Assembly: GCF_013410105.1 (NCBI RefSeq) | Contig: NZ_JACCCJ010000001.1 | Location: forward strand, 434,001 to 498,000 | DNA length: 64,000 nt | Direction: 5' to 3' | Source of the DNA: Sphingopyxis sp. JAI108 | GTDB lineage: Bacteria > Pseudomonadota > Alphaproteobacteria > Sphingomonadales > Sphingomonadaceae | Shown here: positions 1 to 64,000 of the stretch, in pieces | Layout of the letters: every line of letters starts with the position of its first letter | Numbering within the stretch: position 1 is the first letter of the stretch | Translations under genes and position numbers: made by a program | The notes under the pieces: model-generated | Told to the model about the DNA's origin: nothing | Database searches by the model: none | The model's input: the letters and a program-made list of their open reading frames with translations, nothing else

Positions 1-1
1 G

Positions 2-190
2 TCCAGCGCGATGAAGAAGATCCGCAAGATGGGCGGGCTCAAGGGCCTTGGCGCGCTGTTCGGCAAGGGCGGCGGCATCCCCGGAATGGGCGGAATGGGC
101 GGAATGGGCGGCGGTGGTGGCCTCCCCGGTCTCAGTGGAGGCGGGTCGATCCCGCCCGAGCTCGCTAATTTGATGAATAAAAAGAAATAA
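2..190 (+). CDS. ffh: Signal recognition particle protein Ffh, C-terminal end (partial)
   Basis: This is the last 62 codons of a gene entering from the left. The frame reads a lysine-rich helix (MKKIRKMGGLKG) followed by a Gly/Met-rich tail with repeated GMGG units, ending IPPELANLMNKKK. That is the tail found after the methionine-rich M domain of alphaproteobacterial Ffh, the SRP GTPase that binds 4.5S RNA and signal sequences at the ribosome. The next gene, rpsP, is its usual neighbour in this group and starts 41 nt downstream. The GTPase domain lies outside the window, so the call rests on the tail and the context. Confidence 0.85.
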   Translation, partial: SSAMKKIRKMGGLKGLGALFGKGGGIPGMGGMGGMGGGGGLPGLSGGGSIPPELANLMNKKK

Positions 191-231
191 TCTGACCCGA
201 CTTTAAACGTTAAACTCTGAAGGAAAATATC

Positions 232-903
232 ATGGCTACCTCCATACGCCTCGCTCGCGGCGGTTCTAAAAAGCGTCCTTATTACAAGATCGTCGTTGCC
301 GATTCGCGCAGCCCGCGCGACGGCCGCTTCATCGAGCGTATCGGCAGCTACAACCCGCTGCTCGCCAAGGACAGCCCCGAGCGCGTGAAGCTCGACACCG
401 AGCGCGCGAAGCACTGGCTCTCGGTCGGCGCGCAGCCGAGCGACCGCGTCGCCCGCTTCCTCGATGCCGCGGGCATCAAGGAACGCGCCGCGCGCAACAA
501 CCCGAACAAGGCGGTCCCGGGCGAAAAGGCCAAGGAACGCGCCGAGGAGAAGGCCGCGAAGCTGGCTGAAGCCGAAGAAGCCGCAGCCGCTGCTGCCGCC
601 GCTCCGGCGCCGGAACCCGAAGCTGCTGAAGAAGCGGCTCCGGCTGAAGAAGCTGCCGCTGAAGACGTCGTGGCCGAAGAAGCCGCTGCTCCTGCCGCCG
701 CTGAATCGGACGCAACCGGTTCGGTGAAGAGCGAAGACACCGCCGAAGCGGTTGCCGAAGCCGTCGCCGACGAAACCCCGGCCGATGCGACCGCCGAAGA
801 CGCGACCGCGATCGCCGAGGAAGTCGCCGAAGGCGGCCCGGTGGCTCCCGACGCCGAAGACGCGCCTGCTGAAGAAGCTGGCGAAGAAAAGGCCGAAGGC
901 TAA
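232..903 (+). CDS. rpsP: 30S ribosomal protein S16 with a long acidic C-terminal extension
   Basis: Small-subunit ribosomal protein needed for 30S assembly. Residues 1 to about 85 carry the S16 fold ([19 protein letters not shown] at the start, then [12 protein letters not shown] and an IGSYNP turn). Most S16 proteins are 80-100 residues; this one has 223 because about 120 residues of Ala/Glu/Pro low-complexity sequence follow. Repeated AEEAA and PAEEAA units suggest a disordered acidic tail. Extended S16 tails occur in alphaproteobacteria, and their role is unknown to me. An AAGGAA ribosome-binding site at 221-226 supports the ATG. It is first in the rpsP-rimM pair; rimM starts 4 nt after the stop. 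Confidence 0.97.
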
Positions 904-906
904 GCC

Positions 907-1416
907 TTGGCCGACGCGAATCGCCCCGTCACCCTCGCCGCCATCGCCGGCGCGCATGGGGTGCGGGGCGAGGTGCGTCTCAAATTGTTCGGCGAAGGCG
1001 CGGAGGCTCTCCGCGCCTTTTCCGTTTTTGAGGCAGGGGGGCGCAAGCTGACCCTGAAGTCGGTGCGCCCCGCCAATCAGGGCGCGGTCGCGACCTTTGC
1101 CGAGGTTACCGACCGCAGCGGCGCCGAGGCGCTGCGCGGCACCTTGCTCACCGTCCCGCGCTCGGCACTGCCGCCCTTGGGCGAGGGCGAATATTATCAT
1201 CACGACCTGCTCGGGCTGCCGTGCGTGTCGACCGACGGCCAAGCCATCGGCCATGTCGCCGCGGTCGAGAATTTCGGCGCGGGCGACATCCTCGAAATCG
1301 AGAAGTCGGCCGAGCCCGGCAAAAAGCCCGTGCGCTTCATGGTGCCGATGACTGCGCAGGCGGTACCGGCGTGGACCGACGACGGCGTCACCGTGAACGC
1401 GGCGTTCGTCGAGTAA
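907..1416 (+). CDS. rimM: Ribosome maturation factor RimM
   Basis: Binds S19 and assists maturation of the 30S head and 16S rRNA processing. The 169-residue product has the N-terminal RimM signature (VTLAAIAGAHGVRGEVRLKL) and a PRC-barrel C-terminal half (YYHHDLLGLPC, then an EIEK strand and VRFMVPMT), matching the usual 160-180 residues. The start is TTG, 3 nt after the rpsP stop; no upstream ATG fits, so translation is probably coupled to rpsP. In most bacteria trmD follows directly; here trmD lies 2.9 kb further on, behind three inserted genes. Confidence 0.95.
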   Translation: MADANRPVTLAAIAGAHGVRGEVRLKLFGEGAEALRAFSVFEAGGRKLTLKSVRPANQGAVATFAEVTDRSGAEALRGTLLTVPRSALPPLGEGEYYHHDLLGLPCVSTDGQAIGHVAAVENFGAGDILEIEKSAEPGKKPVRFMVPMTAQAVPAWTDDGVTVNAAFVE

Positions 1417-1433
1417 CCGCTCGCCCTAAAAGT

Positions 1434-1517
1434 CCGTTCGCCCTGAGCTTGTCGAAGGGCCGCTCTTCCTTTCTATGTCGGGGAAGGACTGTGCTTCGAC
1501 AAGCTCAGCACGAACGG
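1434..1517. repeat. Sphingomonad-type intergenic inverted repeat
   Basis: Two 27-nt arms, 1434-1460 and 1491-1517, form an imperfect inverted repeat around a 30-nt spacer. The core of the arms is CTGAGCTTGTCGAAG and its complement. The element fills most of the gap between rimM and the next gene. Its right end (AACGG) runs into the GGAGG ribosome-binding site at 1516-1520, so the element provides part of the translation signal of the hydrolase downstream. Confidence 0.85.
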
Positions 1518-1525
1518 AGGTTTGG

Positions 1526-3043
1526 ATGCGCTCAAAAATTGCTATTCTTCTGGCCATCGCGGTAGCGGCGCCGTTCCCGGCCGTCGCACAAGACCCCGCG
1601 CCCGAAACTCTCGACCAGCTCGCACCCGAAATCGACGCGCTCTTCGCGAAATATCGGACCGATCAACATATCCCCGGTATGGTCTACGGCGTCGTCAAGG
1701 ACGGGAAGCTCGCCTATGTGAAGGGCATCGGCGTCCAGAATATCACCGACGAGCGCGCGGTCACCCCCGACAGCCTCTTCCGCATCGCCTCGATGACCAA
1801 GGCGTTCACCGCGCTGTCGATCCTCAAGCTGCGCGACGACGGCAAGCTTCGCCTCGACGATCTCGCCGAACAGCATATCCCCGAAATGAAAGGCTGGACC
1901 TATCCGACGAAGGACAGCCCGCGCATCCGTATACGTGACCTCCTCCAGCATGTCGGCGGCTTCGTCACCGACGATCCGTGGGGCGACCGGCAGCAGGTCT
2001 TGCCGCAGGCCGAATTCACGAAAATGGTCGCCGCGGGCATGCCCTTCAGCCGTGCGCCGCAGTCGGCTCACGAATATTCCAACTTCGGCTATGCGCTACT
2101 CGGCCGCGTCGTCGCCAATGCCTCGGGCATGGCCTATGCCGACTATGTCCGTCAGACGATCCTGACCCCGCTCGGCATGACGGCGAGCGGCTTCGACGCG
2201 CCGAAAGCGCCCAAAGTGCACTATGCGCTCGGCTATCGCTGGGAAAATGATCGCTGGTCGCCCGAGCCCGAAATGGCCGATGGCGCGTTCAACAGCATGG
2301 GCGGGCTGCAGGTCAGCGCCAACGACTATGCCAAATGGGTCGCCTTCCTGCTGTCGGCCTGGCCCGCGCGCGATGACGCGGATACCGGCCCGGTCAAGCG
2401 CGCGACGGTGCGCGAAATCGCTCAGGGTCTCAATTTCGTGTCCGTGACCAACCGGATCGGCGCGAGCGGCGCCACCGCGTGCAAGCAGGCGGCCGCCTAT
2501 GGCATGGGCTGGCGCGTCGCGCAGGACTGCGACCTCGGGCTGACGCTCGCGCACGGCGGCGGCTATCCGGGCTATGGCAGCCATGTGATGCTGATGCCGG
2601 ATCATGGCGTCGGCGTCTTCGCAATGGCGAACCGCACATATGCCGGACCTTCGGCGCCCGCGTGGGACACGGCGGTCGCGATGGGCAAGGCTGGGTTGCT
2701 CGAAACGCGCGCCGTGCCGGTGTCGCCCGCCGTGGCGGAGGCTTATGCGGCGGCAAAAGCCGCTTATGCCGCGGGAAATCTCGGTCCGCTAGAAGGCAAG
2801 CTCGCGATGAATTTCCTGATGGACCGCTCGGCCGACAATTGGACGGCCGAACTTGCGGAGCTGAAGGAGGAGGTCGGCGAATGCCCGGCCGACGAGCCGC
2901 TCGCGCCGATCGGCGCGATGTCGACCGCCTTTCGGCTCGATTGCGCGAAAGGCAAGCTCGACGGGATCTTGCTGCTCGCGCCGACGACCCCGCCGACGGT
3001 TCAGGCGCTGCGCTTTCGCGTCGTGCCGCCCGAAGCGCGATAG
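1526..3043 (+). CDS. Exported serine beta-lactamase-like hydrolase (class C/EstB family)
   Basis: Penicillin-binding-protein-fold serine hydrolase, probably a periplasmic esterase or peptidase rather than a proven beta-lactamase. Residues 1-22 are a signal peptide ending AVAQ. The catalytic triad motifs are all present: S89-M-T-K92 (SxxK), Y184-S-N (YxN) and H343-G-G in place of KTG, as is usual in this esterase-like branch. Length is 505 residues, longer than AmpC (about 380), with about 110 residues after the HGG motif. I chose the ATG at 1526 because GGAGG lies 5 nt upstream; an in-frame ATG at 1475 lies inside the repeat and would bury the signal peptide. It sits between rimM and trmD, where no such gene is expected, on the same strand as the LysR gene at 3433. 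Confidence 0.9.
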   Translation: MRSKIAILLAIAVAAPFPAVAQDPAPETLDQLAPEIDALFAKYRTDQHIPGMVYGVVKDGKLAYVKGIGVQNITDERAVTPDSLFRIASMTKAFTALSILKLRDDGKLRLDDLAEQHIPEMKGWTYPTKDSPRIRIRDLLQHVGGFVTDDPWGDRQQVLPQAEFTKMVAAGMPFSRAPQSAHEYSNFGYALLGRVVANASGMAYADYVRQTILTPLGMTASGFDAPKAPKVHYALGYRWENDRWSPEPEMADGAFNSMGGLQVSANDYAKWVAFLLSAWPARDDADTGPVKRATVREIAQGLNFVSVTNRIGASGATACKQAAAYGMGWRVAQDCDLGLTLAHGGGYPGYGSHVMLMPDHGVGVFAMANRTYAGPSAPAWDTAVAMGKAGLLETRAVPVSPAVAEAYAAAKAAYAAGNLGPLEGKLAMNFLMDRSADNWTAELAELKEEVGECPADEPLAPIGAMSTAFRLDCAKGKLDGILLLAPTTPPTVQALRFRVVPPEAR

Positions 3044-3058
3044 TCTGGATCGGACCTT

Positions 3059-3100
3059 GAACGGGGCGGAGCCTTTGCAAGGGATCGCTCCGCCCCGTTC
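3059..3100. terminator. Perfect 14-bp hairpin between convergent genes
   Basis: Arms GAACGGGGCGGAGC (3059-3072) and its exact complement (3087-3100) enclose a 14-nt loop. It lies between the convergent hydrolase and the small reverse gene. There is no T tract on either side, so it may be a factor-assisted terminator or an mRNA 3' stabiliser rather than a classical intrinsic terminator. Confidence 0.45.
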
Positions 3101-3132
3101 AGCCCTGGACCTTTGAGAGGGGGCAGGGAATC

Positions 3133-3333
3133 CTAATGCCCGCGTCGCCGCGAACGCGCGCCGCTGCGGGCGCGACGGGTGAAGAACACGTCCACGCCGG
3201 GCGCGTTCGCCGGGCCCATATATTCGCCCAGGCGGCGGAAGGGTTCGGTCAGCCATTTGATGGCACGGGTGATATCTGCGCTGAAACGGTTGTGACCTTC
3301 GTTCCAGCCGCGCATGAAATGCTCGTCTTGCAT
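3133..3333 (-). CDS. Small hypothetical protein (66 residues)
   Basis: I do not recognise the family. The product begins MQDEHFMRGWNEGHNRFSAD, has an amphipathic helix-like middle (ITRAIKWLTEPFRRLGEY) and a basic Arg-rich tail (TRRARSGARSRRRGH). It has no membrane segment or cysteine. The ATG at 3333 is supported by a GGAGAC site 6 nt upstream on the reverse strand; an in-frame ATG 45 nt further upstream lacks such a site. It is divergent from the LysR gene with about 100 nt between them, so it could be a target of that regulator. Composition and the ribosome-binding site favour a real gene, but this is not certain. Confidence 0.55.
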   Translation of the reverse strand: MQDEHFMRGWNEGHNRFSADITRAIKWLTEPFRRLGEYMGPANAPGVDVFFTRRARSGARSRRRGH

Positions 3334-3408
3334 CGTAAGTCTCCTTCGCTGGTGCAGCCCAGATGCGCCTTTCCGCACGCCGCCGCCAACAAAAGGCGTA
3401 GACCACTA

Positions 3409-3425
3409 TATAAGCTCTGCTTATA
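3409..3425. promoter_or_regulatory. LysR-type operator candidate (TATAAGC-N3-GCTTATA)
   Basis: A perfect inverted repeat of 7-bp arms with a 3-nt spacer ends 7 nt before the LysR start codon, touching its ribosome-binding site (AAGGTGG, 3425-3431). The sequence is AT-rich in a GC-rich background and contains the T-N11-A pattern typical of LysR sites. The position suggests autorepression, and control of the divergent small gene at 3333. Confidence 0.6.
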
Positions 3426-3432
3426 AGGTGGC

Positions 3433-4353
3433 ATGCCCAAGCTGCCTCCCCTTGCCGCGGTACGAACCTTTGAAGCCGCCGGGCGCCTCCAGAATTTCTC
3501 GCGCGCCGCCGAAGAGCTCGGGATGACGCAGGCGGCGGTCAGCTATCAGGTCCGTCAATTGGAGGACCGGCTCGGCCGCGCGCTCTTCGTGCGCGAGAAG
3601 GGGCGTGTGCGCCTTTCCGAAACGGGCCAGCGGCTGCTCCCCGCGATCTCGGGCGCCTTCGCCGCGATGGGTGACGCCTTCGCCGCGCTCACAAGCGACG
3701 AGGCCGATGTGCTGACGATCAACGCGGTGACGAGTTTCGGCGGCACCTGGCTCAGCGCGCGCATCGGCAGCTTCCAGCTCCTCTACCCCGAACTCGCGGT
3801 CCGCATGTCGATGAGCAACCAGCTGATCGATTTCGACGCCTCGAACGTCGACGTCGCGATCCGGATCGGGAAGGGGCCGTGGCCGGGACTGCGCAGCGAC
3901 TTCCTGATGCGCCAGAATGTCGCGCCGCTCGCTTCGCCCGCGTTCATCGAGAAGCATGGCATCAGCGAGCCCGCCGACCTGCTGCGCGTTCAGCGGCTGG
4001 CGCCGAACGACAGCTGGTGGGCCGACTGGTTCGCCGCCGCCGGGGTCGCGACCCCGCCGGCGCCCTCGCGCCGGGGGATCGAACTCGACAGCCAGCTTCA
4101 GGAAGCGAGCGCGGTGCAGGCGGGTTTCGGCGTCGCGATGTTGACGCCGCTGTTCTGGCACGTCGAACTCGCGAGCGGGCGCATGGTCCAGCCGTTCGAC
4201 ACGCTCCACGTCTCTGACTTCGCCATGTGGCTCGTCCACCGCGACAACCGCGTCGGGGTGCGCAAGATCGAACGCTTCCGCGAATGGCTGCACGCCGAGC
4301 TCGCCAAGGATCGCCACCTGCTCCCCGAGGCGCTATGGGAGCCGCTGCCATGA
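3433..4353 (+). CDS. LysR-family transcriptional regulator, GcvA-like
   Basis: A 306-residue LysR regulator. Residues 1-60 form the winged HTH ([19 protein letters not shown], then [22 protein letters not shown]), and the rest is a periplasmic-binding-protein-like effector domain ([14 protein letters not shown] is a typical GcvA-branch motif). GcvA-like regulators next to beta-lactamase-fold genes are known from AmpR-AmpC pairs, but there the genes are divergent; here both point the same way. Its stop overlaps the trmD start in an ATGA tetranucleotide, so trmD translation may be coupled to this gene. The ligand cannot be told from the sequence. Confidence 0.93.
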
Positions 4354-5087
4354 CCTTCACCGCCGTCCCCCTGACGCTCTATCCCGACATGTTCCCCGGC
4401 CCGCTCGGGCACAGCATGGCGGGGCGCGCGCTGGAAAGCGGGACTTGGGCCTGCGCGCCGGTACAGATCCGCGATTTCGCGACCGACAAGCACCGCACCG
4501 TCGACAATACGCCCGCGGGCGGCGGCGCGGGAATGGTGCTCAAGGCCGATGTCCTCGGGGCCGCGATCGACCATGCGGCGGCGGCGCATCCTGACCTGCC
4601 GATCCTTGCCATGACGCCCCGCGGCGCGCCGATCACGCAGGCCCGGATACGCGAACTGGCGGCAGGGCCCGGCGCGATCATCCTCTGCGGCCGGTTCGAG
4701 GGATTCGACGAGCGGATCTTCGACGCGCGCCCGATCGAGCAAATCTCGATGGGCGATATCATCCTGTCGGGCGGCGAGATGGGCGCGCTCCTGCTGCTCG
4801 ACGCTTGCATTCGGCTGATTCCCGGCGTAATGGGCGCGGCTTCAAGCGGGGACGACGAATCGTTCGAAAACGGTTTGCTCGAGTATCCGCACTATACCCG
4901 ACCCGTAGAATGGGAAGGGCGCACGATCCCCGAAGTGCTGCGATCGGGGGATCATGCGAAGATCGCGGCCTGGCGGAAACAACAGGCACAAGATCATACA
5001 CGGTTACGCAGGCCGGACCTTTGGGAGCGTCATGTCGATGCTCGGGACCGACCTGCCTCTGGCGCGCGGCGAAAAGAAGAGGACTAG
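4350..5087 (+). CDS. trmD: tRNA (guanine37-N1)-methyltransferase TrmD
   Basis: Methylates G37 of tRNAs reading CNN and some other codons with S-adenosylmethionine, preventing +1 frameshifting. The 245-residue protein has the SPOUT features: [15 protein letters not shown] at the N terminus, [23 protein letters not shown], and the knotted SAM loop [12 protein letters not shown]. The C-terminal domain contains [15 protein letters not shown]. The ATG at 4350 overlaps the LysR stop by 4 nt. rplS follows 5 nt after the stop, as in the standard rpsP-rimM-trmD-rplS operon. The usual partner upstream, rimM, is separated by three genes, an unusual arrangement for an essential gene. Confidence 0.96.
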
Positions 5088-5092
5088 AGGAC

Positions 5093-5470
5093 ATGAACCT
5101 CATCCAGACGATCGAAGCCGAAGAAATTGCCAAAGCGGCAAAGACCATTCCGACCTTCCGTCCCGGCGACACGCTGAAAGTCGGCGTGAAGGTGGTCGAA
5201 GGCGAACGCACCCGCGTCCAGAATTTCGAAGGCGTGTGCATCGCACGCTCGAACAAGGGCATGGGCTCCAACTTCACCGTGCGCAAGATGTCGTTCGGCG
5301 AAGGTGTCGAGCGCGTGTTCCCGCTCTATTCGCCCAACATCGACAGCATTACCGTCATCCGCAAGGGCGCCGTGCGTCGTGCGAAGCTTTACTATCTTCG
5401 CGGCCGCACTGGTAAATCGGCACGTATTGCGGAGCGCCGCGATTACCGGTCGGAAGCCGGCGAAGGCTAA
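5093..5470 (+). CDS. rplS: 50S ribosomal protein L19
   Basis: Large-subunit protein at the 30S-50S interface. The 125-residue product shows the L19 pattern: [55 protein letters not shown] and [15 protein letters not shown]. Length is normal for the group (115-130). The ATG at 5093 follows an AGAGGAC site and lies 5 nt after trmD, giving a tight trmD-rplS pair that ends at the strong terminator at 5508. Confidence 0.97.
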
Positions 5471-5507
5471 GGAGAGCTTCTCTCACCCAAAGCCGAAACA
5501 GCTTTCA

Positions 5508-5550
5508 AAAACGACCGGTTCCGCCAACAGGCAGAGCCGGTCGTTTTCTT
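5508..5550 (+). terminator. Intrinsic terminator of the trmD-rplS operon
   Basis: Stem AAAACGACCGG (5508-5518) and CCGGTCGTTTT (5537-5547), 11 bp, with an 18-nt loop and a T-rich tail (TTTTCTTTT, 5544-5552). It lies 37 nt after the rplS stop. It separates the translation operon from the next gene. Confidence 0.85.
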
Positions 5551-5568
5551 TTGGGCAAAGCGAATTTG

Positions 5569-6180
5569 ATGCAGAAGTCCGTCTTCCCGTTTCAGCCGAC
5601 GCGGCGCGCCTTTCTGGGCGCGGTGCTTGCTTTCGGTGTGTCGGGCGAGGCAATGGCGCTCACCAACTCGCAGCGCCTTGTCCGCGCGGCGCGGCGCCAG
5701 GTCGGTGTGACGCTGCGTTATGACCCGGCCTACAGCGTCCTCCGTTTCCCGAACGGTGACGTCGAGCGCGCAAAAGGTGTGTGCACCGATGTCGTGATCC
5801 GTGCCTTCCGCGACGCGCTGGGCGTCGATCTGCAGGCCCTTGTAAATGCCGACATGCGTACCAATTTCGGGGCCTATCCGAAGAATTGGGGGCTGGGGCG
5901 CCCCGATCGCAATATCGACCATCGCCGTGTGCCCAATCTTGTGACCTATTGGCGGCGGCAGGGGGCTTCACTGCCCGTCACCGACGATCCCGCCGACTGG
6001 CGGCCGGGCGACATCTTTACCCAGAGGGTCGGCGGGCGGATGCCCCACACCGGCATCGTGTCCGACCGCAAGGACACCACCGGCGTGCCGCTCGTCCTTC
6101 ACAATATCGGCGCGGGCACGCGCGAGGAGGATGCGCTGTTCGACCACCCGCTGACCGGCCATTTCCGCTGGAAGGTCTGA
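5569..6180 (+). CDS. DUF1287 family exported protein
   Basis: A 203-residue exported protein of the DUF1287 (YijF-like) family, whose biochemical role is not established. It begins with a twin-arginine-like leader (TRRAFLGAVLAFGVSG) and a cleavage region around GEAMA. Family features are the conserved Cys in KGVCTDVVIRAFR and the His in MPHTGIVSDR, with LVLHNIG further on, a layout like NlpC/P60-type cysteine hydrolases. That resemblance is inference. ATG 5569 is preferred over the TTG 18 nt upstream. It stands alone between a terminator and asd, with 39 nt before asd. Confidence 0.8.
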   Translation: MQKSVFPFQPTRRAFLGAVLAFGVSGEAMALTNSQRLVRAARRQVGVTLRYDPAYSVLRFPNGDVERAKGVCTDVVIRAFRDALGVDLQALVNADMRTNFGAYPKNWGLGRPDRNIDHRRVPNLVTYWRRQGASLPVTDDPADWRPGDIFTQRVGGRMPHTGIVSDRKDTTGVPLVLHNIGAGTREEDALFDHPLTGHFRWKV

Positions 6181-6219
6181 TAAAGTTTCAACCGAATATT
6201 TGCACTGAGGAGTGAGTTA

Positions 6220-7245
6220 ATGGGTTATCGTATCGTTGTCGCCGGAGCCACGGGCAATGTCGGGCGCGAAGTGCTCGCCATTCTCGCCGAGCGCGAATTC
6301 CCGATCGACGAACTGGCGGTCGTTGCCTCGTCGCGCAGCCAGGGACTCGACATCGAAATCGGTGACACCGGCCGCACCGCGAAATGCCAGAATATCGACA
6401 ATTTCGACTGGGCCGGCTGGGACATGGCGATTTTCGCGATCGGCAGCGACGCGACCGCGATTCACGCGCCGAAAGCCGCCGCAGCGGGCTGCGTCGTGAT
6501 CGACAACTCGTCGCTCTATCGCATGGACCCCGACGTGCCGCTGATCGTGCCCGAGGTGAACCCCGAGGCGATCGACGGCTATAAAAAGCGCAACATCATC
6601 GCAAACCCCAATTGCTCGACCGCGCAGATGGTCGTCGCGCTGAAGCCGCTCCACGATGCCGCCAAGATCAAGCGCGTCGTCGTCTCGACCTATCAGTCGG
6701 TGTCGGGCGCGGGCAAGGCGGGCATGGACGAGCTCTGGAACCAGACGCGCCAGATCTTCGTCGGCGACGAAAAGGACGTGCAGAAGTTCACCAAGCAGAT
6801 CGCCTTCAACGTCATCCCGCACATCGACAAGTTCCTCGACGATGGTTCGACCAAGGAGGAATGGAAGATGGTCGTTGAGACGAAGAAGATCCTCGATCCC
6901 AAGATCAAGGTCACCGCGACCTGCGTCCGCGTGCCGGTGTTCGTCGGCCATTCGGAGGCGATCAACGTCGAGATGGAAAATGAGCTGTCGGCCGAGGATG
7001 CCCAGCGCATCCTGCGCGAGGCGCCGGGCGTCGTGCTCCACGACAAGCGCGAGGACGGCGGTTACATCACCCCCGTCGAATGCGTCGGCGATTTCGCGAC
7101 CTTCGTGTCGCGCGTGCGCGAGGATCCGACGATCGATAACGGCCTCAACCTGTGGTGCGTTTCCGACAACCTCCGCAAGGGCGCGGCGCTGAACGCGGTG
7201 CAGATCGCCGAACTGCTCGGCCGCCGGCATCTGAAGAAGGGCTGA
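6220..7245 (+). CDS. asd: Aspartate-semialdehyde dehydrogenase
   Basis: Converts L-aspartyl-4-phosphate and NADPH to aspartate semialdehyde, the branch point for lysine, diaminopimelate, threonine and methionine. The 341-residue protein is of normal length. It has the Rossmann start YRIVVAGATGNVGREVL, the catalytic Cys132 in ANPNCSTAQM, and the substrate-binding ATCVRVPVFVGHSEAINVE segment. A GAGGAG ribosome-binding site at 6207-6212 sets the ATG. It is a single cytoplasmic housekeeping gene here, with a repeat element downstream. Confidence 0.96.
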   Translation: MGYRIVVAGATGNVGREVLAILAEREFPIDELAVVASSRSQGLDIEIGDTGRTAKCQNIDNFDWAGWDMAIFAIGSDATAIHAPKAAAAGCVVIDNSSLYRMDPDVPLIVPEVNPEAIDGYKKRNIIANPNCSTAQMVVALKPLHDAAKIKRVVVSTYQSVSGAGKAGMDELWNQTRQIFVGDEKDVQKFTKQIAFNVIPHIDKFLDDGSTKEEWKMVVETKKILDPKIKVTATCVRVPVFVGHSEAINVEMENELSAEDAQRILREAPGVVLHDKREDGGYITPVECVGDFATFVSRVREDPTIDNGLNLWCVSDNLRKGAALNAVQIAELLGRRHLKKG

Positions 7246-7256
7246 CCCAGGGAATT

Positions 7257-7337
7257 CCGTTCGTGTCGAGCGCAGTCGAGACACCGATCGTCGGTGTACG
7301 CCCCTCACGGCATCTCGACTTCGCTCGATGCGAACGG
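7257..7337. repeat. Sphingomonad-type intergenic inverted repeat
   Basis: Arms 7257-7283 (core GTGTCGAGCGCAGTCGAGA) and 7310-7337 (core TCTCGACTTCGCTCGATGC) are complementary with a few mismatches, around a 26-nt spacer. It fills the gap between asd and the next gene. It differs in sequence from the element at 1434 but shares the outer CCGTTCG...CGAACGG ends. Confidence 0.8.
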
Positions 7338-7349
7338 ATAAGGGAAGGC

Positions 7350-8129
7350 ATGGCTAACCCATTCAACTTCACCCACGCGCTCTGCCGCAGCCCCGCCCCG
7401 TCAGCGGTCCACGGCATTCGTGCCGACGGCGGACCCGATCCCGACTTCACCGGCCTCCTCGCCGAGCATGAGGCCTATGTCGCCACCCTCCGCGAGTTCG
7501 GCCTCGCGGTCGAAGTCCTCCCGCCGCTCGCCGACTTCCCCGACGCGCTGTTCACCGAAGACGTCGCGCTGACCTTTCCCGAAGGCGCGATCCTGCTCCG
7601 CCCCGGCGCCCCGAGCCGCGCCGGCGAGGTCGAACATATCCGCGAACCGCTCGCGGCACGGCACAGCCGCCTCCTCGAAATGACTGGCCCCGGCTACGCC
7701 GACGGCGGCGACATTTTGCGTCTCGCCGACCGCGTGATCATCGGCCTCTCCGCGCGCACCGACCGCCCCGGCGCCGAGGAACTCGCCGCCCTGCTTGGCC
7801 AGCTTGGCTACCCGGCGCAGATCGCCGAAACGCCGCCCGGCGTGCTCCACTTCAAGACCGGCTGCGGCTTGATCGATCAAGGCACGATCCTCGCCGTCCC
7901 CGCACTCGCGGACTGCCCGGAGTTCGCCGGGCTGGAGGCCGTGACGACCCCGCCCGGCGAAGAGCCCGCGGCGAACATCCTGCGCATCGGCGATACCGTC
8001 CTCATCGGCGACCGCTGGCCCGCGACGCACGCCTTGCTCGCTGCGCGCGGTATCGCGATCCGCACGCTCCCGACCGAGCAGATCGCGCATATCGACGCAG
8101 GGCTCAGCTGCATGTCGCTGCGCTGGTAA
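7350..8129 (+). CDS. Dimethylargininase (N(G),N(G)-dimethylarginine dimethylaminohydrolase)
   Basis: A 259-residue guanidine-modifying hydrolase of the DDAH branch, expected to turn methylated arginines into citrulline and an amine. The active-site residues are in place: His167 in GVLHFKTGCG, the nucleophile Cys254 in HIDAGLSCMSLRW near the C terminus, and the acidic FPDALFTEDVAL and GGDILRL segments of the propeller fold. The frame stays open upstream, but ATG 7350 follows an AAGGGAAGG site and the repeat element, and gives the family length. No arginine-pathway gene is adjacent. A role in degrading methylated arginine from protein turnover is inferred. Confidence 0.88.
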   Translation: MANPFNFTHALCRSPAPSAVHGIRADGGPDPDFTGLLAEHEAYVATLREFGLAVEVLPPLADFPDALFTEDVALTFPEGAILLRPGAPSRAGEVEHIREPLAARHSRLLEMTGPGYADGGDILRLADRVIIGLSARTDRPGAEELAALLGQLGYPAQIAETPPGVLHFKTGCGLIDQGTILAVPALADCPEFAGLEAVTTPPGEEPAANILRIGDTVLIGDRWPATHALLAARGIAIRTLPTEQIAHIDAGLSCMSLRW

Positions 8130-8272
8130 AGGCTTCGAAAATCGCTGTCCTACAATGTCTTGCTGCATTAGGTCGTCGGTATGATGCCAGCCCCGGCCTT
8201 CTGCCCGATACATGCATTCGCGAGTGAAGTTAGGCAGTTTTCCGCCACTTCCGCTTCGACGGATTTCGGTCG

Positions 8273-8896
8273 ATGACGGGGAGCTCGCGGCATTCCAAAA
8301 CGCAAAAACGCCTTCTCGGCCTGCTCCTCGCGCTGCTCCTCCTCGCGCAGATCGACCAGCCCAATCCCGAGATCGCGCTCCTCCAGCATATCCCGACGAT
8401 GCTGCTGATCGTCGCCTCGCCCTGGCTGCTGCGCCGCTGGCCGCTGTCGACCGCTTCGGTCGCGTGCATTGTGGCGTTCATGGCGCTCCACACGCTTGGC
8501 GGCCGCTATGCCTACAGCAATGTGCCCTATGACGATTGGGCCCGGGCGGTGACGGGCACCGGCCTCTCCGACGCCTTCGGCTGGACGCGCAACCATTATG
8601 ACCGTCTCGTTCATTTCGCCTTCGGCGCGCTTTCGGCGATCCCGGTTGCCGAAAGCGCGCGGCGCTGGGGCGGTCTCGGCCCGCGCGGTGCGACGCTCAC
8701 CGTGCTCGGATGGGTGCTCGCCGCCTCGGCGCTTTACGAAGTCTTCGAATGGCTGCTCACCATCGTCGCGGCGGGCGAGACCGCCGACCGCTATAATGGC
8801 CAGCAGGGCGACATTTGGGACGCGCAAAAGGATATGGCGCTTGCGGCGCTGGGTGCGATATTGGTGCTCGCGATCCCGCACCGCGACAGGAGATAG
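8273..8896 (+). CDS. YjdF-like (DUF2238) integral membrane protein
   Basis: A 207-residue membrane protein of the DUF2238/YjdF family, whose function is not established. Hydrophobic segments lie near residues 14-32, 42-58, 62-78, about 108-122, 137-157 and 183-200. The family signature is visible: HTLGGRYAYSNVPYDDW, then RNHYDRLVHFAFG, ALYEVFEWL and QQGDIWDAQKDM. These conserved Asp, His and Glu residues near the membrane suggest a catalytic or metal-binding site. The 143 nt upstream contain no clear feature. The next gene starts 2 nt after its stop, so the two are probably cotranscribed. Confidence 0.82.
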   Translation: MTGSSRHSKTQKRLLGLLLALLLLAQIDQPNPEIALLQHIPTMLLIVASPWLLRRWPLSTASVACIVAFMALHTLGGRYAYSNVPYDDWARAVTGTGLSDAFGWTRNHYDRLVHFAFGALSAIPVAESARRWGGLGPRGATLTVLGWVLAASALYEVFEWLLTIVAAGETADRYNGQQGDIWDAQKDMALAALGAILVLAIPHRDRR

Positions 8897-8898
8897 AC

Positions 8899-9510
8899 AT
8901 GCGCAAGTTCATAATTCTAGCGATGATCGGCGTGCTCGCCGCGTGCAAACCCGCCGCTGACAAGGCGCCGGCCGAGGCCGACGCCGTGCCGGTGGCGCCG
9001 CGGGTGCCCGAGGCAAAGGCCGATGGCCCGAACGCGGCAACCACCGCCGTCAGCCTCGACGGCGAGGGATTGCGCTTCGTCGACCAGACCAGCGGCAAGA
9101 CCAGCCTGCTCGCCTTCGGCGTCCCGCGCGCGCAGGCGGAGGCCGCACTCGCCAATGTCGCGGGCAAGGAAGACGACCGCAGCACCAACGCCGAATGCGG
9201 CGCGGGGACGATGGAATTCACCCGCTACGACGCGATGACGCTCAATTTCCAGGACGGCAAATTCGCCGGCTGGTTTCTGGGCAACGAACCGGGCGCCGCG
9301 ACCTATTCGACGATGAGCGGGATCGGCATCGGCACGACCCGTGCCAAGGCATCCGAATCGGTGACGATCGTCGATCTCGAGGACAGCACCCTGGGCGAGG
9401 AATTCAGCATCGGCACCGGCGACAATGTCATCGGCGGCATGTTCGCCGCCCCCGGAGATGCGGCGAAGATCGACGCGCTGTTCGCGGGCACCAACTGTTT
9501 CTTCCGCTGA
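8899..9510 (+). CDS. Hypothetical lipoprotein
   Basis: A 203-residue lipoprotein I cannot assign to a family. Residues 1-18 are a lipoprotein signal with lipobox LAAC (ILAMIGVLAACKPA), followed by an Ala/Pro-rich linker. The rest alternates short strands (GEGLRFVDQTSGKTSLLAFG, then TMEFTRYDAMTLNFQDGKFAGWFLG) and has two internal Cys, near ECGAG and at the extreme C terminus (TNCFFR), which could form a disulfide. The ATG at 8899 lies 2 nt after the YjdF-like gene and after AGGAGAT. Outer- or inner-membrane anchoring is inferred from the lipobox. Confidence 0.75.
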   Translation: MRKFIILAMIGVLAACKPAADKAPAEADAVPVAPRVPEAKADGPNAATTAVSLDGEGLRFVDQTSGKTSLLAFGVPRAQAEAALANVAGKEDDRSTNAECGAGTMEFTRYDAMTLNFQDGKFAGWFLGNEPGAATYSTMSGIGIGTTRAKASESVTIVDLEDSTLGEEFSIGTGDNVIGGMFAAPGDAAKIDALFAGTNCFFR

Positions 9511-9562
9511 CGGCAGGACGGATCGCTGCCGAACTATTCGGTATGTTGCCGGACATCCGCCG

Positions 9563-10231
9563 TTAAAATTCGACAATGATCCGGATTCTGTCGGCGCTTA
9601 TGCCGATGGCGCGTGCGATCTGTTCGCGGCCGCGGTCGATCAGGTCCTGCATCCCCTCGGGCGTGGCCTCGCCTAGCAGGTCGGAGGTCTCGACGCCGAG
9701 TATCTTCGCAAGCGCCGCCATCCGGTTAGGCTTCGGGCGGGCCCGGCCCTTTTCCCAGCCCAGAACCGAAGCCGCGCCGACGCGCATGCGTTTGGCAACC
9801 TCGGCCCGCTCAAGCTTCGCTTCGATGCGAAGTCGCTGCAGGCGATCGCCAAAAGATTCGCCGTTCGTCGATTCGGTGTTTTCTTTTTGAACGGCGGGCG
9901 CCGTGTCGGTGACGCTCTTCAGTTCCACGGCACTCAGCGTTGCACGCGATACAGGGCCTTCGAATCGGCAGCCGAAATGCCGTCCGCTGGCCCAGATGAC
10001 GATGGCCGTTATGTCGCCAGCATGCGGAAGCTCGATTTCGATTCTGTCGCCGGTCGCGAGCTTGATGTCGCTTTCGAACAGCAAGCCCGATCCCGATATA
10101 TTATGGATTCGGACATCGATTCCCGTGCCGTCATGCCGCGCGCCCTTGGCGAGGAGGCTAAGTTTTCGGCGTCCGTCTTGCCGCCTGTCAGCGCCGGGTA
10201 CCAAGGGAAGAAAATATCCGGAAATGGCCAT
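9563..10231 (-). CDS. PilZ domain fused to an XRE-type helix-turn-helix
   Basis: A 222-residue protein with two recognisable parts. Residues about 18-105 look like a PilZ domain (DRRQDGRRKLSLLAKGA, then VRIHNISGSGLLFES and a terminal GCRFEGP strand), the fold that binds cyclic di-GMP; the RxxxR-like DRRQDGRR and the N-x-S-x-x-G of NISGSG match the ligand motifs. Residues about 126-185 form a Cro/CI-type HTH (GDRLQRLRIEAKLERAEVAKR, then LGWEKGRARPKPNRMAALAKIL). A polar linker joins them. A DNA-binding domain combined with PilZ suggests a cyclic di-GMP-responsive regulator, which is inference. Convergent with the lipoprotein gene; 163 nt upstream show no clear site. Confidence 0.8.
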   Translation of the reverse strand: MAISGYFLPLVPGADRRQDGRRKLSLLAKGARHDGTGIDVRIHNISGSGLLFESDIKLATGDRIEIELPHAGDITAIVIWASGRHFGCRFEGPVSRATLSAVELKSVTDTAPAVQKENTESTNGESFGDRLQRLRIEAKLERAEVAKRMRVGAASVLGWEKGRARPKPNRMAALAKILGVETSDLLGEATPEGMQDLIDRGREQIARAIGISADRIRIIVEF

Positions 10232-10394
10232 AAGGATTTGTTGGGGCGAGCTTGTTAAAAGATCGTTAGCGAGGACTAGGAAAGATGGGCGCGGGCCCCG
10301 AATGCCGCATCAGCGCGGCAGGGGGCTGTCGCGGCGGCCGGTTTTCAGTCGGGACGGTCGTAAGCGACACCGCCGATGCCCGCCGTAGTCACGG

Positions 10395-11984
10395 CTAATG
10401 GCCCATATCCGCCGCCGACGCCTTCGGCCCGCCCGGCTTCGGCGGGCGGAGCAGCAGCACCAGTGGCACCGACGCCAGCGTGACCCACATCATCAACCAG
10501 AAATCGTCGATATAGGCGACCATCGCCGCCTGCCGGTTGATCTCGGCGTTGACCATCGCCATCGCCGTATCGCCCGCGATGCCGAAGCGGTCGGCGGTCG
10601 AGGGGTCGAGCAGGCCGACCGAGCTGTTGGTGACATGTGCCGCCAGATCCTCATGACTAGTCTGGATATTGGCGCCGAGCAGAGTGGTGACCACCGAAAT
10701 GCCGACCGAGGCGCCGATGCTGCGCAAGAGATTGAGCAGGCTCGACCCGTCGGTGCGGTGCTGCGGCGCGATCGTCGCGAACGCCATGGTATTCAGCGGA
10801 ATGAAGATCAGGCCCATGCCGAGTCCCTGCACCAGCCCGCTGACGATCACCGGCTGCATCCCCATTGCGAGCGACCAGTGGCTCATCTGCCAAAGCGAGT
10901 AAGCGGCGATCAGCAGGCCCGTCCCGACCAGCCAGCGCGCGTCGATCCTGCCCAGCAATTGCCCCGCAACCCACATGCTCATCAAGATGCCGACCCCGCG
11001 CAGCGCGAGGACGATCCCGGTGTCGATCACCGGCCAGCCGAACAGATTCTGCAGCATCGGCGGTAGGAGCGCCATCGACGCGAACATCACGACGCCGATC
11101 ACGACCATGAAGCCCATCGCGGTGACGAGGTTGCGGTCGGCGAGCATCGTGCGGTTGAACAGGGGCGCGCGCGCGGTGACCATATGGATCAGGAACATCC
11201 ACATACAGGCGATCGCGACCCCCAGTTCGATCCAGATTTCGAGGCTGTCGAACCAGTCGAGATGCGCGCCGCGATCGAGCATCAACTGGAGCGATGCGAG
11301 CCCGAGCGCGAGCATCGAGAAGCCGAACAGGTCGAAGCGGCGATTGTTTCGCCTGGTGGAGGGGAGCAGCGCCCACATCATCGCAAGCGTGACGAGACCG
11401 ACCGGCAGGTTGACATAGAAGACCCAGCGCCAGTTGACGCTCTCGGTCAGCCAGCCGCCGAGCACGGGGCCCAGGATCGGCCCGATCATGATTCCCATGC
11501 CCCAGATCGACATCGCGCGCGCGTGGCGCTCGGGCGGGTTGATGTCGAGCATCACCGACTGCGACAGCGGCCCGATGAAGGCCGCGAAAATCCCCTGCAT
11601 AAAGCGGAAGGCGACCATCTGTTCGAGCGTTTGCGCCGCGCCGCACGCCATCGACGCGACGATGAAGCCCGCGACCGCGCCGAGGAACAGTTCGCGCCGC
11701 CCGATACGGTCGGCGAGCCAGCCGGTGATCGGCATCGCGATCGCCGACGCGAGGATATAGCTGGTCAGCACCCAGGTCACCGTCTCGCTGGTCGCGCCGA
11801 GCGCCGACTGCATATGCGGGATCGCGACGTTGGCGATCGTCGTGTCGAGGATCTGCATGATCGAGGCGCCCATCACCGCGACGGTCAGCAGCCCGCGATA
11901 GCGCACGCGTTCGTGCAGCGGGATAGACTCGTCGTCAGGGAGTGCCGCGGCGGCCGGCCGGCGGGGGAGGGCGTTGCTCGCCAC
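10395..11984 (-). CDS. DHA2-family multidrug efflux transporter, EmrB-like
   Basis: A 529-residue, 14-helix MFS antiporter of the EmrB/QacA branch, the inner-membrane pump of a tripartite drug exporter. Visible motifs include the DHA2 segment MQILDTTIANVAIPHMQ, motif A GWLADRIGRRELF, and motif C GPILGPVLGGWL. The start is GTG: no ATG is present, and the TAAGG that serves as its ribosome-binding site contains the stop codon of the upstream adaptor gene, 6 nt away. It is third in the marR-emrA-emrB operon controlled by the palindrome at 13546. Substrates are unknown. Confidence 0.93.
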   Translation of the reverse strand: MASNALPRRPAAAALPDDESIPLHERVRYRGLLTVAVMGASIMQILDTTIANVAIPHMQSALGATSETVTWVLTSYILASAIAMPITGWLADRIGRRELFLGAVAGFIVASMACGAAQTLEQMVAFRFMQGIFAAFIGPLSQSVMLDINPPERHARAMSIWGMGIMIGPILGPVLGGWLTESVNWRWVFYVNLPVGLVTLAMMWALLPSTRRNNRRFDLFGFSMLALGLASLQLMLDRGAHLDWFDSLEIWIELGVAIACMWMFLIHMVTARAPLFNRTMLADRNLVTAMGFMVVIGVVMFASMALLPPMLQNLFGWPVIDTGIVLALRGVGILMSMWVAGQLLGRIDARWLVGTGLLIAAYSLWQMSHWSLAMGMQPVIVSGLVQGLGMGLIFIPLNTMAFATIAPQHRTDGSSLLNLLRSIGASVGISVVTTLLGANIQTSHEDLAAHVTNSSVGLLDPSTADRFGIAGDTAMAMVNAEINRQAAMVAYIDDFWLMMWVTLASVPLVLLLRPPKPGGPKASAADMGH

Positions 11985-11990
11985 GGGGCC

Positions 11991-13091
11991 TTACTTCGTA
12001 AACACCCGGACGTCGGCCGACAGGCCGGCGATCATGTCGCGCGCGGGCTTTTCGTCGAAAGCGATCCGCACCGGCACGCGCTGCGTCACCTTGACCCAGT
12101 TCCCCGTGGCATTCTGTGCGGGGAGCACCGAAAATTCGCTGCCGGTGCCTGCGCCGATCGTCAGCACATGGCCGCGCACCTTTAGCCCCGGATAGGCGTC
12201 GAAGCTGATCTCGGCGCGCTGACCGACGCGCATGTCGGCGAGGTCGGTTTCCTTGAAATTGGCCTCGACCCACGGATGCGCGGTGTCGACGAGCGTCACT
12301 GCGGGAAGCCCGGCGACCATCATCTGTCCGACCTGCAACCGGTCCGACTGCGCGATCCGGCCGGCGCTCGGGGCGCGGACGGTGGTGCGGCTAAGGTTGA
12401 CCTCGGCCTGCGAGCGCTGGACGCGCGCCGCTTCGACCTGCGGGTTGATCCCGCTGGAGGGGCCGCCGGCGAGCTTGGTGCGCGCTTCGGCGGCGGCGGC
12501 TTCGGCCTGGCGGACGCTTTCGCGGGCTTGGCTCAGCGCGTGGCGCGCCGCGTCATAAGCTGCCTTGGTCGTGAAGCCCTTTTCCATCAATGCCGCCTGA
12601 CGCTGGAAGGTGACTTCGGCGAATTTGACGTCTTCGCGCGCCGCGGCGATGTCGATGCTCGACGTGTTCGCGCTCGCCGACAGATTGCCAACCTCGACCT
12701 TGGCGGCGTCGATCGCCGCGGTCGCCTGCGCGACGCTGAGCGCATAGGGTTCGCCGTCGATGCGGAACAGCAGCTGGCCCTTCGCGACCTGCTGGCCGTC
12801 GCGCACCGCGACCTCGGTGATCCGCCCGCCGACTTCGGCGGCGACCGACACCTTGTCCATCTGGACATAGGCATTGTCGGTCGACACCGATCCGCCGCTC
12901 GTCAGCCACCAGACGGCCCCGCCTGCGACCAGCAATGCGGGCAGGCCGAACATCAACAGGCGCGTGCGCCAGCTCGCCTTGGGGGCGGCTTCCGACGCGG
13001 GCGCCGGCGCGGGCAGGGGATCGGCCTTGGGTGCGGCCTTGGGCGACGCGGCATTTTCGGCTTTGGGCCGGGATGGCGAGAGCTGATCCAT
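11991..13091 (-). CDS. HlyD/EmrA-family membrane fusion protein
   Basis: A 366-residue periplasmic adaptor linking an EmrB-type pump to an outer-membrane channel. It has an N-terminal Ala/Pro-rich cytosolic segment, one membrane span near residues 43-65, the lipoyl-like half motif STDNAYVQMDKVSVAAEVGG, a coiled-coil hairpin of about 110 residues rich in Ala, Gln and Arg, and the second lipoyl half with the family motif RIAQSDRLQVGQMM. The ATG at 13091 shares its A with the TGA of the MarR gene (TGATG), so translation is coupled. The frame is open further upstream through the MarR gene, but that reading is a shadow. Confidence 0.93.
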   Translation of the reverse strand: MDQLSPSRPKAENAASPKAAPKADPLPAPAPASEAAPKASWRTRLLMFGLPALLVAGGAVWWLTSGGSVSTDNAYVQMDKVSVAAEVGGRITEVAVRDGQQVAKGQLLFRIDGEPYALSVAQATAAIDAAKVEVGNLSASANTSSIDIAAAREDVKFAEVTFQRQAALMEKGFTTKAAYDAARHALSQARESVRQAEAAAAEARTKLAGGPSSGINPQVEAARVQRSQAEVNLSRTTVRAPSAGRIAQSDRLQVGQMMVAGLPAVTLVDTAHPWVEANFKETDLADMRVGQRAEISFDAYPGLKVRGHVLTIGAGTGSEFSVLPAQNATGNWVKVTQRVPVRIAFDEKPARDMIAGLSADVRVFTK

Positions 13092-13537
13092 CAAATTGTC
13101 TCTTTTTCTTTTTGGCAGATGCGGCGGGAGAGATTGGCGCGAACGCGTTCGACAAGGTCGGCAAGCTGAACGGTCTCGGCAGCGGAGAGCCCCTCGACTG
13201 CTTCGGCGGTCAGCGCATCGGCGGTGGCGCGAACGCCGTTCAGCAATTCGGCGGCGCGCGGCGTAAGGTAGAGCTGCCACGCGCGGCGGTCGGCGGGATC
13301 GGCGCGGCGTTCGACCAGCTCGGCCTCGACCAGTCGATCGATCATCCGCGACAGGGTGATCGGCTCGACCTCGATCAGTTCGGCAAGCGGACCCTGGTGG
13401 ATACCCTCGTGGCGTTTGAGGTAAGTGATCAGCCGCCATTGCAGCGCCGTGATCCCGCTTTCCTTGGTGCGCGCGTTGAACGCGCGCCGGAACAGGCGCG
13501 CGGTGTCATTCAGCAGGAATCCGATCGTTTCACTCAT
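13091..13537 (-). CDS. MarR-family regulator of the efflux operon
   Basis: A 148-residue winged-helix repressor. It shows the MarR layout: ALQWRLITYLKRHEGIHQGPL, recognition region IEVEPITLSRMIDRL, and the wing ELVERRADPADRRAWQLYLT. MarR proteins bind palindromes as dimers and release them on binding phenolic or drug-like ligands. The gene is first in the efflux operon and ends in a 1-nt overlap with the adaptor gene. A perfect 24-bp palindrome starts 9 nt upstream of its start, in the promoter region shared with the divergent isomerase gene at 13664, which argues for autorepression. Confidence 0.93.
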   Translation of the reverse strand: MSETIGFLLNDTARLFRRAFNARTKESGITALQWRLITYLKRHEGIHQGPLAELIEVEPITLSRMIDRLVEAELVERRADPADRRAWQLYLTPRAAELLNGVRATADALTAEAVEGLSAAETVQLADLVERVRANLSRRICQKEKETI

Positions 13538-13545
13538 GTCATAAG

Positions 13546-13569
13546 ATATAATAGCAATTGCTATTATAT
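13546..13569. promoter_or_regulatory. Perfect 24-bp palindrome, probable MarR operator
   Basis: Half-site ATATAATAGCAA (13546-13557) is followed directly by its exact complement (13558-13569). It lies in the 126-nt gap between the divergent marR and isomerase genes and is AT-rich. The core AGCAATTGCT resembles sites bound by MarR/SlyA-type dimers. The likely effect is repression of the efflux operon and possibly of the isomerase gene. Confidence 0.75.
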
Positions 13570-13663
13570 TCAACAGCGGTGCGGGATTGCCAACAGTCTC
13601 GAATATGGTGTAAATTTTCTTTACACTGCTTGCGTGGGGCATGTTTTTGGGCAGGATGTGGGG

Positions 13664-14311
13664 ATGACTTTTACCGCCGACCTTTTCTGGTCCTTTCGCT
13701 CGCCGTACAGCTATCTGGCGATCGGTCGCTATCGCGCGCTCGCCGCGAGCCATGACGTGACGATCAACCTGCGTCCCGTCTATCCGCTCGCGGTGCGCCA
13801 ACCCGATTTCTTCGAGCGCAACCATCCCAACTGGCTGAGCTATACGATGCGCGACATGATCCGCGTTGCGCAGTTCCACGGCATCCCCTTTGGCCCGCCG
13901 CGCCCCGACCCGATCGTCCAGAACATCATGACGCGCGAGATCGCGGCCGAGCAGCCCTATATCTATCGCCTGACGCGCATGGGGCAGGCGGCGGCGCGGC
14001 GCGGCAAGGGCGTCGCATTCGCGCATGAGGTCGGGCAGCTGATCTGGGGCGGCGCGCAGGACTGGCATCTGGGCGAGCATCTGGCGGGAGCGGCGAAACG
14101 CGCCGGACTCGACCTCGCCGAACTCGACGCCGAGGCCGCGAGCGAAGCCGAGGCGCTCGACACCGAAATCGCCGCCAACCAGGTCGCGCTCGAAATCGCG
14201 GGTCATTGGGGCGTGCCGACGCTGGTCGTCGATGGCGAACCCTTTTTCGGGCAGGACCGGATCGAAATGGCGAAGTGGCGGATGGAGCAAAAGGGGTTGC
14301 GTCCCCGCTGA
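13664..14311 (+). CDS. 2-hydroxychromene-2-carboxylate isomerase-like protein (DsbA superfamily)
   Basis: A 215-residue thioredoxin-fold protein of the kappa-GST-like HCCA isomerase family, which uses glutathione to isomerise an intermediate of naphthalene-type aromatic breakdown. The N-terminal strand-turn DLFWSFRSPYSYL carries the active-site serine of the family, and the C terminus GVPTLVVDGEPFFGQDRIEM has the cis-Pro loop and the FFGQDR signature. No other aromatic-degradation gene is near, so the true substrate is uncertain. The ATG at 13664 follows GTGGGG. It is divergent from the efflux operon across a shared palindrome, which could link detoxification and efflux. Confidence 0.83.
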   Translation: MTFTADLFWSFRSPYSYLAIGRYRALAASHDVTINLRPVYPLAVRQPDFFERNHPNWLSYTMRDMIRVAQFHGIPFGPPRPDPIVQNIMTREIAAEQPYIYRLTRMGQAAARRGKGVAFAHEVGQLIWGGAQDWHLGEHLAGAAKRAGLDLAELDAEAASEAEALDTEIAANQVALEIAGHWGVPTLVVDGEPFFGQDRIEMAKWRMEQKGLRPR

Positions 14312-14355
14312 TCGGTGCTTGCCGAACCGGGCGCGAAGCGGGCATAGCGCGGCGC

Positions 14356-15108
14356 ATGACGAGCGAACCCCGATTTTTCGAAGCGCGCGACGGCGTGCGG
14401 CTGGCGTGGCGCGAGACCGGCGACGGCGCACCCATCATCCTGCTCCACGGGCTCTTCTCGAACGCCGAGGTCAACTGGATCAAGTTCGGCACCGCGGCGC
14501 GCGTCGCCGCCGAAGGCTATCGCGTGATCATGCCCGACCTGCGCGTCCATGGGTCGAGCGATGCGCCGCACGAGGAGGAATTTTATCCACCCGACGTGCT
14601 GGTGCATGATCTGGAAGATCTGGTCGCGCATCTTGGCCTTGGCGATTTCGACCTTGGCGGCTTCTCGCTCGGGGCACGGACGAGCGCGCGCGCGGTCGTT
14701 GCGGGGATGAGGCCGCGCGGGCTGATCCTCGGCGGGATGGGGCTCGCGGGGCTGGCGGGCTGGCAGCGGCGCGGTCGCTTCTTCAAGCGCGTGATCGCCG
14801 AATATGAAAGCGCGAAGCGCGGCGACGATACCTGGCTGTCGATCCAGTTCATGAAAACGATGAAGGTCGATCGCATCGCGGCGGGGCACCTGCTCGACAG
14901 TTTCACCGACACGACCCCCGACATGCTCGCGGCGCTGACGATGCCGACGCTTGTCGTCAGCGGCGAGCAGGACCGGGACAATGGTTCGGCCGAAGAACTG
15001 GTCGCGGTGCTGCCCGACGCGCGGCTCGCGACAATTCCGGGGACGCATATGTCGAGCGTGACCGAGCCCGCGCTGGGCGAGGCGATCGCGGCTTTCCTGA
15101 CGGCTTGA
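14356..15108 (+). CDS. Alpha/beta hydrolase
   Basis: A 250-residue cytoplasmic alpha/beta-fold hydrolase. The oxyanion segment is ILLHGLFSNAEVNW, the nucleophile Ser sits in the elbow GGFSLGART, the acid is probably Asp in SGEQDRDNG, and the His lies in IPGTHMSS. Residue spacing fits an esterase or epoxide-hydrolase-like fold, but the substrate cannot be read from sequence. The frame is open further upstream, overlapping the isomerase gene; ATG 14356 is chosen because it starts the conserved fold and lies 44 nt after that gene. The pair may be cotranscribed. Confidence 0.85.
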   Translation: MTSEPRFFEARDGVRLAWRETGDGAPIILLHGLFSNAEVNWIKFGTAARVAAEGYRVIMPDLRVHGSSDAPHEEEFYPPDVLVHDLEDLVAHLGLGDFDLGGFSLGARTSARAVVAGMRPRGLILGGMGLAGLAGWQRRGRFFKRVIAEYESAKRGDDTWLSIQFMKTMKVDRIAAGHLLDSFTDTTPDMLAALTMPTLVVSGEQDRDNGSAEELVAVLPDARLATIPGTHMSSVTEPALGEAIAAFLTA

Positions 15109-15183
15109 CCCTGCGCCCGACGCGCGCCAAGCTGCCCGCATCGCGCCAGAGAGCGCTGTCAGAACAATCCAGAGGACGCACCC

Positions 15184-17025
15184 ATGAAAGCCATGATTTC
15201 GACGCTGTCGCTTGCCCTGTCGCTCGCGGTGGCGACCCCCGCCTTTGCGCAAACCGCCCCGGCCGCCGCCCCCACTGCCGCCCCCCCCACTGCCGCCGAC
15301 GCCGATGCGTTCATCGCCGGGGTCGAGAAGGACCTGTTCGACTATACGGTCGAGGCAAGCCAGGTGAACTGGGTCAATTCGACCTATATTACCGAGGATA
15401 CCGACGCGATGGCCGCGCGGATCAACGCGGTCGGCACCGAAAAGTCGGTCAAATATGCGCTCGAAGCCGCGAAATATAAGGACGTCGCGGGGCTCAGCGC
15501 CGACACCAAGCGCAAGCTCGACATTTTGCGCACCGGCATCGTGTTGCCCGCACCGACGACGCCGGGCGCCGCGACCGAGCTCAACACGATCGCGACCGAC
15601 CTGCAGTCGCAATACGGCAAAGGCCGGGGCACGCTGAACGGCAAGGAAATCTCGGGATCGGACATCGAGGCCGAGATGGGCAACCTTCAGAATACGCCCG
15701 CGCAGTTCGCCGAAATGTGGACGAGCTGGCACGACAAGGTCGGCGCGCCGATGAAGGACGACTATGCCAAGATGGTCGGCATCGCGAACGAAGGCGCGAA
15801 GGAGCTGGGCTTCGCCGACACCGGCGCGATGTGGCGCTCGGGTTACGACATGCCGCCCGAGGAATTCGCCAAGCTGACCGAAAAGATCTGGCAGGACATG
15901 AAGCCGCTCTATGTGGCGCTCCACACCTATGTCCGCTGGAAACTCAACGAAAAATATGGCGATGCGGTGCAGCCCAAGACCGGCCCGATCCGCGCCGACC
16001 TGCTCGGCAATATGTGGGCGCAGGAATGGGGCAATATCTACCCGCTCGTCGCGCCCGCAGGGACCGGCGACCTCGGCTATGACATCGGCGACCTGCTCAC
16101 CGCGCAGGGCAAGGCCCCGCTCGACATGGTCAAGGCGGGCGAGAATTTCTATTCGTCGCTGGGCATGGCGCCGCTGCCCGACACCTTCTGGAAGCGCAGC
16201 CAGTTCCTGAAACCCGCCGACCGCGAAGTCGTCTGCCACGCCTCGGCATGGGATATCGATAACAAGGACGATATCCGCATCAAGATGTGCATCAAGGTGA
16301 ACGCCGACGATTTCATCACGATCCACCACGAGCTCGGCCACAATTATTACCAGCGCGCCTATAACAAGCAACCGTTCCTCTATCTCAACGGCGCGAACGA
16401 CGGCTTCCACGAGGCGATCGGCGATTTCGTCGCGCTGTCGATCACCCCGCAATATCTCGTCGACATCGGCCTGCTCGACAAGGCGAAGGTGCCGAGCGCC
16501 GACAAGGACATCGGGCTGCTCTTGCGGCAGGCGATGGACAAGGTCGCCTTCCTGCCCTTCGGCCTGCTCATCGATCGCTGGCGCTGGGGCGTCTTCGACG
16601 GTTCGATCCAGCCCGTCGATTACAACAAAAAATGGACCGAAATGCGGACCCAATATCAGGGCATCGTCCCGCCGGGCGAGCGACCCGCGAACGCGTTCGA
16701 CGCGGGCGCGAAGTTCCACATCCCCGGCAACACGCCCTACACGCGCTATTTCCTCGCGCGCGTTCTGCAGTTCCAATTCTATCAGGCGGCGTGCAAGCAG
16801 GCCGGGTGGAAGGGGCCGCTCCACCGCTGTTCCTTCTATGGCAACAAGGAGGTCGGCGCGAAGCTCAATGCGATGCTCGAAATGGGCGCGTCGAAGCCTT
16901 GGCCCGACGCGCTGCAGGCCTTCACCGGCAGCCGCGAGATGTCGGGCAAGGCAATGGCCGATTATTTCGCGCCGCTGAAGACGTGGCTCGACGCGCAGAA
17001 CAAGGGCAAGCCGCAGGGCTGGTAA
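15184..17025 (+). CDS. M2-family peptidyl-dipeptidase, bacterial ACE homologue
   Basis: A 613-residue zinc metallopeptidase homologous to angiotensin-converting enzyme, expected to release dipeptides from peptide C termini in the periplasm. Residues 1-22 form a signal peptide (ends PAFAQ). The zinc motif is H382-E-L-G-H386, with the third ligand Glu410 in FHEAIGDFVALS, almost exactly the spacing of ACE. Other family segments include MWAQEWGNIYPLV, PPEEFAKLTEKIW and the PGNTPYTRYFLAR chloride-site region. A short Pro/Ala-rich linker follows the signal. It is monocistronic, ending in a strong terminator at 17050. Confidence 0.93.
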   Translation: MKAMISTLSLALSLAVATPAFAQTAPAAAPTAAPPTAADADAFIAGVEKDLFDYTVEASQVNWVNSTYITEDTDAMAARINAVGTEKSVKYALEAAKYKDVAGLSADTKRKLDILRTGIVLPAPTTPGAATELNTIATDLQSQYGKGRGTLNGKEISGSDIEAEMGNLQNTPAQFAEMWTSWHDKVGAPMKDDYAKMVGIANEGAKELGFADTGAMWRSGYDMPPEEFAKLTEKIWQDMKPLYVALHTYVRWKLNEKYGDAVQPKTGPIRADLLGNMWAQEWGNIYPLVAPAGTGDLGYDIGDLLTAQGKAPLDMVKAGENFYSSLGMAPLPDTFWKRSQFLKPADREVVCHASAWDIDNKDDIRIKMCIKVNADDFITIHHELGHNYYQRAYNKQPFLYLNGANDGFHEAIGDFVALSITPQYLVDIGLLDKAKVPSADKDIGLLLRQAMDKVAFLPFGLLIDRWRWGVFDGSIQPVDYNKKWTEMRTQYQGIVPPGERPANAFDAGAKFHIPGNTPYTRYFLARVLQFQFYQAACKQAGWKGPLHRCSFYGNKEVGAKLNAMLEMGASKPWPDALQAFTGSREMSGKAMADYFAPLKTWLDAQNKGKPQGW

Positions 17026-17049
17026 GCCGGGCGTAGCAGCAGAAAGCAG

Positions 17050-17081
17050 AAAGACCGGGGTGGCGACGCCCCGGTCTTTTT
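17050..17081 (+). terminator. Intrinsic terminator after the M2 peptidase gene
   Basis: Stem AAAGACCGGGG (17050-17060) and CCCCGGTCTTT (17069-17079), 11 bp, loop of 8 nt, followed by TT. It ends at the stop codon of the convergent ArsR gene and may serve both strands, though the reverse tail is less T-rich. Confidence 0.85.
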
Positions 17082-17407
17082 CATTGTGCCTCGACCGACT
17101 GTTTGAAGCGCGCGAGTCGCGCCGTCGCCGCCGCGGCGTGCGGGCCGATCCAGCGGTCGTGGATGTCCTGGATCGGCATCGCGTTGAGATGGTTCCAGCG
17201 CTCGCGGCCGCGGCGTTCGGCGATGACGAGGCCGGCCTCCTCCAGCACTTTCAGATGCTGCATCACCGTGCAGCGGTCGATGTCGGCGAAATGGCGGCAC
17301 AGCGCACCCGTGGTCAGCGGCTGGTCCTTCAGATCGTCGAGAATCTGACGCCGGACGGGCGAGGCGAGCGCCTTGAAGGTTGTGTCGAACTGGTCGTGAA
17401 TTGACAT
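17081..17407 (-). CDS. ArsR-family regulator of an SRPBCC gene
   Basis: A 108-residue winged-helix repressor. It shows TFKALASPVRRQILDDLKD, the recognition helix GALCRHFADIDRCTVMQHL, and KVLEEAGLVIAERRGRERW. The branch lacks classic metal-binding cysteine pairs, as usual for ArsR proteins next to SRPBCC (AHSA1-like) genes, where the ligand is unknown. The start may be 17407 or an in-frame ATG 18 nt upstream; neither has a good ribosome-binding site, and the palindrome at 17406 covers both. It is divergent from its probable partner at 17456. Confidence 0.87.
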   Translation of the reverse strand: MSIHDQFDTTFKALASPVRRQILDDLKDQPLTTGALCRHFADIDRCTVMQHLKVLEEAGLVIAERRGRERWNHLNAMPIQDIHDRWIGPHAAAATARLARFKQSVEAQ

Positions 17408-17425
17408 GTTATAGAAATATAACAT
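17406..17425. promoter_or_regulatory. Probable ArsR operator (ATGTTATA-N4-TATAACAT)
   Basis: Perfect 8-bp inverted arms with a GAAA spacer lie between the divergent ArsR and SRPBCC genes, touching the start region of the ArsR gene. The site is AT-rich against a GC-rich background. Its symmetry and position fit a dimeric ArsR site controlling both genes. Confidence 0.65.
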
Positions 17426-17455
17426 AATGAAAGGCGACTCAAGTGGAGAGTGGAT

Positions 17456-17938
17456 ATGGAACTGAAATTCAGGGTCGCGGCGCGGATCGCGAAGCCGGTG
17501 CATGAGGTTTTCGAGGCGGTCGCCGACCCCGCGAAACTGTCGAATTACTTCACGACGGGTGGCGCCAAGGGGCGGCTCGAGACTGGCGCAACGGTCGAGT
17601 GGGATTTCCACGATTTCCCAGGCGCCTTCCCCGTCTATGTGATCGAGGTCGTCGCGGACGAGAAGATCGTGCTCGAATGGCAGGCAAGCGAGGGTGAGGC
17701 ACATAATGTCGAGGGCAGCGAGCCGAAGGATGCCGACTATCGCACGCGCGTGACGATGACTTTCAAGGGATTGGACGACGGTCGCACGCTGATCGAGATC
17801 GCCGAGGAAGGCTGGCGCGAGAATCAGGGCGCGCTCAGTGCCTCCTACGGCAATTGCCAGGGCTGGTCGCAGATGCTCTGCGCGCTGAAGGCGTGGACCG
17901 AGTATGGGATCAACCTGCGCGAGGGCATGTACAAGTAG
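17456..17938 (+). CDS. SRPBCC-family (AHSA1-like) protein
   Basis: A 160-residue START/Bet v1-fold protein. The N-terminal ARIAKPVHEVFEAVADPAKLSNYF and the later EWDFHDFPGAFPVYVIEV and FKGLDDGRTLIEIAEEGW match AHSA1-like proteins, which have a large hydrophobic cavity and mostly unknown ligands. GGAGAG 6 nt upstream supports the ATG at 17456 over a GTG 6 nt earlier. The divergent ArsR gene and the shared palindrome indicate a regulated pair. Convergent with the HxlR gene; their stops are adjacent with no gap. Confidence 0.87.
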   Translation: MELKFRVAARIAKPVHEVFEAVADPAKLSNYFTTGGAKGRLETGATVEWDFHDFPGAFPVYVIEVVADEKIVLEWQASEGEAHNVEGSEPKDADYRTRVTMTFKGLDDGRTLIEIAEEGWRENQGALSASYGNCQGWSQMLCALKAWTEYGINLREGMYK

Positions 17939-18385
17939 CTACTCCGGCAGTTCGAAACGCAGCGGGCGCGAACCGATCGGGGCGCCGGTGTTGGCATCGA
18001 CCACCACCGGCCGAACCACCTTGCCCGTCGCGGCGTCGAGGTGGCGGCTGAGCGCGCCCGCGCCATTATATTTGCGCCCCCATGCGCCGATCGCCAGCAG
18101 GATCGGCAGGAAATCGCGCCCCGCGTCGGTGAGCAGATATTCGTCGCGCGGCGGGCGCTGGCTGTAGCGGCTTTTCTCGATCAGGCCCGCATCGGTGAGC
18201 GCGGCTAGGCGCCGCGACAATATATTCGGCGCGATGCTCAGGCTGGTGCGGAGCTGCTCGTAACGCGTCAGTCCGCGCTCGATATCGCGCAAAATCAGCA
18301 TGCTCCAGCGGTCGCCGACGCGCATCAGCCCGCGGTCGATGGGGCAGGTGCCCAAAATTTCTTTTTCGTCGGTCATTGAAGTCAT
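17939..18385 (-). CDS. HxlR-family transcriptional regulator
   Basis: A 148-residue winged-helix regulator. It has the HxlR signature: GTCPIDRGLMRVGDRWSMLI with the conserved redox-type Cys near the N terminus, then LTRYEQLRTSLSIAPNILSRR and LIEKSRYSQRPPRDEYLLTDAG. HxlR proteins often sense reactive aldehydes or quinones through that Cys. An alternative ATG lies 9 nt downstream. The 64-nt gap to the divergent SDR gene contains the small palindrome TAGTAACTA at 18392-18400, a possible half-site. The likely target is the SDR gene next to it. Confidence 0.88.
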   Translation of the reverse strand: MTSMTDEKEILGTCPIDRGLMRVGDRWSMLILRDIERGLTRYEQLRTSLSIAPNILSRRLAALTDAGLIEKSRYSQRPPRDEYLLTDAGRDFLPILLAIGAWGRKYNGAGALSRHLDAATGKVVRPVVVDANTGAPIGSRPLRFELPE

Positions 18386-18449
18386 ATGAGGTAGTAACTA
18401 TCATTTTGCAAGTGACCCGTTCCCGGGCCGCCTGCAAGGAGCATGTAAG

Positions 18450-19253
18450 ATGACTATCCCCACTGGAACGGCCCTCATCACGGGCGCTTCGACCGGCCTT
18501 GGCGCCGTCTATGCCGACCGCCTCGCCAAGCGCGGCCACGACCTGATCCTCGTCGCACGCAACGGTGCGCAGATGGAGGAACTCGCCGCGAAGCTGCGCG
18601 CCGATGCCGGCGTGACGGTCGATGTGATCGCCGCCGATCTGACCAACAGCGACGACGTTAGCCGCATCGAACAGCGGTTGGCGGACGACGCGAGCATCAC
18701 ATTGTTCGTCAATAATGCCGGCATGTCGCTGAACGGCGGCACGCTGGAGAATAGCGCCGCCGACATCGAGCGCATCATCGCGCTCAACATCACCGCCGCG
18801 GCGCGGCTCGCGATCGCCGCGGGCAAGGCGTTCGGCGCGCGCGGCAAGGGCGCGATCGTCAATATCGCCTCGGTTCTCGCGCTTGCTCCCGAGATGTACG
18901 AGGGCGTGTACAGCGGATCGAAGGCATTCCTGCTGAACCTCAGCCTCGCGATCGCTAACAGCGTCCGCGAACAGGGCGTTGTCGTACAGGCGGTGCTGCC
19001 CGGCGCGACGCGTACCGAAATCTGGGAACGTTCGGGCAAGGACATCGACGCCTTCCCCGCCGAGATGGTGATGGACGCTAGCGATCTGGTCGATGCGGCC
19101 CTGCTCGGGCTCGATCGCGGCGAGGAGGTGACGATCCCACCGCTCGCCGACGAAAGCCAGTGGAGGGATTATCAGGCGGCGCGGCTCGCGATGGGACCGG
19201 GGTTGTCGCGGCGCGATGTGGCCGGTCGTTATCGGGCCAGCGAAGCCGTTTGA
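18450..19253 (+). CDS. Short-chain dehydrogenase/reductase
   Basis: A 267-residue SDR-fold oxidoreductase. The cofactor site TALITGASTGLGAVYADRLA, the NNAG motif in FVNNAGMS, Ser in NIASVLAL and the catalytic YSGSK are all present, so it should be active. The classical SDR pattern with Arg at LVARN suggests NADP(H) preference, which is inference. The substrate is unknown. It is divergent from the HxlR regulator, an arrangement in which HxlR senses a reactive carbonyl and induces its reductase. A repeat element follows the stop. Confidence 0.88.
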   Translation: MTIPTGTALITGASTGLGAVYADRLAKRGHDLILVARNGAQMEELAAKLRADAGVTVDVIAADLTNSDDVSRIEQRLADDASITLFVNNAGMSLNGGTLENSAADIERIIALNITAAARLAIAAGKAFGARGKGAIVNIASVLALAPEMYEGVYSGSKAFLLNLSLAIANSVREQGVVVQAVLPGATRTEIWERSGKDIDAFPAEMVMDASDLVDAALLGLDRGEEVTIPPLADESQWRDYQAARLAMGPGLSRRDVAGRYRASEAV

Positions 19254-19260
19254 CCGTCAT

Positions 19261-19345
19261 GTGCCCCGGCGAAAGGCGGGGGCCAGAAAGCTTACGCTAA
19301 CCTGGCATATTTCCGCACTGGGCCCCGGCTTTCGCCGGGGTGCAC
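19261..19345. repeat. Intergenic inverted repeat
   Basis: Arms 19261-19285 (core GCCCCGGCGAAAGGCGGGGGC) are complementary to 19319-19345 (core CCCCGGCTTTCGCCGGGG) with a few mismatches. It lies between two convergent SDR genes. It may act as a weak bidirectional terminator. Confidence 0.7.
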
Positions 19346-19376
19346 GACCGGCAGCTCACCACCTCAAGCCCGCCAT

Positions 19377-20150
19377 TCACGCATTCCGCGCCATCAGCCC
19401 GCCATCGACCGGGATCACGGCTCCGGTGATATAGCTCGCCGCCGGCAACACGAGACTCAGCGTCACATGCGCGACTTCCTCGGGCTCGCCATAGCGACGG
19501 AGTGCGGTGCGGCGCCGCGCGAAGACGGCTTTGTCTTCATCGGGCACCTTGTCGGTCATGCCGGTGCGGATCGGGCCGGGGCAGATGCAGTTGACCGTGA
19601 TCCCCGCTTTGCCGAGATCGACCGCGAGGCCGCGCGTCAGTCCGACCACGCCCGACTTGGCGGCGACATAAGGCGTATCGCCCGGCGTCGCCCCAAGGCC
19701 TTCGGTCGAGGCGATGTTGACGATGCGCGCGGCGTCGCTCTGGCGAAGCCAGGGCAGCGCGGCGCGGACCATGCGCTGATGCGCGGTCAGCATCACGGCG
19801 ATCGCGCGGTGCCAGATCGCTTCATATTCGTCCTCGGCATCGAGCGGGCAAAAGCTCGAGACTCCGGCATTGTTGATCAGGATGTCGATGCCGCCGAAGC
19901 TTGCCGCGATATCGGCGACGACGCGCTTGATCGCGTCGCCGTCGGTGACGTCGAGCGCGAAGGCCTGGGCGCCCGCGCCGGCTTCGGCCACAACCGCTTC
20001 GCAGGCGGCGAGGTCGAGATCGGTGACCGCGACCTTCGCGCCTTCGCTCGCAAGGAGCAGCGCGGTCGCGCGGCCCATGCCGCTCGCTGCGCCGGTGACG
20101 ATCGCGACGCGGCCGGCGACCGAGCGCGAGCGATCGGGCGCGCGTGTCAC
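19377..20150 (-). CDS. Short-chain dehydrogenase coupled to amn
   Basis: A 257-residue classical SDR, FabG-like. It has AIVTGAASGMGRATALLLAS, Asp at VAVTDLDLAA (favouring NAD), NNAG in LINNAGVSS, NIASTEG, the catalytic YVAAK and the C-terminal SYITGAVIPVDGG. The start is GTG at 20150, because its GTGA overlaps the TGA of the upstream amn gene; reading further upstream would run inside amn. The overlap implies coupled translation with AMP nucleosidase. A metabolic link between the two is not known to me. Confidence 0.88.
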   Translation of the reverse strand: MTRAPDRSRSVAGRVAIVTGAASGMGRATALLLASEGAKVAVTDLDLAACEAVVAEAGAGAQAFALDVTDGDAIKRVVADIAASFGGIDILINNAGVSSFCPLDAEDEYEAIWHRAIAVMLTAHQRMVRAALPWLRQSDAARIVNIASTEGLGATPGDTPYVAAKSGVVGLTRGLAVDLGKAGITVNCICPGPIRTGMTDKVPDEDKAVFARRRTALRRYGEPEEVAHVTLSLVLPAASYITGAVIPVDGGLMARNA

Positions 20151-21628
20151 CTGAACGGCGGTTCGTTGAACGCGCGCAATTTGCGGCTGTGGAGCTTGGC
20201 GCCTTCGTCGCGCATCGTCTCGCACGCGCGAATGCCGATCTGGAGATGCGCGGCGATCGCTTCTTCATAGAAGCGGTTCGCCTGTCCGGGCAGCTTGAGT
20301 TCGCCGTGGAGCGGCTTGTCGCTGACGCAGAGCAGGGTGCCATAGGGGACGCGGAAGCGATAACCCTGCGCGGCGATCGTCGCCGATTCCATATCGATGC
20401 CGATCGCGCGCGATTGCGAGAAGCGCAGCGCGCTGTCGGTGTAGCGCAGTTCCCAATTTCGGTCGTCGGTGGTGACGACGGTGCCGGTACGCATGCGCTT
20501 CTTGAGGTCGGCGCCGCTGGTGCCCGAAACCGATTCGGCGGCGGTCGCCAGCGCGACCTGCACTTCGGCGATCGGCGGGATCGGAATTTCAACCGGCAGG
20601 ACCGCGTCGAGGATATGGTCGTCGCGGAGATATGCGTGCGCGAGCACATAGTCGCCGATGCGCTGGCTCGGGCGCAACCCGCCGCAGTGGCCGATCATCA
20701 GCCAGGCCTCGGGCCGCAGCACCGCCAGATGGTCGCAGATCGTCTTGGCGTTCGACGGGCCGACGCCGATGTTGACGAGCGTGATGCCGCCGCCGCCCTC
20801 CGCGATCAAATGATAGGCGGGCATCTGGTGCCGCCGCCACGCGCTGTCGGCGACAAGCGCGCTGGCGTTGACGCCCGGCTGGTCGACATAAAGGCCCGCC
20901 GCGCCCGCGAGCGCGGTGTAGCGGCCCTGCCCAACCTGCGATCCCGCCCAAGCGACGAATTCGTCGACATAACGGTGATAGTTGGTGAACAGGATATAGC
21001 GCTGAAAATGCTCGGGCGCGGTGCCGGTGTAGTGGCGGAGGCGCGCGAGGCTGAAATCGGTGCGGAGCGCATCGAACAGCGCGAGCGGCTGCGACGCCGT
21101 GGGGTCGGCGCCGAACAGGCCGTCGGCGAGTTCGTCGCCGATGTCGGCGAGCTCGGTGGTCGGGAAATGGCGCGCGAGTTCGAGCGGGGTGACCCCGCCC
21201 ATGTCCGAGCCGTCGCTGGCGTCGAGCACATAGGGGAAGGGGATCTGCTGTCCCGTGCGCGTCACCTCGAGCGTGATGTCGTAGTGGCGCGCGAGGAGCA
21301 TGAGCTGGTCGCGCAGATAGTCGGCGAAAAGGTCGGGGCGCGTGACCGTGGTTTCGAAGACGCCCGCGCGTTCGAAGCGGCCGAAGGAGAGATTATGGCC
21401 CTTCTGCCCTTCGCGCTGTTCGCCGGTGGTAGTCAGGCGGATCGCCGGATAGTCGAACAGGCCCTTCGCCGCGGCGTTGGCCGGCGGCAGCGTGCGGTCG
21501 CGGACATAGGCGGCGATGGCGGATTTGAGATTGGAAACCGAGGTGCGGAACTTGTCCTGAAGCTCGGCGATGATCCCTTCGACGAGGGCGGTGGGATCGG
21601 TGGTTTCTTGCGATGAGCTGGATGTCAT
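20147..21628 (-). CDS. amn: AMP nucleosidase
   Basis: Cleaves AMP to adenine and ribose 5-phosphate, setting adenylate levels. The 493-residue length fits the family (about 480-500). The N-terminal AMP-binding domain contains GLFDYPAIRLTTTGEQR, and the C-terminal phosphorylase-like domain contains LVNIGVGPSNAKTICDHLAVLRP, MIGHCGGLRPSQ and the purine/ribose site AIGIDMESATIAAQGYRF. A TTGTGACAA motif lies 21 nt upstream of the ATG (21649-21657); similar TGTCACAA motifs occur upstream of ahcY. A coupled SDR follows. Confidence 0.94.
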   Translation of the reverse strand: MTSSSSQETTDPTALVEGIIAELQDKFRTSVSNLKSAIAAYVRDRTLPPANAAAKGLFDYPAIRLTTTGEQREGQKGHNLSFGRFERAGVFETTVTRPDLFADYLRDQLMLLARHYDITLEVTRTGQQIPFPYVLDASDGSDMGGVTPLELARHFPTTELADIGDELADGLFGADPTASQPLALFDALRTDFSLARLRHYTGTAPEHFQRYILFTNYHRYVDEFVAWAGSQVGQGRYTALAGAAGLYVDQPGVNASALVADSAWRRHQMPAYHLIAEGGGGITLVNIGVGPSNAKTICDHLAVLRPEAWLMIGHCGGLRPSQRIGDYVLAHAYLRDDHILDAVLPVEIPIPPIAEVQVALATAAESVSGTSGADLKKRMRTGTVVTTDDRNWELRYTDSALRFSQSRAIGIDMESATIAAQGYRFRVPYGTLLCVSDKPLHGELKLPGQANRFYEEAIAAHLQIGIRACETMRDEGAKLHSRKLRAFNEPPFR

Positions 21629-21694
21629 CGCGTCGCTGTTGCACGAAATTGTGACAAAAGGGAAGGGGGTGGACGCCGTCGCGGCCTCTCCCGC

Positions 21695-21770
21695 TCGTCA
21701 TCCCGGACTTGATCCGGGATCTATCGATCGAGGCTGGCTGAACGGGCCCCGGACCAAGTCGCGGGGACGA
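21695..21770. repeat. Degraded intergenic repeat with CCCGGACTTGATCCGGG core
   Basis: The left arm 21695-21723 contains the self-complementary CCCGGACTTGATCCGGGAT. The right arm 21745-21770 is a diverged complement. The same core occurs, better preserved, at 58404-58500. It lies between the divergent amn promoter and the convergent end of the peroxiredoxin gene. Confidence 0.75.
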
Positions 21771-21813
21771 AGAGTGGAGGGGCAGCGCGCCATCGCGCCA
21801 CCCCTCCCGATCT

Positions 21814-22296
21814 TCAGAGCTGCTCCAGCATATGGTCGGCGCTCGACACCTTGAATTCGCCGGGGGCTTCGACGTTGAGCTGTTCGACGACGCCGTCGTT
21901 GACGATCATCGAGAAGCGCTGACCGCGCTGGCCCATGCCGAACGCCTTGCCGTCCATGGTCAGGCCCACGGCTTCGGCGAAATCGCCATTACCGTCGGCG
22001 AGCATCGTGACGCTGTTGCCGGCATCGGCGCTCTTGCTCCACGCGCCCATGACAAAGGCGTCGTTGACCGCTGTGCAGACGATTTCGTCGACGCCTTTCG
22101 CTTTCAATTCATCGGCCTTGTCGACGAAGCCGGGCAGGTGCTTGGCCGAGCAGGTGGGCGTGAAAGCGCCGGGCACCGAGAAGAGCGCGACCTTGCGGCC
22201 CTTGAAATAATCGGCGGTGTTGACCTGTTCGGGGCCGTTTTCGGTGACCTTTACGAAGGTCGCGTCGGGGAGCTTGTCTCCGGTCTGGATCGTCAT
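21814..22296 (-). CDS. Peroxiredoxin, Prx5/glutaredoxin-linked type
   Basis: A 160-residue thiol peroxidase that reduces H2O2 and organic hydroperoxides. The peroxidatic Cys49 sits in SVPGAFTPTCSAKHLPGF, the hallmark of the Prx5 group, and a further Cys occurs in DEIVCTAVND. The C-terminal RFSMIVNDGVVEQLNVE fits the family. AAAGGA 7 nt upstream selects the ATG at 22296 over one 9 nt upstream that directly abuts the site. Cytoplasmic, no signal peptide. Divergent from yqgE with about 130 nt between. Confidence 0.93.
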   Translation of the reverse strand: MTIQTGDKLPDATFVKVTENGPEQVNTADYFKGRKVALFSVPGAFTPTCSAKHLPGFVDKADELKAKGVDEIVCTAVNDAFVMGAWSKSADAGNSVTMLADGNGDFAEAVGLTMDGKAFGMGQRGQRFSMIVNDGVVEQLNVEAPGEFKVSSADHMLEQL

Positions 22297-22430
22297 GGTC
22301 GGCATCCTTTCGCTTTGACGGGGAGTTTTGGTGGCGGTGACATCGGGTGCGCCCGTCACCAAGTCAAGCGCGGCCGGCGATTTGATCGAAAAGCTGGACC
22401 GCATCGCCGCAAGGGAGCATGGTAACGCCC

Positions 22431-22994
22431 ATGGACACAGACCCCACCTGGTTCACCGGCCAGCTGTTGCTGGCGCTGCCGGGGATCGGCGATCCCCGTT
22501 TCGAGCATTCGGTGATCGCGATGATCAGCCATGACGAGGACGGCGCGATGGGGATCGGCGTCGGCGAGCCGATCAACGGCATGACCGTCGGCGCGGTGCT
22601 CGACCAGCTCGAGATCGACCATGAAGAGCCGCTCGACCAGCCGGTCTTCCTCGGCGGGCCCGTCGAACCGTCGCGCGGCTTCGTCCTTCACAGCCGCGAC
22701 TGGGGCGGGCAGGAGGCGGTGCAGGTCGGCGATCGCTGGATGGTATCGAGTTCGCACGACATATTGCGTGCGATCGGTGAAGGGCGTGGCCCGTCGCGCT
22801 GGCTGGTGGCGCTCGGCTATGCGGGATGGTCGCCGGGGCAGCTCGAGGGCGAGCTGGTGCGCCATGGTTGGCACGTCACCCCCGGCAGCGACGGCCTGTT
22901 GTTCGAAACGCCGCCCGCCGAACGATGGCAGGCGGCGTTTGCCGAAGCGGGAGTGGACGCCCGCCTGTTGACGACCGAAGGCGGGGAAGCCTAG
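22431..22994 (+). CDS. yqgE: YqgE/AlgH family protein
   Basis: A 187-residue protein of the UPF0301 (YqgE/AlgH) family, widespread in proteobacteria with no agreed biochemical role. Family motifs are TWFTGQLLLALPGIGDPRF, then VFLGGPVEPSRGFVLH and VALGYAGWSPGQLEGEL. Start choice is uncertain: an ATG at 22419 lies 1 nt after the AAGGGAG site, and the ATG at 22431 lies 13 nt after it. I prefer the latter because MDTDPTWF leads straight into the conserved core. The TAG stop is shared in a CTAG palindrome with the stop of the convergent gene. Confidence 0.9.
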   Translation: MDTDPTWFTGQLLLALPGIGDPRFEHSVIAMISHDEDGAMGIGVGEPINGMTVGAVLDQLEIDHEEPLDQPVFLGGPVEPSRGFVLHSRDWGGQEAVQVGDRWMVSSSHDILRAIGEGRGPSRWLVALGYAGWSPGQLEGELVRHGWHVTPGSDGLLFETPPAERWQAAFAEAGVDARLLTTEGGEA

Positions 22995-23389
22995 CGCGCG
23001 AGCGCGAGAAGCGGCTTGCCCTGATTGAGGTTTGCGAGCGCGGTGCGCGCGGCCCAGCGCGAGTCCATATAGCGACCGCTGGCGAGCTCGAGATCGTAGC
23101 GGATCGGGCTGGCGATCGCGGCATCGTAGGCCGCCGCGGCGTCGGTGGTGCGGCCCAGACGAGCATAAGCGGTGCCGAGATTGATCAGTCGCGACGGGTC
23201 GCGGGCGTCGAGCGTCGTTTCGCCGGTCAGCTTGTCGACCGCGGCCTCATTCTCGCCGGCCTTGAGCTCGGCGAAGGCAACCGGCAGTACATCCGAATCG
23301 GCCTGGGGCGCGGTGACGACGACGATCGATTGCGCCGCAGCGGGGCTCGCGAAGGCGAGGGCAACGAGCGGCAGCAGAAATTTTTTCAT
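22991..23389 (-). CDS. Exported TPR-like hypothetical protein
   Basis: A 132-residue periplasmic protein. Residues 1-20 are a signal peptide (MKKFLLPLVALAFASPAAAQ). The mature part has a tetratricopeptide-like helix pair (LINLGTAYARLGRTTDAAAAYDAAI), preceded by VAFAELKAGENEAAVDKL, and ends ALANLNQGKPLLALAR. No catalytic motif is visible. A GGGGAG site 8 nt upstream supports the ATG. It ends tail-to-tail with yqgE. It is divergent from ahcY across a 393-nt AT-rich region with repeated TGTCACAA motifs. Confidence 0.78.
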   Translation of the reverse strand: MKKFLLPLVALAFASPAAAQSIVVVTAPQADSDVLPVAFAELKAGENEAAVDKLTGETTLDARDPSRLINLGTAYARLGRTTDAAAAYDAAIASPIRYDLELASGRYMDSRWAARTALANLNQGKPLLALAR

Positions 23390-23782
23390 CCTTGTATCTC
23401 CCCGAAAACTTGAAGTGATTTTCTCGCGCATCCGGAAAATTGTCAATATTTTCGGGACTTTGTAACACTGGTGTCACAAAGTCGAATTATGCTTGTCGTA
23501 AGCCGCATTATAAGTCCGGTTTTTCAGAATCTTGGCTTTTGCGACTCCGTGTCACAATTGGGTCCGCCCGATTGTCACAATTGACGCACGCAAAATTTAT
23601 TTTTGCGGCCGGTGCGTTTTTGCGCCGCCGATTCGCATGTTCGCGCAAGCCGATGAGGCGTGCTGCGGATGTGATATAAAGAAAAGTTTATATTTGATCG
23701 GGCGCGCCGTTTCGGCTAGGGCGCGCAAGAAAATTTCGTGGCCGCTCGCCTGCGGTCGATATGCCAATATGGAGAATTCGCC
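23390..23782. other. Gene-free, AT-rich divergent promoter region upstream of ahcY
   Basis: This 393-nt stretch between the TPR-like gene and ahcY is unusually AT-rich for the window. It holds three TGTCACAA motifs, an AT-rich patch with GATATAAAGAAAAGTTTATATTT near 23672-23694, and a hairpin with GCGCGCC/GGCGCGC arms near 23703-23727. I looked for known SAM or SAH riboswitch patterns and did not see one. A short open frame on the plus strand (23440-23679) has no coding character. Confidence 0.6.
23472..23583. promoter_or_regulatory. Three TGTCACAA motifs upstream of ahcY
   Basis: Copies start at 23472, 23550 and 23573. The last two extend to an identical TGTCACAATTG and are spaced 23 bp apart, about two helical turns. 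The inverse form TTGTGACAA occurs just upstream of amn (21649). This looks like a cluster of regulator sites, though no regulator is identified. Confidence 0.45.
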
Positions 23783-25198
23783 GTGGCCACTCTCGCCGCC
23801 GACACCCGCGATTATGTCGTTGCCGACATCGGTCTCGCCGATTTCGGGCGCAAGGAAATCAACATCGCCGAGACCGAAATGCCGGGCCTGATGGCGCTGC
23901 GCGCCGAATATGGTGCCGCGCAGCCGCTGAAGGGCGCGCGCATCACCGGCTCGCTGCACATGACGATCCAGACCGCGGTGCTGATCGAGACGCTGACCGC
24001 GCTTGGCGCCGAAGTGCGCTGGGCGACGTGCAACATCTTCTCGACGCAGGACCATGCCGCCGCCGCGATCGCCGCGACGGGCGTGCCGGTGTTCGCGGTG
24101 AAGGGCGAGAGCCTGGCCGATTATTGGGACTATGTCGGCCGCATTTTCGACTGGGGTGTGGAAGATGGCACGACGTGCAACCTGATCCTCGACGATGGCG
24201 GCGACGCGACGATGTTCGCGCTGTGGGGCGCGAAGCTCGAAGCCGGCGAGACGATGCCCGCGCCGGAGAATGAGGAAGAGATCGAGATGCAGCGCGCGCT
24301 GAAGGCGTTCGTTGAGGCCAACCCCGGCTACCTGACCAAGACGGTCAAGGCGATCAAGGGCGTGTCGGAAGAAACGACGACCGGCGTCCACCGCCTGTAC
24401 CACATCGCGAAGAAGGGCGAGCTGCCCTTCCCCGCGATCAACGTCAACGACAGCGTCACCAAGTCGAAGTTCGACAATCTTTATGGCTGCAAGGAATCGC
24501 TGGTCGACGCGATCCGTCGCGGCACCGACGTGATGCTCGCGGGCAAGGTCGCGACCGTCGCCGGCTTCGGCGATGTCGGCAAGGGCTCGGCGCAGTCGCT
24601 CCGCAACGGCGGCGCGCGCGTTCTCGTCACCGAAATCGACCCGATCTGTGCATTGCAGGCAGCGATGGAGGGCTTCGAGGTCGTTACGATGGACGAGGCC
24701 GTCAAGCGTTCGGACATCTTCGTCACCGCGACCGGCAACGCCGACGTCATCACCGCCGAACATATGGCGGCGATGAAGAATATGGCGATCGTCTGCAACA
24801 TCGGCCACTTCGACAGCGAGATCCAGATCGCGGCACTCGCCAATTACAAGTGGACCGAAGTCAAGCCGCAGGTCGACCTGGTCGAATTCCCCGACGGCAA
24901 GCAGATCATCATCCTGTCGAAGGGCCGCCTGGTAAACCTCGGCAACGCCACGGGCCACCCGTCGTTCGTGATGTCGGCGAGCTTCACCAACCAGACGCTG
25001 GCGCAGATCGAGCTGTGGACGCGCAGCGAGCAGTATCAGAACGACGTTTACGTCCTGCCCAAGCATCTCGACGAAAAGGTCGCGGCGCTGCACCTCGAAA
25101 AGCTCGGCGTGAAGCTGAGCCAGCTCAGCCAGAAGCAGGCGGATTATATCGGCGTGCCGGTCGAGGGACCGTTCAAGCCCGACCATTATCGCTATTGA
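23783..25198 (+). CDS. ahcY: S-adenosyl-L-homocysteine hydrolase
   Basis: Hydrolyses S-adenosylhomocysteine to adenosine and homocysteine with bound NAD, relieving inhibition of methyltransferases. The 471-residue protein has the family segments: [48 protein letters not shown]-type core (here [18 protein letters not shown]), the NAD site [20 protein letters not shown], and the C-terminal FKPDHYRY. The start is GTG at 23783, 6 nt after GGAGAA; an in-frame ATG at 23738 lacks a site. The long promoter region upstream suggests regulation. Confidence 0.96.
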
Positions 25199-25200
25199 TC

Positions 25201-25238
25201 CCATTCCGACATCCCGGCCTTTGCCGGGATGTCGATGG
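25201..25238. repeat. Perfect 12-bp hairpin repeat after ahcY
   Basis: Arms CGACATCCCGGC (25207-25218) and GCCGGGATGTCG (25223-25234) enclose a CTTT loop just after the ahcY stop; outer CCAT/ATGG bases extend it. No T tract follows, so it is more like the region's REP-type elements than an intrinsic terminator, though it may act as one. Confidence 0.65.
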
Positions 25239-25402
25239 TGGACGGGGACTTCGGTCTTCGAACGAAAACTGTGGACGGCGCGCCCATCGGATGATGCGGC
25301 GCGCCGATCCGCGCTGACATGCGATTGAAACATGACTCCATCGCCTTTAGGGCAGGCGATCATGCGCGCGGGACATCCGGACAAACGAGGACTTGAGGCG
25401 GG

Positions 25403-27766
25403 ATGAGCGGCACGCTTTCCCCGACCTTGCTGTTCGCGCTCGGCCTGTTCGCGGCGCTGTGGTTGCTCGCCGGATTGTGGGCGACGCTGCGCGGCATCGC
25501 GATGCAGCGGCGATCGGCGTTCGTCGCCGGGCAGGCCGAACGACTCGCGAGCCTCGTCGACGCGTCGCCGCAGCTTCCCGTGATCGTCCGCGCCGACTGG
25601 CGGATCGAGGCGAGCGAGCGGCTCGGCCGCTGGCTGGGCCTCGAACGCGGGCCACGCAATTTCGACGAATTGCGCGGGCTCGGCAGCGGGCTCGACGCGC
25701 AGGCGCACGACGCGCTGCGCCAGGCGATCATCGGCGCGCAGCGCGGCGCGAAACCCTTTGTGTTGAGCCTGAAGCCCGACGGCAGCCAGCGCACGATCAT
25801 CGTCCATGGCGCCGCCGCGCCGCAGGCGGTCGGCGGGGCGGGCAGCGTGCTGCTGTGGCTGAGCGACGCGACCGACGGGCAGCAGGCGCTCGCCCACGCG
25901 CGGCAAGAGCGCGACGAGGCGATGGCGGCGTTCGAGGCGCTGTCGGGGCTGATCGAGGCCGCGCCCTTCCCGATGTGGTTCCGCGACACCGACCTGTCGC
26001 TTGCACTCGTCAACGGCGCTTATGTGCGCGCGGTCGAGGCCAAGGGCGCCGCGGCAGTGATCGACGGCGGCATCGAGCTGTGCGAAACCGTCGCGGGGGT
26101 GAGCGCCGCCGACGCCGCCGACGCCGCGCGCGCCGCCGGGTCCGCGCAGATGCGGACGATCCCGGTGACGATCGAGGGCGAGCGGCGGATCATGCGCGTC
26201 GTCGACGTGCCGCTGGCGCCCGAGGGTGGGCGGGTGATCGGCGTTGCGGGCTATGCGATCGACATCCAGGAACTCGAAACCGAGCGCGGCGCGCACCGCC
26301 GCTTCGTCGATACACAGCGCGAGCTGCTCGACCGGTTGTCGGCCGCGGTCGCGCAATTCGGACCCGACCAGGGCCTCAATTTTGCCAACCTGCCGTTCCG
26401 CCGCCTGTTCGGGATCGAGGCCGACGACGTCGCCGAGGCGCTGCCCTTCGCGCGCCTGCTCGACGCCTGGCGCGAACTGGGGCGGACGCCCGAGGTGCGC
26501 AACTATCCCGAATGGCGGCAGGCGCATGTCGACTGGTTCGCGCAGCCCGAGGCGAGCGAGGAGGACTGGCTGCTGCGCGACGGCACGCATCTTCACGTCG
26601 TTGCCCAGCCGACCCCCGACGGCGGGCTGCTGCTGATCGCCGAGGACAAGACCGAGCAGGTGCAGCTGGCGGGTGCGCGCGACACGTTGCTGCGCGTGCG
26701 CACCGCGACCTTCGACAATCTGTTCGAGGCGGTCGCGGTCTTCGCGCCCGACGGGCGGCTGCATTTGTGGAACCAGCGTTTCCGCCGCCTATGGGGAATC
26801 GACGAGCCGACGCTCGCGGCACATCCGCGCGTCGACGCGCTGATGAGCGGGCTTGCCGACCGGCTCGCGAAACCGAACCAGATCAGCATCGTGCAGGAGG
26901 TTATCCGCGCGGCAACATTGGAGCGGCAACAGCGCGTCGGCGAGGTCCGCTTCGCCGACGGGCGTCATTTCGACTTCGCGTCGATCCCCTTGCCCGACGG
27001 CAATGCGCTGCTCATCATGCTCGACATCACCGCGAGCCGGAAGATGGAAGGCGCGCTGCGCGAACGCAACGAAGCGCTCGAGGCGGCCGACAAGGCCAAG
27101 ACCGCCTTCCTGTCGCGCATGAGCTATGAACTGCGCACGCCGCTCACCTCGATCGGCGGCTTCGGTGAGATGCTCCAGGCGGGCTATGCCGGCAAGCTCG
27201 GCGACCAGCAGCGTGCCTATATCGATGCGATCATGGATTCGGTCGGTGTGCTCGGCCGCCAGATCGACAATGTGCTCGACCTCGCGCAGGGCGAGGCGGG
27301 GACGCTCGCGATCGAGCGCGCGCCGGTCGATATCCGCGTGCTGCTTGAGGACGCGCTCGCCGACGCGAAGGGCTTTGCCGATAGCGAGAAGGTCGAGCTG
27401 GTCGGCAATATCTCGGCGGACCTTGGCACGATCGAAGGCGACGCGCCGCGGCTGTCGCGGCTCGTCGCGGGGCTGCTCGACAATGCGGTGCGCTTTACCG
27501 CGCCGTCGCGCAAATCGGGCGCGCGCGTGCTGCTCCACGCCGACGGCGACGCGCGCGGCGTCGACATCATCGTGTCCGACAATGGTCCGGGGATGCCCGA
27601 AGCCGCGGCGGCGGTCGCCAAGGGGCAGCGCGCGGGCACCGCGACTGGCGGCATCGGCCTGGCGCTTGCGCGCCAGCTCGTCGCGGCGCACGGCGGGACG
27701 ATGGAAGTGGTGAGCGAAGAGGGGCAGGGCACGCTCGTGCGGATCAGCCTGCCGCGCGGCGCATGA
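25403..27766 (+). CDS. divL: DivL-like sensor kinase with Tyr in place of the phospho-acceptor His
   Basis: A 787-residue membrane-bound sensor. A hydrophobic segment covers residues about 7-28, followed by several PAS-like domains (TATFDNLFEAVAVFAPDGRL and similar) to about residue 555. The dimerisation motif reads FLSRMSYELRTPL: Tyr575 replaces the histidine of SHELRTPL. The ATPase domain is intact, with LLDNAVRF (N box), SDNGPGMPE (G1) and GTATGGIGLALARQL (G2). In Caulobacter, DivL has the same His-to-Tyr change and controls the CckA-CtrA cell-cycle pathway rather than acting as a normal kinase. Length, layout and context (tsaE next) match divL of alphaproteobacteria. Its stop overlaps tsaE by 4 nt. 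Confidence 0.9.
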   Translation: MSGTLSPTLLFALGLFAALWLLAGLWATLRGIAMQRRSAFVAGQAERLASLVDASPQLPVIVRADWRIEASERLGRWLGLERGPRNFDELRGLGSGLDAQAHDALRQAIIGAQRGAKPFVLSLKPDGSQRTIIVHGAAAPQAVGGAGSVLLWLSDATDGQQALAHARQERDEAMAAFEALSGLIEAAPFPMWFRDTDLSLALVNGAYVRAVEAKGAAAVIDGGIELCETVAGVSAADAADAARAAGSAQMRTIPVTIEGERRIMRVVDVPLAPEGGRVIGVAGYAIDIQELETERGAHRRFVDTQRELLDRLSAAVAQFGPDQGLNFANLPFRRLFGIEADDVAEALPFARLLDAWRELGRTPEVRNYPEWRQAHVDWFAQPEASEEDWLLRDGTHLHVVAQPTPDGGLLLIAEDKTEQVQLAGARDTLLRVRTATFDNLFEAVAVFAPDGRLHLWNQRFRRLWGIDEPTLAAHPRVDALMSGLADRLAKPNQISIVQEVIRAATLERQQRVGEVRFADGRHFDFASIPLPDGNALLIMLDITASRKMEGALRERNEALEAADKAKTAFLSRMSYELRTPLTSIGGFGEMLQAGYAGKLGDQQRAYIDAIMDSVGVLGRQIDNVLDLAQGEAGTLAIERAPVDIRVLLEDALADAKGFADSEKVELVGNISADLGTIEGDAPRLSRLVAGLLDNAVRFTAPSRKSGARVLLHADGDARGVDIIVSDNGPGMPEAAAAVAKGQRAGTATGGIGLALARQLVAAHGGTMEVVSEEGQGTLVRISLPRGA

Positions 27767-28215
27767 CAGGGTTTTCCTTGCGCTACGACCTCGACGAAGC
27801 CGAGCGCATCGGCGCCACGATCGGGGCGGCGCTGACGGCGGGCGACGTCGTGCTGCTGTCGGGGGACCTTGGCGCGGGCAAGACGACGCTGGCGCGCGCG
27901 ATGCTGAAGGCGCGCGGGCTGGCGGGCGAGGCGCCGAGCCCGACCTTTGCGATCGTCCAGCCCTATGCACCGCCCGAAGTGGACTTGCCCATCGCGCATG
28001 TCGACCTGTACCGGATCGAGGGCGCGGACGAGCTGATCGAACTGGGGCTCGACGACTATCTCTACGACGGGGCGTTGCTGATCGAATGGCCCGAGCGGCT
28101 GGGGAGCGAAAGCTGGCCGGGGGCGCTGAACCTCCGGATTTCGGGCGAGGGCGACGCGCGCGTCTTGACAGCCGATGTGCCGGCGGCTTGGGGAGCAAGA
28201 TGGCCGCTCCGATGA
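27763..28215 (+). CDS. tsaE: tRNA threonylcarbamoyladenosine biosynthesis ATPase TsaE
   Basis: ATPase of the TsaBDE complex that makes t6A37 in tRNAs reading ANN codons. The 150-residue protein has Walker A in LSGDLGAGKTTLARAML, the Ser/Thr segment APSPTFAIVQPY, HVDLYRIEG and LIEWPERLG, all typical of the family. The ATG overlaps the divL stop (ATGA), and its 3' end overlaps the next gene by 16 nt, so translation is coupled in this chain. Confidence 0.95.
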   Translation: MTGFSLRYDLDEAERIGATIGAALTAGDVVLLSGDLGAGKTTLARAMLKARGLAGEAPSPTFAIVQPYAPPEVDLPIAHVDLYRIEGADELIELGLDDYLYDGALLIEWPERLGSESWPGALNLRISGEGDARVLTADVPAAWGARWPLR

Positions 28216-29195
28216 TTCCGCCCGCTCATGCGCCCGCCTTTCTCGCCGCGCATGGCTGGGGCGATGCCCAGATATTGCCGCTCGCGGGGGACGCCTCCTT
28301 CCGCCGCTATTTCCGGGTCGTCGATCAGGGCCGGCAGGCGGTGCTGATGGACGCGCCGCCGCCGCACGAAGACCCGCGCCCCTTCATCGCGGTTGCGGAA
28401 TTCCTCTGCGAACAGGGGCTCAACGCGCCGACGATCCTCGCGCGCGATCTGGAGCGGGGCCTGCTGCTGATCGAGGATTTCGGCGACGTGCGTCTGCGCG
28501 AAACGGTCGACGAACAGCTCAACAAGGAGGCCGGATATTATGCGGGGGTGACCGACCTGCTCGTCCACCTTCACGCGCGGCCGCCGATGGAGGGGTTGCC
28601 CGTACACGGGATCGAGCAGTGGCTCGACGAGGTCATGCTGTTCACCGACTGGTATTGCCCGGCGTTCGATATTCCGGCCGACCGCGATGCGTTTCGCGCG
28701 GCGTGGGCCGAGGTGCTGACGCCGGTCGAGCAGGACGGCCTGCCGCGCGTCACCGTGCTGCGCGATTTTCATGCCGAGAATATCATGCTGGTCGAGGGAC
28801 AGCAGGGGATCGCGCATTACGGCTTGCTCGATTTCCAGGACGCGCTCGTCGGCCACCCGGCCTATGATCTCGCTTCGGTGCTCGAAGATGCGCGGCGCGA
28901 TGTAAGCCCGCCGGTCGAGGCGGCGATGCTCGCGCGCTACCAGGCGGTGACGGGGCGCGACATCGAGCGCGCCTATTGGGCGCTCGCCGCGCAGCGCAAC
29001 ACGCGCATCCTGGGCGTTTTCGTCCGGCTGTGGAAACGCGACGACAAGCCGCATTACAAGAGTTTCCAGCCGCGCATGTGGGGGTTGCTCGAACGCGATC
29101 TCGCGCATCCGGCGCTTGTCCCGGTTCGGCAATGGTTCGACGCCAATGTTCCCGCTTCGAAACGCGCGGCGATATGGAAGGCGATGGCGACGTGA
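28200..29195 (+). CDS. amgK: N-acetylmuramate/N-acetylglucosamine kinase AmgK
   Basis: Sugar kinase of the aminoglycoside-phosphotransferase fold. It makes MurNAc 1-phosphate for the short-cut peptidoglycan recycling route that bypasses de novo UDP-MurNAc synthesis. The 331-residue protein has GDASFRRYFRV at the N terminus, the catalytic loop VLRDFHAENIML and the metal segment LLDFQDALVGHPAYDLASV. GGGGAG 4-5 nt upstream supports ATG 28200; it overlaps tsaE by 16 nt. The next gene encodes the matching uridylyltransferase, making the assignment firm. Confidence 0.92.
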   Translation: MAAPMIPPAHAPAFLAAHGWGDAQILPLAGDASFRRYFRVVDQGRQAVLMDAPPPHEDPRPFIAVAEFLCEQGLNAPTILARDLERGLLLIEDFGDVRLRETVDEQLNKEAGYYAGVTDLLVHLHARPPMEGLPVHGIEQWLDEVMLFTDWYCPAFDIPADRDAFRAAWAEVLTPVEQDGLPRVTVLRDFHAENIMLVEGQQGIAHYGLLDFQDALVGHPAYDLASVLEDARRDVSPPVEAAMLARYQAVTGRDIERAYWALAAQRNTRILGVFVRLWKRDDKPHYKSFQPRMWGLLERDLAHPALVPVRQWFDANVPASKRAAIWKAMAT

Positions 29196-29911
29196 CGGTG
29201 AAGATCGAAAGCGCGATGGTGATGGCCGCGGGGCTCGGCAAGCGGATGCGCCCGCTGACCGCGACGCGCCCCAAGCCGCTCGTCCGCGTCGCGGGCAAGG
29301 CGCTGATCGACCATAGCCTCGACCGGATCGAGGCGGCGGGCGTCGAGCATGTCGTCGTCAACGTCCATTATCTCGCCGACGCGCTCGAAGCGCATCTGGC
29401 GGCGCAGAAGCGCAGCTTCAGCATCGCCATTTCGGACGAGCGCGACCTGCTTCTCGAAACCGGTGGCGGCATGGTCAAGGCGCTGCCGCAGCTTACCGGC
29501 GACCCGATCCTGATCGTCAACAGCGACAATATCTGGACCGACGGGCCGCAGGACAGCATCCGTCACCTCGCGCGCCACTGGGACGGCGAGCGGATGGACG
29601 CGTTGCTGCTCGTGATCCGGCAGGCGAGTGCGACGGGGCATGGCGGACGCGGTGATTTCCATATGGACGGCGACGGCAAGCTGTCGCGCCGCAAACCGGG
29701 GCGGATCGCGCCCTTTGTCTACACCGGCATCCAGCTCATCTCGCCGCGCCTGCTCGCCGACGCGCCCGATGGGGCGTTTTCGACGAATATATTATGGGAC
29801 CGCGCAATCGCGGCGGGGCGACTTTATGGGTTGTCGCATATGGGGCAGTGGTTCGACGTCGGCAGCCCGGCGAGCATCGCGCCGACCGAAGCGGCGTTGA
29901 GTGAGGTTTGA
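29192..29911 (+). CDS. murU: N-acetylmuramate alpha-1-phosphate uridylyltransferase MurU
   Basis: Nucleotidyltransferase that converts MurNAc 1-phosphate and UTP to UDP-MurNAc, the partner of AmgK. The 239-residue protein has the NTP-binding start AMVMAAGLGKRMRPLTATRPKPLV, the NSDNIWTDG metal site and the C-terminal WFDVGSPASI. The start is GTG at 29192, overlapping the amgK stop as GTGA and preceded by AAGG; an ATG 18 nt upstream is the alternative. Together amgK-murU predict intrinsic fosfomycin tolerance, as known in Pseudomonas and Caulobacter; that is inference here. Confidence 0.92.
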   Translation: MTVKIESAMVMAAGLGKRMRPLTATRPKPLVRVAGKALIDHSLDRIEAAGVEHVVVNVHYLADALEAHLAAQKRSFSIAISDERDLLLETGGGMVKALPQLTGDPILIVNSDNIWTDGPQDSIRHLARHWDGERMDALLLVIRQASATGHGGRGDFHMDGDGKLSRRKPGRIAPFVYTGIQLISPRLLADAPDGAFSTNILWDRAIAAGRLYGLSHMGQWFDVGSPASIAPTEAALSEV

Positions 29912-29922
29912 CCGCCTTATTT

Positions 29923-29952
29923 CGTCATTGCTTCGCTGCGCTCGCAATGACG
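29923..29952. repeat. Short palindromic repeat between murU and addB
   Basis: Arms CGTCATTGC (29923-29931) and GCAATGACG (29944-29952) enclose a 12-nt loop, itself partly complementary (TTCG/CGCTC). It is a common sphingomonad intergenic palindrome. It ends 13 nt before the addB ATG, so its hairpin could affect addB translation. Confidence 0.7.
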
Positions 29953-29965
29953 CAGTTTGAATCCG

Positions 29966-32900
29966 ATGGCTGACGCCAAACCCACCGTCTTTTCCATCCC
30001 CGTCCAGCGGGCCTTTGCCGATGCGCTCGCGGCGGGGCTGATCGACCGCTATGCCGACGGCGCGCTGGGGCTTGCGCAAGGCTTGATCGTGCTGCCGAGC
30101 AACCGTGCGCGGAGTGCGGTACAGGCGGCGTTTGTGCGCGCGGGCGGCACGGGGCTGTTGATGCCGCGGCTCGTCGTGATCGGCGACGCCGACCTCGACG
30201 AAAGCGTCGCGCTCGCGCTCGACCCGATCGACGAGAGCGATGCGATTCCGCCCGCGATCGATGCGCTGAGGCGCCGGCTGATGCTGGCGGCGCTGATCGA
30301 GAGATATAATCCCGCGGGCGAGGAGCCGATCACCGGCGCCGCGGCGTTCCAGCTCGCTGAGGGGCTGGGGCGGGTGATCGACCAGCTGCATTATGAGGAG
30401 GTCGCTCCCGCGCGGCTCGCCGATATCGAAAACGCGCTCGGCGATCTCGCGGGGCATTGGCAGGCGTCGTGGCGGCGGCTGTCGCTGCTCGTCGACCAAT
30501 GGCCGGCGATGCTCGCGGCGACGGGGCATATCGACCGCGCCGACCGCCGCAACCGGCTGCTCGATCGGGTGAGCAAAGGGTGGCGGGTGGCGCCGCCCGC
30601 GCGTTTCGTCGTCGCGGCGGGTGTGACCACCGCCGCGCCCGCGATCGCGCGGCTGCTGCGCACCGTCGCCGACCTGACGGGCGGCATGGTGGTGCTGCCG
30701 GGGCTTGACCTTGGCATGGCTGGCGAAGAGTGGGAGGCATTGGGGCCGGTGAAAGCCGACCCCGATAAACCCGGAGAGCGCCCGCTCGAAACGCATCCGC
30801 AATATCATCTGAAATTGCTGCTCGGCCGCATGGGCGTGTCGCGCGACGAGGTGCAATCATGGGACGCCGCGTCGCCGTTCGACGGCCCCGACGCGCGCTC
30901 GCCCTTCACCTCGCTGCTCTTCGCGCCCTCCGCCTTCACGGCGCGCTGGCAGCAAGCCGGCGACCTGAGCCCCGGCATCGCCGGGGTCAGAGCGGCGGTG
31001 TTCGCCGACGACGGGCAGGAGGCGCAGGGGATCGCGCTGATGATGCGCCATGCGCTCGAAACGCCGACGCGCACCGCGGGGCTGGTCACCCCCGACCGCG
31101 CGCTCGCGACCCGCGTCGCGGCGGCGCTTGCGCGCTGGGACATTTCGGTCGACGACAGCGCGGGGCAGCCGCTGGGCCAGGCGCCGCCGGGTGCGCTGCT
31201 GCTCGCGCTGACGGAATTCGCGGCGGCGTTCGATCCGGTGCGATTGATCGCGCTTCTCGGGCATCCGCTGGTGCGCGCGGGCGAAGCGCGGCTCGGTTGG
31301 CTCGACCAGGTGCGGCGGCTCGACCTCGTGCTGCGCGGGCCCGGTCTGGTTCCGGGCTGGGGCGGCGTGACGGCGCGGATTGCCGAGCGTGCCGCCGATC
31401 CCAAAGCGCGCGGCTATGCTGAGGCGCAAGCCATCGCCGATTGGTGGGCGGATGTTGCGACGGGACTCAGCGCGGCGCTCGCGCCCTTCACAGCCGGCGT
31501 TCCCGCACCGCCCACGGTGCTGCTCGATGCGTTGCAGGCGGCGCTTGGCTGGTTGACCGGTGACGCCGTGTGGACCGGCCATGCCGGGCGCGCGCTGTCC
31601 GAATTGTTCGACCGCTGGACGCTGGCGAGGGGCGCCGGCCCGGCGCTCGTCGCGCCTGCCGACTTCCCCGCGATGCTCGCCGACCTGCTGTCGGGCGAGA
31701 GTGTCCGGCCACCCTATGGCGGCCACCCCCGCCTGTTCATCTGGGGCCTGCTCGAAGCGCGGTTGCAGCGCGCCGATGTGATGATCCTCGGCGGGCTCGA
31801 CGAAGGGCGCTGGCCGCAGCAGCAAAGCCCCGATCCATGGCTCGCGCCCGGCATCCGCCGGATGCTCGGGCTGGCGGCGCCCGAGCGCCAGCAGGGCGCG
31901 GCGGCGCATGATTTCGCGGGCGCCTTCGCGGCGCGCGAAGTGGTGGTGACGCGCGCAATGCGCAGCGGCGGCGACCCCGCGGTGGCGTCGCGCTTCTGGC
32001 TGCGGCTCGCCGCGCTCGCGGGGGAATTGCCCGAGGCACGGCTGGACGGCACGAGCGTCACCGCGCTCGCAGCCGCGCTCGACGTGCCGCCGGGCGCAAG
32101 CGAACCGGCCGACAGGCCGCGCCCGGCGCCGCCGCTCGCCGCGCGGCCGACCCGGATCAGCGTCACCGGGGTCGATCAGCTCGCGCGCGATCCCTTTGCC
32201 TTTTATGCGGCCAAGATTTTGCGGCTGAGCGAACTCGATCCGTTGAGCAGCGGTCCCGATGCGAAATGGTTCGGTATCCGCGTCCATAAATTCCTGCAGG
32301 ACTGGCAGACGGCGGGGCTGACCGAAGCCGCGTTCGACGCCGAGCTGGCGGCGCTGCGATCCGACCCGGCGCTCGATTCGCTTGCGCGTGCTTTTTGGTT
32401 GCCGAGGATCGAGCCGTCGCTGCGCTGGGCGGCGGAGCGCGTCTGGGCAGAGAGGGTGGAGGGGCGTGAGCCGATTGCTACCGAGGCGACCGGGGTGCAC
32501 GAGATGGAGGGTATCCGCCTGACCGGAAAGGCGGACCGCATTGATAGATTGAAGGACGGCAGCCTCGCGGTCGTCGATTACAAGACCGGGGCGGCTCCGA
32601 GCGGCAGCGCAGCGTTCGACGGGCTCGATAACCAGCTTGGCCTGCTCGGCTTGCTCGCCGAAATGGGGGAGGTCGAGGGCGTTTCTGCGGGGTCGATCAA
32701 TTCCCTCGAATATTGGAGCCTTAAGGCGGACCGCGCCAAGGGCACCAACGGCAGTGTTGCGCCAACGCACGGGGGGCGTCGCAAACTCAAAACAGCCGAG
32801 GATGCAGTCGCCCGCGCCTATGACGCCTTCGCCGAACTCACCGCCGCTTATTTGCTAGGTGACGGGTTTTTCGCACCCGGGGACAGCGCCAAGCGTTATG

Positions 32901-32986
32901 CCGATTTCGACCAGTTGATGCGTCGCGACGAATGGTTCGGGCGCGGTGACGCCGACGATCGCGCGGACGAGGAGCGGCCGATATGA
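29966..32986 (+). CDS. addB: Double-strand break repair protein AddB
   Basis: Subunit of the AddAB helicase-nuclease that resects DNA ends for RecA loading. The 1006-residue protein is of the alphaproteobacterial type. Its N terminus has an inactivated helicase-like domain (GLIVLPSNRARSAVQAAF), and its C terminus has the PD-(D/E)xK nuclease with the VVDYKTGAAP motif near residue 870 after a GKADRIDRL strand. The ATG at 29966 is chosen; a TTG 9 nt upstream is possible and neither has a strong ribosome-binding site. Its stop overlaps addA by 4 nt. Confidence 0.93.
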   Translation: MADAKPTVFSIPVQRAFADALAAGLIDRYADGALGLAQGLIVLPSNRARSAVQAAFVRAGGTGLLMPRLVVIGDADLDESVALALDPIDESDAIPPAIDALRRRLMLAALIERYNPAGEEPITGAAAFQLAEGLGRVIDQLHYEEVAPARLADIENALGDLAGHWQASWRRLSLLVDQWPAMLAATGHIDRADRRNRLLDRVSKGWRVAPPARFVVAAGVTTAAPAIARLLRTVADLTGGMVVLPGLDLGMAGEEWEALGPVKADPDKPGERPLETHPQYHLKLLLGRMGVSRDEVQSWDAASPFDGPDARSPFTSLLFAPSAFTARWQQAGDLSPGIAGVRAAVFADDGQEAQGIALMMRHALETPTRTAGLVTPDRALATRVAAALARWDISVDDSAGQPLGQAPPGALLLALTEFAAAFDPVRLIALLGHPLVRAGEARLGWLDQVRRLDLVLRGPGLVPGWGGVTARIAERAADPKARGYAEAQAIADWWADVATGLSAALAPFTAGVPAPPTVLLDALQAALGWLTGDAVWTGHAGRALSELFDRWTLARGAGPALVAPADFPAMLADLLSGESVRPPYGGHPRLFIWGLLEARLQRADVMILGGLDEGRWPQQQSPDPWLAPGIRRMLGLAAPERQQGAAAHDFAGAFAAREVVVTRAMRSGGDPAVASRFWLRLAALAGELPEARLDGTSVTALAAALDVPPGASEPADRPRPAPPLAARPTRISVTGVDQLARDPFAFYAAKILRLSELDPLSSGPDAKWFGIRVHKFLQDWQTAGLTEAAFDAELAALRSDPALDSLARAFWLPRIEPSLRWAAERVWAERVEGREPIATEATGVHEMEGIRLTGKADRIDRLKDGSLAVVDYKTGAAPSGSAAFDGLDNQLGLLGLLAEMGEVEGVSAGSINSLEYWSLKADRAKGTNGSVAPTHGGRRKLKTAEDAVARAYDAFAELTAAYLLGDGFFAPGDSAKRYADFDQLMRRDEWFGRGDADDRADEERPI

Positions 32987-35900
32987 TCGACCCCGACAAG
33001 CTTCTGAAAATGCTCGATCCGGGACAGCGCGCGGCGGCGCGGCCGGGCGACCATGTCTGGCTGGGCGCGTCGGCGGGAACGGGCAAGACGCAGGTGCTGT
33101 CGGCCCGCGTGCTGCGCCTGATGCTGGAGGGCGTGTCGCCCGAGGCGATCCTGTGCATCACCTTTACCAAGGCGGGCGCTGCCGAAATGGCGCACCGCAT
33201 TCACGAGCGGCTGGCGATGTGGGTGCGGATGGACGATGGCGACCTGCGCGCCGAGCTTCAGGCATTGGGGCTCGACCTCGACCTGATCGGCTATGATCGC
33301 GGCGTCCCGACGCTGATGCAGCGCGCGCGATCCCTGTTCGCGACGGTGATCGACAGCCCCGGGGGCGCCGTTCGCGTCCAGACGATCCACAGCTTTTGCC
33401 AGACCCTGCTCGCGAGTTTCCCGCTCGAGGCCCGGATACTGCCGGGGTTTCGCGCGCTCGAGGATGGCGAGGCGGGGGCGTTGCAGCGCGAAGTTCTGGG
33501 CAAGTTGCTGGCGCAGCCGGGCGCCGACGGCGATCTGATGCGCGGCATCGCCGCGATGCTGTCGCGGCGGCTGGGTCAGGATGCCGCTATCGCCTTCCTC
33601 GCCCGCTGCGCGAGCTGTTTCACCGCGGCGAATAGCCCGCGCCTGGCGCCCAAGGCGCACGATTTGCGGACCGAGCTTGGCCTGCCGCATGGCGATCCGG
33701 TGAAATGGCAGGCGGCGGCGCTGGCGGGCGGCGCGATCGCCGATGGTGACATTGCCGCGGTCGCCCTCAGCGGGCGCGATTGGGGGACGAAAACGGGCGA
33801 GGCGCGCGCGGCGATCATGGACGACTGGTCGCGCGCCGATGCGGGCGGCCGCGCCGCGATGCTGGCCGCTTTGCGCGGCTGCTTCCTGACCGGGACCGGC
33901 GATATGCGCGCCGATTATGTGAAGGACAAGGGCGGCATGCGCGGTTGCCTGAGCGCCGCCGAACGCATCGTTGCCGCGACGGGCGAGTTGCTGGCGACCG
34001 CCACCGCGATGCAGGTTGCCGACGATCTGGCGGCGGCTTGGGATCTGGGCAGCCGCTTCGCCGAAGCCTATGCGCTCGCCAAGCGCGAGAAAGGCTATGC
34101 CGATTTCGACGATCTGATCAGCATCGCCGGCCACCTGCTCGCCATCGGCGATTTCGGCGAGTGGGTGCGCTTCAAGCTCGACCAGCGCACCGACCATATA
34201 TTGGTCGACGAGGCGCAGGACACCAATGCCCGGCAGTGGGCGATCATCCTGTCGCTGGCGGCGGAATTTTTCGCGGGGCTCGGCGCCAAGGACGATCGGG
34301 TGCGTACGATGTTTTCCGTCGGCGACCGCAAGCAGGCGATCTTCGGCTTTCAGGGCACCGAACCCGCGGCGTTCGAGGCGGCGCGGTTCCGCTTTGGCGA
34401 GCGGGCCATCGCGGGCGGCAGGCCGTTCGAGGATGTCGACCTCGACACCAATTACCGATCGAGCCCCGCGGTCCTCGACGTCGTCGATGCATGGATCGCG
34501 GCGGGTGCGCCCGAATTGATGGGGCTGGCGAGCGACGAGCCCCCGCACATTCCCGCCGACTTCAACCAGGATCGCGCGGGCCGCGTCGAATTGTGGGAGC
34601 CATTGCCGGTCGGCAAGGCGATCGATGCCGGTGCGGACGATGGCGAGAGTGACGGCGAGGGCGACGAAGGCGAAGACGGCGCAGGACCCGGCGACTCTTC
34701 GGTGGCGGCGAGCGATCCCGCCAGCCTGCGCCTGTCGCGCGCGATCGCCGACGAGGTCCAGGACTGGATCGAACATGGCAAGGACGGCCGGAGCGTCGCG
34801 CCGGGCGATATATTGATCCTTGTCCGCCGCCGCCGTGATCTTGCGGCGCGGATCGTCGCGCGCCTGCAATCGCGGCACGTGCCGGTCGCGGGGGTCGACC
34901 GCTTTTCGCTGACCCAATCGCTCGCGGTGCAGGACCTGCTCGCGGCGATGCGCTTTGCAGTCCAGCCGCTCGACGACCTTAACCTTGCGAACTTGCTAGT
35001 CTCGCCGCTGCTCGGCTGGACGCAGGACGATCTGTTCCTTTTCGCCCATCGCCGGAAGGGCCGCGCCCTGTGGGAAGAATTGCGCGCCCGCGAAGGCGAA
35101 GCCCCGCCCGAAACGATGGCAGCGCTGCGCGGATGGCTCGGCATGGCCGACTTCACTACGCCCTTTCGCTTCCTCGACGCCTTGCTGTCGGGGCCGCTCG
35201 ACGGGCGCCGCAAGCTCTATCGCCGGCTGGGGCGCGAGGCACGCGATCCGATCGATGAACTGCTCGGACAGGCGCTCGCCTTCGAACGGCAGGAGGCGCC
35301 CTCGCTGCTCGGCTTCCTGGCGCACATCGCCGCCAGCACGGCCGATATCAAGCGCCAGAGCGAAGCGCGCAGCGATGTCGTGCGGGTGATGACCGTGCAC
35401 GGGTCGAAGGGGCTGCAGGCGCCGATCGTCATCCTCGCCGACGCCACCGACGATCCGCGGCCACGGCGGCTGAGCTTCGACCTGTCGATGGGGGAGTGGG
35501 AGAAATTGCCGGTGTTCGCGCTCGGCAAGGAGGAACGCCACGGCGCTATCGCCAAGGCCTATGACGACAAGGACGCGGCCGAGCGGCAGGAGCATTGGCG
35601 ACTGCTCTATGTCGCGATGACGCGCGCCGAGGAATTGCTGGTCGTGACGGGTATCACCAAGACCGCCGATCGCAGCCTGCCCGAGCATAATTGGCACAGC
35701 GCGGTCGAAGCGGTGATGGCCGATATGGGCGCCGACTGGCAGGATGCGGGGCCGCGCTGGGGCCGCAAGCGCGTCCACGCGGTGCAGCCGAAGAAATGGG
35801 CGCGTCTGTCGAAGGACAAGGCACGGCAGGCACCGGCACCGGTCGCGGTGCCGCACTGGGCGACGAAACCCGCCCCCGAGGAAGCGCGCCCGCCGCGCCC

Positions 35901-36522
35901 GCTCGCGCCGTCGGCGCTGGGCGAAGACGATGTCGCCTCGCCGCCGCAGGGGGGCGATCGCGCGGCGGCGGTCGAGCGCGGGCTGTTACTCCATGCGCTG
36001 TTCGAACGGCTGCCGCCGGTGGCGTCCGCGCGGAGGCGTATCGCGGCCGGGCATTGGCTGAAAGGGCAGGCGGCGGCGCTCGACGATGCCGCGCGCGCGG
36101 CGGCGGTCGACGAGGTGCTTGCGGTGCTCGACGATCCGGCGCACGCGGCGCTGTTCGGACCGGGGAGCCTTGCCGAAGTGCCGCTATCGGCCGTCGTCGA
36201 TGGCGTCGTCGTCGCGGGGATCGTCGATAGGCTGCTCGTCACCGATGACGCGGTGACGGTGGTCGATTACAAGACCGGGCGCCATGTGCCGGCCAGCGCT
36301 GCCGACGTCGCGCCTGCCTATCTGCGGCAGATGGCCGCCTATCGCGATGCGCTGGCGGCGATATTTCCGCGGCGCCGCATCGAGGCGGCCTTGCTTTATA
36401 CCGCGGCGCCGCAGCTGATCCGCCTTTCCGACGCCTTGCTCGACGCGCACAAGCCGGGCTTGCGCGCAACCAAGGCGAATTTGCCGGGTTCAGCCCTTGA
36501 GCCCGACGCGCCGACGCCTTAG
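32983..36522 (+). CDS. addA: Double-strand break repair helicase-nuclease AddA
   Basis: The motor and second nuclease subunit of AddAB. The 1179-residue UvrD-like superfamily 1 helicase has Walker A in LGASAGTGKTQVLSARVLRLM, motif Ic-like ILCITFTKAGAAEMAHRI, Walker B in ILVDEAQDTN, motif IV RTMFSVGDRKQAIFGFQG, and motif V/VI VMTVHGSKGLQAPIVILAD and LLYVAMTRAEELLVV. The C-terminal nuclease has the VVDYKTGRHVP motif near residue 1091. An acidic low-complexity insertion (about residues 545-570, Asp/Glu/Gly-rich) is notable. The ATG overlaps the addB stop (ATGA). Confidence 0.95.
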   Translation: MIDPDKLLKMLDPGQRAAARPGDHVWLGASAGTGKTQVLSARVLRLMLEGVSPEAILCITFTKAGAAEMAHRIHERLAMWVRMDDGDLRAELQALGLDLDLIGYDRGVPTLMQRARSLFATVIDSPGGAVRVQTIHSFCQTLLASFPLEARILPGFRALEDGEAGALQREVLGKLLAQPGADGDLMRGIAAMLSRRLGQDAAIAFLARCASCFTAANSPRLAPKAHDLRTELGLPHGDPVKWQAAALAGGAIADGDIAAVALSGRDWGTKTGEARAAIMDDWSRADAGGRAAMLAALRGCFLTGTGDMRADYVKDKGGMRGCLSAAERIVAATGELLATATAMQVADDLAAAWDLGSRFAEAYALAKREKGYADFDDLISIAGHLLAIGDFGEWVRFKLDQRTDHILVDEAQDTNARQWAIILSLAAEFFAGLGAKDDRVRTMFSVGDRKQAIFGFQGTEPAAFEAARFRFGERAIAGGRPFEDVDLDTNYRSSPAVLDVVDAWIAAGAPELMGLASDEPPHIPADFNQDRAGRVELWEPLPVGKAIDAGADDGESDGEGDEGEDGAGPGDSSVAASDPASLRLSRAIADEVQDWIEHGKDGRSVAPGDILILVRRRRDLAARIVARLQSRHVPVAGVDRFSLTQSLAVQDLLAAMRFAVQPLDDLNLANLLVSPLLGWTQDDLFLFAHRRKGRALWEELRAREGEAPPETMAALRGWLGMADFTTPFRFLDALLSGPLDGRRKLYRRLGREARDPIDELLGQALAFERQEAPSLLGFLAHIAASTADIKRQSEARSDVVRVMTVHGSKGLQAPIVILADATDDPRPRRLSFDLSMGEWEKLPVFALGKEERHGAIAKAYDDKDAAERQEHWRLLYVAMTRAEELLVVTGITKTADRSLPEHNWHSAVEAVMADMGADWQDAGPRWGRKRVHAVQPKKWARLSKDKARQAPAPVAVPHWATKPAPEEARPPRPLAPSALGEDDVASPPQGGDRAAAVERGLLLHALFERLPPVASARRRIAAGHWLKGQAAALDDAARAAAVDEVLAVLDDPAHAALFGPGSLAEVPLSAVVDGVVVAGIVDRLLVTDDAVTVVDYKTGRHVPASAADVAPAYLRQMAAYRDALAAIFPRRRIEAALLYTAAPQLIRLSDALLDAHKPGLRATKANLPGSALEPDAPTP

Positions 36523-36555
36523 CTTGAGGACAACAGAGTTTCAGGAGTTCTGACT

Positions 36556-36876
36556 ATGGGTACCAAAGCGATTACCGACGCGAGCTTTCAGGCCGACGTC
36601 ATCGACAGCGACACCCCCGTGCTCGTTGATTTCTGGGCCGAATGGTGTGGCCCGTGCAAGATGATCGGCCCGGCACTCGAGGAAATTTCGGACGAACTGG
36701 CCGGCAAGGTGGTGATCGCCAAGCTCAACATCGACGACCATCCCGACGCGCCGAGCAAATATGGCGTGCGCGGTATCCCGACGATGATCCTGTTCAAAAA
36801 CGGCGAGATCGCCGACACCAAGGTCGGCGCGGCGCCGAAGAGCGCACTCAAGGGCTGGCTCGAAGGCGCGCTTTAA
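36556..36876 (+). CDS. trxA: Thioredoxin
   Basis: A 106-residue cytosolic thioredoxin, the general dithiol reductant for ribonucleotide reductase, peroxiredoxins and others. The active site is WCGPC (Cys31, Cys34) in [18 protein letters not shown], with the cis-Pro loop [11 protein letters not shown]. The ATG is supported by AGGAG about 9 nt upstream. It is the last gene of the run that begins at divL, 33 nt after addA; the same addAB-trxA order occurs in other alphaproteobacteria. A long hairpin follows. Confidence 0.97.
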
Positions 36877-36882
36877 GGGCCG

Positions 36883-36944
36883 ATCCTTCTTTCCTGAATC
36901 GTCATCGCGGCCTGCGCCGGGATGACGATCGGGACAGGAAGGAT
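36883..36944. terminator. Long imperfect hairpin between convergent trxA and GMC genes
   Basis: Nested inverted repeats: outer ATCCTTCTTTCCTG against CAGGAAGGAT, inner ATCGTCATCGCGGC against GCCGGGATGACGAT with one or two mismatches. It fills the 70-nt gap between the convergent stops. It is probably a bidirectional terminator built on a REP-like element. Confidence 0.6.
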
Positions 36945-36946
36945 TG

Positions 36947-38620
36947 CTAGATCGCGCCCGCCTCGAGCTGCTTCACGGCGTAATCGGCGGCGCGCGCGGT
37001 CAGCGCCATGAAGGTGAGCGACGGGTTTACGCACGAGATCGAGGCCATCTGCGCGCCGTCGGTGACGAACAGATTGGCGGCATCATGCGCCTGGCCCCAT
37101 TTGTTGAGGACCGACCGGCGCGGGTCGGCCGCCATGCGCGCGCCGCCCATTTCATGGATGGCGTCGCCGGGCACATGCTCGCTGCGTCCGCTGGTGACGT
37201 TGGTGAGGCCGGCCCGGCGCAGCATCGCCTCGCCTTCGCTGCGCGCGTCGTCCATCATGCGGATCTCATTCTCGCGGAAGGTGACGTCGAAGCGCATCAG
37301 CGGGATGCCGAAGCGATCGACCTTGTCGGCGTGCAGGCTGACGCGATTATCCTCGTAGGGCAGGCATTCGCCGAACGCGCCCATGCCGAATTTCCAGGGG
37401 CCATAACCGCGCATGCCGTGCTTCATCGACGCGCCGAAGCCCTTGGGCGGCAACGGATCGCGCCGCGCGCTGCCCTGATAGCCATAGCCGCGCTTGAAGC
37501 CGATCCCTTCCTCGCCGCCGACGTTGCGGAAGCGCGGGACATAGACGCCGCCGGGGCGGCGGCCATATTCGATATAATCGGTCATGCCCGGAATGTCGCC
37601 CGAGATGCCGACGCGAAAGATATGGTCCATCACATAGCGGCCCAAAGTCCCGCTCGCGTCGAAATGGCTCTTGGCCGTTCCCGGAATGCGCGAGTTCATC
37701 AAGATCTGGGTCGAAGCCATCGCCGAGGCGCAGAGGAAGACGAGGCGCGCCGGTATCACTTCCGCCTGCCTGGTCTTCGCATCGACCACGCGCACCCCGG
37801 TGACTTTCTTCGTCTTCGGATCATATTCGAGGTTGGAGACGACGGCGTCGGAGCGCAGCGTCAGCCGCCCGGTCGCGCGCGCTGCGGGCAGGGTGACCGC
37901 CTGCGTCGAGAAATAGGCGCCGAAGGAGCAGCCGCGCCCGCACTGGTTGCGGAACTGGCATTTGCTGCGCCCCTGGTCCTCCTTGTCCTCGGTCATGTTC
38001 GACAGGCGGGTGTTGATCAGCTTGCGCCCCGGCGACGTCGCCTCGAGCCGTTCCTTCACCCATTTTTCGGCGACGTTCATCTGGATCGGCGGTTGAAAGG
38101 CGCTGTCGGGTAGCTGCGGCAGATTTTCGCGCGATCCCGACACGCCGATATAATTTTCGACATAATCGTACCAGGGCGCGAGGTCGTCATAGCGGATCGG
38201 CCAGTCGATCCCGACATCCTCGCGCTTGTTCGCCTCGAAATCCTCAGGGCTCCAGCGGAAGCTCCAGCGCCCCCAGATCAGCGACTTGCCGCCGACCGCG
38301 CCGGGCCGGATCCAGTAGAATTTCTCGCCCTCGCCATAGGCATAGGGATTGACCCGGTCGTTGTTGTAGAATTTCCGGTTCGACGGAGAGACATAGCCAT
38401 GCTTGGCGATAAAATAGTCGCTGTCCATCAGCGCCTTGGGCATCATGTCGCGCGCCGGGACCTCATAGGCCGGCTTACCGTCATAATCATAATCGCCATG
38501 CTCGACCATCACCCCGCGGTCGAGCATCAGCACCTTCAGGCCCTTCTCGGTCAATTCCTTCGCGGCCCATCCGCCGCTCACTCCGGAACCGATGACGATT
38601 GCATCGAACTGGTCGGTCAT
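36947..38620 (-). CDS. GMC-family flavoprotein dehydrogenase, probable glucoside 3-dehydrogenase large subunit
   Basis: A 557-residue FAD oxidoreductase of the GMC superfamily. It has the dinucleotide site AIVIGSGVSGGWAAKELTEK, GGKSLIWGRWSFRW in the FAD-covering region, a cysteine-containing stretch CQFRNQCGRGCSFGAYFS, and the C-terminal active-site segment IHEMGGARMA followed by CVNPSLTFMAL. There is no signal peptide. In this branch the flavoprotein travels to the periplasm with a Tat-signal small subunit and passes electrons to a cytochrome c; both partners are encoded in the same operon. The expected reaction is oxidation of a glycoside at C3 to a 3-keto sugar. Specificity (glucoside, lactose, trehalose or other) is not readable. 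Confidence 0.85.
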   Translation of the reverse strand: MTDQFDAIVIGSGVSGGWAAKELTEKGLKVLMLDRGVMVEHGDYDYDGKPAYEVPARDMMPKALMDSDYFIAKHGYVSPSNRKFYNNDRVNPYAYGEGEKFYWIRPGAVGGKSLIWGRWSFRWSPEDFEANKREDVGIDWPIRYDDLAPWYDYVENYIGVSGSRENLPQLPDSAFQPPIQMNVAEKWVKERLEATSPGRKLINTRLSNMTEDKEDQGRSKCQFRNQCGRGCSFGAYFSTQAVTLPAARATGRLTLRSDAVVSNLEYDPKTKKVTGVRVVDAKTRQAEVIPARLVFLCASAMASTQILMNSRIPGTAKSHFDASGTLGRYVMDHIFRVGISGDIPGMTDYIEYGRRPGGVYVPRFRNVGGEEGIGFKRGYGYQGSARRDPLPPKGFGASMKHGMRGYGPWKFGMGAFGECLPYEDNRVSLHADKVDRFGIPLMRFDVTFRENEIRMMDDARSEGEAMLRRAGLTNVTSGRSEHVPGDAIHEMGGARMAADPRRSVLNKWGQAHDAANLFVTDGAQMASISCVNPSLTFMALTARAADYAVKQLEAGAI

Positions 38621-38640
38621 ATCTTATCCTCGAATATCGG

Positions 38641-39480
38641 TTATGCGCGGAGGCGGCTGAGCGTGGTGAAGCTGGTCCGGATGTCGGGCAGATAGGGCGC
38701 CGGCGACTGATCATTCTCGACATAGAAATGCCGGACGCCGGCGACGGCATTGAGCGTGAAGATGTCGGCGAAATCGATCACGCCCTTGCCCACGCTGGTC
38801 ATCTTGCCGTCGATGGTGCGATCCTTGACGTGATAGGCGTAGATGCGGCCGGGCAGACGCCGGATGATCGCCTTCGGATCCTCGCCCGCGGCGATGGCCC
38901 AGAACAGGTCGAGCTCGAGCCCGACGAGCGCCGGGTCGGCATCGGCGATCAGCGTGTCGAACAGGCTGACGCCGTCCGGCTTCACGGTGAACTCGAAATC
39001 ATGATTGTGATAGGCGAAGCCCAGCCCGACCTTCTTGAGCCGCTCGGCATAGCGGTTGAAATCGGCGACGGCGGCCTTCCAGCCCTCTGCATTGCGGTGC
39101 GTGTCGGCCATATAAGGGACGATCAGCGTGTCGGCGCCCAACGCCTTGGTCATCGCGACCGCGCCGTCGAAATCGCTCGCGAGCGCTTCATACCCGACAT
39201 GGATCGAGGGCGAGGTCAGCCCAAGCCGGTCCATCGTCTTGCGGAGCGCGGCATGGTCCATCTTGTCGTAACCGCCGCCGCCATATTCCACCTCGCGATA
39301 ACCGATAGCCGCCACTTTCTCGAGCGTCCCCATCGGGTCGTTCGCGAAGAGTTCGCGCACCGTATAGAGCTGGATGCCGATGGGTTTTGCCTTGAGGCCC
39401 TTCGCCATCAGCGGTCCCGCTGCGAACGTCGTTGCCAAGGCCGCGCCGCCCGCCATCCATTGCCGCCTGCCGATCATCAT
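38641..39480 (-). CDS. Exported TIM-barrel sugar isomerase/epimerase-like protein
   Basis: A 279-residue xylose-isomerase-like TIM-barrel protein. It starts with a twin-arginine leader (GRRQWMAGGAALATTFAAGP) and an AMAK-type cleavage region, so it should be periplasmic. Possible metal ligands are in GFAYHNHDFEF, GLELDLFW, IYAYHVKDRTIDGK and HFYVENDQSP. Related proteins act on 3-keto sugars by epimerisation, hydration or beta-elimination of the glycosidic bond. It overlaps the small-subunit gene by 4 nt (ATGA) and lies 20 nt before the GMC gene. Confidence 0.85.
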   Translation of the reverse strand: MMIGRRQWMAGGAALATTFAAGPLMAKGLKAKPIGIQLYTVRELFANDPMGTLEKVAAIGYREVEYGGGGYDKMDHAALRKTMDRLGLTSPSIHVGYEALASDFDGAVAMTKALGADTLIVPYMADTHRNAEGWKAAVADFNRYAERLKKVGLGFAYHNHDFEFTVKPDGVSLFDTLIADADPALVGLELDLFWAIAAGEDPKAIIRRLPGRIYAYHVKDRTIDGKMTSVGKGVIDFADIFTLNAVAGVRHFYVENDQSPAPYLPDIRTSFTTLSRLRA

Positions 39481-40037
39481 GACGAAAACACCTTCTTGAT
39501 CTCGGAATAGGGATAGGCACCGTCGTAGCGCCCGGGGACGGGCAGATATTCACGCTCCTGCGTGATGCCGACCTCCGACGTGAAATAGCCGGTGAGCACG
39601 AGCTGGCGGAACTTGTCGAAAAAGTCGGCGCCGCCGGCGATCTTGTCTTCCATCGCCAGCGTAAGCAGCGCGTCCTGCTGCGCCGGCATCGCCTTGTCGG
39701 CCGCGACCTTGTATTCGGTGCGGCTCTGCACCTCGATCGCGTCGAGCCCGGCGAGGATCGGTTTGCGCTCGTCGGGGCTGGCCCAGTCGGCGAGCAGCTT
39801 TTCGATAAATTCGGGAACGCCGGCCGCGATCGCGCCGGGCGTGTCGGTGGTCGGCATCACCCGCTCGCTGAGCGCGGTCATCAGTGCGCGCTGCTGTGCG
39901 CTGAACACGGGCGACGAGGGCGGACCGCTACTGATCGGCGTCACCTGCACGGCGGCCGCGCGCGCGATCGGTGCGAACAGGCTGGCGCCGAACATCGCGA
40001 CCATGCCGGCGAGCGCGTCTCTGCGATCGATGATCAT
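39477..40037 (-). CDS. Gluconate 2-dehydrogenase subunit 3-like small subunit (Tat signal)
   Basis: A 186-residue small subunit of a GMC dehydrogenase complex. The N terminus carries a twin-arginine-type leader (DRRDALAGMVAMFGASLFAPIA then RAAA). The mature part has family features: SAQQRALMTALSERVMPTTDTPGA, EFIEKLLADW and FRQLVLTGYFTSEVGITQ. In glucoside 3-dehydrogenases and gluconate dehydrogenases this subunit carries the flavoprotein across the inner membrane and completes the complex. It overlaps its neighbours by 4 nt on both sides, arguing for stoichiometric coupled translation. Confidence 0.88.
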   Translation of the reverse strand: MIIDRRDALAGMVAMFGASLFAPIARAAAVQVTPISSGPPSSPVFSAQQRALMTALSERVMPTTDTPGAIAAGVPEFIEKLLADWASPDERKPILAGLDAIEVQSRTEYKVAADKAMPAQQDALLTLAMEDKIAGGADFFDKFRQLVLTGYFTSEVGITQEREYLPVPGRYDGAYPYSEIKKVFSS

Positions 40038-40876
40038 TTCACCTCGCCTTCGAAGTCATAGCTCGCCGCGGCTTCGGGAAGCGGGCGCACCCAGATGTTG
40101 CGGAAAGAGACCGGGGAATGATGGTCCTGGAGCTGGATCGGCGCGGCGTTGCCGTGCGCCTCATATTCGGCAACCTTGCGCCAGACCGTGCTGCCGAGCC
40201 ACGGCTGGCGGTTCTGCACGAGCACGCCGTTGAGGAAGGCGGTGACATAGGCCGGGCGCAGCAATTTGCCGTCGGGCCCGAAGCGCGGGCGCTCGAAGAC
40301 GATGTCATAGCTCTGCCACTCACCCGGCGGCCGCGAGGGGTTCACCAGTGGCGGCTTCCACGCATAGATCGCGCCGACGGTGCCGTCGGCGTAGGTCGGG
40401 TTCTGGTATCCGTCGAGGATCTGGAGTTCGTAGCGCTGCATGAACCAGATGCCGCTGTTGCCGCGATCCTGCGATGTCTTGGCGGGCGGATTGGGTGAGG
40501 CGAATTCGAGGTGGAGCTGGACGTCGCCAAAGCTTTGCTTGCTGACCAGCGCATTCTCGCCGCCGCCGTCGGCGCGCGGCACCGACGTCGCCGCGCCGTT
40601 CCTGACGATCCACGGCGTCGCCTGCGCCTGCCACGCATCGAGCGATTGGCCGTCGAACAATATGATGGCGTCCGAGGGCGGGGCGCCCGGAACATCGCCC
40701 GGCGTCACCACCGTCGGATGCGGACGGTCGGAATCGTGCACGCGCCATTCCCCGCCGGGCAGCATCGGCGTGTCCTTGAACCCCGGCTTCTCCTGCGCGG
40801 TGGCGGGATTGCCCGCCGCCACGGCGGCCGCGATGGCCGCGCCCCATGCGAAACGCTTCACTTGCTTCTCCCTCAT
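40034..40876 (-). CDS. Exported DUF1080 protein, probable 3-keto-glycoside hydrolase
   Basis: A 280-residue secreted protein with a jelly-roll DUF1080 domain (3-keto-disaccharide hydrolase family). A Sec-type signal covers about residues 1-28 (FAWGAAIAAAVAAGNPATAQ). Domain motifs are IILFDGQSLDAWQ, FGDVQLHLEFASP, RGNSGIWFMQRYELQILDGY, EWQSYDIVFERPRF, VTAFLNGVLVQNRQ and PIQLQDHHSPVSFRNIWVRPL. DUF1080 enzymes are known or proposed to cleave glycosides already oxidised at C3. Placed between the dehydrogenase subunit and another isomerase gene with ATGA overlaps on both sides, it fits that role closely. Confidence 0.87.
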   Translation of the reverse strand: MREKQVKRFAWGAAIAAAVAAGNPATAQEKPGFKDTPMLPGGEWRVHDSDRPHPTVVTPGDVPGAPPSDAIILFDGQSLDAWQAQATPWIVRNGAATSVPRADGGGENALVSKQSFGDVQLHLEFASPNPPAKTSQDRGNSGIWFMQRYELQILDGYQNPTYADGTVGAIYAWKPPLVNPSRPPGEWQSYDIVFERPRFGPDGKLLRPAYVTAFLNGVLVQNRQPWLGSTVWRKVAEYEAHGNAAPIQLQDHHSPVSFRNIWVRPLPEAAASYDFEGEVK

Positions 40877-41784
40877 GCCGCGTCGATCGCGCGATAGGCG
40901 GCGATCAGCCGCTCTTCGCCCGCGCGACCTTCGACCGAATTGCCATGTTCCATGCCGATCACGCCCGCGAAATTCTTCGCGCGGAGCCAGCGGACGATAT
41001 TGCGATAATTGATCTCGCCGCTTCCGGGCTCGTTGCGCCCCGGATTGTCGCCAAACTGGATATAGCCGATCTCGTCCCAGCAGGTGTCGAGCGTGTTGAT
41101 CAGATTCCCGGCCTGGATCTGCTCGTGATAGAGGTCCGCGAGTATCTTGATCGCCGGGCTGTCGACGGCGCGTGCGACGGCATAGCCCTGCGGCACCGTC
41201 GACATGAAGACGCCGGGATGATTCACCAGCGTATTGAGCGGCTCCATCACCATGACAAGGCCATGCGGTTCATAGATTTCGGCCGCGCGGCGCAGCACGT
41301 CGATCACGCGCGCGGTCTGGATGTCGACCGGCAGCTTGCGGTCCATGAAGCCGGTGACGATCGTCATATGCCGGGCATTCAGCCGCTTTGCGACATCGAC
41401 CGAAGCCCGGATATCGGCGAGGAAGCGTGTGCGGTCGCCATCGTCGTTGCCGCCCAATAGCGGTCGGAAATCGCCCCAACGCGGCATGCTGGCGACGAAC
41501 ACGCCCATCGTCATGCCACGCTGATCGAGCGCGCGCGCCATCGCACTCTGGTCGGCGATGGAACGCGTGGCGGCTTCATTATCTTCCCACGCGGTGAAGC
41601 CCTGATCGGCAGCAAAAGCGATCTGTTCGAGGCGGTTGCCCCTGCTCTTGAAGCTGCCTTCGTGCGGGGCGTATTTCAGCGAAAATCGGGACGCACCGGA
41701 TGACGTCGCGCCGTTCGCGGCCGTCGCGGCGCCGACCGCCGCGACGGCCGCGCCCGCGAGCACGGTCCGGCGCGACAGGTTCAT
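40873..41784 (-). CDS. Exported TIM-barrel isomerase, hydroxypyruvate-isomerase-like
   Basis: A 303-residue xylose-isomerase-like TIM barrel with a twin-arginine leader (SRRTVLAGAAVAAVGAATAA). Metal-site candidates are Glu in VMVMEPLNTLVNHPG, Asp/His in ILADLYHEQIQAGNL, the region IGYIQFGDNPGRNEPG and Glu in VIGMEHGNS, the pattern of the hydroxypyruvate isomerase subgroup. Real hydroxypyruvate isomerases are cytosolic, so the leader and operon point to a periplasmic sugar substrate. The frame is open further upstream inside the transporter gene; the ATG at 41784 overlaps that gene's stop by 4 nt. Confidence 0.85.
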   Translation of the reverse strand: MNLSRRTVLAGAAVAAVGAATAANGATSSGASRFSLKYAPHEGSFKSRGNRLEQIAFAADQGFTAWEDNEAATRSIADQSAMARALDQRGMTMGVFVASMPRWGDFRPLLGGNDDGDRTRFLADIRASVDVAKRLNARHMTIVTGFMDRKLPVDIQTARVIDVLRRAAEIYEPHGLVMVMEPLNTLVNHPGVFMSTVPQGYAVARAVDSPAIKILADLYHEQIQAGNLINTLDTCWDEIGYIQFGDNPGRNEPGSGEINYRNIVRWLRAKNFAGVIGMEHGNSVEGRAGEERLIAAYRAIDAA

Positions 41785-43079
41785 GCCGCCTCGCCCGCGA
41801 GCGCCGCGCGCGACTTGCCGCGTTCGCGCAGCCAGATGAAGCCGAACACGGCGAGGAGGATGAGCGGAAGGATCGCGAGCCGCTGGAAGGACAGCGACGC
41901 CGCCGCGTCCTCGACCGCCAGCTTGGCGGCACCGGTCAACCGCGCGAAGGCCTCGGGACCTCCGGCGAACTCGACCTTCGCCCGGTCGAACATCGCGCCG
42001 AGTTGCGGCAGCACGAAGAAGCTGGCGAGCGCGCCCGCCGATCCGACGAGCCCCATCGCCCACGAACCGCCGCGCGGATAGCGTTCGGCGACCGAGGCGA
42101 GCATCGTCGGCCACATCACGCAGACGCCGAGGCCCCAGACGGTCGAGGCGAGGATCGCCGCGACCGGTGACTGCGCCTGGCTCAGCATGAACAGGCCGAT
42201 CGCCGCGAGCAGGCTCGACACCCAGAGCAGCCCCGGATTCGAGATTTTATTGGCGAGGCGCCCCGCGAAATGGCGGAAGACGAACATCAGCGCGTTGACA
42301 TAGACGAGCAGGAGGATGCCGCGCATGCCGACGCGGTTCGACAGGGCGACGTCGATCCACTGCCCCGGCGCCAGCTCGGATGCCGCGGTCAGGAACATTG
42401 CGCCGAACCAGATAAAGAAGCTCGGGCGGCGAAACACCTCGCCCATCATCTCGCCGAAGCTGACGCCGCTTTGCTCACGCAGCGGCGGCGGGAAGGTCGT
42501 CGTCGCGGCGATGATCACGGTCACGGCGGCGGGGATCATCACCAGCGCCATGATCCCCTGCCACGGCAGCGCCGCCGACAGGAAGAAGCCGGCGAGGCCG
42601 CCGACGATGATGCCACCGGGAAACCAGGCATGCAGCACGTTGAGCCGGTGGGTCGTATCGTCGGGATAGAGCTGCGCGGTCAACGGATTGATCGCGGCCT
42701 CGGTCAACCCCCAGCCGATACCGCTGAGCAGCATGCCCGTCCATACGAGCCAGTAGATCGTCATGCCGGTCGCGACATGGCCCGCGGTGACGATCATCAA
42801 AGGGCCGAGGATGAAGCATAGCCCGGCGCCGGCGAGACACCGCTTCATCCCGATCTGGTCGAGCAGCGCGCTCGCGACGAACAGCGTGATCGCAAAGCTG
42901 AGGAAGGCGGCGCCGAGCGCGGCGGCGACCAGTTCGCCGGCCTGTAGCGGCGCGATCGGGTCGATCCATTCGGTCTTGAGCCCGCTGGCGATCGCGCCGC
43001 GGATCGCGAGGCTCGCCGCGGCGGTGAACAGCGCGAGCACGCCCAGCCAGAACAATCGTCCCTTGTGCAATGTCGTCAT
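41781..43079 (-). CDS. MFS sugar transporter
   Basis: A 432-residue, 12-helix major facilitator. It begins with the helix LFWLGVLALFTAAASLAIRG and contains LLDQIGMKRCLAGAGLCF (motif A region), GWGLTEAAINPLTAQLYPD and HAWFPGGIIVGGL, which recall the FucP-like sugar/proton symporters, where a NP and an HAxFG-type motif are conserved. It has no binding partner gene. In this operon it probably brings the released or oxidised sugar into the cytosol. It lies 43 nt after the upstream isomerase gene and overlaps the next by 4 nt. Confidence 0.88.
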   Translation of the reverse strand: MTTLHKGRLFWLGVLALFTAAASLAIRGAIASGLKTEWIDPIAPLQAGELVAAALGAAFLSFAITLFVASALLDQIGMKRCLAGAGLCFILGPLMIVTAGHVATGMTIYWLVWTGMLLSGIGWGLTEAAINPLTAQLYPDDTTHRLNVLHAWFPGGIIVGGLAGFFLSAALPWQGIMALVMIPAAVTVIIAATTTFPPPLREQSGVSFGEMMGEVFRRPSFFIWFGAMFLTAASELAPGQWIDVALSNRVGMRGILLLVYVNALMFVFRHFAGRLANKISNPGLLWVSSLLAAIGLFMLSQAQSPVAAILASTVWGLGVCVMWPTMLASVAERYPRGGSWAMGLVGSAGALASFFVLPQLGAMFDRAKVEFAGGPEAFARLTGAAKLAVEDAAASLSFQRLAILPLILLAVFGFIWLRERGKSRAALAGEAA

Positions 43080-43122
43080 CCTGCGTCCCCTTTTATTATC
43101 GTTTATTTTTGTTTTTGCTTCG

Positions 43123-44166
43123 TCAGGTGAGCCCCAGCATCGTTCGGTTGAGCGCCGGATCGCTGCCGCCCGCGAAATCGTCGAACGCCTTGTCGGCCTT
43201 GCGGATCATGTGCGCGGCGATGAAGGGCGCGCCTTCGCGCGCGCCGTCTTCGGGATGTTTCAGGCAGCATTCCCATTCGAGCACCGCCCAGCCGGCGTAG
43301 CCGTACTGCGTCAGCTTGGAGAAAATGCCGCCGAAATCGACCTGGCCGTCGCCCAGCGAACGGAAGCGGCCAGGGCGATCGACCCAGTCCTGAAAGCCGC
43401 CATAGACGCCCGAGCGGCCGGTCGGGTTGAGTTCCGCATCCTTGACGTGGAACATGCGGATCCGCTCGTGATAAATGTCGATGAACTGGAGATAATCGAG
43501 CGCCTGCAGCACATAATGGCTGGGATCGTAGAGGATGTTGGCGCGCGGATGATTGTCGACGCCCGCGAGGAAGCGTTCGAAGGTGATGCCGTCGTGCAGA
43601 TCCTCGCCGGGATGGATTTCATAGGCGAGGTCGATGCCCTGATCGTCGAAGGCGTCGAGGATCGGCCGCCAACGCTTCGCGAGTTCGCCGAACGCCTCCT
43701 CGACCAGCCCGGCAGGACGCTGGGGCCAGGGGTAGAGATAGGGCCAAGCAAGCGCGCCCGAAAAGGTCGCATGGGCATCGAGGCCCAGCCGCCGGCTTGC
43801 CTTGGCGGCAAGGCGAAGCTGCTCGACCGCCCATTTCTGCCGCTCGGTGGGTTTGCCCTTTACCGCATCGGGCGCGAAGGCGTCGAATTGGGCGTCATAG
43901 GCGGGGTGCACCGCGACCAGTTGGCCCTGCAGGTGGGTTGACAGCTCGGTGATCTCGACCCCCGCTTCGCGGCAGGTTCCAGCAAGCTCGTCGCAATAAT
44001 CCTGGCTTTCGGCCGCCGTGGCGAGATCGATGCAGCGACTGTCCCAGGTCGGGATCTGGACGCCGACATAGCCCGCGTCCGCCATCCAGCGCGCCGCCGA
44101 GGGCAAGCTGTCGAACGGCGCGGCGTCGCCCATGAACTGCGCGAGGAAAACAGCCGGACCCTTCAT
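43123..44166 (-). CDS. Cytosolic TIM-barrel sugar isomerase/epimerase
   Basis: A 347-residue xylose-isomerase-like protein without signal peptide. Probable metal ligands are all visible: Glu in IDLAYEIHPGEDLHDG, Asp and His in NILYDPSHYVLQALD, His in RMFHVKDAELNPTG, and Glu in WAVLEWECCLKHPEDG. It is longer than the two exported paralogue-like genes in the operon and not closely similar to them by eye. It is likely to act on the imported 3-keto sugar or a related intermediate. It follows the cytochrome c gene by 27 nt. Confidence 0.87.
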   Translation of the reverse strand: MKGPAVFLAQFMGDAAPFDSLPSAARWMADAGYVGVQIPTWDSRCIDLATAAESQDYCDELAGTCREAGVEITELSTHLQGQLVAVHPAYDAQFDAFAPDAVKGKPTERQKWAVEQLRLAAKASRRLGLDAHATFSGALAWPYLYPWPQRPAGLVEEAFGELAKRWRPILDAFDDQGIDLAYEIHPGEDLHDGITFERFLAGVDNHPRANILYDPSHYVLQALDYLQFIDIYHERIRMFHVKDAELNPTGRSGVYGGFQDWVDRPGRFRSLGDGQVDFGGIFSKLTQYGYAGWAVLEWECCLKHPEDGAREGAPFIAAHMIRKADKAFDDFAGGSDPALNRTMLGLT

Positions 44167-44193
44167 GCGATAGCCTTTCGCGTCACGTGCCGG

Positions 44194-44586
44194 TCACTTG
44201 GCGGTTGCGGTCTTGAGATAGGCGATCAACGCCGCGCGGCGCGCCGGATCGGCCACTTTGACGACCATGCGCGTGCCGGGCACCTTCTTGGTCGGCGCGG
44301 CGAGATATTCGTCGAGCGACTTTTCATCCCAGCGAATCTTAGAGGCCTTGAGCGCCGGGCTATAGTTGAACCCGGCGACCGAGCCGGCCTGCCGGCCCAT
44401 CAGGCCATGCAGATTGGGCCCCATCACGCTCTTGCCACCCGCCTCGAGCGTGTGGCAGGCCTTGCACGCGGCGAAAGCCTGCGCGCCCGCCCCTTGGGCC
44501 GGCCCGGCATACGCTATGGGCGATGGCATGATCATTGCGGCAGCCAATATTGCACCCGCCAGTGGCAGGGCGAACAGAAATTTCAT
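44194..44586 (-). CDS. Periplasmic monoheme cytochrome c
   Basis: A 130-residue class I cytochrome c. A signal peptide (residues 1-27, ending AYA) precedes one heme site, C41-K-A-C44-H45, and a GPNLHGLMGRQAG segment; the distal Met ligand is probably in PGTRMVVKV. It resembles mitochondrial-type cytochrome c. GAGAGG before the ATG supports the start. As first gene of the operon that encodes a GMC dehydrogenase and its small subunit, it is the likely electron acceptor, feeding the respiratory chain. Confidence 0.92.
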   Translation of the reverse strand: MKFLFALPLAGAILAAAMIMPSPIAYAGPAQGAGAQAFAACKACHTLEAGGKSVMGPNLHGLMGRQAGSVAGFNYSPALKASKIRWDEKSLDEYLAAPTKKVPGTRMVVKVADPARRAALIAYLKTATAK

Positions 44587-44621
44587 TATCCTCTCCCGTC
44601 TGGAAACAGCCGGTGCGATGA

Positions 44622-44635
44622 TGTAACCGTTTGAA
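44622..44635. promoter_or_regulatory. Possible LacI-type operator in the divergent promoter
   Basis: TGTAACCGTTTGAA lies midway in the 95-nt gap between the cytochrome c and Gfo/Idh genes. It has the central CG and flanking AA/TT of LacI/GalR-family sites, with imperfect symmetry. No LacI gene is in the window, so the site is a weak suggestion. Confidence 0.3.
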
Positions 44636-44681
44636 AGCGAATAAGGCAAACAATTTTACGAATTCTGGCAGAGGGAATGCG

Positions 44682-45845
44682 ATGAACGGTCGGTCGAAAA
44701 TTCGCTATGGCATGGTGGGTGGCGGCGAGGGTGCTTTCATCGGTGCGGTGCACCGTATGGCCGCCGCGCTCGATAGCGAATATGAATTGGTATGCGGTGC
44801 GCTCAGCACCGACGCCGACCGCAACCGGCGGAGCGCCGAAACGCTGGGACTCGATCCGGGCCGCGCCTATGCGACCTTCGACACATTGCTCGCCGCGGAA
44901 GCAAGGTTTCCCTTGGGCGAGCGGATGGAAGCGCTGGCGATCGTCACGCCGAACCATCTCCACGCCCCGATGGCGATCGCCGCGCTCGACGCGGGTTTCC
45001 ACGTCCTGTCCGAAAAGCCGATGGCGCTGGATCTTGCGGAGGCGAAGGCGATCGGCGCGGCCGTCGCGCGCAGCGGCAAGCTCTATGGCCTCGCCTTCAC
45101 CTATAGCGGCTATCCACTGATCGAAGAGGCGCGGGCGCGCGTCGCACGCGGCGATTTCGGTGCGATCCGGCTGGTGCAGGTCGAATATTCGCAAGGCTGG
45201 CTCAGCCGGCCGATCGACGCGGATGGCAACAAGCAGGCCGAATGGCGCACCGATCCGGCGCGCGCGGGCCTCGGCGGCTGCCTCGGCGACATCGGGACGC
45301 ACGCTTTCCAACTCGCCGAGCATGTCTCGGGTCTTGCGGTCGAGTCGCTGAGCGCCGAGCTGACGACGCAGGTTCCGGGTCGCCGCCTCGACGACGATGT
45401 GGCGGCGCTGTTGCGCTTTGAAGGCGGCGCGCGCGGGGTGCTGAAGGCCAGCCAGGTCGCCGCGGGCGACGAAAACGGCTTGCGGCTGCGTATTCATGGC
45501 GAGGAAGGCGGCCTCGAATGGTCGCAAATGGAACCGAACAGCCTGACGTTGCGCTGGCTCGACCGGCCGACCGAGGTGATCCGCGCCGGCGGGCCGGGTC
45601 TCGGTCCCTCGGCAATGGCGCGGCTGCGCATCCCGGCGGGGCACCCCGAGGGCTATATCGAGGCGTTCGCCAACCTCTATCGCAGCTTCGGCCGCACCCT
45701 GCGCGCTGGCGCCGCGACGCCGCCGCCGCGCGGCGCCGCCGACTGGTTTCCCGGAATCGCCGACGGCCTGCGGACGATGGCCTTCGTCGAAGCGGTGGTC
45801 GAGAATGCGTCGGGTGAGGCGAAGTGGACTTCACTCGCCGGCTGA
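44682..45845 (+). CDS. Gfo/Idh/MocA-family oxidoreductase
   Basis: A 387-residue cytosolic NAD(P)-dependent sugar oxidoreductase. The Rossmann site is RYGMVGGGEGAFIGAVHRMA, the EKP motif is in VLSEKPMALDLAEAK, and the catalytic GDIGTHAFQLAEH segment is intact. The family includes enzymes that reduce or oxidise 3-keto sugars. GAGGGA 6 nt upstream supports ATG 44682; a TTG 51 nt earlier is unlikely. It is divergent from the 3-keto-sugar operon with a shared 95-nt promoter region and probably carries out the cytosolic redox step, restoring the free sugar. Confidence 0.9.
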   Translation: MNGRSKIRYGMVGGGEGAFIGAVHRMAAALDSEYELVCGALSTDADRNRRSAETLGLDPGRAYATFDTLLAAEARFPLGERMEALAIVTPNHLHAPMAIAALDAGFHVLSEKPMALDLAEAKAIGAAVARSGKLYGLAFTYSGYPLIEEARARVARGDFGAIRLVQVEYSQGWLSRPIDADGNKQAEWRTDPARAGLGGCLGDIGTHAFQLAEHVSGLAVESLSAELTTQVPGRRLDDDVAALLRFEGGARGVLKASQVAAGDENGLRLRIHGEEGGLEWSQMEPNSLTLRWLDRPTEVIRAGGPGLGPSAMARLRIPAGHPEGYIEAFANLYRSFGRTLRAGAATPPPRGAADWFPGIADGLRTMAFVEAVVENASGEAKWTSLAG

Positions 45846-45857
45846 CGGAGAAGGACG

Positions 45858-47084
45858 TCAGCTCCGGTAGTCGGCGTTGATGCTGATATAGCCGTGCGTC
45901 AGGTCGCAGGTCCAGACGGTCGCGCGGCCTTCGCCGAGACCAAGGTCGGCACCGACACGGATATCCTGACCTTTCAGATGCGCCGCGACGGGCGCTTCGT
46001 CGTAACCGTCGATGGGCAGGCCGTCCTTGGCGACCCAATGATCGCCGAAGCGGATGGCGAGCCGGTCGCGGTCGGCGGGTTCGCCCGCCTTGCCCACCGC
46101 CATCACGACGCGGCCCCAGTTGGCATCCTCGCCCGCGATCGCGGTTTTCACGAGCGGTGAATTGGCGATGGCGAGCGCGACGCGCTTCGCACTCTCGTCA
46201 CTGACCGCGCCGGTCACCTGCACCTCGATGAATTTCGACGCACCCTCGCCGTCGCGCACGACCTGATGCGCGAGGTCGAGCGCGACGTCGCGGATCGCCG
46301 CATAAAGCGCGTCGGCGCCCGGGTCATCGCGGGTGGTGAGTGTGGAATTGCCCGCCTGTCCGGTGGCGAAGAGCAGCACAGTGTCGCTGGTCGAGGTGTC
46401 GCTGTCGACGGTGATGCTGTTGAAGCTGCCCCCCGTCGCCTCGCTGAGCATGTCCTGCAGCAGCGCGGGCGCGACCGCGGCGTCGGTGAAGATATAGCCG
46501 AGCATGGTCGCCATGTCGGGCGCGATCATCCCCGATCCCTTGACGATGCCTGCGACGTGGATGGTCCGGTCGCCGATTATCGCGCTCGCCGCCGAGCCTT
46601 TCGCGAAGGTGTCGGTAGTGCAAATGGTTTCGGCGGCGGCTTCCCAAGAGCAGGGCTCGGCAGTCAGCGCGGCCTCGACGCCCGCGCGCGCCTTGTCCTT
46701 CGGCAGCGGGACGCCGATGACGCCGGTCGAACTGACGAAGACTTCACGCGCGTCGCAGCCGAGATGCCCGGCGACCTGTTCCATGATCTGCTCGACCGCT
46801 TCGCGGCCGCGATAGCCGGTGAAGGCATTGCTGTTGCCCGCGTTGACGATCAGCGCGCGGCCGTTGCCGCCCTTCACCTGTTCGCGGCCAAGCTCGACTT
46901 CGGACGAGCAGCAGACATTGCGCGTGAACACGCCCGCGACGGTCGTGCCGGGCACGAGCTCGACATAGGTGAGGTCGCAGCGGTCCCAATTCTTGTAGCG
47001 CGCGCGCGCGACGCGGCGCGTGACCCCGGCGATGTCGGGCAAGTCGGGGAAAGCGGCGGGAGCGAGCGGGGAGCGGGTGGTCAT
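45858..47084 (-). CDS. argJ: Glutamate N-acetyltransferase / amino-acid acetyltransferase ArgJ
   Basis: Transfers acetyl from N-acetylornithine to glutamate in the cyclic arginine pathway; many forms also use acetyl-CoA. The 408-residue precursor self-cleaves before a Thr nucleophile, here in KGSGMIAPDMATMLGYIFTDA. Other motifs are ALIVNAGNSNAFTG, SSTGVIGVPLP and GEGASKFIEVQVTG. The frame is open upstream into a repeat region; ATG 47084 fits the family start (PLAPAAFPDLPDIAGV) though the ribosome-binding site is weak. Convergent with the Gfo/Idh gene, 12 nt apart. Confidence 0.95.
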   Translation of the reverse strand: MTTRSPLAPAAFPDLPDIAGVTRRVARARYKNWDRCDLTYVELVPGTTVAGVFTRNVCCSSEVELGREQVKGGNGRALIVNAGNSNAFTGYRGREAVEQIMEQVAGHLGCDAREVFVSSTGVIGVPLPKDKARAGVEAALTAEPCSWEAAAETICTTDTFAKGSAASAIIGDRTIHVAGIVKGSGMIAPDMATMLGYIFTDAAVAPALLQDMLSEATGGSFNSITVDSDTSTSDTVLLFATGQAGNSTLTTRDDPGADALYAAIRDVALDLAHQVVRDGEGASKFIEVQVTGAVSDESAKRVALAIANSPLVKTAIAGEDANWGRVVMAVGKAGEPADRDRLAIRFGDHWVAKDGLPIDGYDEAPVAAHLKGQDIRVGADLGLGEGRATVWTCDLTHGYISINADYRS

Positions 47085-47111
47085 GGGGCGCGTGTAGCTT
47101 TCCCGAGGACA

Positions 47112-47141
47112 AAGAAAAACCCCTCCGCGCGAGGGAGGGGT
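47112..47141 (-). terminator. Intrinsic terminator downstream of the aldehyde dehydrogenase gene
   Basis: On the reverse strand, stem ACCCCTCC / GGAGGGGT (arms 47134-47141 and 47119-47126) is followed by GTTTTTCTTT. It lies between the aldehyde dehydrogenase and argJ, beyond the repeat element at 47145. Confidence 0.7.
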
Positions 47142-47144
47142 CTT

Positions 47145-47273
47145 ATCCTCCCTGTCGCGAAGCGATGGGGAGGTGGCGGTCGCGAAGCGACTGACGGAGG
47201 GGCATTGGCGCAGCCCCTCCACCACTCGCTTCGCGAGCGGTCCCCCTCCCCACGGCTTCGCCGCAGGGAGGAT
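47145..47273. repeat. 129-bp nested inverted repeat, sphingomonad MITE-like element
   Basis: Terminal inverted repeats ATCCTCCCTG (47145-47154) and CAGGGAGGAT (47264-47273) enclose further nested complementary segments (ACGGAGGGGC / GCCCCTCC and GTCGCGAAGCGA / TCGCTTCGCGA). Its left arm matches 56081-56111 in the opposite orientation. No coding frame is inside. It could be a miniature mobile element or a long REP. Confidence 0.75.
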
Positions 47274-47280
47274 TTATGAT

Positions 47281-48714
47281 TTACCCCGGAATGCCGCTGA
47301 TCGACTTCACTTCCATGAAGTCCTTCAGCCCGAACACCCCGCCTTCGCGGCCGTTGCCCGACGCCTTGTAGCCGCCGAACGCCGCGCCCGGGCCCGGGCC
47401 CCACGCATTGACCGCGACCATGCCCGCGCGCAGCTTCGGCGCCACATCGGCCGCCTTGGCGGGATCGCCCGAGATTACCGCCGACAGGCCATATTCGGTG
47501 TCGTTGGCGATATCGACGGCTTCGTCGAGGTCGCCGTAAGCCATGATCGTCGCGACGGGGCCGAAGATTTCCTCATTGGCGATGCGCATGTCGCGGGTGA
47601 CGCCCGAGAAGACCGTCGGCTTGATATAATAGCCGCGGTTGACATTCGACGGCAGGCCGGTGCCGCCCGTCTCGAGCGTCGCGCCTTCGTCGATTGCCGA
47701 CTGAATCAGACCCTGGATCTTGTCGAACTGCGCTTTGTTGACGACGGGGCCGATATGGCCGCCTTCGCTCATCGGGTCGCCAACCTGGGTGCCGTCGAAC
47801 ATCGCCTTGATGACGCCGACCGCTTCGGCTTCGCGCTCTTTTTGAACGAGGATGCGCGTCGGCGCGATGCAACTCTGGCCGGTGTTGACCAGCACGCCCT
47901 GCACCGTCGGCGGCAGCACGGCGGCGAAATCGGCGTCGGGCAGGACGATGTTCGGCGATTTGCCGCCGAGCTCCTGATGAACTCGCTTGACTGTGTCGGC
48001 CGCCGCCTTGGCGACGAGGATGCCGGCGCGGGTCGAGCCGGTGAAGCTCACCATCTCGATGCCGGGGTGCGCGCTGATCGCGTTGCCGACGGTCGGGCCG
48101 TCGCCCTGGACGAGGTTGAAGACGCCCGCGGGAACGCCTGCGGCCTCAAGGATTTCAGCGAAGATCACCGCGTTGCCGGGGCATTCTTCGGAAGGCTTGA
48201 GGATCATCGTGTTGCCTGCGGCTAGTGCCGGGGCGACCTTGAGCGCGATCTGGTTGAGCGGCCAGTTCCACGGCGTGATCATGCCGACGACGCCGATCGG
48301 TTCATAGGCGATCATACCCGCAGCATATTTTTCGGTGAAGCTGAAATCCTTGAGCGCGGCGATCGTGCCCAGGAAGCCGCCGATGCCGGCGCCGACCTGC
48401 GCCGTGCCCGCGAAGCTGACCGGGGCGCCCATTTCGCTCGCCATCGATTTGGCCAGGTCGGGTGCGCGCTTTTTATATTCCTCGACGATGCGGTTTAAAA
48501 GATCGAGCCGCTCCTCGCGCGTCGTCTGCGAAAAGCTCTTGAAGGCTTCTTTCGCGGCAGCGACGGCGTCGTCGACGTCGGCCGCAGTACCGAGCACGAC
48601 GGTCGAAGCCGCTTCCTCGGTTGCGGGGTTGATCACGTCGTGGAGCTTGCCGCCCTTCGAATCGACCCATTGGCCGCCGATGTAATTCTGCTTGAGGTGC
48701 GTTTCGGTGCTCAT
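47281..48714 (-). CDS. NAD(P)-dependent aldehyde dehydrogenase
   Basis: A 477-residue aldehyde dehydrogenase. It has the cofactor region GMITPWNWPLNQI, the Asn of PWNWP, SFTGSTRAG, the general base Glu in HQELGGKSPNIVL, and the nucleophile Cys in VNTGQSCIAPTR; the C terminus AFGGYKASGNGREGG is typical. All catalytic residues are present. The substrate is unknown; ALDH3-like broad aldehydes are likely. GGGAGA 6 nt upstream supports the ATG. The gene appears monocistronic and ends at a repeat element and terminator. Confidence 0.93.
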   Translation of the reverse strand: MSTETHLKQNYIGGQWVDSKGGKLHDVINPATEEAASTVVLGTAADVDDAVAAAKEAFKSFSQTTREERLDLLNRIVEEYKKRAPDLAKSMASEMGAPVSFAGTAQVGAGIGGFLGTIAALKDFSFTEKYAAGMIAYEPIGVVGMITPWNWPLNQIALKVAPALAAGNTMILKPSEECPGNAVIFAEILEAAGVPAGVFNLVQGDGPTVGNAISAHPGIEMVSFTGSTRAGILVAKAAADTVKRVHQELGGKSPNIVLPDADFAAVLPPTVQGVLVNTGQSCIAPTRILVQKEREAEAVGVIKAMFDGTQVGDPMSEGGHIGPVVNKAQFDKIQGLIQSAIDEGATLETGGTGLPSNVNRGYYIKPTVFSGVTRDMRIANEEIFGPVATIMAYGDLDEAVDIANDTEYGLSAVISGDPAKAADVAPKLRAGMVAVNAWGPGPGAAFGGYKASGNGREGGVFGLKDFMEVKSISGIPG

Positions 48715-48809
48715 GTGCTGTCTCCCATCGGCGGTGAATCCGTCTCGGATTGCTACCTAATCACTGTGGCGGATGAATCAAGCAAAGGCCAACTGCCAAT
48801 TGCGACAGC

Positions 48810-50120
48810 TCAGCGCTTTTCAGCGGAAAGTCGTGACATCAATATGGCGGCGCGCGTCGCCTGGCGCGCGATGCTGGGAATATCGACCGTCTCCTCGGGC
48901 CCGTGGTCGCCGGTGGAATAGGCGCCGAGTCCTGCGAGGCTGTCGACGTGCGGCGCGACGAAGCTGATGTCGGCGGCGCCGCGCTTGAGCGGATCGAGCG
49001 CCGCCATTTCGGCGAGGCCGAGGTCGCGGTTGACGGCGTTGAGTCGCGTCAGCAGCGCGCGATTGCCGTCGGTCGGCGCCATCGCCGGATAGCCGCCGGG
49101 GTCGAAGGCGAGGGTCGCGCCGGCGCCCGGAGCATGATCGGCGACGATCGCCGCCATCTTCGCCTTCACGCGCGCCGCCTGTTCGGCCGAAAGCGTGCGC
49201 AGGTCGCCGCGCGCGATCGCGGTCGCGGCGATGATGTTGGTCTTGCCGTTGGCGCTCGCGCGGATCTTGCCTTCGTCGAGCGACACCTGCTCGCCCCCCG
49301 CGACCAGCCCGACATTGAAGGTCAGGTTGGGCTCGGGCAGCTCGGTGCGAAAGCGGTGGATGATGCGCGCGAGTTCATAGATCGCCCCGTCGCCGGCATC
49401 GGCGCTGAAAATCCCGGAGCTGTGTCCCGTCTTGCCCGTCGCGGTGACCTGCCAGCTTTCGGACGACCGGCGCGCGATCGAACTCATGTCCGCGCCGTTA
49501 TCGCGGACGAGGCCTTCAAATCCGAGCGCGACATCGACGCGCTTGCCGGCCGCGATCAGGTCGGCGCGCGCCGCATCGAGCGGATCGCCGGTGTCCTCCT
49601 CGTCGCCCGTCATGTGGAATTCGATGTTCGCGTCCTTCAGCGTGCCCGCCTTGTGCATCGCGCGCAGCGCCGCGACGACGACGACCATTCCGCCCTTGTC
49701 GTCGCCGACACCCGGACCCTTGGCCTTGTCGCCCATGCGCTCGAAGCGCTGGAAGGGCGAGTCGGGTTCGAACACCGTGTCGAGGTGCGCGATCAGCAGC
49801 AGGCGCTTGGTATCGGGCTTGCCGACATGCGTCGCGATCAGGTGGCCGGCGCGGCCGGTATCGCGCATCGGTTTCCATTCGACCTTGAAACCCAGCGGTT
49901 CGAGTTCGGCGCGCATCATCGCCCCGACCTTCTCGACCCCCTCGAGGTTGAGCGAGCCGCTGTTCTGGTTGACCAGTTTTTCGAGCAGCGCGAGGCTGCG
50001 ATCGCCTTCGGCCTCGACCGTTTTTGCCATACCGCTTTCGGTTTGACTGAGCTTCGCATGTGCGGCGGGCGCGAGCGCGAGTTGAAGGGCGATGAGCGCG
50101 GCAAGCGGCATTGATTTCAT
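48810..50120 (-). CDS. Exported M20-family metallopeptidase (carboxypeptidase G2-like)
   Basis: A 436-residue dinuclear zinc peptidase. A signal peptide covers residues 1-22 (ends AAHA). Zinc ligands and catalytic residues are visible: His-x-Asp in LLIAHLDTVF, bridging Asp in GPGVGDDKGGM, Glu-Glu in HMTGDEEDTGD, and the C-terminal GDHGPEE. It resembles glutamate carboxypeptidases that trim C-terminal residues from peptides or folates in the periplasm. AGGAGGAG 8 nt before the ATG is a strong ribosome-binding site. Neighbours give no specific pathway. Confidence 0.92.
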   Translation of the reverse strand: MKSMPLAALIALQLALAPAAHAKLSQTESGMAKTVEAEGDRSLALLEKLVNQNSGSLNLEGVEKVGAMMRAELEPLGFKVEWKPMRDTGRAGHLIATHVGKPDTKRLLLIAHLDTVFEPDSPFQRFERMGDKAKGPGVGDDKGGMVVVVAALRAMHKAGTLKDANIEFHMTGDEEDTGDPLDAARADLIAAGKRVDVALGFEGLVRDNGADMSSIARRSSESWQVTATGKTGHSSGIFSADAGDGAIYELARIIHRFRTELPEPNLTFNVGLVAGGEQVSLDEGKIRASANGKTNIIAATAIARGDLRTLSAEQAARVKAKMAAIVADHAPGAGATLAFDPGGYPAMAPTDGNRALLTRLNAVNRDLGLAEMAALDPLKRGAADISFVAPHVDSLAGLGAYSTGDHGPEETVDIPSIARQATRAAILMSRLSAEKR

Positions 50121-50177
50121 GGAAGACTCCTCCTGATGCCTCCCTTCTGCCGCCTCCGACCACCCGCCGCAACCTCG

Positions 50178-50789
50178 TCAGCCGGGATAGGGCGACTGCT
50201 TCAGCAATCGCGCGAGATGCGCGGCGTTGGCGGCGACCATCTTCGCGGTTTCGGTGACTTTGCGCGGCCGGTGTTCGAGGTCCTTGAAATCGGTTGATCC
50301 CATCGCCTCGCCGACCCAATAGCAGGCCGCGACCGCAGGGATCGTCCAGCCGACATCGTTCAGCGCCTGGAATATCTGCGACGAGACATGGTGCGCGCCA
50401 TCCTCGTTGCCGACGATCGCGGCAACCGCGACCTTGGAGTAACTTGGCATCCGCGCCTTGTCGTCGGTTTCGGACAGGAAGGCGTCCATTCGCTCCATGA
50501 CCAGCTTGGCTACGCTCGACGGCTGGCCCATCCAGATCGGCGTGCCAAAGATCAATATGTCGGCGGCGAGGATGCGCTCGCGGATCTGCGGCCAGTCGTC
50601 GTCCGGACCCTCGTTCGACCTTACGCCCCATCTGACGCGGTGCGCGGCGATCCGGATCGGGTCGGCGACCGTCACGCCTTGCGCTTCGAAATGTTCGGCG
50701 AGCACCGCGATCATCGCGTCGGTCGAGCTTTTGCGCCCGCCGGACGAGAGCGAGCAATTGATGGCGGTGGCGGTAAGGGGGGCGGCCAT
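50178..50789 (-). CDS. NAD(P)H-dependent flavodoxin-fold oxidoreductase
   Basis: A 203-residue flavodoxin-like FMN reductase of the NADPH-dependent FMN reductase/WrbA type. The flavin-phosphate loop is INCSLSSGGRKSST, followed by DILIFGTPIWMGQPSSVAKLVMER, the usual FMN-ring binding turn, and AIVGNEDGAHHVSS. It probably reduces quinones or other small acceptors. The start at 50789 follows GGAGCCATC; the open frame upstream lacks fold features. It lies 57 nt before the M20 gene on the same strand and may be cotranscribed. Confidence 0.88.
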   Translation of the reverse strand: MAAPLTATAINCSLSSGGRKSSTDAMIAVLAEHFEAQGVTVADPIRIAAHRVRWGVRSNEGPDDDWPQIRERILAADILIFGTPIWMGQPSSVAKLVMERMDAFLSETDDKARMPSYSKVAVAAIVGNEDGAHHVSSQIFQALNDVGWTIPAVAACYWVGEAMGSTDFKDLEHRPRKVTETAKMVAANAAHLARLLKQSPYPG

Positions 50790-50841
50790 GATGGCTCCTT
50801 CGCGGGTTACGTCCCCCGCAAAGGAAGCCGCGGCGGCGCGC

Positions 50842-52317
50842 TCAGGTTCCTTGCTGCACCATGAAAATATCGCCGCCGAGGCTGACGAGGAACAGATTGC
50901 CCGCGCTGTCCTCGCCAAAGGAGGCAATCGAGTTCAGCGTCCCCGCATCAGGCGCGAAATCCTCGTTCCGCCGCGCGAAACGCGACGACGCGAGCGTCTG
51001 CCCGGGGACGAGGCCGGAGAAGGGTACCGTCCAGATATTGTCCGAGACGAAGTCGGCGAAGACATATTGACCCTGCAGCGAGGCTACCGGGCCGCGATAG
51101 ACATAACCGCCGGTAACCGAGTTGCCCTGCCGCGGGCCGTCGCCGTGACCATATTCGGCGACCGGATCGGTCAGGCCGCCGGGGATGGTACCGGTATAGG
51201 GCTGGGATCCTTCCTTGAAACGCCAGCCGAAATTGAGCCCGGGTTGGCTGGTCGTCACCATATCGATTTCTTCGACCGCACCCTGTCCGACGTCACCGAT
51301 GATCAGTGTCGATCCGGAGAAGGAAAAACGGAACGGATTGCGCAGGCCGAGCGCGAAGACATAAGGATCGCCGCCGCCCGCCAGATAGGGATTGCCCGGG
51401 GCAGGCGTGAAAAAGGTCGGCGAAGCGCCGGCATAGGGGTCGGCGACCACCCTGATCCGCAATATCTTGCCGAGCCGCGAATTGGGGTTCTGGGCGTTGT
51501 TGCCGGGATCGCCTGCGCCGCCGCCGTCGCCTACTCCGACGTAGAGAAAGCCGTCGGGGCCAAAGGCCATCGCGCCGCCATTATGGTTGTTCGCCCCGGG
51601 ATGCGGAATCGAAAGCGTGGCCAGCAGCCGCGGCGTGGCGCCAAAACCATATTCGCGAATCTCGATGTCGCCGGCCGCATTGGTGCAATAGATCATGAAG
51701 CGATCGGAATTCGCGGGATCGGGCAATAGCGCCATGCCGAGCAGGCCGCGCTCGCCATCGGTCGACAGATTGCCGATCGTGAAGAGCAGCGTCTTCGCTC
51801 CGGTCGAGGGGGTCAGGCGATAGACGGCCCCGGCCTTTTCCAGCACATAGACGTCGCTGCTGCCCGGGATGCCGAGGAGGAAGGTCGGCTGATCAAAGCC
51901 GGTGCCGACGCGCTGGACCGATATGCCCTCCTTCGAATTGGTCACCGAGACATTGACCGTCTGGGTGATACTCGCTCGGCCGTCGCTGACGCCGATCCGC
52001 ACCGAATAGACATTGTCGCCGTCGGCATCGCCCGGAAGGTCATAGTCGGGGGCGGGGTCGAAGCGCAGCGCACCGGCGGCGGTGATCGAAAAGCGCGCCG
52101 CGTCGGCGCCGCCGTCGATAGCGAAGGTCAGCGCGTCGCCGTCGGGATCGGTGGCCGCTGCCTGATAGGCGGCAATGCTGTTTTCGGCGATGCTCGCGGT
52201 CTGGAGTGACGTGAATTCCGGCGGGGCATTCGGCCCGGGAGGCGTTCCGCCATCGCTCCCTCCGCCACCGCAGCCGGTCAGGAGCAGCGGGGCAAGGAAA
52301 AAGACGCATATCCGCAT
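50842..52317 (-). CDS. Lipoprotein with cadherin-like and sorbosone-dehydrogenase-like propeller domains
   Basis: A 491-residue lipoprotein. The lipobox is LLLTGC (Cys at residue 16), then a Gly/Pro linker. Residues about 30-130 form one cadherin-like beta domain (PEFTSLQTASIAENS, then DPDGDALTFAIDGGADA and DYDLPGDADGDNVY, calcium-site-like). Residues about 140-491 are a GSDH/PQQ-glucose-dehydrogenase-like six-blade propeller: GERGLLGMALLPD, HNGGAMAFGPDGFLYVGVGDGG, GKILRI, ALGLRNPFRFSF, DVGQGAVEEID. Activity and cofactor are not provable here. GSDH with a cadherin domain suggests cell-surface attachment of a sugar-binding or sugar-oxidising enzyme. Not adjacent to the 3-keto-sugar operon. Confidence 0.82.
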   Translation of the reverse strand: MRICVFFLAPLLLTGCGGGGSDGGTPPGPNAPPEFTSLQTASIAENSIAAYQAAATDPDGDALTFAIDGGADAARFSITAAGALRFDPAPDYDLPGDADGDNVYSVRIGVSDGRASITQTVNVSVTNSKEGISVQRVGTGFDQPTFLLGIPGSSDVYVLEKAGAVYRLTPSTGAKTLLFTIGNLSTDGERGLLGMALLPDPANSDRFMIYCTNAAGDIEIREYGFGATPRLLATLSIPHPGANNHNGGAMAFGPDGFLYVGVGDGGGAGDPGNNAQNPNSRLGKILRIRVVADPYAGASPTFFTPAPGNPYLAGGGDPYVFALGLRNPFRFSFSGSTLIIGDVGQGAVEEIDMVTTSQPGLNFGWRFKEGSQPYTGTIPGGLTDPVAEYGHGDGPRQGNSVTGGYVYRGPVASLQGQYVFADFVSDNIWTVPFSGLVPGQTLASSRFARRNEDFAPDAGTLNSIASFGEDSAGNLFLVSLGGDIFMVQQGT

Positions 52318-52412
52318 GATCCAGAACCCCTTTTTGCGATTTTGGTCGCGGCAAGGTGGCATGTGCGAACGGTCGGCGCAACCGCGCTGTCCGGAATTAT
52401 CGGGAAAGCGCG

Positions 52413-52931
52413 TCAGGCCGCCTCGTCGACCTCTTCGAAATCGTCGAGCTTGCCCAGCGCGTCGCGGGCGATCCGCTTGAGCGCGGATCGATTGACCTGA
52501 AGCCCTTTCGCACCGTCGCCCGTCAGCTCGTCGATGGCGAACGCCACCCGGGTCCGGTCGGGCGCCAGCTCCTCGAAAGTGAATTTGAGGCCGGTGCTGA
52601 GCGCACCATCGTCGACGCTGTAGATCAAATGCGCCTCGCGCGGGATTTCCATCGCGACGGCGATCTTAACCTTGTACGCATCAGGCCTTTCGTCGGGGAC
52701 CAGCTTTTCGAACCCGGGTTCGCCCTTTTCGGCGACGAGTTCGTAGAGCCGCGTCGATCCGCCGTTGGTGACGAGCGGCAGCCCCGCGAAGGCGCCATCG
52801 TCGCCGAACATTTTGGCGAACACTTCTTCGCGCGGCGCGGCGACGGTGCGCGTCTGGTTCACCAGTTCGATCATCTTGCCGCAGCCGGTGGCAAGCAAGG
52901 TCGCGGCAGCCAGAATCATGATACGCATCAT
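52413..52931 (-). CDS. SRPBCC-like lipoprotein
   Basis: A 172-residue lipoprotein. The signal ends in LLATGC (lipobox). The mature part, about 150 residues, begins NQTRTVAAPREEVFAKMFGDDG and has VAMEIPREAHLIYSVDDGALSTGLKFTFEEL and RVAFAIDELTG, which looks like a Bet v1/SRPBCC fold facing the periplasm. That assignment is from pattern only. The ATG at 52931 follows GAGGGGG; a second ATG directly follows it. No partner gene is evident; it is divergent from the XRE regulator. Confidence 0.65.
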   Translation of the reverse strand: MMRIMILAAATLLATGCGKMIELVNQTRTVAAPREEVFAKMFGDDGAFAGLPLVTNGGSTRLYELVAEKGEPGFEKLVPDERPDAYKVKIAVAMEIPREAHLIYSVDDGALSTGLKFTFEELAPDRTRVAFAIDELTGDGAKGLQVNRSALKRIARDALGKLDDFEEVDEAA

Positions 52932-53002
52932 CGAACATCCCCCTCGATCTCGTCCAGCTTTTAGCCGCGACCGCTTACCAAAGCGTAATCGCGGGGCGTG
53001 GG

Positions 53003-53053
53003 TGTAAAGAGTGTTTGACACCCTGAGGTGCTGGCTGTAAAGAATGTTTGACA
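53003..53053. promoter_or_regulatory. Two 18-bp operator-like direct repeats upstream of the XRE gene
   Basis: TGTAAAGAGTGTTTGACA (53003-53020) and TGTAAAGAATGTTTGACA (53036-53053) differ at one base and start 33 bp apart, about three helical turns. Each is itself an imperfect dyad (TGTnAA-N6-TTnACA). They end 17 nt before the TTG start of the XRE regulator, the position expected for autorepression. Confidence 0.7.
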
Positions 53054-53069
53054 GGCGAAAGGGCGTGCG

Positions 53070-53276
53070 TTGGAAAATCGGGTTCGCGAACATCGCGAGG
53101 GTGCGGGGTGGAGCCAGGGCGAACTGGCCCGTCGGCTCAGCGTGTCGCGCCAGACGATCAACGCGGTCGAAACCGACAAATATGACCCGAGCCTGCCGCT
53201 GGCCTTGCGGATGGCCGCCTTGTTCAAGGTGGACGTGCGTAAGCTGTTCATCGATCATTGGACTCCGGAGAGCTGA
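53070..53276 (+). CDS. Small XRE-family transcriptional regulator
   Basis: A 68-residue Cro/CI-like HTH protein. The helix-turn-helix is complete: GWSQGELARRLSVSRQTINAVE, followed by KYDPSLPLALRMAALFKVDV, the YozG/HTH_3 pattern. It has nothing beyond the DNA-binding domain. The start is TTG with AAAGGG 6 nt upstream; no ATG is available. It lies 1 nt before the membrane-protein gene at 53278, a regulator/membrane-partner pair common in bacteria. The twin repeats just upstream are likely its own sites. Confidence 0.85.
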   Translation: MENRVREHREGAGWSQGELARRLSVSRQTINAVETDKYDPSLPLALRMAALFKVDVRKLFIDHWTPES

Positions 53277-53277
53277 T

Positions 53278-53931
53278 ATGACGACGCAGGTTCCCGCCAT
53301 TTCATGGCGCAAGATGGGGCTGCAGGCCTTGGCCGGCGCGGTCGCGGGCGCAGTCGCTATGATCGGGGCGATGCGGCTGCTGGAGGGGGAGGCGCTCGCC
53401 TGGCAGCCGTCGCAGATCATATTGGCGGGGATCGGGATGATCTATCTGCTGATGGGATTGTTCGTCGGAGTGGGAATCGCCGTTCCGGCTCGGGTCGGAC
53501 AGCGGCTGCTCAACGTGGCCGATGCGGAAGAGCTCGTCGAGGAACGCGCGAGCATGAGCGGCAGCGCGCTGACCTGCATCGCGATTGGCGCGATCCTGAC
53601 GCTCCTTGCCTATAGCACGGTCGAGGGCGCGACCACGCCGGTGACGGCGACGACGGCGTTCTGGATCATGCTGGCGTTGCTGGTGGCGGGCACGCTGGTC
53701 TCGATCGCGATGTGGCGCCGGTTCGACGAATTGTGGCGGCAACTGACGATCGACGCATCGGCGATCACGGGCAATATGTTGCTCGGCGTCTGCGTGATTT
53801 GGGGCGGAGCTGCCGCGGCAGGGCTGGCCCCCGCGCCGCATCCGCTCGACCTGATCTCGCTGGCCTTCGGATCCTTTCTGCTCGCCACCTTCATCGCGGC
53901 GGGACGCCGGGGCATGATGACGCCGCAATAG
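53278..53931 (+). CDS. Four- to six-helix membrane protein, partner of the XRE regulator
   Basis: A 217-residue integral membrane protein I do not recognise. Hydrophobic stretches lie at residues about 14-32, 43-62, 100-115, 127-147, 166-184 and 195-212. Between them is a charged cytosolic loop (LLNVADAEELVEERASM). GGAGAG precedes the ATG by 5-6 nt, and the XRE stop is 1 nt upstream, so the two genes are cotranscribed. It may sense the signal the regulator responds to, or be the output gene. A strong bidirectional terminator follows. Confidence 0.75.
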   Translation: MTTQVPAISWRKMGLQALAGAVAGAVAMIGAMRLLEGEALAWQPSQIILAGIGMIYLLMGLFVGVGIAVPARVGQRLLNVADAEELVEERASMSGSALTCIAIGAILTLLAYSTVEGATTPVTATTAFWIMLALLVAGTLVSIAMWRRFDELWRQLTIDASAITGNMLLGVCVIWGGAAAAGLAPAPHPLDLISLAFGSFLLATFIAAGRRGMMTPQ

Positions 53932-53960
53932 ACGGTCCGCAAAAGGAGCGGGAAAGGAAA

Positions 53961-53990
53961 GGGCGCCCGGTTCCCCCGAACCGGGCGCCC
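53961..53990. terminator. Bidirectional terminator between the membrane-protein gene and glnA
   Basis: A perfect 12-bp stem, GGGCGCCCGGTT (53961-53972) and AACCGGGCGCCC (53979-53990), loop CCCCCG, with TCCTT after it on the plus strand and a TTTCCTTT tract on the reverse strand. It ends both convergent transcripts. Confidence 0.85.
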
Positions 53991-54016
53991 TCCTTGGCGT
54001 CGCTGATCGCGTGCGA

Positions 54017-55429
54017 TCAGGCGCTGTAGTACATGTCGAACTCGACCGGGCTCGGCGTCTGTTCGAAGTTGTAAACTTCGGCCCACTTGAGCTCGACATA
54101 GGCTTCGATCTGGTCCTTGCTGAACACGTCGCCCTTCAGCAGGAAGTCGTGGTCGGCCATCAGGCTGTCGAGCGCTTCGCGAAGCGAGCCGCAGACGGTC
54201 GGGACTTCGGCCAGTTCCTCGGGCGGCAGGTCGTACAGATTCTTGTCCATCGCGTCGCCGGGGTGGATCTTGTTCTGAATGCCGTCGAGGCCCGCCATCA
54301 GCAGCGCCGAATAGCAGAGATAGGGGTTCGCCATCGCGTCGGGGAAGCGGAATTCGACGCGCTTCGCCTTGGCGCCGGCGCCATAGGGGATGCGGCACGA
54401 GGCCGAACGGTTGCGGCTCGAATAGGCGAGCAGCACCGGCGCTTCGAAGCCGGGGACGAGGCGCTTGTAGCTGTTCGTCGTCGGGTTGGTGAAGGCGTTC
54501 AGCGCCTTGGCGTGCTTGATGACACCGCCGATGAAATAGAGGCACATGTCCGAAAGGCCGGCATAGCCGTTGCCCGCGAAGAGCGGCTTGCCCTTTTCCC
54601 AGATCGAGATGTGGGTGTGCATGCCGCTGCCGTTATCGTCCTTGATCGGCTTCGGCATGAAGGTCGCGGTCTTGCCATAAGCATGCGCGACCTGGTGGAC
54701 GACATATTTGTAGATCTGCATGCGGTCGGCGGTCTGCGTCAGCGTGCCGAAGGTCAGGCCGAGCTCGTGCTGCGCGGCGGCGACTTCATGGTGGTGCTTG
54801 TCGCAGGGCAGGCCCATTTCGAGCATGGTCGAGACCATCTCGGCGCGGATGTCGACGGCGCTGTCGACCGGCGCGACGGGGAAGTAACCGCCCTTCGCGC
54901 GCGGGCGGTGGCCGAGGTTGCCGCCTTCATAGCTGCGACCGGTGTTGGTCGGCAGTTCGATATCGTCGATCTCGAAGCCCGACTTGTTATAGCCGGTTTC
55001 GAAACGGACGTCGTCGAACATGAAGAATTCGGCTTCGGGGCCGACATAGACGGTGTCGCCGACGCCGGTCGAGGCGACATAGGCCTCGGCGCGCTTCGCC
55101 GTCGTGCGCGGGTCGCGGGCATAGCCTTCGCCGGTCGACGGTTCGACGATGTCGCAGAAGATGACCAGCATCGGGGTGGCCGAGAAGGGATCGTCATACA
55201 CGGCGTCGAGATCGGGCATCAGGATCATGTCCGACTCGTTGATCGCCTTCCAGCCTTCGATCGACGAACCGTCGAACATCAGGCCATCTTCGAGCGCGTC
55301 CTCGTCGATCACGCCGGCGCACATCGTCAGGTGCTGCCACTTGCCCTTCGGATCGGTGAAGCGCAGATCGACCCACTCAATGTCGTTTTCCTTGATCCGG
55401 GCAATGATATCCTTGGGCTTCGTAGCCAT
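54017..55429 (-). CDS. glnA: Glutamine synthetase, type I
   Basis: Makes glutamine from glutamate, ammonia and ATP, the main ammonia-assimilation enzyme. The 470-residue protein has [19 protein letters not shown], the metal motif [40 protein letters not shown] and, near residue 398, NLYDLPPEE with the adenylylation Tyr. It is therefore a GSI-beta enzyme regulated by GlnE. The ATG is preceded by a GAAGG-type site. It is downstream of the PII gene (71 nt) on the same strand, the classical glnB-glnA order of alphaproteobacteria. Confidence 0.97.
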
Positions 55430-55500
55430 GGTCTGAACTTCCTTCTTGCGATGATGACCGGCTCTGCCGGTTTAGTTGAACAGGTTGGGGAGCGGCGGGT

Positions 55501-55878
<378 letters not shown>

Positions 55879-55952
55879 TCAAAGCCGGATCAGGCCCGCC
55901 TGGTCCGGTTCGCGACCCGTGAGTCGCTGCGAGGCCCCGTCATGTTGCACCA

Positions 55953-55968
55953 ATCAAGAGCCGTGCCA
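55953..55968 (-). promoter_or_regulatory. Possible sigma-54 promoter of glnBA
   Basis: The reverse strand reads TGGCAC-GGCTC-TTGAT, about 115 nt upstream of the glnB start. The -24 element is perfect, but the highly conserved GC of the -12 element is GA. The spacing (N5) is right. Nitrogen control of glnBA through NtrC and sigma-54 is usual in related bacteria. Confidence 0.3.
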
Positions 55969-56080
55969 ATTGGCGAATCGCAAGCTTTCGGTAAGATTTG
56001 TGACAGGAAATTGCGCCATTGCCCAAGTGGTGAGCAATTGGCGGATCGGGGTGCCCAAAAAAGTGGCAGATCGCCTTTTG

Positions 56081-56111
56081 ATCCTCCCCATCGCTTCGCG
56101 ACAGGGAGGAT
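56081..56111. repeat. Solo arm of the 47145-type repeat
   Basis: ATCCTCCC and GGGAGGAT flank CATCGCTTCGCGACA. The unit is the reverse complement of the left arm of the element at 47145. It sits 9 nt beyond the stop of the quinohemoprotein dehydrogenase and could form a small hairpin there. Confidence 0.75.
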
Positions 56112-56119
56112 TTGGAAGT

Positions 56120-58306
56120 TCACCGCCCCATCGGCGCCGAGGCGTCGGGCAGGTTCGCTTTCGTCCAGTTCGACCGGTCGATGACATAGGCGCGAAGCGC
56201 CTCGGCATCGGCGGGCGTCAGCACCTTGGCGAAACTCACCATGCCGCGATCCTTGAGCGCGCCGTCGATGATCACCGACTTCCACGCATCGGCGTTGGCG
56301 AGCGTGCCCGAGACGCGGAGGTCGGGGGTGAAGCCATTGCCGATCGCGCTGTCGCCATGGCAGACGATGCAATAGCGTCCGAAATGCGCCTTGCCTGCCG
56401 CGATTTGCGCCGGCGTGCCGAACTGCGGGGGCGGATTCCACGCGAGCGTCGTCGTTGCCGGCGGAGCGGGGAGCTTCACCGTGCCGCCGATCTTCATCAC
56501 GACGAGGCGCGGGATGTTGGGAACCTTGCGCGTCACGCCGCCCGCGACCCCGGCGACGAGCGGGAAGGCACCGCCCTTGCTCGTCTGGAAGGCGACATAT
56601 TGGACGCCGCCGGCGCGGTAGGTCGATGGCGCGCTGACGATTCCCGACTGCATGTCGAGGTCGAGCAGCTGCTTGCCGGTGTCGGCGGCATAGGCGCGGA
56701 AACGCCCGGTGCTCGTGCCCTGGAAGACGAGGTTGCCTGCGGTCGTCATGGTGCCGCCGTTCCACGCCGCGGGATGATCGACGGCCCAGGCGACCTTGCC
56801 GGTGCGCGGATCGAAGGCGACGAGGCGCCCGGTGGTCGCGGCGACCGCGGCGCGATATGCGGCCTTGTCGTCGGGCATCATCGTGCCCGTCAGCGAGGTG
56901 CCGATATTGAACCCCACGACCTTGCGCCGGTCGAGCTCGTTCATGTCAGCCAGATAGCCCTGCGGAATCTGCTGCGCCGGAATGTAGACGAGCCCTGTCG
57001 CCGGGTTGAAGCTCATCGGGTGCCAGTTGTGCGCGCCGAGTGCGCCGGGGATCGCGATGAAAGGCTTGCCCGTCTTGTAGAAGCGCGCCTCGGGATTTTC
57101 GATCGGCCGGCCTGTCGTCAGGTCATATCCGCTCGCCCAGTTGATCCCGTCGACGAAGGGCTTGGCGTCGATCAACGTGCCGGTGGCGCGGTCGATCGTG
57201 AAGAAGAAGCCGTTCTTCGGCGCGTGGTACAGCACCTTGACCGGCTTCCCGTTCACCGCCTGCTCCGCGAGGATGATCGGCTGGGTCGCGGTATAGTCCC
57301 ACGTCTCGCCGGGCGTTTCCTGATAATGCCATTTATACGCGCCGGTGCTGGCATCGACCGCGACGATTGACGACAGGAACCAGTTGTCGCCCTCGCCGTT
57401 CGATCGCGTCCCATGGTTCCACGGATTGCCGTTGCCGACCCCCAGATAGACCTGGTCGAGATCCTTGTCGTAAACGATCGCGTCCCACACGGTGCCGCCG
57501 CCGCCCGAGGTCTGCCACTCGCCCGTGTCGGACCAAGTGGCGTTGCCCTTGGTGGCGAAAATGTCGTCGGAGGCGGCGCCGTCCTTCGCCTTCGTCGGGT
57601 TGGGTGCGGTGTAGAAGCGCCACCGCTCCTTGCCGGTGTCCGCGTCATAGGCGGTGACATAGCCGCGCACGCCGAATTCGGCGCCGCCGTTGCCGATCAG
57701 CACCATGTCCTTCACGACGCGCGGCGCGCCGGTGATGGTGTAAGGTTTCGACGTATCGAAGGTCTGCGTCGACCAGAGCTCCTTGCCGGTCTTCTTGTCG
57801 AGCGCGATCAGCCGCCCGTCGAGCGCGCCGACGAAGAGCTTGTCGCCCCAGACGGCAACGCCGCGGTTGACGACGTCGCAGCACGCCGAAACCGCGCGCT
57901 CGCCGGGGACTTTGGGGTCGAATTTCCATAGCGGTTTGCCTGTCGCGGCGTCCCAGGCGCTGACTTTCGACCAGGCGTGGGTTACATACATCACGCCGTC
58001 GACGACCACGGGCGTCGCTTCCTGCCCGCGCGCATCGTCGAGGTCGGCGGTCCACGCGATGCCGAGGGTGCCGACATTCTGGTCGTTGATATCGGTCAGT
58101 GGGCTGAAGCGCTGCTCGTCGTAGCTGTAACCGATAGCGCCCCAATCGTCGCCGTTGCCGCCGGTCTTGAGCAGGGTCTCGCTGGCCCTTTCGGCTTCGT
58201 CGAGCGCGCCTCCGCCCGAGGCGCTCTCATTCTTGGACGCGTTGCATGAAGCCAATGCCAGTGCCGCGCAGCCCAGCAGCGCGGTCGTCCAGACCCGTTT
58301 CGCCAT
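56120..58306 (-). CDS. PQQ-dependent quinohemoprotein alcohol dehydrogenase (lipoprotein)
   Basis: A 728-residue periplasmic alcohol dehydrogenase of the type II quinohemoprotein kind. A signal with lipobox LASC precedes an eight-blade propeller with tryptophan docking motifs (SKVSAWDAATGKPLWKFDP, LIALDKKTGKELW). The vicinal disulfide Cys-Cys is in VSACCDVVNRGVAV, the metal site in NGNPWNHG and the catalytic Asp region in GETWDYTATQP. A C-terminal cytochrome domain has CIVCHGD. Electrons would go from alcohol to PQQ to heme to the respiratory chain. A perfect palindrome lies upstream. No pqq biosynthesis gene is in the window. Confidence 0.93.
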   Translation of the reverse strand: MAKRVWTTALLGCAALALASCNASKNESASGGGALDEAERASETLLKTGGNGDDWGAIGYSYDEQRFSPLTDINDQNVGTLGIAWTADLDDARGQEATPVVVDGVMYVTHAWSKVSAWDAATGKPLWKFDPKVPGERAVSACCDVVNRGVAVWGDKLFVGALDGRLIALDKKTGKELWSTQTFDTSKPYTITGAPRVVKDMVLIGNGGAEFGVRGYVTAYDADTGKERWRFYTAPNPTKAKDGAASDDIFATKGNATWSDTGEWQTSGGGGTVWDAIVYDKDLDQVYLGVGNGNPWNHGTRSNGEGDNWFLSSIVAVDASTGAYKWHYQETPGETWDYTATQPIILAEQAVNGKPVKVLYHAPKNGFFFTIDRATGTLIDAKPFVDGINWASGYDLTTGRPIENPEARFYKTGKPFIAIPGALGAHNWHPMSFNPATGLVYIPAQQIPQGYLADMNELDRRKVVGFNIGTSLTGTMMPDDKAAYRAAVAATTGRLVAFDPRTGKVAWAVDHPAAWNGGTMTTAGNLVFQGTSTGRFRAYAADTGKQLLDLDMQSGIVSAPSTYRAGGVQYVAFQTSKGGAFPLVAGVAGGVTRKVPNIPRLVVMKIGGTVKLPAPPATTTLAWNPPPQFGTPAQIAAGKAHFGRYCIVCHGDSAIGNGFTPDLRVSGTLANADAWKSVIIDGALKDRGMVSFAKVLTPADAEALRAYVIDRSNWTKANLPDASAPMGR

Positions 58307-58330
58307 CTCGCTCTCCCTGTACGCCTATCG

Positions 58331-58346
58331 TTGACGTTAACGTCAA
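58331..58346. promoter_or_regulatory. Perfect 16-bp palindrome upstream of the alcohol dehydrogenase
   Basis: TTGACGTTAACGTCAA lies 25-40 nt upstream of the start codon. The ACGT-N2-ACGT form resembles sites of MerR-type LiuR-like regulators and some TetR or AraC proteins. It likely overlaps the promoter or 5' leader and controls the dehydrogenase. Confidence 0.6.
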
Positions 58347-58403
58347 GACTGCGCCGGAAGGGGCGTGGGTGCAAGGGGAATATGAGGGGCGCGGATGGGG
58401 CTC

Positions 58404-58500
58404 TCCCATCGTCACCCCGGACTTGATCCGGGGTCCACGCGGGCCGGTACCGCGCTGGAAGTCATGGATCCCGGATCAAGTCCGGGATGGCGAAATGGGA
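58404..58500. repeat. 97-bp intergenic inverted repeat with CCCGGACTTGATCCGGG core
   Basis: Left arm 58404-58437 and right arm 58465-58500 are complementary over about 33 nt. Each arm also holds the self-complementary core CCCGGACTTGATCCGGG or its complement. A degraded relative is at 21695. It fills the gap between the alcohol dehydrogenase promoter and the end of map. Confidence 0.85.
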
Positions 58501-58514
58501 ATCACTAATACCGA

Positions 58515-59354
58515 TCAGGCCCAAGGCGGGGCGTTCAGACCCGTCGGGCTCGCCGTGAAAATCTCGCAGCCGTCCTCGGTGATCCCGATGCTGTGCTCGA
58601 ACTGCGCCGATAGCGAGCGATCGCGCGTCACCGCAGTCCAGCCGTCATTGAGCATCTTCACGGCATATTTGCCGGTGTTGATCATCGGCTCGATCGTGAA
58701 GAACATGCCGGGGCGAAGCTCGGGCCCGGTGCCGGGGCGGCCGGCGTGGACGACTTCGGGGGCGTCGTGGAACATCTGCCCCAGCCCGTGACCGCAGAAA
58801 TCGCGGACGACCGAATAGCGGTGGCGCTCGGCATGGGTCTGGATCGCATGCGCGACGTCGCCCATGCGGTTGCCGGGCTTCGCCTGCTCGATCCCGAGCA
58901 TCAGGCATTCGTAAGTCACTTCGACGAGCCGCTTCGCCTTGATCGGGACATCGCCGACCAGATACATGCGGCTGGTGTCGCCGTGCCAGCCGTCGACGAT
59001 GCTGGTCACGTCGATGTTGACGATATCGCCCTCGCGCAGCGGCTTGTCGTCGGGGATGCCGTGGCAGACGACATGGTTGATGCTGGTGCAGCAGCTGTGC
59101 GTGAAGCCGCGATAGCCCAAAGTCGCGGGGATGCCGCCGCCGTCGAGCATCATCGTGCGGACGAGGTCGTCGATCGCGGCGGTGGTCACGCCCGGCTGGA
59201 CGAAGGGGACGAGCGCGTCGAGGATTTCGGCCGACAGCCGCCCCGCCTTGCGCATACCGTCAAAGCCCGCCGCGTCGTGGAGCTTGATCGTGCCATCGCG
59301 CACGGGGGTGGGCGAGTCGGCGTCGGCGGTGGTTACGGAGACATAGTCGTACAT
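58515..59354 (-). CDS. map: Type I methionine aminopeptidase
   Basis: Removes the initiator Met from new proteins. The 279-residue enzyme has the pita-bread fold with all five metal ligands: Asp in GDIVNIDVTSIVDGWHGDTS (two Asp), His in RDFCGHGLGQMFHDAP, Glu in FFTIEPMINTG and Glu in AQFEHSIGIT. The substrate His is in GFTHSCCTSINHVVCHGIP. It is about 20 residues longer at the N terminus than typical forms. The ATG at 59354 is chosen by similarity; the ribosome-binding site is weak. It is downstream of clpA on the same strand, 76 nt apart, with a hairpin between. Confidence 0.95.
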   Translation of the reverse strand: MYDYVSVTTADADSPTPVRDGTIKLHDAAGFDGMRKAGRLSAEILDALVPFVQPGVTTAAIDDLVRTMMLDGGGIPATLGYRGFTHSCCTSINHVVCHGIPDDKPLREGDIVNIDVTSIVDGWHGDTSRMYLVGDVPIKAKRLVEVTYECLMLGIEQAKPGNRMGDVAHAIQTHAERHRYSVVRDFCGHGLGQMFHDAPEVVHAGRPGTGPELRPGMFFTIEPMINTGKYAVKMLNDGWTAVTRDRSLSAQFEHSIGITEDGCEIFTASPTGLNAPPWA

Positions 59355-59398
59355 GGGGATGATATAGGCGATGTGGCGCCGGATTGCGAGGGGAGTAA

Positions 59399-59422
59399 GC
59401 CCCTCCCGCAAGCGGGAGGGGC
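59399..59422. terminator. Hairpin between clpA and map
   Basis: GCCCCTCCCGC and GCGGGAGGGGC, 11 bp with a 2-nt centre, directly downstream of the clpA stop. It has no T tract, so attenuation or mRNA-end protection is as likely as full termination before map. Confidence 0.45.
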
Positions 59423-59430
59423 CGCAGGTG

Positions 59431-61770
59431 TTACTCCGCCGCCTTCTTCGCCTTGTCGGCCTTCGGTTTGCCCTTGCCGGCCTTGGGCGCGGCGGGGGTG
59501 ATTTCGAAGGCGAGCGGATTGCCGACATGGGCGTCTTCGCCGGTCTTCATCTTCACCTTGACCTCGCCGCCATGGACGAGCTTGCCGAAGAGCAGTTCCT
59601 CGGCGAGCGGCTGCTTGATCTTTTCCTGGATCAAACGGCCCATCGGGCGCGCGCCATACAGCTTGTCATAGCCCTTGCCGGTCAGCCATTCGCGCGCCGC
59701 ATCGTCGAGCTGGATATGGACGTTGCGGTCGGCAAGCTGCAGCTCGAGTTCGAGGATGAACTTGTCGACGACGCGCGCGACCACTTCGGGCGGCAGGTAG
59801 CCGAACGGGACGATCGCATCGAGGCGGTTGCGGAATTCGGGGGTGAACATGCGCTTCACCGCCTCTTCCTGCACATCCTCGCGCGTCGACTGGCCGAAGC
59901 CGATCGATTCGCGCGCCATGTCGCTGGCGCCCGCATTGGTCGTCATGATCAGGATGACGTTGCGGAAGTCGACCGTCTTGCCGTGATGATCGGTCAGGCG
60001 GCCGTTGTCCATCACCTGCAAGAGGATGTTGAACAGGTCGGGATGCGCCTTTTCGATCTCGTCGAGCAGCAGCACGCAATGCGGGTTCTGGTCGATCGCA
60101 TCGGTGAGCAGGCCGCCCTGATCATAACCGACATAGCCCGGCGGCGCACCGATCAGGCGGCTGACCGAGTGGCGTTCCATATATTCGCTCATGTCGAAAC
60201 GCTGGAGCGGGATGCCCATGATCGACGCGAGCTGCTTCGCAACCTCGGTCTTGCCGACGCCGGTCGGGCCGCTGAACAGATAGTTGCCGATCGGCTTTTC
60301 GGGATCGCGCAGGCCCGCGCGGCTCAGCTTGATCGCCGACGACAGCACCTCGATCGCGGTGTTCTGGCCAAAGACGACGCGCTTCAGGTCGGTTTCGAGG
60401 CTGGCGAGCGTCGCCTTGTCGTCGGTCGACACCGACTTGGGCGGGATGCGCGCCATCGTCGCGATCACGGCCTCGATCTCCTTGGCGGTGATCGTCTTCT
60501 TGCGCTTCGACGGGGCAACAAGCATCTGCATCGCGCCGACCTCGTCGATCACGTCGATCGCCTTGTCGGGCAATTTGCGATCATTGATATAGCGCGCCGA
60601 CAGGTCGACCGCGGCATTGATCGCGTCGGGGGTGTAGCGCACCTGGTGATGCGCCTCGAACGCGCTGCGCAGCCCGGCGAGGATTTTCTTGGTGTCCTCC
60701 AGCGTCGGTTCGACCACGTCGATCTTCTGGAAGCGGCGCAGCAGCGCGCGGTCCTTTTCGAAATGGTTGCGGAACTCCTTGTACGTCGTCGAGCCGATGC
60801 AGCGGATCACCCCGCCCGACAGCGCGGGCTTGAGCAGGTTCGATGCGTCCATCGCACCGCCGCTCGTCGCGCCCGCACCGATGACGGTGTGGATTTCGTC
60901 GATGAACAGGATCGCGTGCGGCAGCCCTTCGAGCTCGGTCACGACCTGTTTCAGCCGTTCCTCGAAGTCGCCGCGATAGCGCGTTCCCGCGAGCAGCGCG
61001 CCCATGTCGAGCGAATAGATGACCGCAGGCAGCAGCACCTCGGGCACGTCGCCCTCGATGATCTTGCGCGCGAGGCCCTCGGCTATCGCGGTCTTGCCGA
61101 CGCCGGGATCGCCGACATAGAGCGGGTTGTTCTTCGACCGGCGGCAGAGGATCTGGATCGTGCGATCGACCTCGGCATTGCGGCCGATCAGCGGGTCGAC
61201 CTTGCCGATCTTCGCCTTTTCGTTGAGGTTGACGGTGAACTGATCGAGCGCGGTTTCCTTCTTGGATTTGCCGCCCTCCTTTTCCTTTGCCTCTTCCTTT
61301 TCCTCGGGCTCGGCCTGCGGCGAGGGCTTGCCGCCCTTGCCGACGCCGTGGCTGAGATAGGAAACCGCGTCGAGGCGCGTCAGATCCTGCTGCTGCAGGA
61401 AATAGACGGCATAGCTTTCGCGTTCGGAGAAGAGCGCGACGAGGACGTTGGCGCCCGTCACTTCATCCTTGCCCGACGACTGGACGTGCAGGATCGCGCG
61501 CTGGACGACGCGCTGGAAGCCCGACGTGGGCGACGGATCGCTGTGCCCCTCGACCTTCAGGCTGTCGAGTTCGGTGTCGAGATAATGGACGACCGCCGAT
61601 TGCAGGTCGTCGAGCGCAACGCCGCAGGCGCGCATCACTTCGGCGGCATGATCGTCGTCGATCAGCGCGAAGAGCAGATGCTCGAGCGTCGCATATTCGT
61701 GATGGCGCTCGGAAGCGGCCTTCAACGCATTGTGTAGAGTCTTTTCGAGGCTTTCCGAAAAGGACGGCAT
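59431..61770 (-). CDS. clpA: ATP-dependent Clp protease ATP-binding subunit ClpA
   Basis: AAA+ unfoldase that feeds substrates, including ClpS-delivered N-degron proteins, into ClpP. The 779-residue protein has the N domain (PSFSESLEKTLHNALKAA, then YATLEHLLFALIDD), an acidic/Lys-rich linker near residues 145-165, AAA module 1 with GDPGVGKTAIAEG and AILFIDEIHTVIGAG, and AAA module 2 with SGPTGVGKTEVAKQL and LLLDEIEKAHPDLFN. The C terminus has an extra Lys/Ala-rich tail. ATG 61770 is chosen: AAGGAG lies 9 nt before it, whereas it abuts the ATG 9 nt upstream. No clpS gene is directly upstream, where it often lies. Confidence 0.95.
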   Translation of the reverse strand: MPSFSESLEKTLHNALKAASERHHEYATLEHLLFALIDDDHAAEVMRACGVALDDLQSAVVHYLDTELDSLKVEGHSDPSPTSGFQRVVQRAILHVQSSGKDEVTGANVLVALFSERESYAVYFLQQQDLTRLDAVSYLSHGVGKGGKPSPQAEPEEKEEAKEKEGGKSKKETALDQFTVNLNEKAKIGKVDPLIGRNAEVDRTIQILCRRSKNNPLYVGDPGVGKTAIAEGLARKIIEGDVPEVLLPAVIYSLDMGALLAGTRYRGDFEERLKQVVTELEGLPHAILFIDEIHTVIGAGATSGGAMDASNLLKPALSGGVIRCIGSTTYKEFRNHFEKDRALLRRFQKIDVVEPTLEDTKKILAGLRSAFEAHHQVRYTPDAINAAVDLSARYINDRKLPDKAIDVIDEVGAMQMLVAPSKRKKTITAKEIEAVIATMARIPPKSVSTDDKATLASLETDLKRVVFGQNTAIEVLSSAIKLSRAGLRDPEKPIGNYLFSGPTGVGKTEVAKQLASIMGIPLQRFDMSEYMERHSVSRLIGAPPGYVGYDQGGLLTDAIDQNPHCVLLLDEIEKAHPDLFNILLQVMDNGRLTDHHGKTVDFRNVILIMTTNAGASDMARESIGFGQSTREDVQEEAVKRMFTPEFRNRLDAIVPFGYLPPEVVARVVDKFILELELQLADRNVHIQLDDAAREWLTGKGYDKLYGARPMGRLIQEKIKQPLAEELLFGKLVHGGEVKVKMKTGEDAHVGNPLAFEITPAAPKAGKGKPKADKAKKAAE

Positions 61771-61779
61771 GGTCTTCAT

Positions 61780-62153
61780 CTCCTTGCGGGGACCAGGCCG
61801 GGGAGAGCGGCCCCCTTAGAAATGCAACGTGGCGATGCCGCCGCCCCACCGCAAGGGAAAAGCGGATGGCTTTGTGAAATTACGATGACGGAGTTGTGAT
61901 GTGGTTAACGGGGCGTTGGCGAACGGGATCGCGCTCGCGCAATTTTATTCCGAAGTTGTCAAAGTTCATATTCCCCTCCGGTAAAATGATACCCGTGGCG
62001 GGTTCCGGCAAGGCGAGGTTGCATTTCGGAAAAGGATGGACGCCGGCATGATGGCAGCGAGGTTATGCTGGCAGGATAATGTAGGACAGCGATTTTTTGC
62101 CCGCGCTGAACAGCGGCTATGGGGTGGAGAGTGGACATAAGCCCCAGATACAA
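61780..62153. other. Gene-free stretch upstream of clpA
   Basis: These 374 nt hold the clpA promoter region and nothing else I can support. A 64-codon reverse frame (61959-62153) has no fold features and no ribosome-binding site. The middle, near 61880-61990, is more AT-rich than its surroundings (for example CAATTTTATTC). No hairpin terminator is evident. Confidence 0.4.
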
Positions 62154-62363
62154 TCAGCGACCCTTCGCATCGTCGAAGTTAACTGAAGGGCCGAGGGTCT
62201 TTTCACGGTGCTTAAGCAGCGCGCCAATTCCCCAGCAACTGATCATTGTGCCCGTCACCCAGAAAGCTGCCTGATCCAAATCATTTACAACTTCAAAATG
62301 AACCAAGCCCAGCGACAAGAACATTCCTGCCAGAAATAATTCCGCTCGCTCGAGAAAATTCAT
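62154..62363 (-). CDS. Small membrane protein (hypothetical)
   Basis: A 69-residue protein with two probable membrane spans (AELFLAGMFLSLGLVHFEV and AAFWVTGTMISCWGIGALL) and a charged tail (KHREKTLGPSVNFDDAKGR). I do not recognise a family. GGAG 8 nt upstream supports the ATG. Base composition is less GC-rich than the neighbours, which may indicate a recently acquired or fast-evolving gene. Coding status is likely but not certain. Confidence 0.5.
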   Translation of the reverse strand: MNFLERAELFLAGMFLSLGLVHFEVVNDLDQAAFWVTGTMISCWGIGALLKHREKTLGPSVNFDDAKGR

Positions 62364-62441
62364 CTGCGACGCTCCACCAATGTTTCGCGAAGTATGTCAG
62401 ATCGCGCATACGGCCGCAATTGGTCGAAAGCCGTCGTCATC

Positions 62442-62696
62442 TTACCCCGCTCGGTCGACCATATCCATGAAGTCGCGCGCTGTGTTTCGCTCCTCTTCAT
62501 CCTTGAACGCGATATCGAGGTCGGGCGCGACGCCGAGCATGTACATCAGCGCCCACAGCGCGAAGCGGCGGCCGGGGTTGGTTTCGAGGCCGAAATCGAC
62601 GCGCATGCGTTCGGTGCCCGCAGCATGCGCTTGGGGGTGGATCGCCGCGATGTCGGCGGTGCCGAAGTAGCGGCGGAGCAGGTCGTCGAAATCCAT
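62442..62696 (-). CDS. Small conserved protein, DUF5076-like
   Basis: An 84-residue acidic protein: MDFDDLLRRYFGTADIAAI, then ERMRVDFGLETNPGRRFALWALMYMLG and IAFKDEEERNTARDFMDMVDR. It resembles short sphingomonad proteins annotated as DUF5076-type, but I hold that loosely. No motif suggests catalysis. The ATG at 62696 starts the conserved part; the frame stays open upstream into the promoter region of the ATPase gene. It is divergent from the HerA-like gene with 109 nt between them. Confidence 0.65.
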   Translation of the reverse strand: MDFDDLLRRYFGTADIAAIHPQAHAAGTERMRVDFGLETNPGRRFALWALMYMLGVAPDLDIAFKDEEERNTARDFMDMVDRAG

Positions 62697-62805
62697 GCCA
62701 CGCTTTCGGCCGGTTCGTGCCGCTTGGCAAGGTCGCGCGACAGAATCCGCCGACCCGAAACCCGCCCGGTTGTCTTTGCCCGAGCGCCCCGATAGGGCGG
62801 CGTCC

Positions 62806-64000
62806 GTGAAGACCAGCATCGACATCGGGACCGACACTGCGGGGCAGGGCGTGCGCATCGACGTGCAGGAACTGCTCGCGACGCGGCTGCTTGTCCAGGG
62901 CAATTCGGGGTCGGGCAAGTCGCATCTCCTCCGCCGTATCCTCGAGGAAAGCGCCGCGCTGGTGCAGCAGATCGTGATCGATCCCGAGGGCGATTTCGTC
63001 ACCCTTGCCGATGCCTATACCCATGTCGTGATCAACGGCGGCGACTATAACGAGCGCGAGATCGCGGCGATGGGCGCGCGCATCCGCGAACATCGTGCGT
63101 CGATCATTCTCAGTCTGGAGTCGCTCGACATCGAGGCGCAGATGACCTGCGCCGCGGCGTTCCTCAATGCGCTGTTCGATGCGCCGCGCGAGCATTGGTT
63201 TCCCGCGCTGGTCGTGGTCGACGAGGCGCAGATGTTCGCGCCGAGCGTCGCGGGCGATGTGTCCGATACCGTGCGCCGCGCGAGCCTTGGCGCGATGACC
63301 AATTTGATGTGCCGGGGGCGTAAACGTGGTTTGGCCGGGGCGATCGCGACGCAGCGGTTGGCGAAGCTCGCCAAGAATGTCGCCGCCGAGGCGAGCAATT
63401 TCCTGATGGGGCGCACCTTCCTCGACATCGACATGGCGCGCGCCGCCGACCTGCTCGGCATGGAGCGGCGGCAGGCCGAGGCGATCCGCGACCTCGAACG
63501 CGGACATTTCCTGGGGCTCGGCCCCGCGATCTCCCGCCGGCCGATCGCGGTGCGGATCGGTGCGACGCAGACATCGACGCGCCTCGGCACGCACGGCCTG
63601 ATGCCGCTGCCGCAAGCGGACGGCGACGATATGCGCTCGATGCTGTTCACCGAGCTGGAGGCGCCCGCGGCGCCGCGCGTCTTTGCGCCCGAACCCGAAC
63701 CGGTGGCGGCGAGCGAGGTCCTGCAGCGGATCGCGGCGAGCGAAGGGCTGCACGAGGATGTCGATGCGCCGCCGGTGCTCGATATTCTCGAGGCGGTCGA
63801 GGAGGCCGAGCAGAGCGACGCGGTGGTGATCGCGACGCTCGAAGAGATGTTGTCCGACCCCGACTGCGCCTTTCAGCCCGAATCCTTCCTCTATCAGGAT
63901 TTTTCGGTGCGCTGCCGGATGCAGAAGCTGAAGAAGGTGCCGCTCGACCTTGCCGCCTTTCGCCGCCGCTTCGCGCTTGCCAAGGGCGGGGTGTTCGATC
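62806..64000 (+). CDS. HerA/DUF87-like ATPase (5' part, runs off the window)
   Basis: At least 398 codons of an ATP-binding protein. The start is GTG at 62806 (KTSIDIGTDTAGQGVRIDVQ), and the frame stays open to the window edge. Walker A is QGNSGSGKSHLLRRIL near residue 33, Walker B is ALVVVDEAQMFAP, and CRGRKRGLAGAIATQRLAKL and RTFLDIDMARAADLLGM match HerA-type hexameric translocases of the FtsK/HerA superfamily. After residue 280 the sequence is acidic and Ala/Pro-rich, then a more regular C-terminal segment begins. HerA relatives often work with nucleases such as NurA or in defence modules; no such partner is visible here. Confidence 0.82.
   Translation, partial: MKTSIDIGTDTAGQGVRIDVQELLATRLLVQGNSGSGKSHLLRRILEESAALVQQIVIDPEGDFVTLADAYTHVVINGGDYNEREIAAMGARIREHRASIILSLESLDIEAQMTCAAAFLNALFDAPREHWFPALVVVDEAQMFAPSVAGDVSDTVRRASLGAMTNLMCRGRKRGLAGAIATQRLAKLAKNVAAEASNFLMGRTFLDIDMARAADLLGMERRQAEAIRDLERGHFLGLGPAISRRPIAVRIGATQTSTRLGTHGLMPLPQADGDDMRSMLFTELEAPAAPRVFAPEPEPVAASEVLQRIAASEGLHEDVDAPPVLDILEAVEEAEQSDAVVIATLEEMLSDPDCAFQPESFLYQDFSVRCRMQKLKKVPLDLAAFRRRFALAKGGVFD

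What the first reader, a model, noticed from the sequence alone, without database searches (positions are those of the whole stretch)
36947..45845. Compact 3-keto-sugar pathway locus with periplasmic and cytosolic halves
Nine genes combine a GMC dehydrogenase, its Tat-signal small subunit, a cytochrome c, an exported DUF1080 protein, three TIM-barrel isomerase/epimerases, an MFS transporter and a divergent Gfo/Idh oxidoreductase. Seen: four ATGA overlaps and short gaps across the eight reverse-strand genes, export signals on four partner proteins and none on the cytosolic isomerase or the Gfo/Idh protein. Known: GMC plus subunit 3 plus cytochrome c makes glucoside 3-dehydrogenases, and DUF1080 proteins cleave 3-keto-glycosides. 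Inferred: glycosides are oxidised at C3 and cleaved in the periplasm, imported, then reduced in the cytosol, without a classical glycoside hydrolase. Having three different isomerases in one operon may mean a broad or multi-step substrate set.
Basis: partly seen in the sequence, partly recalled or inferred. Interest (0 to 1): 0.85.

Follow-up and report, generated by a model that had tools for sequence, protein, structure and literature searches.

The report
Sphingomonad 3-keto-glycoside breakdown operon
A nine-gene cluster that most likely breaks sugar-bearing molecules by oxidising the sugar first, splitting it outside the inner membrane without ordinary hydrolysis, and finishing the sugar inside the cell; a clear new example of a recently described bacterial route rather than a new kind of system.

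Summary
Observation confirmed: eight reverse-strand genes with four ATGA overlaps plus a divergent Gfo/Idh gene; five proteins, not four, carry export-type N-termini. The split periplasm/cytosol 3-keto-glycoside reading holds, but the chemistry needs revising: two of the 'three isomerase/epimerases' are probably not isomerases. The cytosolic barrel TIM3 (43123-44166) matches a solved 2-hydroxy-3-keto-glucal hydratase end to end (E 6e-175). The exported barrel TIM1 (38641-39480) keeps the catalytic His and four metal ligands of the A. tumefaciens O-glycoside beta-eliminase; its model best matches 3-keto-beta-glucopyranoside-1,2-lyases. So: oxidise, eliminate, hydrate, reduce, as published for A. 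tumefaciens, with a gene list like the Caulobacter lac cluster. The exported barrel TIM2 (40873-41784) stays unassigned. Every PF01261, PF06439 and PF13618 match in this genome (E <= 0.001) lies here. Leads only: the MFS protein would carry a 3-keto-sugar or 3-keto-glucal inward; a LacI-type site may tie the operon to a beta-glucosidase/TonB cluster elsewhere in the genome. No activity was measured. New member of a known kind.

The parts
36947..38620 (-). GMC dehydrogenase large subunit (glycoside 3-dehydrogenase type), no signal of its own
   Evidence: PF00732/PF05199; residues 5-554 align with fructose dehydrogenase large subunit, Cys221/227/231 with three of its cysteines, His489 with the histidine changed in 8k6j (H1147A) and Asn532 with an asparagine that reads Ala in 8xcn; 48% identical to the GMC of the A. 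pusense stretch L156
38641..39480 (-). TIM1: exported, probable 3-keto-beta-glucoside beta-eliminase (OGE / 1,2-lyase type)
   Evidence: best solved relative by sequence 8bvk, E 9.6e-27 (8BVK is AtOGE); His158, His160, Asp191, His217, Glu255 invariant in 25 sequences and aligned with AtOGE His132, His134, Asp163, His189, Glu233; His94 and Glu189 likewise with His66 and Glu161; model pLDDT 89.5, top four fold matches are 8tcd/8tct/8tcr lyases; RR in the first 15 residues of 23 of 25
39477..40037 (-). SUB3: gluconate 2-dehydrogenase subunit 3-like protein with twin-arginine N-terminus
   Evidence: PF13618; only match in the genome; RR in 10 of 10 relatives
40034..40876 (-). DUF1080 / 3-keto-disaccharide hydrolase family protein with Sec-type N-terminus
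   Evidence: PF06439 E 9.1e-39; only match in the genome; 4qhz E 2.1e-50; profile reaches 8tda, 8rr2, 9fbe; His252 invariant in 22 sequences
40873..41784 (-). TIM2: exported (twin-arginine) hydroxypyruvate-isomerase-like TIM barrel, role unassigned
   Evidence: PF01261; TIGR03234 below cut-off; Glu181, Asp217, Gln243, Glu279 invariant in 11 sequences; fold neighbours 3ngf, YcjR 6wn6, 1k77
41781..43079 (-). MFS transporter, candidate importer of 2-hydroxy-3-keto-glucal or 3-keto-glucose (inference)
   Evidence: PF07690; a relative of 48% identity or more lies within 3 kb of TIM3 in 27 of 115 loci (counted)
43123..44166 (-). TIM3: cytosolic, probable 2-hydroxy-3-keto-glucal hydratase
   Evidence: 8ro4 E 6e-175, residues 1-346 of 347; Gfo/Idh relative within 3 kb in 111 of 115 loci
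44194..44586 (-). cytochrome c with signal sequence, probable electron acceptor
   Evidence: PF00034, one CxxCH
44587..44681 (.). divergent control region with LacI-type operator-like site TGTAACCGTTTGAA at 44622-44635
   Evidence: regulator not proven
44682..45845 (+). Gfo/Idh/MocA oxidoreductase, candidate 3-keto-glucose reductase
   Evidence: PF01408/PF22725; 3v5n E 1.3e-107; 48% identical to the Gfo/Idh protein of the A. pusense stretch L156

Best explanation
A self-contained operon for non-hydrolytic glycoside breakdown. Periplasm: the GMC dehydrogenase, carried out by the twin-arginine signal of its small subunit, oxidises the C3 hydroxyl of a glucoside and passes electrons to the cytochrome c. 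The exported barrel TIM1 (metal plus catalytic His) removes the aglycone by beta-elimination, giving 2-hydroxy-3-keto-glucal; DUF1080 is a second enzyme that cleaves 3-keto-glycosides or hydrates the glucal, perhaps for other linkages; TIM2 handles a side form of the 3-keto-sugar. The MFS protein imports the keto-glucal or 3-keto-glucose. Cytosol: TIM3 hydrates keto-glucal to 3-keto-glucose and the Gfo/Idh enzyme reduces it to glucose. Shown here: gene content, residues, folds, conservation, export-type N-termini. Inferred: every reaction, the flow across the membrane, and cotranscription.
For: TIM3 matches a solved 2-hydroxy-3-keto-glucal hydratase over its whole length. TIM1 has the four metal ligands and the catalytic His given for AtOGE and its model best matches 3-keto-beta-glucopyranoside-1,2-lyases. 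An Agrobacterium pusense stretch (L156) has the order hydratase, Gfo/Idh, OGE-like, GMC, subunit 3, cytochrome c. For A. tumefaciens, the paper shows elimination by AtOGE, and reports preliminary evidence for hydration by AtHYD and then reduction to glucose by the Gfo enzyme (abstract and section 7 read). The OGE-like gene of L156 also begins with a Sec-type signal. [quoted passage not shown] TIM3 is in 24 of 27 family genomes with TIM1 against 12 of 172 without. Every PF01261, PF06439 and PF13618 match of this genome is here.
Against: No activity has been measured for any of these proteins. TIM1 is only 32% identical to the Agrobacterium OGE-like protein, and AtOGE Glu39, a ligand of the other metal position, does not align with a Glu of TIM1 (Glu65 stands in a similar G..xVE motif, by eye). 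AtOGE ranks only 8-9 among fold matches, behind the lyases and three uncharacterised chains. Direction and cargo of the MFS protein are unknown. TIM2 and DUF1080 have no firm role. DUF1080 is missing from 2 of 10 sphingomonad loci, though those genomes hold other PF06439 matches. Only 4 of 35 family loci fetched besides the window carry all nine genes. In B. thetaiotaomicron, deleting BT2157 or BT2158 gave no growth defect on raffinose-family sugars (passage). Cotranscription rests on spacing alone.
Confidence: 0.8

Rival explanations
1. The LacABC/DUF1080 reading (partly compatible with the best one): DUF1080 is the main cleaving enzyme (3-keto-disaccharide hydrolase) in the periplasm, 3-keto-sugar is imported, and the TIM barrels only isomerise or epimerise it before reduction.
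For: Caulobacter fitness data tie a DUF1080 gene and lacABC to lactose use, and BT2157 is cited as a 3-ketotrehalose hydrolase (passages). DUF1080 sits inside the overlapping gene run. A review reports that BT2158 with either BT2156 or BT2157 suffices in vitro to convert glucosinolates (passages).
Against: TIM3 is far closer to a solved hydratase than to any isomerase, and TIM1 has the eliminase site. TIM1 is present in 10 of 10 sphingomonad loci while DUF1080 is missing from 2, though other PF06439 genes could stand in there.
Confidence: 0.3
2. The GMC complex oxidises free or anhydro-sugars, or inositol-like substrates, rather than glycosides, and the barrels act as inosose dehydratase or epimerase-type enzymes.
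For: The IolE model hits TIM1 and TIM3 weakly, and levoglucosan dehydrogenase and inositol 2-dehydrogenase models hit the Gfo/Idh protein. Levoglucosan is degraded by the same kinds of step.
Against: Those hits are far below their curated cut-offs, while the hydratase and lyase matches are stronger and more specific.
Confidence: 0.1
3. The genes are a loose cluster of sugar genes with independent roles rather than one pathway.
For: Only 4 of 35 fetched family loci besides the window hold all nine genes. The locus is patchy: TIM3 at E <= 1e-60 is in 36 of 199 family genomes, and in 1 of the 4 shown from its own genus.
Against: Four overlapping starts; nearly the same set in the ten closest named loci; TIM1 and TIM3 co-occur far above chance (kinship not corrected).
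Confidence: 0.07

Closest known systems
Agrobacterium tumefaciens four-enzyme O-glucoside pathway (GlycDH, AtOGE, AtHYD, Gfo; Bitter 2023, PMC10628242)
   Same: In the A. pusense stretch L156, relatives of the window's TIM3, Gfo/Idh, TIM1, GMC, SUB3 and cytochrome follow one another; TIM1 has the AtOGE catalytic His and four metal ligands.
   Different: The window adds an MFS transporter, DUF1080 and an exported hydroxypyruvate-isomerase-like barrel; its eliminase has a twin-arginine rather than a Sec-type signal. L156 shows no MFS, DUF1080 or TIM2 relative in 20 kb but has a LacI gene and an ABC permease upstream.
Caulobacter crescentus lactose cluster (lacABC, CCNA_01705 DUF1080, transporter, two epimerases, reductase; PMC9007349, passages read)
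   Same: Almost the same list of gene kinds, with periplasmic C3 oxidation and a DUF1080 protein with putative signal.
   Different: Three barrels here against two reported epimerases. The Caulobacter DNA was not fetched, so gene-by-gene orthology was not tested.
3-keto-beta-glucopyranoside-1,2-lyases AL1 (Alistipes) and BT1 (B. thetaiotaomicron), PDB 8tcd, 8tcr, 8tct
   Same: Best fold matches of TIM1.
   Different: There the oxidation is by Gfo/Idh-type enzymes (recalled; the Nature 2024 paper is not held), here by a GMC complex with a cytochrome.
Levoglucosan pathway LgdA-LgdB1-LgdB2-LgdC (PMC7676230, abstract read)
   Same: Oxidation, elimination, hydration, reduction, with PF01261 proteins for elimination and hydration.
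   Different: Oxidation by LgdA of the Gfo/Idh/MocA superfamily rather than a GMC complex.

Membership tests
GMC / subunit 3 / cytochrome c glycoside 3-dehydrogenase (LacABC, GlycDH) | GMC subunit without signal, PF13618 subunit with twin-arginine signal, c-type cytochrome, in one cluster | tested here: met
GMC / subunit 3 / cytochrome c glycoside 3-dehydrogenase (LacABC, GlycDH) | Active-site His and Asn and the three cysteines of the fructose/glucose dehydrogenase branch | tested here: met
   His489, Asn532 and Cys221/227/231 aligned with fructose dehydrogenase; that the pair is catalytic and the cysteines hold a 3Fe-4S cluster is recalled
GMC / subunit 3 / cytochrome c glycoside 3-dehydrogenase (LacABC, GlycDH) | C3 oxidation of glycosides | not testable with these tools
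   needs an enzyme assay
3-keto-beta-glucoside eliminase (AtOGE, AL1/BT1 lyases) | Metal ligands His132, Asp163, His189, Glu233 and catalytic His134 of AtOGE | tested here: met
   all five aligned and invariant in 25 sequences; AtOGE numbering counted by me on the alignment, residues named
3-keto-beta-glucoside eliminase (AtOGE, AL1/BT1 lyases) | Ligands of the alternative metal position His66, Glu39, Glu161 | tested here: inconclusive
   His66 and Glu161 align with His94 and Glu189; Glu39 does not align with a Glu, although Glu65, in a similar motif, is invariant in 25
3-keto-beta-glucoside eliminase (AtOGE, AL1/BT1 lyases) | Fold closest to the lyases rather than to epimerases | tested here: met
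   top four fold matches are lyases; AtOGE ranks 8-9
2-hydroxy-3-keto-glucal hydratase (8ro4) | Full-length close relation to the solved hydratase | tested here: met
   residues 1-346, E 6e-175; no signal-like N-terminus in the window or 10 of 10 relatives
PF06439 3-keto-disaccharide hydrolase | Score over the curated cut-off | tested here: met
   133.9 bits against 26.8
Hydroxypyruvate isomerase (TIGR03234) for TIM2 | Score over the equivalog cut-off | tested here: not met
   123.8 bits against 353.45
YcjR-type 3-keto-glucoside 4-epimerase for TIM2 | Close sequence and fold relation | tested here: inconclusive
   fold rank 3 but 19% identity, model pLDDT 73.6, and 3ngf ranks higher

The most novel reading that the evidence does not exclude
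The MFS protein is a dedicated inner-membrane importer of 2-hydroxy-3-keto-glucal (a reactive enone sugar made by a periplasmic eliminase), coupling elimination outside to hydration inside, and the exported barrel TIM2 is a periplasmic 3-keto-glycoside epimerase or 2-keto/3-keto isomerase that feeds other 3-keto-glycosides into the eliminase. I know of no described transporter for this intermediate; papers using the compound names were sought, and I saw none described in the listings or in the passages that I read (in PMC10628242 the word 'transport' does not occur).
Probability: 0.3. Interest if true: 0.6.

Novelty: new member of a known kind. Interest (0 to 1): 0.4.

Why it matters
It moves two genes that annotation would call 'sugar phosphate isomerase/epimerase' to specific, testable steps of the oxidation-elimination-hydration-reduction route, in a sphingomonad genome where each of these families is found only here, so deletions should not be masked by paralogues. 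It also raises a concrete open point of that route: with the eliminase outside and the hydratase inside, something must carry 2-hydroxy-3-keto-glucal or 3-keto-glucose across the inner membrane, and the MFS gene is the obvious candidate.

Tried and rejected
Rejected: three isomerases (TIM1 and TIM3 fit lyase and hydratase); TIM2 as a true hydroxypyruvate isomerase (score far below cut-off). My own first idea, that a periplasmic eliminase is peculiar to this locus, was dropped when the A. pusense OGE-like gene also showed a Sec-type signal. DUF1080 absence in L009 and L011 looked like proof that DUF1080 is dispensable, but both genomes have other PF06439 matches (5 each), so it proves nothing.

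Weak or failed: the operator pattern with one mismatch gives 10 hits in the genome and 10 with the reversed control, so the motif alone is at chance; only the grouping of the copies nearest to the full palindrome is suggestive. L004 shows no such site although its genome has the LacI relative. The TIM2 model is middling (pLDDT 73.6 from 11 close sequences). A PHROGs scan of two flanking genes told nothing useful. Paper searches with DUF1080 plus lyase terms and with Koshland terms found no paper; one search listed mostly mycotoxin papers. Papers not held: Nature 2024 10.1038/s41586-024-07574-y, PMC2863468, Angewandte 2024 10.1002/anie.202410681; what I say of them is recalled or seen as a citation. 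Of the 20 flank frames scanned gave no Pfam hit and may not be genes.


Full report
What is there. The window lies in a 4.05 Mb genome (G000); the closest named loci by TIM3 are Sphingopyxis L002 and L003 at 96% (which may leave out the nearest genomes). Between a thioredoxin-type and an argJ-type gene (names from my reading of the ORFs) sit eight reverse-strand genes and one divergent gene. Pfam confirms GMC, PF13618, PF06439, three PF01261 barrels, MFS, cytochrome c and Gfo/Idh. I call the barrels TIM1 (38641-39480), TIM2 (40873-41784) and TIM3 (43123-44166). Four 4-base ATGA overlaps join TIM1, SUB3, DUF1080, TIM2 and MFS. Export-type N-termini are on TIM1, TIM2, SUB3 (twin arginine), DUF1080 and cytochrome c (Sec type); each twin-arginine pair recurs in 10 of 10 sphingomonad loci.

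Self-contained. In this genome PF06439 matches once, PF13618 once and PF01261 three times (E <= 0.001), all in this operon. The locus is accessory: TIM3 at E <= 1e-60 is in 36 of 199 family genomes, own genome included, and in 1 of the 4 shown from its own genus. Sphingopyxis italica L003 has it between relatives of the same flanking genes as the window, with about 3 kb more beside the GMC gene.

TIM3. phmmer against solved structures gives 8ro4, named 2-hydroxy-3-keto-glucal hydratase, E 6e-175 over residues 1-346. That 8ro4 is the A. tumefaciens protein AtHYD is my inference. A Gfo/Idh relative lies within 3 kb in 111 of 115 loci (80 named plus 35 family loci, some on short contigs where absence means little; overlap of species between the two sets was not excluded).

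TIM1. The best sequence match is 8bvk, the A. tumefaciens O-glycoside beta-eliminase. Bitter et al. give metal ligands His132, Asp163, His189 and weakly Glu233, catalytic His134, and in the other subunit a shifted metal held by His132, His66, Glu39 and Glu161 (section read). In 25 TIM1 relatives (28-92% identical to the window) the window residues His158, His160, Asp191, His217 and Glu255, aligned with His132, His134, Asp163, His189 and Glu233, are invariant; so are His94 and Glu189, aligned with His66 and Glu161. Glu39 does not align with a Glu; Glu65, also invariant in the 25, stands in a similar motif by eye. The model (pLDDT 89.5) matches best the 3-keto-beta-glucopyranoside-1,2-lyases AL1 and BT1, with AtOGE at ranks 8 and 9. 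RR lies within the first 15 residues of 23 of 25; the two exceptions, L019 and L026, may have misplaced starts.

TIM2. Sequence and fold neighbours are hydroxypyruvate-isomerase-like proteins and YcjR, the E. coli 3-keto-D-glucoside 4-epimerase. The score is far below the hydroxypyruvate isomerase cut-off. Glu181, Asp217, Gln243 and Glu279 are invariant in 11 sequences. It has an export-type N-terminus, so a 3-keto-glycoside epimerase or isomerase in the periplasm is a fair guess and no more. Extra PF01261 members of unclear role also occur in levoglucosan clusters (passages read).

DUF1080. The family covers the Caulobacter protein CCNA_01705, proposed to hydrolyse 3'-ketolactose, and BT2157, cited as a 3-ketotrehalose hydrolase (passages). 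A 2026 paper uses a His275Asn variant of a B. thetaiotaomicron 3-keto-O-glycoside lyase that still eliminates but is deficient in hydration (passages). It may be a PF06439 protein, and the invariant His252 here may be the matching residue, but I could not verify either. A review says BT2158 with either BT2156 or BT2157 converts glucosinolates in vitro (passages), so two alternative cleaving enzymes side by side has a possible parallel; on the other hand BT2157 or BT2158 deletions had no defect on raffinose-family sugars (passage).

GMC complex. The GMC protein aligns with the fructose dehydrogenase large subunit over residues 5-554, with Cys221/227/231, His489 and Asn532 in register. It is 48% identical to the GMC of an A. 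pusense stretch, L156, whose order is hydratase, Gfo/Idh, OGE-like, GMC, subunit 3, cytochrome c. There the OGE-like gene also starts with a Sec-type signal, so a periplasmic eliminase with a cytosolic hydratase is not peculiar to the window.

Association. Of 27 family genomes with TIM1 (E <= 1e-20), 24 also have TIM3; of the 172 without, 12 do (Fisher p 5e-19, kinship ignored, own genome included). The 13 with TIM1 at 57% identity or more, own genome included, all have TIM3. In the 35 family loci besides the window, counts at over 50 bits are Gfo/Idh 35, GMC 29, SUB3 26, TIM1 23, MFS 20, DUF1080 11, cytochrome 11, TIM2 10; all nine in 4 (L103 and L152 are short stretches). In the 70 named loci outside sphingomonads: Gfo/Idh 67, TIM1 22, GMC 15, MFS 15, SUB3 13, DUF1080 8, TIM2 8, cytochrome none. 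An MFS relative lies within 3 kb of TIM3 in 38 of 115 loci, in 27 of them at 48% identity or more (counted); I take this as a hint of a shared task.

Control region (a lead). The 95-base gap between cytochrome c and Gfo/Idh holds TGTAACCGTTTGAA. Relatives L007, L008, L010, L128 and L129 hold the palindrome TTTACCGGTAAA there, and L009 and L011 near copies. Eight loci (L007-L011, L124, L128, L129) carry a LacI gene next to the operon, the other seven 54-60% identical to that of L008. The window group (window, L002-L006, L122, L123) has no LacI gene of that group in the stretches held; TGTAACCG is in 6 of these 8 gaps, TCTAACCG in L005, and none was seen in L004. In the window's genome the three copies with 13 of 14 bases of TGTAACCGGTTACA (my count) lie within 15 kb on C3, one just before a LacI gene, among genes for a GH3 BglX-type beta-glucosidase, a TonB receptor, a putative glucoamylase, a GH1 beta-glucosidase, ABC transporter parts and a GluP-like transporter below its cut-off. 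The window site has 11 of 14. Of 17 relatives tested, a match to that LacI (E <= 1e-50) is in 7 of 7 of the window group and 2 of the other 10; two of the seven contain an in-frame stop. Kinship could explain this, and the pattern as a whole is at chance in the genome (10 hits against 10 control hits). If real, it suggests beta-glucosides as substrates.

Verdict. A well-supported new member of the oxidation-elimination-hydration-reduction pathway, close to the A. tumefaciens and Caulobacter loci. The genes are not new in kind; the carrier for the keto-glucal and the role of the exported TIM2 are the open parts.

Noticed in passing
window 44622-44635; own genome C3 74.5-89 kb (L171): LacI-type operator-like site in the divergent control region; the copies nearest to the full palindrome cluster around a LacI gene with GH3, GH1, TonB receptor and GluP-like genes.
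   Followed up: partly
L007-L011, L124, L128, L129 against window, L002-L006, L122, L123: Apparent regulator swap: loci with a linked LacI mostly have TTTACCGGTAAA-type sites, loci without it mostly TGTAACCG-type sites.
   Followed up: partly
L009 and L011: The operon lacks DUF1080 there, but both genomes hold other PF06439 matches.
   Followed up: partly
L130, L133, L147, L153: TIM1 and GMC orthologues of the window stand without an MFS relative, and in L130, L133 and L147 with a Gfo/Idh relative of only about 50% identity, as if the cytosolic half were exchanged; two frames in the gap of L130 gave no Pfam hit.
   Followed up: partly
G003 and G105 (genomes of L004 and L122): The C3-type LacI match contains one in-frame stop in each.
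   Followed up: no
L003 3992-8310 and 20177-21037: Sphingopyxis italica keeps the locus between relatives of the same flanking genes as the window.
   Followed up: no
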